DNA of 38,785 nucleotides from Melioribacteraceae bacterium (lineage in GTDB: Bacteria; Bacteroidota; Ignavibacteria; Ignavibacteriales; Melioribacteraceae): NCBI GenBank assembly GCA_022181065.1, contig BQMY01000093.1, positions 19,550 to 58,334 of the forward strand, written 5' to 3'. This document shows, piece by piece, positions 1 through 38,785 of this stretch. Each line of letters begins with the position of its first letter. The first letter of the stretch is position 1. The notes beneath the pieces are model-generated. The model worked only from the letters and a program-made list of their open reading frames with translations. It did not search any database and was not told the DNA's origin. The position numbers were made by a program, and so were the translations under genes.

Positions 1-259
1 GAAGGAAATGGGGAATTATTATTTTCTCGTCATTCCTGCGCAGGCAGGAATCCAGTCTTGATTTTCCTATAATCCAAACACTTATCATCATCTTTTCTGA
101 CCTCATCCCTGACCCTTCTCCTATCAAGAGGAGAAGGGAATTAGTAATTTCCGGTTTTTTTCAAAATCAATAATTCAAGGCATCAGGCCCACTAGTGTGA
201 ACTGCGCCCCGCCTCGTCTTTTGTCATGCTCGACCCCGATCGGGCATCCAGATTTTCCA
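1..259. repeat. Dispersed non-coding repeat block, copy A
   Basis: This block recurs almost unchanged at 431-689, an offset of exactly 430 bases. It begins with a dRS3-like hairpin at 29-55 (ATTCCTGC-GCAG-GCAGGAAT), then a CCCTTCTCCT...AGGAGAAGGG hairpin near 113-138, then a GTCATGC...GGGCATCC hairpin at 223-250. No reading frame looks like a real protein. The bases between the copies (260-430) hold a further GTCATGC...GGGCATCC element at 323-350 and nothing else recognisable. Confidence 0.85.
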
Positions 260-430
260 GAGACGTACTCTACCCCACTACTGAGTCACAAAATATTACA
301 GAAGCGACATTCCCGTTTTTTTGTCATGCTCGACGCCGATCGGGCATCCGGTTTTTCAAGGAATCTAAAAACTCATCGCAAATTAATCCAACCTCAATCC
401 CCAAGAGCTACTCCTGTATCCTCCACGGCG

Positions 431-689
431 GAAGGAAATGGGGAATTATTATTTTCTCGTCATTCCTGCGCAGGCAGGAATCCAGTCTTTATTTTCCTAT
501 AATCCAAACACTTATCATCATCTTATCTGACCTCATCCCTGACCTTTCTCCTATCAATAGGAGAAGGGAATTAGTAATTTCCGGTATTTTTCAAAATCAA
601 TAATTCAAGGCATCAGGCCTACTAGTGTAAACTGCGCCCCGCCTCGTCTTTTGTCATGCTCGACCCCGATCGGGCATCCAGATTTTCCA
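431..689. repeat. Dispersed non-coding repeat block, copy B
   Basis: Second copy of the block at 1-259 with only a few substitutions, for example in the loop of the CCTTCTCCTAT hairpin. It carries the same dRS3-like hairpin (459-485) and GTCATGC...GGGCATCC hairpin (653-680). The remaining stretch to the next gene (690-893) is AT-rich and presumably contains the promoter of the SUMF1-domain gene, but no box can be assigned with confidence. Confidence 0.85.
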
Positions 690-893
690 AGTAGAAATTC
701 TATCAGGTATTATTCCATAAAATATTTATCAAATTGGTATTTATATGAACATCAGATAAACCCAACACAATTATTAAAATTTTAATTATTTAATTTCTTG
801 CTTTATTTCGAGTTTTCCATTATACTGCTCTTGAAATGGATATTGGGTATTATTATGTATCTAAAATACAAATTTGAAAAAACAAGGATTATT

Positions 894-2351
894 ATGAGCA
901 AATTTTTATACAAACTATTTTCGGTTCTTCTTATAACCTCTTTATTTACACTTGCCACAGCGCAAACTGTAAACAATATTGAGTTTGTCGAAATACCTTC
1001 TGCCACTTTTTCAATGGGTGAACCAGAATCTGAGTATGAGGGACCTCCCGGATCTTACGACGCCGCAGTACATAATGTCACTCTCAGCAAATTCTGGATG
1101 AGCAAGACAGAAATTACCAACCTGCAATACGTGAACTTCCTGAATGAAGCATTGACTGCCGGACTTGTTGAAGTTAAAGTTGAAACCGCAAATGGTCCGG
1201 ATAAAGGGAAAACCCTCGTGTTCGGTACCGATTCCGCACCCGATGAATATAAGGGTGTGGCAATGATCACTCTAGATGGCACAAGGGTCATGAAAGATCA
1301 TGATGACGGTGATGGTGACGGAAATCCCTTCACAGGTGTCATTGAACCGGAGAATCCACTGAATTTATGCTACATAGGATATGATGAAACAGCTAATCAG
1401 GGTGAGAAATTTTTTGTCGAAGATCCGGCTACAGATTTTGACTGGGTAGAGGAAACCAATTATTACAACTATACTTCAACACAAAACGAATTGGATACAA
1501 CTCAACTGCTCAATGATTACGATGACTGGGTAGAACTATCCGATTTCCCGAATAATATGCCAACTCTTGAAGAAGTAAAAAACTGGCCTGCTACTTTTAT
1601 CAGATGGTACGGAGCCAAAGCGTTTGCCATGTTCTATAATTTGGATCTGCCCACAGAAGCGCAGTGGGAATACGCCGCTTCCGGAGGTCAGGCTTATAAA
1701 TACGCTACACCGGACGGTACTGTAAATGGTGATGGAACAAGCGCCAACTGGAATTTTTTACACGAGGAACCTGCTCTGCATCACGTTTACGATGTTGAGG
1801 TGAATGACTCAAACCCATTTGGATTGTATAATCTGGCAGGTAATGTATGGGAATGGTGCGAAGATTGGTATAAGTCAGATTTTTATGAAGACGCAACAGA
1901 TCCAGTTTGTACGGATCCAACATCTAATAAGAAAGTGCGAAGGGGCGGTTCATGGAACTACCATGAATCTACACTTAAAGCTGCTGCCAGAGCCGAGGAT
2001 GAACAATTTAAAGGTAACGACCATTTTGGTTTCCGGGTAGTGAGCAATAGTGAGATAACCTCAGTTGGTTCAGCTGATGATATCCCTACAGAGTACCAGT
2101 TAGAACAAAACTATCCCAATCCTTTTAACCCTTCAACCTCAATCACATACTCCCTGCCGGGTGAATCTGTTGTAAAATTGACAATTTACGATATACTCGG
2201 TAATGAGATAGCCACTCTTGTTAACGCATCTCAACAAGCGGGTACTTACACAGAGGTTTTCAATGCAGCAGGTTTATCCTCCGGTTTATATCTTTACAGA
2301 CTCGAGACAGGAAATACTGCTATCACCAAAAAGATGACTCTGATTAAATAA
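894..2351 (+). CDS. Secreted SUMF1/formylglycine-generating-enzyme-fold protein with type IX sorting domain
   Basis: The start at 894 is chosen because an AAGGA ribosome site lies 5 bases upstream and the protein then opens with a clean signal peptide (MSKFLYKLFS...LATAQ); the frame is open further upstream but lacks this. The 485-residue product has an FGE-sulfatase (SUMF1) fold: an N-terminal FVEIPSATFSMG strand, the TEITNLQYVNFL helix, LPTEAQWEYAASGG, NLAGNVWEWCEDWY and a final RRGGSWNY...FGFRVV. The cysteine pair used by true formylglycine-generating enzymes near the RGGS motif is absent (RGGSWNYHES follows), so sulfatase activation is unlikely. The last roughly 80 residues are a type A sorting domain with QNYPNPFNPST and a terminal KKMTLIK, which predicts export by the type IX system and surface attachment. 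Many such proteins in this lineage are of unknown function; a binding or adhesive role is only a guess. Confidence 0.85.
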   Translation: MSKFLYKLFSVLLITSLFTLATAQTVNNIEFVEIPSATFSMGEPESEYEGPPGSYDAAVHNVTLSKFWMSKTEITNLQYVNFLNEALTAGLVEVKVETANGPDKGKTLVFGTDSAPDEYKGVAMITLDGTRVMKDHDDGDGDGNPFTGVIEPENPLNLCYIGYDETANQGEKFFVEDPATDFDWVEETNYYNYTSTQNELDTTQLLNDYDDWVELSDFPNNMPTLEEVKNWPATFIRWYGAKAFAMFYNLDLPTEAQWEYAASGGQAYKYATPDGTVNGDGTSANWNFLHEEPALHHVYDVEVNDSNPFGLYNLAGNVWEWCEDWYKSDFYEDATDPVCTDPTSNKKVRRGGSWNYHESTLKAAARAEDEQFKGNDHFGFRVVSNSEITSVGSADDIPTEYQLEQNYPNPFNPSTSITYSLPGESVVKLTIYDILGNEIATLVNASQQAGTYTEVFNAAGLSSGLYLYRLETGNTAITKKMTLIK

Positions 2352-2376
2352 TTTATTCGAATATAATTTACACTGT

Positions 2377-2415
2377 AAAAAGGACGGTTGAACAATTGTA
2401 ACGCCGTCCTTTTTT
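2377..2415 (+). terminator. Rho-independent terminator after the SUMF1-domain gene
   Basis: GGACGG (2382-2387) pairs with CCGTCC (2404-2409); the stem is extended by an A run pairing with the following T run (2410-2415). Confidence 0.85.
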
Positions 2416-2486
2416 ATACAATAGTGCTAATTATTTCGTGCTGAAAATACGAATAAACCATCCTTTTAGAAACTTCTCATCAGTTT

Positions 2487-2532
2487 TATTGTTTATTACA
2501 ATAGTTAAACTTTACACAAAATTGTTTACAAT
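2487..2532 (+). promoter_or_regulatory. Two ATTGT...ACAAT palindromes upstream of katG
   Basis: T-ATTGT-N5-ACAAT-A lies at 2487-2503 and ATTGT-TT-ACAAT at 2521-2532, with centres about 31 bases (three helical turns) apart and about 150-190 bases before the katG start. They could be operators for a peroxide- or metal-responsive repressor. The sequence matches neither a standard PerR box nor an OxyR site, and the region is AT-rich, so chance is possible. The rest of the gap before katG (2416-2678) shows only AT-rich DNA. Confidence 0.3.
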
Positions 2533-2660
2533 CCTAAATATTTTTAAGCCTTATTTTATAAAAAAAAGATTCATTTAAACCAAATTTTTAGTATATCTGT
2601 TATACAATATTTCCACGATATACAGACAACATATCTCTTATATTTAAACATACACATTAA

Positions 2661-4874
<2,214 letters not shown>

Positions 4875-4907
4875 TTATGTTGCGTTAATCGAACTATTTG
4901 ATTATAT

Positions 4908-4937
4908 AAGTGGTCTGGTATCAGACCACTTTTTTTA
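4908..4937 (+). terminator. Rho-independent terminator after katG
   Basis: A perfect 10-bp stem AAGTGGTCTG (4908-4917) / CAGACCACTT (4922-4931) with a 4-base loop, followed by a T run to 4937. Confidence 0.95.
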
Positions 4938-5013
4938 TATTTATCAGTTTAATTTCCAAGCATATATATTCGATAATATAACATCAGAATCATCTTTGTA
5001 AATTGGTAAAAAT

Positions 5014-6504
5014 GTGAAAAACCTGGAAACTTTAATAGATAAAGATTACTTGTTGTCTGAATATTTACGCAGATGCAACAAAATATTCCTTAAAAGAAAA
5101 TTTGAGTTGATCGATCAACTTAAATCCGGTCCCTACTCGGTTTTTCAAAATCTGGAATATTTTGCTACCGGCAATGATAATTCATTTATCGCGCGAATAT
5201 TTAAGACACTCAGAAATGAGTTTAATATATCTGTACTCTTTTCATCTGTGGATCAACTGCGAAAAACCACCTCCAAATTAATCGATCAACATGGTGAATT
5301 GGATATCCTCGTGCATTTTTGGGACTTTTCAAATCACAGAGATATAAAAAGCGAGATCAAATCTGATTTTAAGTTTATCCTCGAGCAAATTCCTCTCGCA
5401 ATACTAATTCGTGATACCGAGGGGAAAAATATTTATTTCAACAAATATGAAATAATGAAAGAGAAGGAAAAACTTCATACCGGTCAGCAAGAACTTGATA
5501 CAGTAAATTCCGGGGTTATTGAACAGGAAGTACTGGATACAAAAGAATCTTACTTCTACAAAGAGACATTATTCAACCGGTATGGTAATGAAATTAGATA
5601 TTCTGTTCTGGTTAAGCCATTCCTTGACCAAAACGAAAATATTATTGGTACTATCACCCTTTCTGATGATATCACGGAATCCGACAAAAGCTCTGAGGAA
5701 CTAACGAGAAGGATTGAAGACCTTATTGCTTCCAACGACTCTGTTGAAGACCTCGCGGGTGAATTTAATATCCTGAATACAGAGCTCAATCTTGCGAACG
5801 AAAAACTGAATGAACTCAATTCACAAAAGGATAAACTTTTTTCAATAATTGGTCATGATCTTAAAAATCCTGCCGGATCACTTAAAAATTTTCTTGAAAT
5901 GCTGGAAGAAGATTTTGATGAAATGGAGGACTCCGAGAAAATTGAGCTTATTCATTATGCGCGCGAGTCGGCTGATAAGTTGTTACAATTACTACTTGAT
6001 TTATTCGAATGGGGCAGGCTCTCCAAAGGTGTTGTTGATATCGAAAAAATATCACTAAAACCTCGAGAGATAGTTGCGGATATTTTCGAACTCCTCGAAC
6101 CCAATGCGCGTGAAAAAAGTATTATTCTTACAAATAAAGTAAGTGATACAACTATTGAAAGCGATAAATACATGCTCAATACAGTTTTAAGAAACCTCGT
6201 AAATAACGCCATTAAATTCACACCCGCCGGAGGCAAAATAACAGTTGGAGATAAATCAAACAAAAACAGCTACAATATTTACGTAAACGATACAGGAGTT
6301 GGAATCCCTTCTGAAAAAATTGGTGAATTATTCAGAGTTGATCAAACTACATCTACCTACGGAACCAATAATGAGAAAGGTACTGGTTTGGGTTTACCAA
6401 TTTGTAAAGAGTTTGTTGAAAAATGTGGTGGTACCATTCAGGTTGAATCAGAATTGAAAGCAGGTTCAACCTTTATTGTCCAATTACCGGCACTATCCAA
6501 TTAG
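5014..6504 (+). CDS. Cytoplasmic PAS-domain sensor histidine kinase
   Basis: A 496-residue two-component kinase with no signal peptide or membrane segment. Residues 1-110 form an unassigned N-terminal region; a PAS domain covers about 118-222 (EQIPLAILIRDTEGKNIYFN ... IIGTITLSDDIT); a coiled coil links it to the HisKA dimerisation helix with phospho-acceptor H281 (FSIIGHDLKNPAGS). The HATPase domain shows the N box (NLVNNAIKFT, 394-403), G1 (NDTGVGIP) and G2 (GTGLGLPICKEF). All catalytic boxes are present. The start is a GTG at 5014, overlapping an ATG that is followed at once by TGA, so GTG is the only usable one there; the ribosome site is weak. No response regulator is adjacent, so its partner lies elsewhere. 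Confidence 0.9.
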   Translation: MKNLETLIDKDYLLSEYLRRCNKIFLKRKFELIDQLKSGPYSVFQNLEYFATGNDNSFIARIFKTLRNEFNISVLFSSVDQLRKTTSKLIDQHGELDILVHFWDFSNHRDIKSEIKSDFKFILEQIPLAILIRDTEGKNIYFNKYEIMKEKEKLHTGQQELDTVNSGVIEQEVLDTKESYFYKETLFNRYGNEIRYSVLVKPFLDQNENIIGTITLSDDITESDKSSEELTRRIEDLIASNDSVEDLAGEFNILNTELNLANEKLNELNSQKDKLFSIIGHDLKNPAGSLKNFLEMLEEDFDEMEDSEKIELIHYARESADKLLQLLLDLFEWGRLSKGVVDIEKISLKPREIVADIFELLEPNAREKSIILTNKVSDTTIESDKYMLNTVLRNLVNNAIKFTPAGGKITVGDKSNKNSYNIYVNDTGVGIPSEKIGELFRVDQTTSTYGTNNEKGTGLGLPICKEFVEKCGGTIQVESELKAGSTFIVQLPALSN

Positions 6505-6702
6505 TTCAGAATTTATCACGAGTTACCGAAATAATTAACATCCTCCTTTATCTTCAGCTTGTCAGAAGTCTCTTTTTTCCGAAAAATTATACCTTCCCCA
6601 TCGAAAAGAACCACACTTTATGGTTCTTACCCATCACCCGAAACGATCCCGACACTTTTTTCATTTACTTTTCAGTCAGATAAATTAAAACATGGAGAAA
6701 AA

Positions 6703-8985
6703 ATGAAAAAAATAGTTTTGTTGATGTGTGTGTTCACATTTTACTTATCAGGAGCTGGCGCAAATGTTGGATCATTAAAAGGGGTTGTCACCGATTCCCA
6801 AACAAAACAACCATTGATTGGTGTTAATATAATGGTCATCAATACCACAATTGGTACCGCTTCCAATGAAGATGGAAGCTACACTTTTGAGAAGCTCGAT
6901 GTTGGTACTTACACCATAGAATTTTCATATATAGGATATAACAAAACAACAAGAACCGACGTAATCATTCGTCCCGGAAGATCAACTTTCCTCAATGTTG
7001 AACTAACCGAAAATGCTCTTGAACTTGGCGATGTGGTGGTAACCGGCGGGTATTTTTCAGAAGTGAAGAATAAAACCGTCAGTGCTGTGAATTTTTCGGC
7101 GGAAGAATTGCGCAGGGCTCCCGGATCTGCAGGTGATGTGAGTCGTATAATGTATGGGCTACCGGCACTCGCCAAGGTGAACGACACCCGCAACAGTCTG
7201 ATAGTAAGGGGCGGAAGTCCTGTCGAAAATACATTCTATATTGATAACATAGAAGTTCCCAACATTAACCACTACCCGGTAGAGGGCGCTTCTGACGGAC
7301 CTATAGGCATACTCAACGTTGATTTTATTGAAGATGTTACACTTCTTACAGGCGGGTTCTCTCCCGAATATGGCGATAGAATGTCATCCATCATGGAAAT
7401 AAAATATCGCGAAGGAAACAATGACAGAATTGAACCGCAGCTCAACCTCAGTTTTGCCGGGATGGGTGCTGCCGTTGAGGGACCACTCTCCGACAAGGGA
7501 AATTTCCTCATATCCTTCAACAAAAGTTATCTTGACCTGATCGTTGATGAAGAAGAAACCGGGGGCGCAATGCCAAATTATTCTGATGCGCAAGCGAAAT
7601 TGACATATAACCTCAACGACAAAAATAAACTCACCTTCCTCGATATATTTTCTGTCGATCACATTAATCTAAAGTATGATAATGCCCTGGAGAGTGATCT
7701 AACAACAGTGTATGGTTCGACCGACGGGAAAATGAACGTAGCGGGATTAAATTGGCAATACCTAGGTGGTAAATCGGGCTACACTAACACATCAATCGCG
7801 CATACTTACATGAATTATGACCGCGATTATTATGAAACTAAATCGCAGCGACAGATATTCAGGAATACTTCTGTTGACCAATCGCTTAAACTGCGAAATA
7901 CCAACTACTATAAGATTGGCTCAAACTCGGCACTTGATTTTGGATTTGACGCACAATATAATTTCACAGATTACAAACTGTTTTACGGTGAATGGCAGGA
8001 TCATTACGGGAATATCAATCCGTCAATTGTAATCGATAAAAATTTCAACTCCCTCAAAGCAGGCTTTTACGCAAATCATACTTTCAATTTGGCGGCAAAC
8101 CTGAAATTAAATTACGGCTTCAGGGTTGATCACCACGATTACACAAAAAACACAAGTTTTTCACCCAGAGCTACACTTGTTTACAACCTGAATCCTATAA
8201 CATCTTTTACATTGAGTTCGGGGATTTTCAGTCAGGAAATACCAAATTTGTTCCTCGTTCAGAATGATGCCTTTAAGGAACTTGACGCCCCATATTCTTT
8301 TCATAACATTCTCGGTTTCAGCAGAATGTTGACCGAAACAACCAGGTTAACCATCGAGACCTATCACAAACAATATCACAGGATGCCTGTCGATCCGCGG
8401 CAGCCATCCGTATTTATTCTCGATGAATCGACCACGGAAGGGATATTCCTGCAGCATGAAACACTTGTCTCAGCCGGTGAAGCATATTCAGCAGGTGTTG
8501 AAGTAATGATCCAGAAAAAACTCGCTGAGGATTTTTACGGTATGATAAGTGGCTCATATTCCCGCTCAAGATATAAAGGTTATAACGACATTTGGAGAGA
8601 CAGGGTTTATGACAATATTTTCAATTTTAATTTTGAGGGGGGCTACCTTCCTGATGATGAATGGGAATTTAAGATCAGATGGACGTATGCGGGTGGAGCA
8701 CCTTACACCCCGTTTGATATCGCTCAATCCACACAGCTCCGCGAAGGCATATGGGATCTTGACAGAATAAACTCTGAAAGATTGCCCGATTATCACTCGT
8801 TAAACCTGAGGGTTGACAAACGATTTTATTTCACCAACTCAAACATGATTGTTTATCTGAGTATCTGGAACGCCTACAGTAGGGAGAATGTAGCTCAGTA
8901 TGTCTGGGATGAGGTCAAAAATGAGCAGGGTACAATGAAGCAGTGGAGCACCCTCCCTGTCCTTGGAATAGAATATGAATTTTAG
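6703..8985 (+). CDS. TonB-dependent outer-membrane receptor with carboxypeptidase-D-like N-terminal domain
   Basis: The start at 6703 gives a signal peptide (MKKIVLLMCVFTFYLSGAGA) behind a GGAG ribosome site; the TTG-initiated extension to 6559 looks spurious. The 760-residue product has a CarboxypepD_reg-like beta-sandwich at about 24-108 (GSLKGVVTDSQTKQPLIGVN), a VVVTGG segment, a plug domain to about residue 235 (IMYGLPALAKVNDTRNSLIVRGG ... GGFSPEYGDRMSSIMEI, split here only for quotation) and a C-terminal beta-barrel ending in the aromatic strand IEYEF. Such receptors import large or scarce nutrients across the outer membrane with energy from TonB-ExbBD. No SusD-like partner follows, so it is not a classical SusCD pair and the substrate cannot be assigned. 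It lies about 200 bases after the histidine kinase. Confidence 0.9.
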   Translation: MKKIVLLMCVFTFYLSGAGANVGSLKGVVTDSQTKQPLIGVNIMVINTTIGTASNEDGSYTFEKLDVGTYTIEFSYIGYNKTTRTDVIIRPGRSTFLNVELTENALELGDVVVTGGYFSEVKNKTVSAVNFSAEELRRAPGSAGDVSRIMYGLPALAKVNDTRNSLIVRGGSPVENTFYIDNIEVPNINHYPVEGASDGPIGILNVDFIEDVTLLTGGFSPEYGDRMSSIMEIKYREGNNDRIEPQLNLSFAGMGAAVEGPLSDKGNFLISFNKSYLDLIVDEEETGGAMPNYSDAQAKLTYNLNDKNKLTFLDIFSVDHINLKYDNALESDLTTVYGSTDGKMNVAGLNWQYLGGKSGYTNTSIAHTYMNYDRDYYETKSQRQIFRNTSVDQSLKLRNTNYYKIGSNSALDFGFDAQYNFTDYKLFYGEWQDHYGNINPSIVIDKNFNSLKAGFYANHTFNLAANLKLNYGFRVDHHDYTKNTSFSPRATLVYNLNPITSFTLSSGIFSQEIPNLFLVQNDAFKELDAPYSFHNILGFSRMLTETTRLTIETYHKQYHRMPVDPRQPSVFILDESTTEGIFLQHETLVSAGEAYSAGVEVMIQKKLAEDFYGMISGSYSRSRYKGYNDIWRDRVYDNIFNFNFEGGYLPDDEWEFKIRWTYAGGAPYTPFDIAQSTQLREGIWDLDRINSERLPDYHSLNLRVDKRFYFTNSNMIVYLSIWNAYSRENVAQYVWDEVKNEQGTMKQWSTLPVLGIEYEF

Positions 8986-8997
8986 ATGATGCTTTAG

Positions 8998-9026
8998 AGA
9001 CGGCTTCAGTGTGGTGGGTGCCGTCT
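8998..9026 (+). terminator. Possible hairpin terminator after the TonB-dependent receptor
   Basis: AGACGGC (8998-9004) pairs with GCCGTCT (9020-9026). No real T run follows, so termination is uncertain; the same AGACGGC...GCCGTCT core occurs in the hairpin at 18245-18282 and may instead be a dispersed element. Confidence 0.4.
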
Positions 9027-9060
9027 TAAAATCTAATTGTACGGCGGCACCAATTGAGGT

Positions 9061-9087
9061 GTCATGCCTGCGAAAGCAGGTATCCAG
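9061..9087. repeat. dRS3-like short palindromic element
   Basis: ATGCCTGC-GAAA-GCAGGTAT hairpin flanked by GTC and CCAG, with a GAAA tetraloop and one G-T wobble. Same architecture as the elements at 29, 9207 and 9366. Confidence 0.7.
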
Positions 9088-9170
9088 TCTTTTTTGAATT
9101 GGCATACCCCGATCAGAATTAAAGTTGTACACAAAACAAATGACAAAGATACTTCATCAAGGTCCTCCTT

Positions 9171-9488
9171 CCCGAAAATCCGGGTATTGCTGACTTAATA
9201 ATCAGTGTCATTCCCACGAAAGTGGGAATCCAGTTCTTTTATTTTTTATGAAGACGTGAAATCTTGTGCGTTGTGGCGTATTCAAGCCTGAGAGTTTTGA
9301 CAAAGTTGATTCGTTTCAAGGCTCTCCTACCCGAAAATCCGGGTATTGCTGACTTAATAATCAGTGTCATTCCCACGAAAGTGGGAATCCAGTTCTTTTA
9401 TTTTTTATGAAGACGTGAAATCTTGTGCGTTGTGGCGTATTCAAGTCTCAGAGTCTTGACAAAGTTGATTCGTACCAAGGCTCTCCTA
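9171..9488. repeat. 159-bp direct tandem repeat, two copies
   Basis: Copies run 9171-9329 and 9330-9488 and are nearly identical. Each contains a perfect dRS3-like hairpin (9207-9233 and 9366-9392; ATTCCCAC-GAAA-GTGGGAAT). Each also has a GAAGACGTGAAATCTTGTGCG stretch (quoted part only) related to the hairpin near 18245. No coding potential. Confidence 0.85.
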
Positions 9489-9657
9489 CCCTAAATTTTT
9501 CGGGATAGGTTTCCGGAGGTGGATTTCGACGCAAGTCGAAAGACGGAGGATGACTTATTACATTTATTGTGACTTTTGGTCATCCCCCATCACAAAATCC
9601 GCCCATGGCGGAGTTATTCCCCCCTTCAAACCTGTGCACCTTAGGTGTAAGGGGGAC
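9481..9657. repeat. Composite inverted-module palindromic element (single diverged copy)
   Basis: Relative to the array at 32222-33190 this is the same element in reverse orientation. A module ending in GGAGGATGAC (with TTTCGAC-GCAA-GTCGAAA inside) is joined through an AT-rich linker to GGTCATCCCCC, a CTCCGCC-type stem around 9600, and a terminal GGGGGAC (9651-9657). Stem sequences differ from the array copies but remain self-complementary. The remaining bases to the next gene (9658-9771) show nothing recognisable. Confidence 0.65.
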
Positions 9658-9771
9658 GTGAAAATCAACAACCATATTTTTCAACAATCTCGACTTTACA
9701 TTAAAAAGATTTTCATACGAAGAATCAGAAATAGTTGAGAGTTCCAGCTTTTTAGTGCCAGACATTTACAC

Positions 9772-10920
9772 TCAAGAGGCGATTCTGCGGTTTTCCAGCA
9801 GCTCTTCTTTGAATTTAGATGGCGTAGTGCCGGTATATTTTCTGAAGGCTTTGTAATACGCCGATTTTGAACTGAACCCGGCTTCGAGTCCTATTGCGAG
9901 AATACTGAAATGGTCATAGGAACTATCTTCCAGCATCCTTACAACCTCGTTATGCCTGTATGAGTTTATATAATCGTAGAAATTTTTTCCGGTTTTGGTG
10001 TTGATAACTTCCGACAGATTATGTGTGGAAACCGCCAGCACTCCGGCGAGATCATTCAGACTTAGTTTACTGTTGATATACGGTTTCTCTTTTTGCATGA
10101 GATTTTCAAGCGATAAAAGAATTTCCTCTGCTATTTCATCAGCCAAACCCGATTTTTTGTAGCGTTCAGGTTTATCTTCTTGATCTGAAATAGGCTCAAA
10201 ATGAACTTCCGGCTGATTCAGCGCTTTTATTCCAAGATTATAAAGCAGAATTGTAATAGCGATATATATCAACAGATTTGCCTGAGTCTCCTCACCAAGG
10301 AGATAATTGAGCAAATACGCGAGAAACACAATTAACCAGACTAAAATTGCGCCAAAGACAAAATGTTTTGCCCACGATAGTTTTATCTTTTCTATGTTGC
10401 TGAATGTCTGCTTGATTTTTTGATTATATCTATTGGCTTCCCACATTGTAAGGAAAATATAGATGACTCCACTAACCGGAATCAAATTACCGACAAGCTT
10501 GATATGCCAGGGTGGGTCAGTATAAAAATCCAGCAGGGAAAGTTGATATTCGATTGACTCAAAATAAAAAAAGAATAGACCATACAATGTCACAATTATA
10601 AAAGGGATAGCGTGGAGTAAATATCCGTGATGAAATTTATCATCCCCCTCTCTCAATATTTTAACATAAAGATAGATGAACGGACCATAAAGGTAGGGGA
10701 AAGTATTTGAGAGACCGATTGTCCATGGAAAGTTATTGATAGCACCGGTCAGAAACGCCACACTATTAAGCAGATCGAGCGCGAAGATCACCATTAGTAC
10801 AGCGAGAAGTCTGTTTGCCACCCTGTTTTCATCTTTTTTAAATAAGAACACTCCCAGCAGTAATCCCTGAGCCGCACCTATAATAAATATATATGATATT
10901 ATGTTTGAATATTCCAGCAT
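9772..10920 (-). CDS. Membrane-bound AraC-family transcriptional regulator
   Basis: A 382-residue protein with seven or so hydrophobic helices over about residues 5-235 (for example IISYIFIIGAAQGLLLGVFLF) and a C-terminal AraC-type double helix-turn-helix at about 287-382 (LNDLAGVLAVSTHNLSEVIN and LAIGLEAGFSSKSAYYKAFR, then GTTPSKFKEEL). This 7TM plus AraC layout is common in Bacteroidota-type genomes and suggests direct signalling from a membrane sensor to DNA. It starts 90 bases downstream of the cyclase-TPR gene on the same strand and may be co-transcribed. It ends in TGA, showing that TGA is a true stop here. The ligand and target genes are unknown. Confidence 0.88.
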   Translation of the reverse strand: MLEYSNIISYIFIIGAAQGLLLGVFLFKKDENRVANRLLAVLMVIFALDLLNSVAFLTGAINNFPWTIGLSNTFPYLYGPFIYLYVKILREGDDKFHHGYLLHAIPFIIVTLYGLFFFYFESIEYQLSLLDFYTDPPWHIKLVGNLIPVSGVIYIFLTMWEANRYNQKIKQTFSNIEKIKLSWAKHFVFGAILVWLIVFLAYLLNYLLGEETQANLLIYIAITILLYNLGIKALNQPEVHFEPISDQEDKPERYKKSGLADEIAEEILLSLENLMQKEKPYINSKLSLNDLAGVLAVSTHNLSEVINTKTGKNFYDYINSYRHNEVVRMLEDSSYDHFSILAIGLEAGFSSKSAYYKAFRKYTGTTPSKFKEELLENRRIAS

Positions 10921-11010
10921 ATTCCACTTAAACTAAACTTGCGTAAGTTAAGAAAAAATATGCTGAAATTTGATAGTAGATTTATTTATCTGGTACTAAT
11001 AAATATTAAC

Positions 11011-13476
11011 TTACAAGGCTTTTTTCGCCTCGGAAGCAATCCTTTTTACCATTGGTACAGTATAGATATTGTCTCCTATCCTGTCATAATCAGCCTTTTC
11101 ATCAATAAATTTGATGGATTTTTCGAGATAGGATTTCTCTCCGGTCAACTGGTATAGTCTGTACTGAAGTTCAAAATCATTCGACTCACTCCCCTTTACT
11201 CTGCTGATTAACGAATCTAATTTCACTTCCTGATTCAGCATTTTTCTTGCAAGGAGAGATTGCGCGAGAGATATATTTCCAAGTTTTTCGTTATGTTCTC
11301 CAAGATCTGTATCACTTTGAAATGCAAGTGATATGCTTAACAATGAATCTGCTTTCTGATAATCTTCCAACTGAAGATACGTTGCGCCTAATCCCCGGGA
11401 GGCAAATATAAGATCCTCCGGATAGGCATATACGATAGCAGCCTTGTATGCCTCCTCAAAATGAACGAGCGCTGACTTATACTTACCCGACGCATAGTAC
11501 AAATCCCCGAGGTACAAATTTGTAGTAAGTATTCCCACCCGGTCATCAATAGACATCTGCATGTTGTAAGCGCTATCCAGCAATGATTCCGCGGTATCAA
11601 AATCATAGATTTCGGTATATAACAGTCCAAGACCGCCAAGAGTAAACGCAATTTCTTCCCTGTTGCCCATCTGTTCTTTCAACCCGAGTGCCTTGCGATA
11701 AAACTCCTCGGAAAGTTCGTAATCTTTTTTTCGCTGATAATTTGAACCGATCGTATGAAGAATGTAAGTCTGAAGATATTTATCATCCGCTTCCTCAAAA
11801 ATTTCCTTTGCCTTAAAGCTTACATCCAAACATTTGTCCACATCACCCATATCAGAGTATAAAGCGCCAAGATTGATGTAATTCATCCCGATACTTTTCT
11901 GATCATCAGCCTCAATACACATATCAATGGCTTTATTATAATATTTCAGCGCGCGGTCATAATCCAGTCTTTCATGATAGATCAAGCCGATATTTGCCTG
12001 AACTGCCGAATTTAACTTCCCATACCGGAATGTCTGGAGAAGATCAGCGCACTTCTTATAATAGTCCATTGCCTCATCGTACTTTCCTTTTCCGTAATAA
12101 ATATTACCAAAATTACAGAGCATACTCGCCTGAATACCTTTATCTCCAAGCTCTTCAGCCTTTAAATTTGCTTTTCTGAATATTTCAAGAGCCTTGTCAT
12201 CATCTCCTACCACAAAATAAGAATATCCAAGCTGGTCCTGAGCCTTCAGCAGATTTTCGTCGAGTTCAATCGCTCGTTCCAGCAAACCCCTGGCAATTTC
12301 CAGGTCTTCCTTGTTTTCGCGCGTATGAAATTTATATTTACCTTTAAGATAATATTCATATGCCTGAGTATTAATTGTGGGTACCCTGGAAATCTCCTCG
12401 GCTGCTGTTATCCCGAGAGCTGTAAGTATATTTGAAGCGATATCCCCGACAATTACCGGAGAGCTATCAAGTGGCACATTCCACTTCTTCGCGTATTTGC
12501 TCACCCCTGATTCAGTTTCTACAAGCTGGCAACGCAAACTGAATGAATCTTCCTGCTTGTGCATACTGCTGGTAAAAAGGTACTTCACTTTCAGTTTTGC
12601 CGCAATATCTTCCAGACTTGCATCTTCCGCAAGGTTGAGCACTTCCCTGATTGATGAAACTTTCACCTCACCGGAGCTCGCGACTTTAACAATTAAATCT
12701 TCTGTAATACCTCGCATCCAGAACTGGTCTTCTTCATTTCCCAGGTTTTCCATAAGAAGGATAGCCACAGAGGGTATCTCACTTTTGCCCGGATTATAAA
12801 AATACAAACCGATAACCGCTACAAAAAGCACAACCAGGGCAGCAATGATATACCTCTGATTTTTACCAAGTCGGCTTACATCTTTCTCCAGCTTGGCTGT
12901 CACTTTTGTGATATCCGTTTCCGGCAGACCATGCGAGGTAATACAATAAACTTTTACCTCCTGCCTTACGCCCTTGAACATCGGCTGTGAGATAAACTTT
13001 GTTGTGATTTCCGGACTGCTGGATATATCATCATTCACTTTATTGGAAATCGCGATTCCGCCAACTGCTGAGAATGGCTCCATCCTCGCGGCGATATTAA
13101 CATCATCCCCGAAAACATCATTTCCGCTGAAAAGTATATCCCCCTGATGGATACCTATTCTGAGGTTGAGTCCGTCAATATCTTTTGTTACATGCTGAAT
13201 TTTAATGGCGCAATTAACCGCTTGCTTGGAACTGGGAAAACTGAGCAGCAATCCGTCACCCATCTCCTTGAGCCACTCTCCATCATGCTCTTCCACTACA
13301 GGTTTGAGTAATTCACGCTGCAATTCTACAAGAGCAAACGCTTTCTCCTCGTCAGATGAAGATAATTTTGTAAAACCGGCAATATCGGTGAACATAATTG
13401 CCGCGAGTTTCCGTTTTTTAGTATTAGAAGACTCCATTGTCTTGATATAATTTTTAGAATTGTTTTTCTCTTCCAT
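11011..13476 (-). CDS. Class III adenylate cyclase with transmembrane segment and TPR sensor region
   Basis: An 821-residue fusion. Residues 22-180 form a class III nucleotide cyclase domain with both metal-binding aspartates (D31 in FTDIAGFT, D74 in EMGDGLLL), K70 and D120 in the adenine-specifying positions, and N127 and R131 in VNIAARME as transition-state residues, so ATP cyclisation to cAMP is predicted. A single membrane helix lies at about 209-227 (YIIAALVVLFVAVIGLYFY). It is followed by a TolB/FlgO-like segment (SVAILLMENLGNEEDQFWMR, about 236-345) and then about ten TPR repeats (for example DEAMDYYKKCADL, DRALKYYNKAIDM) to near residue 760. The start at 13476 has no clear ribosome site; M14 (13437) is an alternative. 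It is probably inner-membrane bound with the cyclase in the cytoplasm and the TPR region outside, and may share a transcript with the AraC gene. Confidence 0.88.
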   Translation of the reverse strand: MEEKNNSKNYIKTMESSNTKKRKLAAIMFTDIAGFTKLSSSDEEKAFALVELQRELLKPVVEEHDGEWLKEMGDGLLLSFPSSKQAVNCAIKIQHVTKDIDGLNLRIGIHQGDILFSGNDVFGDDVNIAARMEPFSAVGGIAISNKVNDDISSSPEITTKFISQPMFKGVRQEVKVYCITSHGLPETDITKVTAKLEKDVSRLGKNQRYIIAALVVLFVAVIGLYFYNPGKSEIPSVAILLMENLGNEEDQFWMRGITEDLIVKVASSGEVKVSSIREVLNLAEDASLEDIAAKLKVKYLFTSSMHKQEDSFSLRCQLVETESGVSKYAKKWNVPLDSSPVIVGDIASNILTALGITAAEEISRVPTINTQAYEYYLKGKYKFHTRENKEDLEIARGLLERAIELDENLLKAQDQLGYSYFVVGDDDKALEIFRKANLKAEELGDKGIQASMLCNFGNIYYGKGKYDEAMDYYKKCADLLQTFRYGKLNSAVQANIGLIYHERLDYDRALKYYNKAIDMCIEADDQKSIGMNYINLGALYSDMGDVDKCLDVSFKAKEIFEEADDKYLQTYILHTIGSNYQRKKDYELSEEFYRKALGLKEQMGNREEIAFTLGGLGLLYTEIYDFDTAESLLDSAYNMQMSIDDRVGILTTNLYLGDLYYASGKYKSALVHFEEAYKAAIVYAYPEDLIFASRGLGATYLQLEDYQKADSLLSISLAFQSDTDLGEHNEKLGNISLAQSLLARKMLNQEVKLDSLISRVKGSESNDFELQYRLYQLTGEKSYLEKSIKFIDEKADYDRIGDNIYTVPMVKRIASEAKKAL

Positions 13477-13654
13477 AAAAATAACAATTTGAATATTAAG
13501 AAATAGTAAATATTTACTTTATAACTCTTCCGCTACCAACAAAACACCTTTGAATAATCAAGAATTAAAGATTTACAAATATAAAACTTTTTTACAGTTG
13601 CATTTGTTTGTATAAGAGAACTCTAAAACTAAAATCATTGGAGGTTTAATATAT

Positions 13655-14602
13655 ATGGCAAAAAAAGTTATTGCGGTAGCCGGCGCTACCGGTGCACAGG
13701 GTGGTGGATTAGCCGAGGCGATTCTGGCTGATCCCAACAGTGAATTTTCAGTACGGGCTTTAACTCGAAATCCCGATTCAGATAAAGCAAAAGAGTTAGC
13801 CGGAAAAGGCGCGGAAGTTGTAAAAGCAGATGTGGATGATCCCGCAAGTATCAGGGCGGCATTCAAAGGTGCCTACGGTGCGTTTTGTGTAACCTTTTAC
13901 TGGGAACATTTTTCACCCGAAAAGGAAATGTGGCACGCAAGAACTTATGCCGAAGCGGCTAAGGTAGCCGGACTCCAGCATGTAATCTGGTCAACGCTTG
14001 AAGATACAAGGAATTGGGTGCCCCTTAACAGTGATTCAATGCCAACACTTATGGAAAATTACAAGGTACCTCATTTCGACGCTAAAGGTGAATCAAATAA
14101 ATATTTCACAGAATCAGGAATCCCGGTCACACTCCTTAATACTTCCTTTTACTGGGATAACATGATCTATTTCGGTATGGAACCCAAACCCGGACCTGAT
14201 GGGAAACTCGCGATTACTTTTCCAATGGGTGATAAAAAGTTGCCGGGAATATCAGCCGCGGACATTGGTAAATGTTCGTATGGTATATTTAAGGGAGGAA
14301 ACGAATACACAGGTAAAACTGTGGGTATCGCAGGCGAATTTCTTACCGGTTCGGAAATGGCGGATATTTTATCCGGCGCGATGGGTCAACCTGTATTCTA
14401 CAATGAAGTTGATCCCGAAACTTATCGCGGCTTCGGATTCCCGGGAGCTGATGATCTTGGAAATATGTTCCAGTTCAAACGTGACTTTAATGAAGATTTC
14501 TGTAATGGCAGGGATCTAACGCTTTCTAAAAAATTAAACCCGCACTTGCAGAATTTCGCGATGTGGCTTAACGAAAACAAAAGCAGAATTCCGTTAGATT
14601 AA
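13655..14602 (+). CDS. NmrA-like NAD(P)-binding atypical SDR
   Basis: A 315-residue Rossmann-fold protein. The dinucleotide-binding loop GATGAQGGG sits at residues 10-18. The next strands (VRALTRNP, VVKADVDDP, AFCVTFYW) match NmrA / HSCARG-type proteins, which bind NAD(P)H and often act as redox sensors or quinone/aldehyde reductases. The SDR YxxxK pair is not evident, which favours NmrA-type regulation or sensing over classical dehydrogenase activity. A GGAGG ribosome site (13640-13644) supports the start. It is transcribed divergently from the cyclase gene across a 178-base spacer and closed by its own terminator, so it stands alone. Confidence 0.85.
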   Translation: MAKKVIAVAGATGAQGGGLAEAILADPNSEFSVRALTRNPDSDKAKELAGKGAEVVKADVDDPASIRAAFKGAYGAFCVTFYWEHFSPEKEMWHARTYAEAAKVAGLQHVIWSTLEDTRNWVPLNSDSMPTLMENYKVPHFDAKGESNKYFTESGIPVTLLNTSFYWDNMIYFGMEPKPGPDGKLAITFPMGDKKLPGISAADIGKCSYGIFKGGNEYTGKTVGIAGEFLTGSEMADILSGAMGQPVFYNEVDPETYRGFGFPGADDLGNMFQFKRDFNEDFCNGRDLTLSKKLNPHLQNFAMWLNENKSRIPLD

Positions 14603-14613
14603 ATATTATTATC

Positions 14614-14640
14614 GAGCTTCCAAACGGAAGCTCTTTTTTT
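14614..14640 (+). terminator. Rho-independent terminator after the NmrA-like gene
   Basis: A perfect 8-bp stem GAGCTTCC-AAAC-GGAAGCTC (14614-14633) is followed by seven T residues. Confidence 0.95.
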
Positions 14641-14805
14641 ATCAATTTAATAATCCATGTTATCATACCTATAATATTTTCACCTCAAAAATGCCTCATT
14701 TTATTTGGTATTGCTATCGTTATCAAATGGCACAAATATTGGCGTAGATAATTGTGGAGTATGAACTCCAATATTCAAACTATGGAGCCAATAATTGAGG
14801 ATAAA

Positions 14806-17319
14806 ATGAAATTTATGACACTTCTCTGCCTTTCTATTAGTCTTTCGTTAGCTACTGTCGGGGCACAGGGCGACGATCCAAGCAAACCGATCGAAGATAT
14901 CATAAAAAAAATGACCCTGGAAGAAAAAATCGATTTTATCGGAGGTTACAATTCCTTTAACATTCGAGGTTATGAACATCTGGGAATCCCCGAAATAAAG
15001 TTTGCCGACGGACCTGTAGGTGTCAGGAATTATGGTAAATCTACATCCTACCCCGCAAGTATAACTCTCGCTGCATCCTTCGATAAAAATATCGCTGAAA
15101 AGGTTGGTAAAGCAATTGCTATGGAAGCAAGGACAAAAAATGTTCATGTTATGCTCGGTCCGGGAATGAATATCTACAGAATGCCCCTCTGCGGAAGGAA
15201 CTTTGAATATCTCGGTGAGGATCCGTTTCTCGCAGGAGAACTTGCGGCTGCATATATAATCGGGATGCAGGAAGAAGGTATTGTCGCAACCGCCAAACAC
15301 TACGTTGCGAATAACCAGGAATATCAGCGACATCACGTGTCCTCTGATATGGATGAAAGAACTCTGCATGAAATTTATCTTCCTGCTTTCAAAACCACGG
15401 TGCAAAAAGGTAAAGTCGCGGCGATCATGACCGCGTATAACCTGATAAACGGAATTCACGCCTCGGAACATAATCACCTGATAAATAAAATTCTTAAAGG
15501 CAAATGGGGATTCGACGGGTTCGTAATGTCCGACTGGGTATCAACCTATGACGGTTCCGCTTGCGCGACAGGTGGACTTGATCTTGAGATGCCCTCGGGT
15601 AAAATGATGAATCGCGAAACCTTAATTCCCCTAATCAAGGATGGCACAATCTCGGAAGAAATTATTAATGACAAAATAAGAAGGATTTTATGAGTTTACG
15701 ATCGTTTTGATTTTTTCGACAATCCGGATGTGAGCACGGGTTATACACTTGACGAAAATTTTGTAAGAAATACATCACTCGAAGCTGCCCGCGGAGGTAT
15801 GGTTCTGTTAAAGAATGAAAATAATTCCCTTCCACTCAAGAAAGAAAAAATCAAAAAAATTGCAGTTATAGGACCAAATGCCGAGAATGTAATTTCGGGC
15901 GGAGGTGGAAGTTCATACGTTGACCCTCTGTATCCTGTTTCACTCTACGAGGCGATTAAAAGAGTTGCCGGAGAAGATGTAGAAGTGAAAACACAGCCCG
16001 GTGTTTATACCGGTGTCGAACTCCCTTCTGATATTTTTGAGTATGATGACCTCTACACTTATAAAGATGGAGAGAAAGTAAAAGGAGTATTCGCCGAATA
16101 TTATCAGGGAATGAAACTTCAAGGAAATACAATTCTTGAAGAATATCATGAAAGATTTAATTTCAAAAATGAAGATTTCTGGAACCTGCCCGGCATCCCT
16201 GAAACAGAATTTTCTGTCAGATTTACATGCTATTACACACCAAAAGAATCGGACAATTATATCGTTGGTATATCAGGGGACGACGGATACAAAGTAACTC
16301 TCGATGGCGAAACTGTCATTCTCAACTGGCGCGACCAGGGAGATACTCCTGCTCTTGCTGAATGTAAACTAACAGCCGGAAAGGAATACAAACTGGTCAC
16401 AGAATTTTACCAGAATGGTGGTGAAGCGATTTTACGCCTCGGAGTAAAAAAGAGTGAATCGATTATTGATCCTGCGTCACTTGAACCGGCTGCACTCGCC
16501 GCGGCAAAAGACGCGGATGTTGTTATTATGGCTGTCGGATTTAACGGCAAAACAGAAAGTGAAGGTTTTGACAGAACTTTCGAGATGCCATACAACCAAT
16601 CCGAATTAATAAACAAAATCGCAAGGGTTAATTCAAATGTATTTGTTGTCTTGAACTCGGGTGGTAATGTAGAAACGCGCAGTTGGATAGATAATGTTAA
16701 AGGATTATTACACGCCTGGTATCCGGGACAGGAAGGAAATCTTGCCGCTGCGGAGATACTTTTTGGTAAAACCAATCCAAGCGGAAAACTCCCCGCTTCA
16801 TTCGCTAAAACCATTGAAGAAAATCCATGCTACAATACCTATTTCGACAAGGATGGTGATTTGAAGGTGTTTTACGACGAAGGCATTTTTATGGGTTACC
16901 GCTACTGGGATAAAACAGAATCAAAACCCCGCTTTCCATTCGGTTACGGATTATCATACACAACATTTGCTTTTGATAAACTATATGGAATGGCAAAAAC
17001 TTACAATCAAAATGAAGATGTAAATTTTAGTGTTACACTTAGTAACACCGGTAAAATGGATGGTTCAGAGGTTGTTCAGGTTTATGTTGCTGATCCTGTA
17101 TCAAAACTTCCCCGCCCGGTAAAAGAGTTAAAAGAATTTTCAAAAGTTAATCTCAAAGCCGGTGAAACGAAATCGATAGATTTTACATTGGGTCCGGATG
17201 CATTTAAGTATTATGATCCCGAAGTTCATGACTGGGTTTTCGAACCTGGTGAATTTATTATTATGGTGGGAAATTCATCTGATAATATTTTGCTGGAACA
17301 AAAGATTACAATTGAATAG
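14806..17319 (+). pseudogene. Secreted GH3 beta-glucosidase with PA14 insert, interrupted by an in-frame TGA
   Basis: Read through, this is one 837-codon frame for a glycoside hydrolase family 3 enzyme. ATG 14806 has a GAGG ribosome site and gives a signal peptide (MKFMTLLCLSISLSLATVGA). The (beta/alpha)8 domain carries GRNFEYLGEDP, KH (164-165) and the nucleophile D243 in FVMSDWVS. A TGA at 15691-15693 (codon 296) follows KIRRIL, and the same frame continues VYDRFDFFDNP, exactly where intact GH3 proteins continue, usually with Arg (CGA to TGA would explain it). The downstream part (open from GTG 15730 to 17319) holds the alpha/beta sandwich (GMVLLKNENNSLPL), a PA14 domain (about 16080-16450, VFAEYYQGMKLQG ... 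SGDDGYKVTLDG), NPSGKLPASF and a fibronectin-like C-terminal domain. With no ribosome site at the second half, the gene is probably inactivated, unless the TGA is a sequencing error or is suppressed. Expected substrate: beta-linked glucosides in the periplasm. Confidence 0.85.
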
Positions 17320-17352
17320 AATATTTCTCTTAATTTAGTTGAAATTCGTTTT

Positions 17353-18172
17353 GTCATGCCCTTCGCCCCGGCGAACTGATCGGGCATCTATACTCTGGAA
17401 TTGAAAAACTCTTACCTCAACCCCTAACCCCTTCTCCTGTAAACAAGAGAAGGGGAATAAATAATTGGATGAGTCCTACGATTGTTTGAGCGAATCCGCC
17501 ATTGACAAGGGATAGGCTCCTGAGGCACTCGAAGGGCCGGATATACTTACTTAATCACGCATTCACGGGAGTTTGAAAGGCTTACCCACTTACTATCCTT
17601 GGTTCCTCAACATCCGTAGCCTCGATATTAAATGTTTTGTCAGGCTCTTATTCGCGGCGAATCAGGGTGAGGTCAACTTTCATAAAAGACTGGATTCCCG
17701 TTTTCACGGAAATGACAAAAGAAAGGGACAACTCAATATTTGTTCTGTCATGCCCTTCGCCCCGGCGAACTGATCGGGCATCTATACTCTGGAATTGAAA
17801 AACTCTGACCTCAACCCCTAACCCCTTCTCCTGTAAACAAGAGAAGGGGAATAAATAATTGGATGAGTCCTACGATTGTTTGAGCGAATCCGCCATTGAC
17901 AAGGGATAGGCTCCTGAGGTACTCGAAGGGCCGGATATACTTACTTAATCACGCATTCACGGGAGTTTGAAAGGCTTACCCACTTACTATCCTTGGTTCC
18001 TCAACATCCGTAGCCTCGATATTAAATGTTTTGTCAGGCTCTTATTCGCGGCGAATTAGAGTGAGGTCAACTTTCATAAAATCCGGATTCCCGTTTTCAC
18101 GGAAATGACAAAAGAAAGGGACAACTCAATATTTGTTTTGTCATGCCATTCAAAAGGGCATCCGGTTTTTAA
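17353..18172. repeat. 394-bp direct tandem repeat, two copies plus a truncated third start
   Basis: Copies run 17353-17746 and 17747-18139 (2-base deletion in the second); a third GTCATGCC...GGGCATCC element begins at 18140 and then diverges. Each copy contains a GTCATGCCC...GGGCATC hairpin, a CCCCTTCTC...GAGAAGGGG hairpin (17428-17455) and a reversed dRS3-like hairpin near its end (17690-17716). No plausible protein is encoded. The stretch 18173-18305 holds only the hairpin listed at 18245. Confidence 0.88.
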
Positions 18173-18244
18173 GCCCACCGTTTAAAACAACAAAGAAGGA
18201 TCAATGACCCTCCCCTGCTAAATTATATTATCTGATCTTCGTAA

Positions 18245-18282
18245 AGACGGCATATCATGTGCGCCGTGGCGTAATGCCGTCT
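18245..18282. repeat. AGACGGCAT...ATGCCGTCT hairpin
   Basis: A 9-bp perfect stem (18245-18253 / 18274-18282) around a 20-base GC-rich loop containing GCGCC and GGCG. It lies just past the stop of the delta-60 gene. It may act as a transcript end, but no T run follows on the minus strand; a related sequence occurs in each 159-bp repeat near 9245. Confidence 0.55.
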
Positions 18283-18305
18283 CTACTAATCAATATAAAA
18301 AATAA

Positions 18306-21300
18306 CTACTTCATTAAGATCATCTTCTTTACAGAACTATTCTGACCTGCGTCAATTCTGTAGAAATAAACACCACTGCTCAGTTCAGAAGCATTGAAAT
18401 TCACATTGTGTGTTCCCGCCGGTTTAAATCCGTCAACCAGAACCGCTACTTCACTTCCCAAAATATTGTAAACACTCAATCTTACATTGGTACCTTCGGG
18501 AAGCGAATATGTTATCGCAGTGGACGGGTTAAACGGATTAGGATAGTTCTGTGATAATTCAAATTCTGCAGGAAGAACATCATCTTCAACTGATGTTAAA
18601 GTTCCTCCGGTACTGAATTTACCCGTATTCGAATAATATGAGAAACTGCCGTCATCATTTTTGGTTTTTACTCTCCAGTAGTAGACAGAATTACTATTAA
18701 GATCACTAACAACCTGATTTGAATTTGTTATGTTTTCTATAACAGTTGATCCTGCCATCTCAAAATTGTTTGCTATTTCGAGTGTGTAGGATGATCCGCT
18801 TACCGGTCCGGTAGGAACAAACCAGGTTAGCTGAGGATTGGATGTATTGATCATTACATTATCAGGTCCTCCCGCAACAGGTTGAGCCGGAGCGCTTCCG
18901 GGCATCACAACAAATGTACCCTGAGGATTTGAGAAATTGGAATAATTTCCGCCACCGTAATTGCTTCTAACTTTCCAGTAATATGTTGCTCCGGGAACGA
19001 GATTTGACACAGCCACGCTTTGTGCAGCCGAGGTTACGGTAGTCGTAACTCCTGGCGCGTAAACATCAGAGTAACTGTACACAACTTCATACTCCACAAT
19101 TCCGGTCGTTGAACCGTTCATATACCATGACAATGTAGCTTCGGTATCGTAAACCTGATCTCCACCGGTGGGATATGAAACTATCGGTGCGCCAGCAACG
19201 GATGCTCCAATGATAGTGAATGATCCTTCTCCCCAATCAGATAAAGAACCGTCATTTGCGGCTACCGCCCAATAATATGTGGTTCCAAAATCAAGCGCGT
19301 TTGTAAGTGTGATCGAAGTATTATTAACACCACTAACTGAATAAGTCGAATCAAAATCAGTATTCCAGTTGCTGGAATTGGCTCCTTCTTTCAACCGAAC
19401 TACATAGCCGGTAACACCAAGACTAGAACCTTCGAGATACCAGCTCAAAGTTGGATTAGCTGTGTACATCACCGGATTTCCGGTTGGCCAGGACGCTACA
19501 GGATAACTTGAACCCGTACCTCCGGCAACAGTAAATGCCGAAGCACCTGCCGACAAGGAATCGGTTCCGTTAGTTGCGGTCGCAAACCATTCATATGTAC
19601 TTCCGGGTGTTAACCCGTTTAACTGCTGGTACATATTAGCGGTGGTTCCTGCATGAGTCCATGCTCCACCACCGGTCCTGTAATAAACATTATATGTCAG
19701 ACCTGTACCTGCAGCATTAAGATACCAGTAAACAGTCGGGGATGTTGTATATACAAGTACATTCCCTGTCGGGTATGATAATACCGGAGTAACCACCGTA
19801 CCCGCACCATTAGTTGTGAACAATGAAGAAGCGCTGTAACCCGATGTGTTCTCTTCAGCAGTGCCTCTCAGGTACACAGATTGGATTTGCCATTCATAAT
19901 TATTACCCGGCTGCAAAGCGGTCACGATGGTATAATACATATTATCGATATCTGTGATTTCTGTCCAGCTACCGGAACCAACAACACGATATCTCACATC
20001 ATAATCGAGCCCGGTCTGAAGCGAATTCTGATACCAGTATAAAGTTGGATTATTAGTATATACCAGGTTGCCGCCAACAGGCCATGAAGCTAAAGGAATT
20101 TCCGCGCCACCTGCTGTTTCAAACTCAACAGTTGACGAATAACTGATAATCTCATCAGATAAATTTTTTACAATAACTCGCCAGTAATATGTCTGACCAT
20201 ATAGCAATGAAATTGAGGTTGATAAATTTGTTGTAGTTACATCAAAATCAGGCGTTGCAGACCAATCAGCGTTACCACCTGATGTGGCTCTTGTGACCTG
20301 TATATTAAACTTTAGGTTGTTGGCGCTTTGACCAAGATACCAGGAAAACAAAGTTGGATTGCTATAAACAATTCCTCCTGTGGGGTTGCCGAAAAATACT
20401 GCGACGTTGTTTATAGTTGTAAAATGCATATCGGAAGTGTAAAACTCACCACCGCTGCCGATAACAGAAGCAACCTTCCAATAGTAAGTTGTTCCATTAC
20501 CAAGTGGGAAATTGCTGTCAAATTCGGTAAAAGATACTGTTGTATCATTACCGACGTTCTGTTCATAAATTTTATTGCTGAAAGCCGCATCAGTCGCAAT
20601 AATTAGTTTGTATGAAGCAGCTCCCGAAACAGGATTCCACGTAAAGGTTGGCAGAATTGACTGACCTGTAATTCCGTTCACAGGTCCGACTACAGATGGT
20701 GAAGGAAGGGTGATTTGTGTATTATTGAGTCGAGCGATCGTACCCTTGTAACCACTGTTATCTCCCGATCCTATACCAATAATTTTGTTATCATCTTGAA
20801 TATAAAGTTTATGTATTCTGTCATACAGACCAACAGACAAGTTAAAATAAGCATGCCCATCGGTATCAAACCCTGTATCCAGAGAACCATCGGAGTTAAA
20901 TTTTGAGACTAGCTGAGATTCACCACCAATATTTACATATCCTCCGGCATAAATTTTATCTTCTACAGAGGAATAAACGATATCATTTGTGACAGTATTA
21001 GTATTAGAGACTCTATACGCGTTTATTCCGCCTGTTCCAAAAGTAGCATCTACACTACCGTCAGCATTCATACCGGCAAGGAATCCATGATAATTACCAA
21101 AACGCTGATAAAAGCCACCCGCTACAAGCTTACCGCTCGAGAGTTGAACAACATCCATCAAATAATCCCAATCTCCAAGCGCAAACGGGAAATCAGAACC
21201 GTTAAAAAGCACAATGCCATCCCCGCTGAAAGTAACATCGCTGGCACCATTAGCTGAATATCTCGCCACGAATGAAGTATGAGCCGGAGCTGTAAAACCC

Positions 21301-21974
21301 GCTATAAGAATTTTACCATCAGATTGAAGTGAAATATTCTGTGGCATAGGGGACACAAGGCTATTAAGAATACTTACTCCCCCCCCAATAAAAGAAGCGT
21401 CGGGAGAGCCATTTTGTTCAAGTTTAAGAATAAAGCCGACAACATCAACATATCCGGTCAAGAGTAATTTATTGTCCGGTAAAACAAGTACATCATTCAC
21501 GCGTTCAGAGCCACCGAAATTATAAGTCACATACCCCTCTCCACCTGCACCAAAAGTGGCGTCATAAGTACCATCAGAATTAAATTTTGCAATAAAAAGA
21601 TTGGAATTGTAATCACCGGCAACAATAATTTTACCATCGGAGGTTACATCGATTGACTGAATTGATTTTGCATCCGAACCGGTTGCTCCGGGAATGGTAA
21701 TTACCAAATCTCCATTAGTCCCGAATGAGTTCTTTACAGTACCATCAGCATTGCAGGCCCTTATAAATATTTCATTATTGCCACCGCCCTGGTAATAACC
21801 CGCTGTGAGGATGGTTCCATCGGATAGAACTGCAACATCATTGTTGTAAATAGAATTACTTGCACCGTAACTGAATATATCGTAACCATCAGTGCTGAAG
21901 CCGGTATCGTAAGTGCCAGGCTGCGCAAATAGTGAGAAACTTAGTACGCATAATAAAACTAACAGTCTTTTCAT
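18306..21974 (-). CDS. Large secreted delta-60 / fibronectin-like repeat protein with type IX sorting domain
   Basis: The start at 21974 gives a clear signal peptide (MKRLLVLLCVLSFSLFAQ); the upstream extension to 22091 lacks features. The 1222-residue protein opens with at least six delta-60 type repeats over about residues 20-440 (D-G-T/S-x-D-x-x-F-G-x-x-G motifs, such as DGTYDATFGAGGEGYVTYNF and DGSVDATFGTGGI), likely a propeller-like surface domain. Seven fibronectin-III-like repeats follow to about residue 1130. Each opens with a P(V/T)GG-(V/L)-Y-(T/S)-NPTL-x-WY pattern and closes with (T)YYW(K/R)V. The last 80 residues are a type A sorting domain (QNYPNPFNPST ... KKMILMK). Predicted to be surface-anchored or released by the type IX system; an adhesive or polymer-binding role is inferred, with no catalytic motif seen. 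Confidence 0.87.
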   Translation of the reverse strand: MKRLLVLLCVLSFSLFAQPGTYDTGFSTDGYDIFSYGASNSIYNNDVAVLSDGTILTAGYYQGGGNNEIFIRACNADGTVKNSFGTNGDLVITIPGATGSDAKSIQSIDVTSDGKIIVAGDYNSNLFIAKFNSDGTYDATFGAGGEGYVTYNFGGSERVNDVLVLPDNKLLLTGYVDVVGFILKLEQNGSPDASFIGGGVSILNSLVSPMPQNISLQSDGKILIAGFTAPAHTSFVARYSANGASDVTFSGDGIVLFNGSDFPFALGDWDYLMDVVQLSSGKLVAGGFYQRFGNYHGFLAGMNADGSVDATFGTGGINAYRVSNTNTVTNDIVYSSVEDKIYAGGYVNIGGESQLVSKFNSDGSLDTGFDTDGHAYFNLSVGLYDRIHKLYIQDDNKIIGIGSGDNSGYKGTIARLNNTQITLPSPSVVGPVNGITGQSILPTFTWNPVSGAASYKLIIATDAAFSNKIYEQNVGNDTTVSFTEFDSNFPLGNGTTYYWKVASVIGSGGEFYTSDMHFTTINNVAVFFGNPTGGIVYSNPTLFSWYLGQSANNLKFNIQVTRATSGGNADWSATPDFDVTTTNLSTSISLLYGQTYYWRVIVKNLSDEIISYSSTVEFETAGGAEIPLASWPVGGNLVYTNNPTLYWYQNSLQTGLDYDVRYRVVGSGSWTEITDIDNMYYTIVTALQPGNNYEWQIQSVYLRGTAEENTSGYSASSLFTTNGAGTVVTPVLSYPTGNVLVYTTSPTVYWYLNAAGTGLTYNVYYRTGGGAWTHAGTTANMYQQLNGLTPGSTYEWFATATNGTDSLSAGASAFTVAGGTGSSYPVASWPTGNPVMYTANPTLSWYLEGSSLGVTGYVVRLKEGANSSNWNTDFDSTYSVSGVNNTSITLTNALDFGTTYYWAVAANDGSLSDWGEGSFTIIGASVAGAPIVSYPTGGDQVYDTEATLSWYMNGSTTGIVEYEVVYSYSDVYAPGVTTTVTSAAQSVAVSNLVPGATYYWKVRSNYGGGNYSNFSNPQGTFVVMPGSAPAQPVAGGPDNVMINTSNPQLTWFVPTGPVSGSSYTLEIANNFEMAGSTVIENITNSNQVVSDLNSNSVYYWRVKTKNDDGSFSYYSNTGKFSTGGTLTSVEDDVLPAEFELSQNYPNPFNPSTAITYSLPEGTNVRLSVYNILGSEVAVLVDGFKPAGTHNVNFNASELSSGVYFYRIDAGQNSSVKKMILMK

Positions 21975-22181
21975 CGTAAACCCATGAGTGAACTTAATAT
22001 TGCCATTAAGATAATCTATCCGAATTTTATTGTCAATCCAAATCATAAATAATATACCATTATTTATGTTAAGTTTAAATAATTCAGACAAGAGGATAAT
22101 ATTATTATGCTAAAAATTAGTGTTATTATAGACCATCAGCCTGATTCTATGAATGAAACCGGAGAGAGTTTTGGAAGTTTT

Positions 22182-23223
22182 GTCATGCTCTTGTATTCAC
22201 CTTTGGCGAAGGGCATCTATTTTATGGTGTCGAAAACTCTTCTTAAAAAGCTACTTGATTCCTGCTTTACGATAATTTAGAGCATTCATGATCGTCGATA
22301 GTAAAACAGAACCCACCCCAAGTTTGAGGTTTTGTCATGCCCGACATGATCGGGCATCCAGATTTTTAAGTCCCTCTACTGGCGCAGCCTGCCTGCCTTT
22401 AGCACTGGAGAGGTTCGCCTTGTAGAATTAGGGTAAGGCAAACTTTCAGAAAAGACTGGATTCCCGTTTTCACGGGAATGACCAAAGAAAGGGACAACTC
22501 TACCTTCCCGATATTTGCTTTGTCATGCCCTTGTATTCGCCTTTGGCGAAGGACATCTATCTTTTGGTCTCGAAAAGTTCTTCGTCAAAAGCTATCTTAT
22601 TTCTGCTTTACGATAATTTAGAGCATTCATGATCGTCGATAATAAAACAGAACCCACCCCAAGTTTGAGGTTTTGTCATGCCCTTCGCCCCGGCGAACTG
22701 ATCGGGCATCCAGATTTTTAAGTCCCTCTAATGGTGTAGCCTGCCTGCCTTTGGCACTGGAGAGGTTCGCCTTGTAGAATTAGGGTAAGGCAAACTTTCA
22801 GAAAAGACTGGATTCCCGTTTTCACGGGAATGACCAAAGAAAGGGACAACTCTACCTTCCCGATATTTGCTTTGTCATGCCCTTGTATTCGCCTTTGGCG
22901 AAGGGCATCTATCTTTTGGTGTCGAAAGCTCTTCTTAAAGGCTACCTTATTCCCATTTTACGATAATTTAGAGGGTGCGTGATCGTCGATAATAAAACAG
23001 AACCCACCCCAAGTTTGAGGTTTTGTCATGCTCTTCGCCCCGGCGAACTGATCGGGCATCCAGATTTTTAAGTCCCTCTCCTGGCGCAGCCTGCCTGCCT
23101 TTGGCACTGGAGAGGTTCGCCTTGTCGAATTAGGGTAAGGTCAAATTTCAGAAAAGACCGGATTCCCGTTTTCACGGGAATGACCAAAGAAAGGGACAAC
23201 TCTACCTTCCCAATATTTGCTTT
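22182..23223. repeat. Array of three approximately 340-352-bp tandem repeats
   Basis: Units begin with GTCATGC(C/T)C-TTGTATTC at 22182, 22522 and 22874. Each holds two GTCATGC...GGGCATC hairpins, a GCCTGCCTTTGGCACTGG segment, and a reversed dRS3-like hairpin (GGATTCCC-GTTTTCAC-GGGAAT). The second hairpin has a short loop in the first unit (ATGCCCGA-CATGA-TCGGGCAT) but a longer loop with an inner CGCC/GGCG stem in the others. No coding potential. The bases 21975-22181 before it hold the promoter region of the minus-strand delta-60 gene; no box is identifiable. Confidence 0.88.
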
Positions 23224-23755
23224 GTCATGCCCGACCTGATCGGGCATCTATACTCTGGAATTGAAAAACTCTTACCTCAACCCCTAACCCCTTCACGCCT
23301 CGGCGCACAGGCTCCTATCATTAGGAGCAGGGGAACTCGGGGAATCAAACAAAATCCAAACAGGAGAACTGATCGGGCATCCAGATTTTTAAGTCCCTCT
23401 GCTGGTGCAGCCTGCCTGCCTTTGGCACTGGAGAGGTTCGCCTTGTAGAATTAGGGTAAGGCAAACTTTCAGAAAAGACCGGATTCCCGTTTTCACGGGA
23501 ATGACCAAAGAAAGGGACAACTCTACCTTCCCAATATTTGCTCGTCATGCTCTTCGCCCCGGCGAACTGATAAGGCATCCGGTTTTAGGATTATACATAC
23601 TCGCTCTTTGTGAATGCTAATGTTCTGGTCAGATACACTAATTTTAGAAGTATTAGATTCCCAATCAAGTTGGGAATGACCCTGATTTTGCTCTGTCATG
23701 CCCTTGAATTCGCCTGAAGCGAAGGGCATCTATTTTTTGGTGTCGAAATACACCT
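23224..23755. repeat. Rearranged continuation of the repeat array
   Basis: A chimeric fourth unit. It starts like the 394-bp repeats (GTCATGCCC...CTATACTCTGG and the CCCCTTC hairpin), then switches near 23365 back to the GCCTGCCTTTGGCACTGG unit with its reversed dRS3-like hairpin (about 23480-23505). It ends with GTCATGC elements at about 23545 and 23695 and a perfect ATTCCCAA...TTGGGAAT hairpin near 23662-23682. Non-coding. Confidence 0.75.
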
Positions 23756-23791
23756 AAAAAAAAGCCCTTCCGGATATTCATCCGAAAGGGC
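23756..23791 (-). terminator. Rho-independent terminator of the thiolase operon
   Basis: On the minus strand GCCCTTTCGGA (23791-23781) pairs with TCCGGAAGGGC (23774-23764) with one mismatch, followed by a run of eight T. It lies just after the thiolase stop and probably ends the whole acyl-metabolism transcript. Confidence 0.9.
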
Positions 23792-23818
23792 CTACTGCCT
23801 TATTATATCGTTACAATG

Positions 23819-25006
23819 TTACATCAATTCTACAATTACCGAGCTCGCTTCACCTCCACCAATACAGAGTGACGCAAGTCCTGTTTTTTTGTTTTCTGCT
23901 TTCATTGCGTACAAGAGTGTAGTCAATATCCTTGCACCTGATGCTCCGATAGGGTGACCAAGTGAAACAGCCCCACCATTAACATTTACTTTTTCACCAT
24001 CGAGTTCTAACAATTTATTCACAGCCAGCGAAACAACAGAAAAAGCTTCATTAATTTCAAATATATCAATATCATTAACAGACATATCAACCTTGCCAAG
24101 CACCTTTTTGATTGAATCTACCGGAGCGGTGGTGAACCATTTCGGATCTTTTGCCGCAGATGCCTGCGCTACAATTTTCGCCATCGGTTTGAGTCCGAGA
24201 GCTTCCGCTTTTTCTTTCGACATTACCATCACAGCAGACGCTCCGTCATTCAATGATGATGCGTTTGCGGCTGTTACAGTACCATCTTTCTGGAATACCG
24301 GACGAAGCGCGGGTATTTTATCAAATCTGACCTTGAATGGCTCTTCATCTTTATAAACAACCACAGGATCACCTTTACGTTGAGGGATTTCAACAGGAAC
24401 TATCTCCGCTTTAAATTTCCCCTCTTCAGTGGCAGCAATAGATTTTTTATAACTTGATGTCGCGAATTCATCCTGGGCTTCTCGGGTAATATTATATTCA
24501 GCCGCGCAAATTTCAGCGATATTTCCCATATGCACATTATCGTAAACATCCCACAGACCATCCTTGATCAAACCGTCTTCAATTTGCTGATGCCCCATCT
24601 TGTAGCCGTTACGAGCGTTCTGCATATAAAACGGGATTTGTGACATATTTTCCATTCCGCCCGCAATGATTACGTCTGCATCACCTGTCATGATTGCCTG
24701 TGCGGCGAGCATTACAGATTTCAAACCGGAACCGCAAACCTTATTGATGGTCATACATTCAACACTGGTCGGTAAGCCTGCGAAAATCGCTGCCTGACGC
24801 GCCGGTGCCTGTCCTTCACCAGCCTGAACAACGTTACCCATAATTACTTCATTAACCTCATCACCGGAAACACCTGTTCTCTCAAGTAATCCTTTTATAG
24901 CAATGCTTCCAAGTTTTGGCGCGCTTACTGATGCGAGGCTTCCCATAAATGATCCAATGGGTGTTCTCACCGCGTCTATTATATATACTTCTTTTAATTC
25001 TGCCAT
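23819..25006 (-). CDS. Acetyl-CoA C-acetyltransferase (thiolase)
   Basis: A 395-residue thiolase of the biosynthetic/degradative acetoacetyl-CoA type, catalysing reversible condensation of two acetyl-CoA or cleavage of 3-ketoacyl-CoA. Active-site residues are intact: nucleophile C91 (NKVCGSGLKSV), H351 (GHPIGASGAR) and C381 (LCIGGGEAS). The usual CIGGGQG loop reads CIGGGEAS, a small variation next to the catalytic Cys. AAGGAG 7 bases before the ATG supports the start. It is the last gene of the minus-strand cluster, 9 bases after the hydrolase, with a strong terminator beyond. Cytoplasmic. In context it would cleave or build a beta-ketoacyl-CoA handled by the neighbouring ligase and reductase. 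Confidence 0.95.
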   Translation of the reverse strand: MAELKEVYIIDAVRTPIGSFMGSLASVSAPKLGSIAIKGLLERTGVSGDEVNEVIMGNVVQAGEGQAPARQAAIFAGLPTSVECMTINKVCGSGLKSVMLAAQAIMTGDADVIIAGGMENMSQIPFYMQNARNGYKMGHQQIEDGLIKDGLWDVYDNVHMGNIAEICAAEYNITREAQDEFATSSYKKSIAATEEGKFKAEIVPVEIPQRKGDPVVVYKDEEPFKVRFDKIPALRPVFQKDGTVTAANASSLNDGASAVMVMSKEKAEALGLKPMAKIVAQASAAKDPKWFTTAPVDSIKKVLGKVDMSVNDIDIFEINEAFSVVSLAVNKLLELDGEKVNVNGGAVSLGHPIGASGARILTTLLYAMKAENKKTGLASLCIGGGEASSVIVELM

Positions 25007-25015
25007 GTAAGCTCC

Positions 25016-25963
25016 TTACTTCCCTAAAAATTCAATTATAGCGTTATTTGTTTCATCAGCTTTTTCATACTGAACAAAGTGACCACATTCGCCAAATACT
25101 TTAGTGATGTTGTTCGGAATGTTTTTACGCCCGATTTCCGCAACATCTTTGGTGAAACCTCCATGTAAAAATCTGTTTGGAATGAGCTGATCATCTTCAC
25201 CGAATAGTATCAGGGTTGGCTGTGTGATCTCGCTCAATCTGTCGGATGTAGGTTCATCAATCATTGCAGCAACATTTTCCGCAACTGCGTAACAATATTT
25301 ACGGAAATCCCTGGCTCCGCGGATCTGAATTCTGTCGGTTACCATAAATAACGCGTCTTCGGGAGTATCATAAAAATTGCTGCGAAGATTAATATCAATA
25401 TTTCTGATCGGAGTATCGTGCACCAGTTCTTCAGTCATCACATCCTTGAACCACTGACCTTCCCCTTCGGTAAATTTCTCAAAACCCGCCGGAGAAATCA
25501 GCACAAGCTTTTCAACTTTTTCGGGATGATTCAGAGCTGTGATCATGCTTATTTGTCCACCCATCGAATGTCCAACCATCACCACTCTCTCAACACCCAT
25601 TTCATCGAGCAATTCGGTCAGAACCTCCGCGTAAAATGAAAGTGAATATTGATAAGCTTCCTTGTCCGATTTGCCGTAACCGGGAAGATCAACAGCGATC
25701 ACTCTGAAACGCTGGGAAAGTTCGGGAATATTTTTCTTCCATCCTTTGATATAGGAACCGAGCCCGTGAACGAGAAGCAGTGTTGTCTCGCCTTCACCTT
25801 CGTCAACAACAGCCACATTTATATTTCTTACCTTAACTTTTTTAACGTCAAAACCGTAATCTATTTCGTCAAACTCTTTGGAATCGAGATGATAAAATGA
25901 TGAAGTAGCGCAACCTATCAATGATACCGCCATTACAATTAGTATTAATAATCTCTTTTTCAT
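25016..25963 (-). CDS. Lipoprotein alpha/beta-hydrolase
   Basis: The GTG at 25969 lies inside the AGGAGG ribosome site, so ATG 25963 is the better start (315 residues). A lipoprotein signal ends in SLIGC with C18 as lipidated residue, so the enzyme is membrane-anchored in the periplasm or outer membrane. The alpha/beta-hydrolase fold shows the oxyanion loop (LLLVHGLGSYIKGW), the nucleophile elbow GHSMGG (S133), an acid candidate in LFGEDDQLIP and the catalytic His in GECGHFVQYE. The Ser nucleophile means an esterase or lipase-like role rather than the Asp nucleophile of OleB-type or dehalogenase enzymes. The gene sits between the outer-membrane barrel and the thiolase, suggesting that it releases an acid from an ester before uptake; the substrate is not known. 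Confidence 0.88.
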   Translation of the reverse strand: MKKRLLILIVMAVSLIGCATSSFYHLDSKEFDEIDYGFDVKKVKVRNINVAVVDEGEGETTLLLVHGLGSYIKGWKKNIPELSQRFRVIAVDLPGYGKSDKEAYQYSLSFYAEVLTELLDEMGVERVVMVGHSMGGQISMITALNHPEKVEKLVLISPAGFEKFTEGEGQWFKDVMTEELVHDTPIRNIDINLRSNFYDTPEDALFMVTDRIQIRGARDFRKYCYAVAENVAAMIDEPTSDRLSEITQPTLILFGEDDQLIPNRFLHGGFTKDVAEIGRKNIPNNITKVFGECGHFVQYEKADETNNAIIEFLGK

Positions 25964-25972
25964 GTTCACCTC

Positions 25973-27505
25973 CTAAAACATTATCCATTTAAATGAAGCA
26001 AACAGAGTCCAGGGGTCTTCAGGTCTGGTTGCGGAATTTCCATTTACTACAGATGAATCATAAAAATCACCCAGTTTGAGATACGCCGCGTGAAGTTCAA
26101 GGTCCATAAAAACACGTAATGTATATCTGAGGTTAACATTAAACTCGGTACCTATCATACTGCCGCCGCCGGCTGGAGTAACATTTGACATACCAATACC
26201 CAACCCTGCTTTCGCGCGCAGTTTATGAGGAATCAAATCATAATGCCCGGTAAGTGATGCTGCTGACAGACCGTATCCAAGATTCTGGATATCGATGACC
26301 GCACCCATAAATCGGTTTACAACATTACCGTGAGGAAGTAGCAAGTACAACCCGTGACTGAAAAATACCGCGCCGGGAGCTGTCCAGTTGTTACCCGTCA
26401 GGAACCCGTTGTATTTGCCGTCATTTATATTTTTCTCGTCGCCTGATGTAAAAATACCATCAAGGGCTATAAAATCGTTAGGATTTATACCATATTTATA
26501 TGCCAGGCGCAAGTTCGCTGCCATACCGGCTATATCAATAGTTCTGTTATCAGTCTTTGCCTGACCAAGGTTGGAAATAACAAATCCGGAGTAACCGAAT
26601 CTCCCCTGTCTAAGCAGTGGATCGCTGTGAAAATGTGAACCTATCCAGAATATATCGGCTGTATATTTTTCGGTACCAAAATCGAAATTGAATACACCAT
26701 TATAATTACTCAGACCGGAATTAAGACCTTGACCCAATATTGAAACACCGCCTTCACCATTTGCCCTGTCGCTAAGGTAATAAACGCTTAAACCGGCTGA
26801 TGATTTGATGCTGAAATCGTATTCGTAATCAAGTTCGTACAGTGAAACATCATCATCATCCTGCACATTATTTTCATAGAGCTGATAAACACCTGCTTTA
26901 AATCTTTGGTTAGGAAGCATATAAAAAGCCGCAATACCCACACCATCAGAACCCCAAAGCGCAAGTCTGTATCCTGTATTGACCAATTCATCGGTCGGAG
27001 TATAAGCAGGCACCCTGATGTTATCAAAAATTCTTCCCAGACCAGCGTTTACAAAAAAGTTTTTCTGTGGTCGAAATTCAACGTAAAGATTCTGGGTCTG
27101 CATGTTAACAAAATCTGCTCCAAACGCACCACCGAAGTTTCCACCTGCGCCGTAATTCGCGTCACCCCATGTCCAATCGAATTCGAACGACATTCTCATA
27201 GTTGCCCAGCCATCAAAAAGTTTTGGTGTATATGCAATTATTGGAATAAATCTCTGCTCTGTAAACTTTGAAGTTAAACCTGTCTTTGTTGTGTTCCCGC
27301 CAAATAGTCTTCCAACTACCTGTCCCTTCAGGAATTCATTACTTGCATACATGTTCGCTACTTCTGAGCGGATGAAGTAGTAACCAATAAACTTGAATTC
27401 TTTTATTTCTTCTTTCTTTTTTTCAATAACGAAATCTGCCTCGGTCTGTGCTGCCAGCTGTATTGAAAAAAGAAATAAAAAAATCAAAACTAAATATTTT
27501 TTCAT
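25973..27505 (-). CDS. Outer-membrane beta-barrel protein, porin-like
   Basis: A 510-residue protein with signal peptide (MKKYLVLIFLFLFSIQLAAQ) and a body of alternating amphipathic strands rich in aromatic and glycine residues (for example WATMRMSFEFDWTWGDANYG, LRYTLRVFMDLELHAAYLKL), ending in the aromatic strand FASFKWIMF. This predicts an outer-membrane channel, but no named family was recognised; it is not obviously FadL. Its TAG stop overlaps the AGGAGG ribosome site of the hydrolase, so the two are translationally linked. In context it may admit the substrate of the downstream cluster. A hairpin between it and the upstream lipoprotein gene could tune its expression. Confidence 0.75.
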   Translation of the reverse strand: MKKYLVLIFLFLFSIQLAAQTEADFVIEKKKEEIKEFKFIGYYFIRSEVANMYASNEFLKGQVVGRLFGGNTTKTGLTSKFTEQRFIPIIAYTPKLFDGWATMRMSFEFDWTWGDANYGAGGNFGGAFGADFVNMQTQNLYVEFRPQKNFFVNAGLGRIFDNIRVPAYTPTDELVNTGYRLALWGSDGVGIAAFYMLPNQRFKAGVYQLYENNVQDDDDVSLYELDYEYDFSIKSSAGLSVYYLSDRANGEGGVSILGQGLNSGLSNYNGVFNFDFGTEKYTADIFWIGSHFHSDPLLRQGRFGYSGFVISNLGQAKTDNRTIDIAGMAANLRLAYKYGINPNDFIALDGIFTSGDEKNINDGKYNGFLTGNNWTAPGAVFFSHGLYLLLPHGNVVNRFMGAVIDIQNLGYGLSAASLTGHYDLIPHKLRAKAGLGIGMSNVTPAGGGSMIGTEFNVNLRYTLRVFMDLELHAAYLKLGDFYDSSVVNGNSATRPEDPWTLFASFKWIMF

Positions 27506-27544
27506 AACCTACCCGAAATTAAAGTAAATGAAGAAATCATCCGG

Positions 27545-27579
27545 AAAAACAGAACCCCGAATGAGACACTCATTCGGGG
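27545..27579 (-). terminator. Perfect 11-bp hairpin between lipoprotein and porin genes
   Basis: CCCCGAATGAG (27555-27565) pairs with CTCATTCGGGG (27569-27579) with a 3-base loop; on the minus strand it is followed by TTCTGTTTTT. Probably a full or partial terminator inside the cluster. Confidence 0.8.
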
Positions 27580-27587
27580 ATAAAAAA

Positions 27588-28082
27588 TTATTGTTTTTTG
27601 TAAATCTGAATGTTGCTAGTGCCTAATGTTGCGTCTGAACCGAAACCGGTAGCAGGAGTTCTTGGGGTTGCACCGATATCAGGTGTTGTCTGAACTGCTT
27701 CCAATTTAAGCTGATCAGGACTTCCGGAAGTCACCTCAATAATACCTTCCTGCTCAAAAGCGGTATAGTTAATCGCGATTGCGTGAACATCACCCGATTC
27801 GGATTTGGTAACTGTATATGTACCGGGAAGAGTTGTCCAGTTTCCGTCTCTAACATGTGATTCTAACACGATAGTATTATCGTCATTCATAGTAACTCTT
27901 ACACTATCATAATCAAATACCGCGGCAAGTAGAGGTGCGACATCAGCGTCCGCGCTTAACCATGTTCCAACCCATGCTTCTGTTGTTCCGCCTTCTGGAC
28001 CTACGGGATCATCATCATCACCGCAAGCAACGAAGAAAACTGCCAAAGAAAGCATAAGTAAAAGTGATAGTAACTTTTTCAT
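27588..28082 (-). CDS. Small lipoprotein, lipocalin-like
   Basis: ATG 28082 is chosen because AAGGAG lies 7 bases upstream and a lipoprotein signal follows (MKKLLSLLLMLSLAVFFVAC, lipidated C20); the longer frame to 28127 overlaps the upstream gene. The 164-residue product has an acidic GDDDD linker after the Cys. A small beta-rich domain follows (WVGTWLSAD, VRVTMNDDNTIVLES, LPGTYTVTKS, IIEVTSG), reminiscent of lipocalin-like or DUF-type substrate-binding folds. It lies 35 bases after the KASIII gene and before the porin, so it may be a surface or periplasmic ligand-binding partner. Function is unproven. Confidence 0.8.
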   Translation of the reverse strand: MKKLLSLLLMLSLAVFFVACGDDDDPVGPEGGTTEAWVGTWLSADADVAPLLAAVFDYDSVRVTMNDDNTIVLESHVRDGNWTTLPGTYTVTKSESGDVHAIAINYTAFEQEGIIEVTSGSPDQLKLEAVQTTPDIGATPRTPATGFGSDATLGTSNIQIYKKQ

Positions 28083-28117
28083 TGTATTACTCCTTATTAT
28101 GTTTTTTAAATTTAAGA

Positions 28118-29140
28118 CTAACCCCACCTGATCACATTAGCTGCCCATGCATACCCGATTCCGGCAGCAATCATCGCGATTATGGTTCCGTCTTGTATTT
28201 TATTTTGTGTTAATCCAATTTCCAGTGAAATTATTTGGTCTATCTGTCCTACATGACCAATTTTATTGAGATATACCGATTGCTCCTCCGTCAACCCGAG
28301 CAGTTCCAGCATATATTTGTACATAGAATATTTAAAGTGCAGCACGGCGAGATATCCCAATTCGCTTTTATCTAACCCGCTTTTCTCGAATGCCTTGTTA
28401 ATACAGGTCATCCAATTATCCATGGAAACTTCATTGAGGCGATTTTTCATATGCTCTTCATTCGCCAATGTGAGTGATTTATAAGCAACATTGCAATTTT
28501 CAGCAGTAATCGGCTGTTCGGTACCCCCGAACTTTACTAATGCGTCGCGAGCCATACTTCCATCAGAAATAATATGTGAGCCAAGTACAAGATTTTTGCC
28601 GTAATTTTTCTTTAAAATCATTGCACCCGCGCCTGCGGCGAGATTATACATCATAGACATCGATTTATCGGTGAAATCAACAAAATCACCGTTACGATAT
28701 CCACCCGCAATCAGCACAGTATTGATATCATCATCGGCAATCATCATATCTTTCGCCATTTTCATAGCCGAGATAGTGGTACAACACCGCTGCTGCAAGT
28801 CAATTGCCCATGCGTTTCGTGCGCCAACCTGCTCTTGAATATAAATCCCGGTAGTAGTAAGCGGATATTCCTTCCACTCCTCCCCGATTGATAATATCAG
28901 GTCAATCTCCATCGGGTCGATTCCGGCTTTTTCAATTGCCTTTAGAGCCGCTTTCACTCCCATCTCCTGAGTGCCATCATCCTGACCAGGCATTCGCTTT
29001 TCAATAATACCCAGTTTTGCCTTAACCGCATCGGCTGACCATACTCCATTTGTAGAAGCTGCAATTTCTTCCGCCGTTAACACATTATCCGGCAGATAAA
29101 CTCCGGTTGACACTATTCCAACGTTTATGTTATTACTCAT
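28118..29140 (-). CDS. KASIII-family condensing enzyme with Asn replaced by His
   Basis: A 340-residue thiolase-superfamily protein of the FabH (3-oxoacyl-ACP synthase III) type. The nucleophile C119 sits in DLQQRCCTTISAM, five residues after D114 as in FabH, and H268 (VLHFK) occupies the catalytic His position. The expected GN(T/S) Asn is replaced by His: NKIGHVGQID has H296 where FabH has Asn. A Cys-His pair without Asn resembles partners such as PqsC more than housekeeping FabH, so it may transfer or condense a CoA-bound acyl group supplied by the ligase. The start overlaps the ligase stop by 8 bases (ATGAGTAA), suggesting coupled translation. No DUF35 partner is seen. Confidence 0.85.
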   Translation of the reverse strand: MSNNINVGIVSTGVYLPDNVLTAEEIAASTNGVWSADAVKAKLGIIEKRMPGQDDGTQEMGVKAALKAIEKAGIDPMEIDLILSIGEEWKEYPLTTTGIYIQEQVGARNAWAIDLQQRCCTTISAMKMAKDMMIADDDINTVLIAGGYRNGDFVDFTDKSMSMMYNLAAGAGAMILKKNYGKNLVLGSHIISDGSMARDALVKFGGTEQPITAENCNVAYKSLTLANEEHMKNRLNEVSMDNWMTCINKAFEKSGLDKSELGYLAVLHFKYSMYKYMLELLGLTEEQSVYLNKIGHVGQIDQIISLEIGLTQNKIQDGTIIAMIAAGIGYAWAANVIRWG

Positions 29141-30632
29141 TTTCTTTTTTCTTCAAACTTTTCCTGTCGATTTTGCCCGCGTCATTTTTTGGTAACTCCG
29201 GAATAAACTCTACATGCCTGGGGATTTTATACTTTGCGAGTTTTCCGGTACAGTAATCAATTACTTCCTGCTCAGTAAGTGAGGTTCCTTCCTTTTTCAC
29301 GACAAACGCTTTTCCGCTTTCACCCCATTTGGGGTCGGGTACGCCGATAATCACAACATCATCTATCGAATCATGTTTGCGTAGCAGGTATTCAACCTGC
29401 GCGGGATAAACATTTTCTCCACCCGAGATGTACATGTTTTTTATACGGTCAACAACGTAGTAATAACCTTCGGAATCACGTCTCACAACATCACCGGTAT
29501 GGAACCACCCGCCAACAATTGTATCCATTGTCGCTTCTTCATTTTTCCAGTAGCCGGGTGTAACATTCGAACCTTTTAACAAAAATTCGCCTTCACCCTC
29601 TCCAACAATCTGGTCACCGTTTTCATCCACAATACAAGTTTCAACGTAAAAATTAGGTGTACCGATTGAGCCTTGTTTCCGGATAGCGTCAACCTCCGAA
29701 AGTGATGTAATATTGGGTCCGACTTCCGTTAAACCGTAACCCTGCCGAATTGGTACTCCCTTGTTATGCCAAACTTCAATCAACGGTATCGGCATCGCTT
29801 CACCACCAACAACCATATATCTGATTGTGGATAGTTTACGATCCACAAATTCGGGTGAATCACTCATCATCTTCAGCATTGTAGGAACCGCCCACCATAG
29901 ACTTATCTCTCTCTCCTCAATCAATTTCATTATGGCTTCGGCGTCAAACTTTCTCATCAGTATTGTTTCTGCGCCATGATGCAAAAATGGTGTGAGGAGT
30001 ACATTCCAGAAACCGGTGTGAAACGGTGGTGCCACATCGATTGAAACATCCGAAGAGGTGATTTCGAGACGCATTTCTGTGTTTATGCTGTTCCAGAATA
30101 GCATCTTGTGGCTGTAAATCGCTCCTTTCGGGAAAGCGGTTGTACCTGATGTGTAAAGGATAAATACCGGGTGATTTTCATCAAATTCGGGCACAGTCAA
30201 AGAACCATTTTCCACAGTCAGCGCTGCGGGAATAAGTTCATCAATATCAAATTTGTTTTTTATTGTTGAAAAAACCTTCGTTTTTTCAAGCTTTTCTAAA
30301 AACTGATCCTCGAACAAAAATAACGAAGGTTCACAATTTCCGATGATATAATCGAGTTCATCTGATGTCAATCTGAAATTCAACGGCACAAGAGTAATCC
30401 CTGTTTTCTGAGCGGCGCTGAACAAAGCGATCAATTCCGCGCGGTTTTCAGAAAGCACCGCTATACGATCACCTGTTTTGAGATTGTAAACCGTCGTAAG
30501 ATAGAAAGCCACTTTCTCCGCTATGTCATTCATTTCGGCATATGTGAATCTTCGTCCCGTTTCAAATTCTTCAATCGCGTTCCTGTCGGGAGTAAATCCC
30601 GCCCATTTACCTAACCAATCAAACTGATTCAT
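29133..30632 (-). CDS. AMP-forming acyl-CoA synthetase / ligase
   Basis: A 499-residue ANL-superfamily enzyme that activates a carboxylic acid to acyl-AMP and then acyl-CoA. Motifs in order: P-loop YTSGTTAFPKG (160-170), adenine-binding YGLTE (299-303), GWFHTGD with D381, hinge DRIKN (395-399), GGENVYP and catalytic K487 in PKNDAGKIDR. All are intact, so it should be active. The substrate cannot be read from sequence; the pocket and length fit medium-chain or aromatic acids. It overlaps the symporter stop by 14 bases and the KASIII start by 8, placing uptake, activation and acyl transfer in one coupled unit. Cytoplasmic. Confidence 0.93.
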   Translation of the reverse strand: MNQFDWLGKWAGFTPDRNAIEEFETGRRFTYAEMNDIAEKVAFYLTTVYNLKTGDRIAVLSENRAELIALFSAAQKTGITLVPLNFRLTSDELDYIIGNCEPSLFLFEDQFLEKLEKTKVFSTIKNKFDIDELIPAALTVENGSLTVPEFDENHPVFILYTSGTTAFPKGAIYSHKMLFWNSINTEMRLEITSSDVSIDVAPPFHTGFWNVLLTPFLHHGAETILMRKFDAEAIMKLIEEREISLWWAVPTMLKMMSDSPEFVDRKLSTIRYMVVGGEAMPIPLIEVWHNKGVPIRQGYGLTEVGPNITSLSEVDAIRKQGSIGTPNFYVETCIVDENGDQIVGEGEGEFLLKGSNVTPGYWKNEEATMDTIVGGWFHTGDVVRRDSEGYYYVVDRIKNMYISGGENVYPAQVEYLLRKHDSIDDVVIIGVPDPKWGESGKAFVVKKEGTSLTEQEVIDYCTGKLAKYKIPRHVEFIPELPKNDAGKIDRKSLKKKENE

Positions 30633-32172
30633 TTTTCATTTTATCTTTTGTGAAATAATGTACAGACAATCCAACAATGGTAGAAATTACAATCCCGGTA
30701 GATGAAGCAATAGCCGGGTTTCTCACCACACCTTGCAAATATTTGGTATAAAACCCGAATGACATTCCGTTTTCTACCAGTACAGGCAAGAAATAATAAA
30801 CTCCAAAGTGTACAACTAGTGCAGTTATTGTCGCCGCGAGGGGTGCTTTAACATCAACATCCTTGATGAATATTCCAAACAGAATCGGGATAAACGCCGC
30901 TGTGAAATACGCGTAAACACCATTCTGCGCGAGTATCGCAACCGATAATTTCGGATTTACAATCTGATCATACGAAATAAAAATTGAAACCACCGCAAGA
31001 ACGATTATGGTCACCTTGTTTACCGCGATCATCGAGGCGTCAGTTTTGAAATTTTTGCCAAACAGCGGTTTGATTATATCGGTGGTAATCGTTGATGATA
31101 AGGATTGTATTAATCCCTCCAGAGTTGACATTCCCGCGGCAATCAGACCAAGAATTACTATCAAACCAACAGCAACCGAAAATCCATCCCCCTGAAATAC
31201 CTCAACCACATAAGCGGGGATTATGCCGTCACTTTTTAACGCTTCACCGCCTGCCATCAAATCAGGGAATGTAAGTCGGGCATATAATCCCGCGAACACA
31301 ACGAGGAAAAACAAAATCTCAACTATAATTCCTACAAGCAGATATCTGTTTACATCTTTTTCTTCTTTAAGTAACAACGATTTTGTGATTATGTGGGGCT
31401 GACAAACAACAGCAAAACCTACGATAAACTGCGCCACTATTATCTCAAAATAATCACGGAATAACGGACTCGCGGGATTTGTGGATTCAGTCAGTGCCGG
31501 ATTTATAGCTGCCAGTTTATCGAAAAAGCCGCTGATTCCGTTCGCGAAATGTTCGAATCCTGATGTAAGTAGAATCACAGCAACCACTACCATTATCAAT
31601 GCCTGAATGGTATTGGTATATACCATTGAGTTTGCGCCACCAAACATCATATAACCGAATATAAAAACCACGATTGTGACCAGCACGTATATTTCCTGAA
31701 TATCGAGTGCCTTCGAAAGTACCTTGGTCAACGCGACAACAATAAGAACAATAAACGTGATGAGCAGAAGGGATAAAAATGCCATCAACAATGAATAACC
31801 TTTACTGTTATATCTGCTTCCTATCCATTGCGCGAGAGTTAAAGCCTTTGTTGTCTGACCATATTTTCGGAACGATTTTGTGAGAATAAAAAGAGAAATA
31901 ACAGCACCGAGCGGGAAAAATATCCCGAAAGAAATAAAACCGCTCCACCCGAAGTTTGCGATCAAACCGGGATTAATGACAAATGTAGCCGCGCTTGTCA
32001 TTGATGCGGCGAGTGAAAGTCCAACCGCAGCCGGAGAAAAAATCACACTTCCCACCGCATAATCCGATATACTTTTAATTCCGCGCGCGCCTCTCACAAC
32101 AAAAAAGAGGATCACACCCGCGTAAAGCGTTATCAATATCCATGTACCGGTTACTAATCCGGAACCAGCCAT
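30619..32172 (-). CDS. Sodium:solute symporter (SSS family)
   Basis: A 517-residue integral membrane protein with about 13 hydrophobic helices, of the sodium:solute symporter family. Features include the N-terminal YAVGSVIFSPAAVGLSLAAS region, SMTSAATFVINPGLIANFGW with the conserved sodium-site Ser/Thr-rich segment, and GLIAAGMSTLEGLIQSLSST (the family signature-like helix). Such carriers import organic acids, sugars, amino acids or vitamins with sodium. Its stop overlaps the ligase start, which strongly suggests the cargo is the acid activated by that ligase. The 1-kb repeat block lies directly upstream, so its 5' region is unusual; only a weak CAGGTAG-like ribosome site precedes the ATG. 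Confidence 0.93.
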   Translation of the reverse strand: MAGSGLVTGTWILITLYAGVILFFVVRGARGIKSISDYAVGSVIFSPAAVGLSLAASMTSAATFVINPGLIANFGWSGFISFGIFFPLGAVISLFILTKSFRKYGQTTKALTLAQWIGSRYNSKGYSLLMAFLSLLLITFIVLIVVALTKVLSKALDIQEIYVLVTIVVFIFGYMMFGGANSMVYTNTIQALIMVVVAVILLTSGFEHFANGISGFFDKLAAINPALTESTNPASPLFRDYFEIIVAQFIVGFAVVCQPHIITKSLLLKEEKDVNRYLLVGIIVEILFFLVVFAGLYARLTFPDLMAGGEALKSDGIIPAYVVEVFQGDGFSVAVGLIVILGLIAAGMSTLEGLIQSLSSTITTDIIKPLFGKNFKTDASMIAVNKVTIIVLAVVSIFISYDQIVNPKLSVAILAQNGVYAYFTAAFIPILFGIFIKDVDVKAPLAATITALVVHFGVYYFLPVLVENGMSFGFYTKYLQGVVRNPAIASSTGIVISTIVGLSVHYFTKDKMKNESV

Positions 32173-32221
32173 AATCTACCTGTAATTATTTTCTACTAAC
32201 ATGATTAAAACTCTTGCTACT

Positions 32222-33190
32222 GAGTCTTTTGTCCCCCTTTCGAAGGGGGAAATTCCGATGTCAATCGGAATGGGGGATGACCAAAATTCACAAAAACCGT
32301 AATAAATCATCCTCCGTCTTCCGACTAACGTCGGATGACACCTCCTTCAAAAGGAGGACTTTCAAACAACTACATTATCAAATCTAAATTCAGAGCAACA
32401 ACTTAACTTAAAGCACTGAATCTCTTGTTGCTGAGTCTTTTGTCCCCCTTTTGAAGGGGGAAATTCCGATTTAATCGGAATGGGGGATGACCAAAATTCA
32501 CAAAAACCGTAATAAATCATCCTCCGTCCTCCGACTAACGTCGGATGACACCTCCTTCAAAAGGAGGACTTTCAAACAACTACTTTATCAAATCTCAATT
32601 CAGAGCAACAACTTAACTTAAAGCACTGAATCTCTTGTTTCTGAGTCTTTTGTCCCCCTTTTGAAGGGGGAAATTCCGATTTAATCGGAATGGGGGATGA
32701 CCAAATTCACAAAACCATAATAAATCATCCTCCGTCCTCCGACTAACGTCGGATGACACCTCCTTCAAAGGAGGACTTTCAAACAACTACTTTATCAAAT
32801 CTCAATTCAGAGCAACAACTTAACTTAAAGCACTGAATCTCTTGTTACTGAGTCTTTTGTCCCCCGTCGAAGGGGGAAATTCCGATTTTAATCGGAATGG
32901 GGGATGACAAAAATTCGCAAAAACTGTAACCAATCATCCTCCGTCCTCCGACTAACGTCGGATGACACCTCCTTCAAAGGAGGACTTTCAAACAACTACT
33001 TTATCAAATCTCAATTCAGAGCAACAACTTAACTTAAAGCACTGAATCTCTTGTTGCTGAGTCTTTTGTCCCCCGTCGAAGGGGGAAATTCCGATTTTAA
33101 TCGGAATGGGGGATGACCAAATTCACAAAAACTCGAAATAAATCATCCTCCGTCCAACTTGTCCCGAATACTTTCAGGGAGAAGGACTTT
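32222..33190. repeat. Five tandem approximately 210-bp repeats made of nested palindromes
   Basis: Units start (GAGTCTTTTGTCCCCC) at 32222, 32433, 32643, 32850 and 33059; the fifth is truncated. In each, a composite element (unit 1: 32231-32359) is followed by a constant AT-rich spacer. The element holds four hairpins in order: CCCCCTT-TCG-AAGGGGG, ATTCCGAT-N3/4-ATCGGAAT, TCCGAC-TAAC-GTCGGA, and CCTCCTT-CAA-AAGGAGG. Stems are conserved while loops vary (GTCA, TTA, TTTA). The two halves of the element are inverted relatives of each other. It separates the KASIII gene at 33204 from the symporter at 32172 and contains no protein-like reading frame. Confidence 0.92.
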
Positions 33191-33203
33191 CACAAAAAGG
33201 CTA

Positions 33204-34193
33204 CTAATACCTGAAAGCTGAAGCGGCAAAAGCTAATCCGCCTCCCGAACCGATGAAATAAACTACATCGCCACGTTTAACTTTTCCCTGCGACAATGCG
33301 TCACAGAACGCTATCGGGATACATGCCGACCCGGTGTAACCGTAATAGTGCATACTCGTTTGGGCTTTATCACGTGATACATCGAGCAAATCCATCGTTT
33401 CGTAAATGCTATTAATATTTATCTGAGTAAGGAAAAATCGTTCAACATCACTGATGGGAATACCTGATTTTTCCGCTAATTCTTTCGCCATTGATGACCA
33501 TATCTGCGGATTTAGCTCAGGCGGAAACTTCTTCCTGATCTGTAAAAGTGATTCAGGTGTACCAACATTTTCGGAAGTAATCGGGGTATTGGTTCCACCC
33601 ATATAGATGCCCATATATGAATGATACTCACCTTTGGTTATCAACTTGCTGGCGAGATATCCCCTGTCGCTCTTCTCTTCCGATTTCAGGATAAAGGCAC
33701 CTGCGCCATCGGCAAAAAGATTCACAGTTTTTTTATCGAGTTTGTTGAGATACTTGCTCATGGCATAAGCACCGACAACAAGTACCGTATTGTAATTTTC
33801 ATCCGCCTTGATATATTTTACCGCTGTATCAATAGCTGTTACAAATCCGGCGCAAGCGGTGTTGATATCAAATGTACCCGCGTTTTCAAGTCCGAGTAGA
33901 TATTGTGCTTTCGATGAAGTAGATGGAGAAATATACTCGGGAGTATCAGTAGCGACAATCAGCAGATCAATTTCTTCCGGTTTAACGTCACCTTCCTTCA
34001 TGGCGTTTCGGGCAGCGTTTACCACCAGATCAGCAGTAGATTCATCTTCGGCGCACCAGCGTCTTTCATATATTTTTACAAATTCCTCAAGCCATTCACT
34101 CACATTTGTACCGAGCAGCTCATCGAAGTAAGTGTTTGGTACAATCCTTTCCGGTACGTAGAATCCTTGTGAATGTATAATAGCGTTTCGCAT
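33204..34193 (-). CDS. KASIII-like protein lacking catalytic His and Asn
   Basis: A 329-residue FabH-like protein. The nucleophile is kept: C114 in DINTACAGF, spaced as in FabH. But the His of the usual PHQAN motif is Thr (FLTQININ, T256), and the Asn of YGNTS is Tyr (YYGYTGSA, Y286). GSGGGLAFAASAFRY at the end matches the family. Without His and Asn it should not decarboxylate malonyl-ACP; it could hold or pass an acyl group on Cys, or be the non-catalytic half of a heterodimer with the KASIII at 28118-29140. It begins 10 bases after the reductase stop with an AGGA ribosome site, so the two are one operon. Confidence 0.85.
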   Translation of the reverse strand: MRNAIIHSQGFYVPERIVPNTYFDELLGTNVSEWLEEFVKIYERRWCAEDESTADLVVNAARNAMKEGDVKPEEIDLLIVATDTPEYISPSTSSKAQYLLGLENAGTFDINTACAGFVTAIDTAVKYIKADENYNTVLVVGAYAMSKYLNKLDKKTVNLFADGAGAFILKSEEKSDRGYLASKLITKGEYHSYMGIYMGGTNTPITSENVGTPESLLQIRKKFPPELNPQIWSSMAKELAEKSGIPISDVERFFLTQININSIYETMDLLDVSRDKAQTSMHYYGYTGSACIPIAFCDALSQGKVKRGDVVYFIGSGGGLAFAASAFRY

Positions 34194-34203
34194 AAAATTC
34201 CTG

Positions 34204-34947
34204 TCAGATTACAATTCCGCCGTCAACACTAAGTGTCGCGCCATTAATAAATGAAGCTTCATCACTCGCCAAAAACGCGTATGCGTTAGCGATATCTTTT
34301 GGTTCACCAAGTCTGCCCACCGGAGTTTTATCTTCCATCATTTTAATCACGTTTTCAGGCATGGCTTTAACCATTTCGGTAGCTATAAAACCGGGAGCTA
34401 CCGCGTTTACAGTGATACCTTTTCTGCCGAGCTCTTTCGCCCACACTTTAGTCATCCCGATAACACCCGCTTTGGTGGCTACATAGTTAGTCTGACCAAA
34501 ATTGCCATATAGCCCAACGACTGAAGAAGTATTAACTATCCTGCCATATTTTTTCTCAAGCATAACCAACGATACTTTCTGAGTACAGTTAAAAACGCCT
34601 TTAAGATTGACAGATATAACCTGGTCCCACTGCTCCTGAGTCATTTTTTTAAGTGTGGAATCTCTTGTAATACCCGCGTTATTCACAAGAATGTCAATTG
34701 TTCCAAAATCCTCGACCACTTTGTCAACAGCAGTTTGAACATCATTATCATCAGCAACATTAACTTTGTAAAAACGAGCATCGGCACCCTGTTCTTTCAA
34801 TTTGGTTTCGAGAGCTGTACCTGCTTCAACATCAACATCCCAGATAGCTACTTTTGCGCCATCTTCAACAAATTTTTCAACTGTAGCTTCACCGATTCCA
34901 CGAGAACCGCCGGTAATAATCGCAACTTTGTTTTCTAATTTTTTCAT
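34204..34947 (-). CDS. FabG-like 3-oxoacyl reductase (SDR)
   Basis: A 247-residue classical short-chain dehydrogenase. The cofactor loop TGGSRGIG is at 12-19, NNAG at 89-92, and the catalytic tetrad is N114, S142 (NTSSVVG), Y155 and K159 (YVATK). The sequence resembles FabG and PhaB, which reduce 3-oxoacyl-ACP or acetoacetyl-CoA to the (R)-3-hydroxy form, normally with NADPH. In the present context it is more likely a cluster-specific 3-oxoacyl-CoA reductase than the housekeeping FabG, since no fatty-acid genes surround it. A GGAG ribosome site lies about 11 bases upstream, and a perfect 9-bp inverted repeat sits just before that, so it is probably the first gene under regulator control. Confidence 0.92.
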   Translation of the reverse strand: MKKLENKVAIITGGSRGIGEATVEKFVEDGAKVAIWDVDVEAGTALETKLKEQGADARFYKVNVADDNDVQTAVDKVVEDFGTIDILVNNAGITRDSTLKKMTQEQWDQVISVNLKGVFNCTQKVSLVMLEKKYGRIVNTSSVVGLYGNFGQTNYVATKAGVIGMTKVWAKELGRKGITVNAVAPGFIATEMVKAMPENVIKMMEDKTPVGRLGEPKDIANAYAFLASDEASFINGATLSVDGGIVI

Positions 34948-34968
34948 ATTGTTATCATCTCCGTTTGG

Positions 34969-34992
34969 AACGTTTGAAAAAAATCAAACGTT
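34969..34992 (-). promoter_or_regulatory. Putative operator upstream of the SDR gene
   Basis: Perfect inverted repeat AACGTTTGA (34969-34977) / TCAAACGTT (34984-34992) around a 6-base A run, 22-45 bases before the SDR start and inside the 61-base gap after the regulator gene. The same TTTGA-N6-TCAAACG core occurs before the regulator itself. Confidence 0.7.
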
Positions 34993-35008
34993 AACTACAA
35001 AAAAAGTC

Positions 35009-35512
35009 CTATATATTTATTCTGTTTTTTTCAAGATTTTCGCGTTCAACTTCCCACTCGTCGAGAAACTCTTTGTACTTTTTATCCATAAGTTCGTAAA
35101 ATTTCTGCATTTCAGAGAGCCTTGTATCAAGCGCGTTCACATCATCCCCTCCCACATCAGCAACCCTTTGTTTAAAGGTTTTAGCGATACGCAGGTTATT
35201 TCTGACAAGTTCAAGGTTATTGCGGAATGCGTTTTCGAAAACTTCAGGCTCAATTTCGTAATAATCTTTCCTGCTCGTTGGCTGCCATACCCTGCGAATA
35301 AGATTTTTATCCCGTAATCTTCGCGTGATCTGACTTACCGGACCCTTACTCCTTTTGAGCGCTTGAGTAATTTCATCCAGGGACAGCGGACGCGGCGAAT
35401 ATATTAGCAGCGCGACTATATGCCCCATCAGTTTACTAAGTCCGAACGCCTTATACGCCCAGCCAAAGTTTATAATAAACTCTTCTTTTAATTTTTCTAA
35501 ATCTTTATCCAT
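35009..35512 (-). CDS. GbsR/MarR-type transcriptional regulator
   Basis: A 167-residue protein of the GbsR branch of MarR-like regulators. A winged helix-turn-helix lies at about residues 38-95 (PLSLDEITQALKRSKGPVSQ, then ITRRLRDKNLIRRVWQPTSR), followed by a long C-terminal helical, probably coiled-coil, dimerisation region (RLSEMQKFYELMDKKYKEFL). Such proteins usually repress neighbouring uptake or catabolic genes until a small ligand binds. It is the first gene of the minus-strand cluster. Palindromes with the same half-site lie just before its own start and before the next gene, so autoregulation and control of the cluster are inferred. Confidence 0.85.
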   Translation of the reverse strand: MDKDLEKLKEEFIINFGWAYKAFGLSKLMGHIVALLIYSPRPLSLDEITQALKRSKGPVSQITRRLRDKNLIRRVWQPTSRKDYYEIEPEVFENAFRNNLELVRNNLRIAKTFKQRVADVGGDDVNALDTRLSEMQKFYELMDKKYKEFLDEWEVERENLEKNRINI

Positions 35513-35524
35513 CTACGTTTGCAT

Positions 35525-35544
35525 GATTTGAAATTTTTCAAACG
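35525..35544 (-). promoter_or_regulatory. Putative operator upstream of the regulator gene
   Basis: GATTTGA (35525-35531), six bases, TCAAACG (35538-35544): the same 7-6-7 layout as the element at 34969-34992, with two changes in the left arm. It lies 13-32 bases before the regulator start. An extra ACGTTTG half-site lies at 35515-35521. The rest of the divergent spacer to 35742 holds a TTGACT (35656-35661) that could be part of the promoter of the downstream + strand gene, but no firm second box. Confidence 0.6.
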
Positions 35545-35742
35545 ATAAAAACATACGGCAAAATTTTTTATTTGTCAACTAAAATCGGATTGCAATATAT
35601 TAATTCTCTACTCACTACTTAATTAATTGTCAAAATTCAAGTTAGGCACTATCTATTGACTTTACTTTGTTTTTACTGATAGGTATCTTAACTGTCAGAA
35701 TGAATCTCGATTCTTAAAAACGGGCAAAAATACGAGGGGAAA

Positions 35743-38487
35743 ATGAGGATAGTTTTACTACTCTTGGTATCATCATTAATACTGAATGCGCAAAACGCCA
35801 CGTACGAATTTTCCGATGATAAAGATGTTTACGGATTGGAGTATAATTACTTCTCCGGGTTCGAAGTTTTGGAAAACGGTCATCTTGTTGTCCCTACACA
35901 TGACGGCTTCAGAATTTATGACGAGATGGGATTATTGCATACAGCGCAAAAGTTGGGTGTTATGTCTGATGCTGTAAAATCCCTGAATACAGTTGCCAAA
36001 AAAGAAGATGGCGGTTTTATAATTTATAATAACCATAAATTTTACTTCTTTTCCAGGCATTATGTATTGCAAGAATCCTGCGTTGCTGAATCAGACCTGG
36101 TACTTATAGATATTACTACGGATGCTGAAGGTAATATTTATACTTTGGAATTGGGAAGAGGTGTCCATCTTCGTAAATATTCAGCAGATATGAACCTTGT
36201 TTGGAACAGAATGTTACATGAATATTCTTTTATTGGTGTGACAGAATCTTATCTTGAATGCGATTATAACAGAGTTCTATGTGGTTCTCCTCATTTCGGA
36301 GACTTTTTGTTCAGAGAGAATGGTGACTTAATCTGGGAAAAAAACTTAAATTTTGTTGACGCAAAATTCGCGCGAAACAGCATCTATGGTTTAGCAGGTG
36401 AAATCTTGTATCAATACAGCCTTGCTGGTGATTATATTGAAACAATAGCTTACTACATGCGAGTTTATGCTTTCGATATTAGTAGCGCATATTTTGTCTA
36501 TTATTCGATAGAAATGGGAAAGATTTTCTCAATTCAAAAGAGCACAAACTATGTTAGCGAATCTGAATTTATGTTCGCTTATTTCAATGGATTAAAAATA
36601 CATAATAATTTCATTTATGGTGTCGGACCCGCAAATTACAGGATAAAACTTGATTATAATGCTGCCTGTAATGCCCTGTTTCTGACTTTACCGGAACCAA
36701 ATTCTAAAGCTGAACCTGATTCAGAAATCAACATTGAATGGTCACATAAAAATATTGAGTATGTAAATCTTTTCTATTCAACGGATAATAAAAAATCCTG
36801 GAATACTATAGTTGTAAATCTTCCCGCCGATATTCAGGAATACTTATGGCAAATCCCGGAAGATGCTATTGGTAAAGTCTATTTGAAGATTGAATCCAGA
36901 GATGGAGAGCAACTGCATATATTAGATTATCCTCTATGGATTGGGTATTATAACTATGAAGATATGATCGAGAGCGGCGATTTAGGTTATCTCGTTAATG
37001 CTGACGGAATGGGGATGGGGCTCAACTATCCGGTTGGAGGAAGCAGTTTCCTGGGATGGAGAGATGGCCCTGTTTGGGGATATGTAAAAAAAGACTCTAT
37101 TAAAATAGGCGGTTCATCACAAGATCCTGCTTTGGTTGCGGGTGAAATTTTTAATGATGGTACAATATCAAATAAAGAAGACCTGAAATATTCCCTGTAT
37201 CATGTTTCCCAAGATTGGGAATCCCTGACACACGAGGATGAATTAAATGAATTCGGCTACGCGTGGAATAATTGGCCCTCGGATATTGGTGCGCCCTGGA
37301 TAGATAAAAATCATGACGGAGTTTATTCTCCGGAGATTGACAAACCTGATATTCCCGGTTCCGAAGCAATATACTGGGTCAATAACGCGAGTGATGATTA
37401 CCTCGCATATAGATTTGGTAATTGTACAGGCGAAAAAATAGAGCTACAAAATTTTGTGCATAACTTGGAGGGTGAATCCAACTTATTCGATTTGGTTCTC
37501 TTCAGAGAAATGAAAATAATCAACAAATCAGAAGAACTCTTTGAAAATATGTACTTTTCATACTGGACAGATATAGATTTGGGAAATCCCGCGGACGATG
37601 TTACCGGTTGCGATTCATCTCTAAATCTTGGGTATGTATATAATGGTGATGATAATGATGACGGTTATTATGGTTATAAACCACCCGCAGTAGGATATAT
37701 GATACTTGATGGACCTGCTGTTCCCGGCACATCCTCCGATACAGCGAAATATAGAGATATATCCATTGTTGGTATGAAAAATTTACCTATGACCTCTTTC
37801 ATGCCCATCATCAAAAACCATTTGGATTTTCATGAAAACATTGGTACTCCCAATGCAAATTTTGAAGTATACAATAATCTGCAAGGTTTATTATGGGATG
37901 GTGATAAAGTTATCAACCCGCTGACAAATCAAATCACAAAATTTCCGCTTGACGGAAATCCGCTTTCCGGTACCGGATGGTATGATACCACTTCTGTATA
38001 TCCTTCCGCACCACCGTATGATCGAAGATTTAAAATTAATTCGGGCCCTTTCAATATGGCTCCCGGCGATACTCAACGAGTTACAATCGCCATTATTGTC
38101 GCGCATGGTAATAACCGACTTCATTCTGTTCAGTTACTGCTTGATAAAGCCAAAGCTATTCAACAATATAATAAATATGGATTTGAACGTACCTTGAGTG
38201 ATCCTTATAACCTGATCATTCCTGAAAAATTTGAGCTTTTCCAGAATTACCCGAATCCTTTTAATCCGTCAACGACAATTAAATATGATTTACCAGAAGA
38301 CATGTTTGTTAAGCTCGAACTTTTCAACATACTCGGTGAGCGTATAGAAATACTGGTTGATGAACAGCGAACCAAGGGAAAACATTACGTTCGGGTTAAC
38401 GGAGCAGGTCTATCCAGTGGAGTCTATATTTATCGAATCCGGGCAGGTAATAACACTGCCGTCAAAAAGATGGTTTTAGTGAAATAG
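35743..38487 (+). CDS. Large secreted protein with type IX sorting domain, function unknown
   Basis: A 914-residue protein with signal peptide (MRIVLLLLVSSLILNAQ) behind a GAGGGGA ribosome site. Residues 20-320 look like a beta-propeller-type region (NGHLVVPTHDGFRIYDE, DITTDAEGNIYTLELGRG). About 320-410 is an Ig/fibronectin-like segment (INIEWSHKNIEYVNLFYSTD). The central region has Asp-rich, possibly calcium-binding motifs (YVYNGDDNDDGYYGYKPPAV) and a conserved-looking FNMAPGDTQRVTIAIIVAHG stretch that I associate with long extracellular proteins of this lineage. The end is a type A sorting domain (QNYPNPFNPST ... KKMVLVK). No catalytic motif was found. Surface attachment or release through the type IX system is predicted. 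It is divergent from the regulator gene, with no evident functional link. Confidence 0.85.
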   Translation: MRIVLLLLVSSLILNAQNATYEFSDDKDVYGLEYNYFSGFEVLENGHLVVPTHDGFRIYDEMGLLHTAQKLGVMSDAVKSLNTVAKKEDGGFIIYNNHKFYFFSRHYVLQESCVAESDLVLIDITTDAEGNIYTLELGRGVHLRKYSADMNLVWNRMLHEYSFIGVTESYLECDYNRVLCGSPHFGDFLFRENGDLIWEKNLNFVDAKFARNSIYGLAGEILYQYSLAGDYIETIAYYMRVYAFDISSAYFVYYSIEMGKIFSIQKSTNYVSESEFMFAYFNGLKIHNNFIYGVGPANYRIKLDYNAACNALFLTLPEPNSKAEPDSEINIEWSHKNIEYVNLFYSTDNKKSWNTIVVNLPADIQEYLWQIPEDAIGKVYLKIESRDGEQLHILDYPLWIGYYNYEDMIESGDLGYLVNADGMGMGLNYPVGGSSFLGWRDGPVWGYVKKDSIKIGGSSQDPALVAGEIFNDGTISNKEDLKYSLYHVSQDWESLTHEDELNEFGYAWNNWPSDIGAPWIDKNHDGVYSPEIDKPDIPGSEAIYWVNNASDDYLAYRFGNCTGEKIELQNFVHNLEGESNLFDLVLFREMKIINKSEELFENMYFSYWTDIDLGNPADDVTGCDSSLNLGYVYNGDDNDDGYYGYKPPAVGYMILDGPAVPGTSSDTAKYRDISIVGMKNLPMTSFMPIIKNHLDFHENIGTPNANFEVYNNLQGLLWDGDKVINPLTNQITKFPLDGNPLSGTGWYDTTSVYPSAPPYDRRFKINSGPFNMAPGDTQRVTIAIIVAHGNNRLHSVQLLLDKAKAIQQYNKYGFERTLSDPYNLIIPEKFELFQNYPNPFNPSTTIKYDLPEDMFVKLELFNILGERIEILVDEQRTKGKHYVRVNGAGLSSGVYIYRIRAGNNTAVKKMVLVK

Positions 38488-38587
38488 TACCGGTTGGATA
38501 TTACATAGCGCTAAGTAAAGACAGCAAATCCTGGGTGCCGAGGTGTAATGCCCATTCGAGCTACTGGCAAAGTAGATTGTTTTTAAA

Positions 38588-38785
38588 GTCCTCCTTGGAA
38601 GGAGGTGGATTCCGACTTAAGTCGGAAGACGGAGGATGATTTATTGGGTTTTCGTGATAGTCCTCACCCACCTCGCAATCAAGGTTCCTGAGCCCTGTCG
38701 AAGGGCCGGGTAATTGCAGTGAGCTTGTGAGGGTGCTTCGATATGACTCAGCAACCCTCATACAAGATCCCAGAGTAGTCGCCAT
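38588..38785. repeat. Half composite palindromic element plus further repeat-like sequence
   Basis: 38588-38665 matches one module of the composite element: GTCCTCCTT-GG-AAGGAGG, TTCCGACTTAAGTCGGAA, then GGAGGATGATTTATT. After the linker it diverges. The rest to the window end contains a CCCTGTCGAAGGG hairpin and imperfect complementary CCTCAC / GTGAGG segments, typical of dispersed spacers, and no gene. 38488-38587 shows nothing recognisable. Confidence 0.65.

Follow-up and report, generated by a model that had tools for sequence, protein, structure and literature searches.

A tandem array in a Melioribacteraceae genome probably derived from an IS1182-type miniature element that duplicates target hairpins

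The array and its gene setting

The sequence analyzed here, referred to throughout as the window, is a stretch of 38,785 nt from a Melioribacteraceae bacterium (GCA_022181065.1, contig BQMY01000093.1, positions 19,550 to 58,334 of the forward strand). Within it, an ACP synthase III (KASIII-like) gene and a sodium:solute symporter (SSF) gene are separated by a gap that contains a tandem array. The array was placed in the window by TRF at 32211 to 33155 (period 210, 4.5 copies, score 1668), and five cores were extracted from it at core-to-core spacings of 211, 210, 207, and 209, which bears out the original prediction of five tandem copies at 32222 to 33190. The array contains no ORF of 100 aa or more. 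Its features and the flanking genes are as follows.

30619 to 32172, minus strand: sodium:solute symporter (SSF) gene, downstream of the array
32231 to 32359, plus strand: core copy 1, left module and inverted right module, 129 nt
32388 to 32421, no strand: spacer palindrome 1, ATTCAG...CTGAAT, 34 nt
32442 to 32569, plus strand: core copy 2, 128 nt
32598 to 32631, no strand: spacer palindrome 2, same sequence as palindrome 1
32652 to 32776, plus strand: core copy 3, 125 nt
32805 to 32838, no strand: spacer palindrome 3, same sequence as palindrome 1
32859 to 32985, plus strand: core copy 4, 127 nt
33014 to 33047, no strand: spacer palindrome 4, same sequence as palindrome 1
33068 to 33187, plus strand: core copy 5, right module divergent, 120 nt, 64.9 bits
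33204 to 34193, minus strand: ACP synthase III (KASIII-like) gene, upstream of the array

The 129-base tandem unit originally described corresponds in length to the core, but the unit that is repeated is about 210 bp long, comprising the core, two arms, and a spacer with the 34-nt palindrome, and full copies elsewhere in the genome are also larger than the core. The 129-nt unit is best read as the structured core within a larger element that is dispersed in the genome. Its construction from two inverted homologous modules was confirmed with a model built from plus-strand cores, which also matched the minus strand of copies 1 to 4 at 46.8 to 51.9 bits. The palindrome is letter-for-letter identical in all four inter-core gaps. 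From its position in the array, it would be the counterpart of the target hairpins described below; the degenerate end motifs of the array copies and the weak fold of the spacer palindrome (z of −0.10, with 84 of 200 shuffles as stable) keep this assignment tentative.

The gap between the two genes was compared across 42 loci obtained by a KASIII protein search of genome contigs, in which the closest match was 73% identical and came from a MAG named Ignavibacteriae. The symporter gene starts at most 434 nt past the KASIII stop in 13 of these loci, and the gap is 9 to 65 nt in 12 of the 13 (9 to 19 nt at L171 to L175). Of the remaining 29 loci, the best symporter match falls in another part of the locus in 15, a symporter match is missing from the stretch in 12, and the gap measures 1039 nt in two. 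Because the gap is this short in 12 relatives and 1031 nt long in the window, the array block is best read, from sequence comparison, as DNA inserted at a junction where the two genes otherwise lie close together. A search between 31900 and 33500 turned up neither terminator-like nor promoter-like sites, which suggests that transcription is probably not simply terminated by the array.

The dispersed family and its flanks

The genome-wide covariance-model search suggested with the original prediction found many further copies. A model of the core built from 27 sequences matched at least 147 places in the host genome (E ≤ 1e-3, from the best 150 of 2747 candidates scored), and a DNA search of the same genome with the element gave at least 45 matches (from the best 40 of 166 candidates scored). 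Searched with stricter filters and at most the best 59 candidates scored per genome, 57 relatives gave no match to the core model; 33 of them belong to the host's family and 24 to its order, and none to its genus. Around the host matches, 98 stretches were taken, and 112 cores were located in them with a profile search; of these, 107 were kept as reaching far enough into the model with at least 60 nt on both sides, and the five array cores stand outside the 107. Two further cores lie in the window.

9505 to 9639, minus strand: core copy with recognizable end motifs (L124)
38588 to 38710, minus strand: diverged core copy

The left module of the second is largely swapped for another hairpin sequence. 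The window also holds three more intergenic tandem arrays, at 9156 to 9495, 17344 to 18151, and 22179 to 23232 (periods of 159, 394, and 350, respectively); the first adjoins the core at 9505 to 9639 and has a right-arm-like stretch in its unit, and the other two consist of different hairpin repeats.

The mode of growth of the array was assessed from the relatedness of its copies. An alignment (A1) was made from 27 of 43 extracted cores, four from the array and 23 dispersed, leaving out copies that were truncated, had insertions in a loop, or had partial ends. All five array copies have a single orientation, and neighboring copies share local variants. Successive insertions of the element, each into a hairpin duplicated by the one before, would account for the order element-hairpin-element-hairpin, and head-to-tail or partly tandem arrangements are found elsewhere at L012 (period 266), L097, L109, L122, and L140. 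This route is nevertheless unlikely, since the four array cores in A1 have a mean identity of 90% among themselves but 79% to the 23 dispersed cores (best 87.5%), and since the array has one orientation, identical spacers, and variants found nowhere else. Together with the near-constant spacing, the same features make duplication in place the better fit to these sequences, in agreement with the initial proposal of amplification inside an operon; the two neighboring genes are co-directional.

Full copies of the element end in motifs like gagrTTGTTGAAAAAC and GACTTTGTCAACAGtCTG. At the thresholds used, both motifs were recognized in 41 of the 107 placements, one in 26, and none in 40; the motif-to-motif length is 186 to 221 bp in 39 of the two-ended copies and 240 and 269 bp in the other two. 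The right-end motif and the core belong together, since the motif has 54 matches in the genome (at most two mismatches), compared to a single match when the pattern is reversed, and a core lies within 70 nt of it in 29 of 30 cases examined, the exception beginning at a contig end.

The flanks of these copies commonly form direct repeats. In a test that supersedes an earlier one on 18 of 40 copies, a flank score of at least 24 was reached by 28 of the 41 two-ended copies compared to 0.7% of 1640 swapped pairs, and several of the 13 copies below this threshold still have a hairpin on one or both sides. When the flanks were lengthened and end motifs were no longer demanded, 44 of the 107 placements scored at least 26, compared to 1.4% of 2650 swapped pairs, a control whose maximum of 238 reflects loci of one array among the pairs. 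The repeat lies exactly at the expected boundary, with a score of at least 26, in 31 of the 107 placements. These boundary duplications fold better than shuffles in 24 of the 31 at p ≤ 0.01 and in 28 at p ≤ 0.05, and 29 of them are 16 to 38 nt long; the remaining two owe their length of 62 and 86 nt to a further copy or unit that comes next. In the 29 short duplications, the copy that pairs better forms a median of 7 pairs, and pairing begins at the first base in 18. Judged by these pairings, the length of the duplication tracks the hairpin, ending at the stem feet, and is not set by a fixed stagger. IS1182 duplications, as recorded in ISfinder/TnPedia, can be palindromes of 0 to 60 bp. The direct sense was better than the inverted in all 29 short duplications, a set that was itself chosen by direct similarity, and among 16 further loci scoring at least 24 in either sense, the inverted was slightly to clearly better in four (L023, L025, L087, and L111). 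Dispersed copies, terminal repeats, flanking duplications, and the short gap in relatives all support the original view of the sequence as a non-autonomous palindromic mobile element.

An A-rich stretch lies ahead of the left hairpin copy in 19 of the 29 short duplications (26% in the control), and a T-rich stretch lies past the right copy in 17 (19% in the control). Flanking ORFs of at least 70 aa, counted from stop to stop, present their 3′ end on 32 of 44 sides, within 50 nt in 29 of the 32. The hairpin fold, the A-rich and T-rich sides, and the ORF 3′ ends point to a pre-insertion site that would typically consist of an A-rich stretch, a hairpin, and a T-rich stretch at gene ends, which is the anatomy of a bidirectional terminator. 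The flanking hairpins might instead be pre-existing pairs of similar terminators, or the element might spread together with its hairpin; some of the hairpins resemble REP sequences and might have further copies in the genome, and the palindromes around a related IS in genome G002 (described below) have inverted loops. We regard both of these possibilities as quite improbable, given that the hairpins differ between loci but agree within a locus (swapped control) and that the A-rich side stays with the left copy and the T-rich side with the right one, as if one hairpin had been split.

Fold and covariation of the core

Four small hairpins are possible in the core, as had been predicted alongside a long-range fold, but copy 1 at minimum energy is predicted to adopt a single branched structure with long-range pairing. 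Its energy is −60.8 kcal/mol on the plus strand and −67.0 kcal/mol on the minus strand, with z of approximately −7 on each strand and none of 200 shuffles as stable. In A1, 98.7% of cells pair. Cells changed on both sides number 37, compared to 15.1 in shuffled alignments (reached in 0 of 500) and 0 to 5 in slid controls. Pairs with a change on both sides number 4 compared to 2.7 (12 of 500), all of them in the two inner hairpins, and further pair types, at 11 compared to 12.0 in shuffled alignments, are not above chance. In an alignment of 35 cores (A3), 46 cells changed on both sides compared to 18.0 shuffled (0 of 500) and 8 to 21 slid, and 14 pairs had both-side change compared to 8.6 shuffled (4 of 500). 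Nearly all of the A3 covariation is in the inner hairpins, with none in the middle stem and two single cells in the outer stem. Since the variants partly fall into two haplotypes, independent events are fewer than these cell counts. As read from the alignments, the inner hairpins are kept as hairpins, with modest covariation, and the long-range stems are conserved in sequence but by covariation neither supported nor refuted. The claim that stems persist by matched changes can be retained for the inner hairpins; it does not extend to the long-range stems, with little or no covariation.

A role as a structured RNA or attenuator controlling the symporter gene, in which the array would be regulatory and its mobility secondary, could draw on the very stable fold of copy 1, on inner-hairpin covariation in excess of the shuffled and slid controls, and on the location of the array in a co-directional gene pair. 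Such a role is very unlikely to be the main explanation. An Rfam search of the window gave no match above the gathering score, the core occurs at 147 or more scattered places and in none of the 57 relatives, the region from 31900 to 33500 holds no terminator-like site, and the long-range stems have little or no compensatory change.

Candidate transposase, related systems, and variant copies

REP/BIME repeats with RAYT transposases are palindromic, intergenic, and present in many copies, and REP elements carry a short GTAG-type motif. Flanking direct duplications are not an expected product of single-strand HUH transposition. A PF01797 search of the host genome found two Y1 transposase genes. 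Mobilization as a REP/BIME-like repeat by a REP-associated tyrosine (Y1/RAYT) transposase, the route originally suggested, is highly improbable despite these genes and the palindromic, intergenic, many-copy character of the element, because both Y1 genes carry other hairpin repeats, with the element near one of them only as a right-end remnant, and because the element is larger and two-ended, has direct flanking duplications, and has no Y1-gene link that could be found; its ends and duplications point instead to a DDE transposase of the IS1182 type. At L001, other hairpin repeats (CCCACGACTGAAGTCATGGG and CCCATGGTTTCAACCATGGG types) form a tandem array next to a Y1 gene, which is what a RAYT-like gene would be expected to show.

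Matches to PF13751 occur in 23 of 57 family genomes, the host counted. The single host gene (L049) is broken into two pieces in different frames. Both pieces match the NCBIfam IS1182 transposase model, and the larger scores 250.9 bits, below the cut-off of 270. The ends of L049 only loosely resemble those of the element; for this reason, it was dropped as the driver and is kept as a sign that an IS1182-type IS is or was present in the host. A degraded relative, L050 (G000:C74), has more than 100 bp of the right end in common with L049.

A closer candidate was found in G002, a genome of a related genus. Its locus L143 encodes an intact transposase of 481 aa (NCBIfam IS1182, 472 bits against a cut-off of 270), and the ends of this IS equal those of the best element copies (e.g., L022) over 16 of 16 bases on each side. 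Among eight loci compared (seven of relatives and host L049), only L143 has the ends of the element. Like the element, the L143 IS is flanked by palindromes, here of 17 nt at 1303 to 1319 and 2890 to 2906; unlike the element, it carries a transposase and no core, and its palindromes combine identical stems with mutually reverse-complementary loops (TCC and GGA), in contrast to the 29 direct cases. The inverted loops perhaps reflect an inversion after insertion, or another strand outcome. A search of 79 family genomes with the L143 protein (E ≤ 1e-30) returned only G002 itself and one 32% relative. In the host, a protein search of the 164-contig assembly (E ≤ 1e-30) found no L143-type transposase, and the DNA of the L143 IS had no match among the best 40 of 76 candidates scored, on which ground an origin of the element by internal deletion of that IS was rejected. 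As no intact cognate transposase was found in the 164-contig assembly, a driver in the host is presumed; it may have been lost or may be absent from the assembly.

Collectively, these results make it very probable that the element is a MITE driven by an IS1182-type transposase, with duplication of the whole target stem-loop, and that it was amplified in place at this locus. The core would sit within a transposase-less MITE whose full copies, mostly 186 to 221 bp, have IS1182-like terminal inverted repeats, and an IS1182-type DDE transposase would move it in trans. Its target would be a gene-end hairpin, often resembling a bidirectional terminator. After insertion, the whole stem-loop is present on each side of the element; this is the outcome seen at the dispersed copies, and it presumably arises by joining at the stem feet. 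At 32222 to 33190, a copy of the family would have inserted between two operon genes that were separated by a short gap, and unequal recombination or slippage would then most likely have amplified the unit of core, arms, and spacer in place. We see an even chance that the transposase reads an extruded hairpin by its shape and joins at the feet, duplicating the whole stem-loop whatever its sequence or length (16 to 38 nt). If this is true, each insertion would leave a terminator on both sides and do little harm, which could explain the high copy number, and the hairpin duplications would be direct repeats from which tandem arrays can grow. The terminator kept on each side also suggests how the element reaches more than 100 places yet stays intergenic.

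According to the cited passages, IS1272 and TnSha1 of the IS1182 family insert at hairpins, several of which are confirmed terminators, with no primary sequence preference at the target (PMC4923244, PMC5678879). The element resembles them in its IS1182-type character and its insertion at hairpins or terminators but duplicates the stem-loop, whereas IS1272 is described as removing it, with no target duplication (PMC4923244). Stem-loop loss of that kind was not the pattern among the 41 two-ended copies, 28 of which have matching flanks. As pathway b of their model, Wan et al. (2017) raise the possibility of a duplicated stem-loop when the attack falls on the other stem feet, and the portion of their Discussion drawn on here names no example (PMC5678879). 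Hairpin use by IS1182-type elements was thus known from an IS that removes the stem-loop, and the proposed duplication outcome is seen here. With approximately 30 insertions that have this outcome and a candidate intact IS in a relative, the model is directly testable. A literature search of open-licence papers found no IS1182-type MITE with stem-loop duplications. As far as its cited description goes, MITEPye1 of Paracoccus yeei is like the element in being short, intergenic, and devoid of a transposase, with long stem-loop folds and terminal repeats resembling those of the IS1182 family; it has 4-bp duplications and one to three chromosomal copies (PMC11578231), whereas the element has hairpin duplications of 16 to 38 nt, more than 100 places, and tandem arrays. 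BrickBuilt of Porphyromonas gingivalis is likewise presented as an intergenic bacterial MITE with tandem repetition, but its repeat is 23 nt long and lies inside the MITE, whereas the array here repeats the element together with its spacer (PMC4596501).

Several variant copies were noted in the host genome (G000). Small hairpins (CCTGTGCGCCTCAGGCGTA or CCTGTCCCG...CGGGA type) lie inside the left or right outer hairpin loop of some cores (L024, L025, L029, L032, L033, L036, L041, L042, L046, L047, L048, and others) and form a second, nested insertion layer. At L029, L032, L036, and L044, a different right arm (like AACCAGCAGCTTTGCCAAtGgTCAAAAGTCCTTCCCTTT) replaces the usual end and is perhaps another end subtype. 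Contigs C84, C91, C103, and C123 stop 52 to 56 nt past a core (L026, L088, L091, and L223). Near the ends of C84, C101, C103, and C143, the 36-nt TGTTTTAGCATGAAAACCACTAAGTTGACGCCATTG abuts half a core hairpin, either as an assembly break at the palindrome or as a shared joint.
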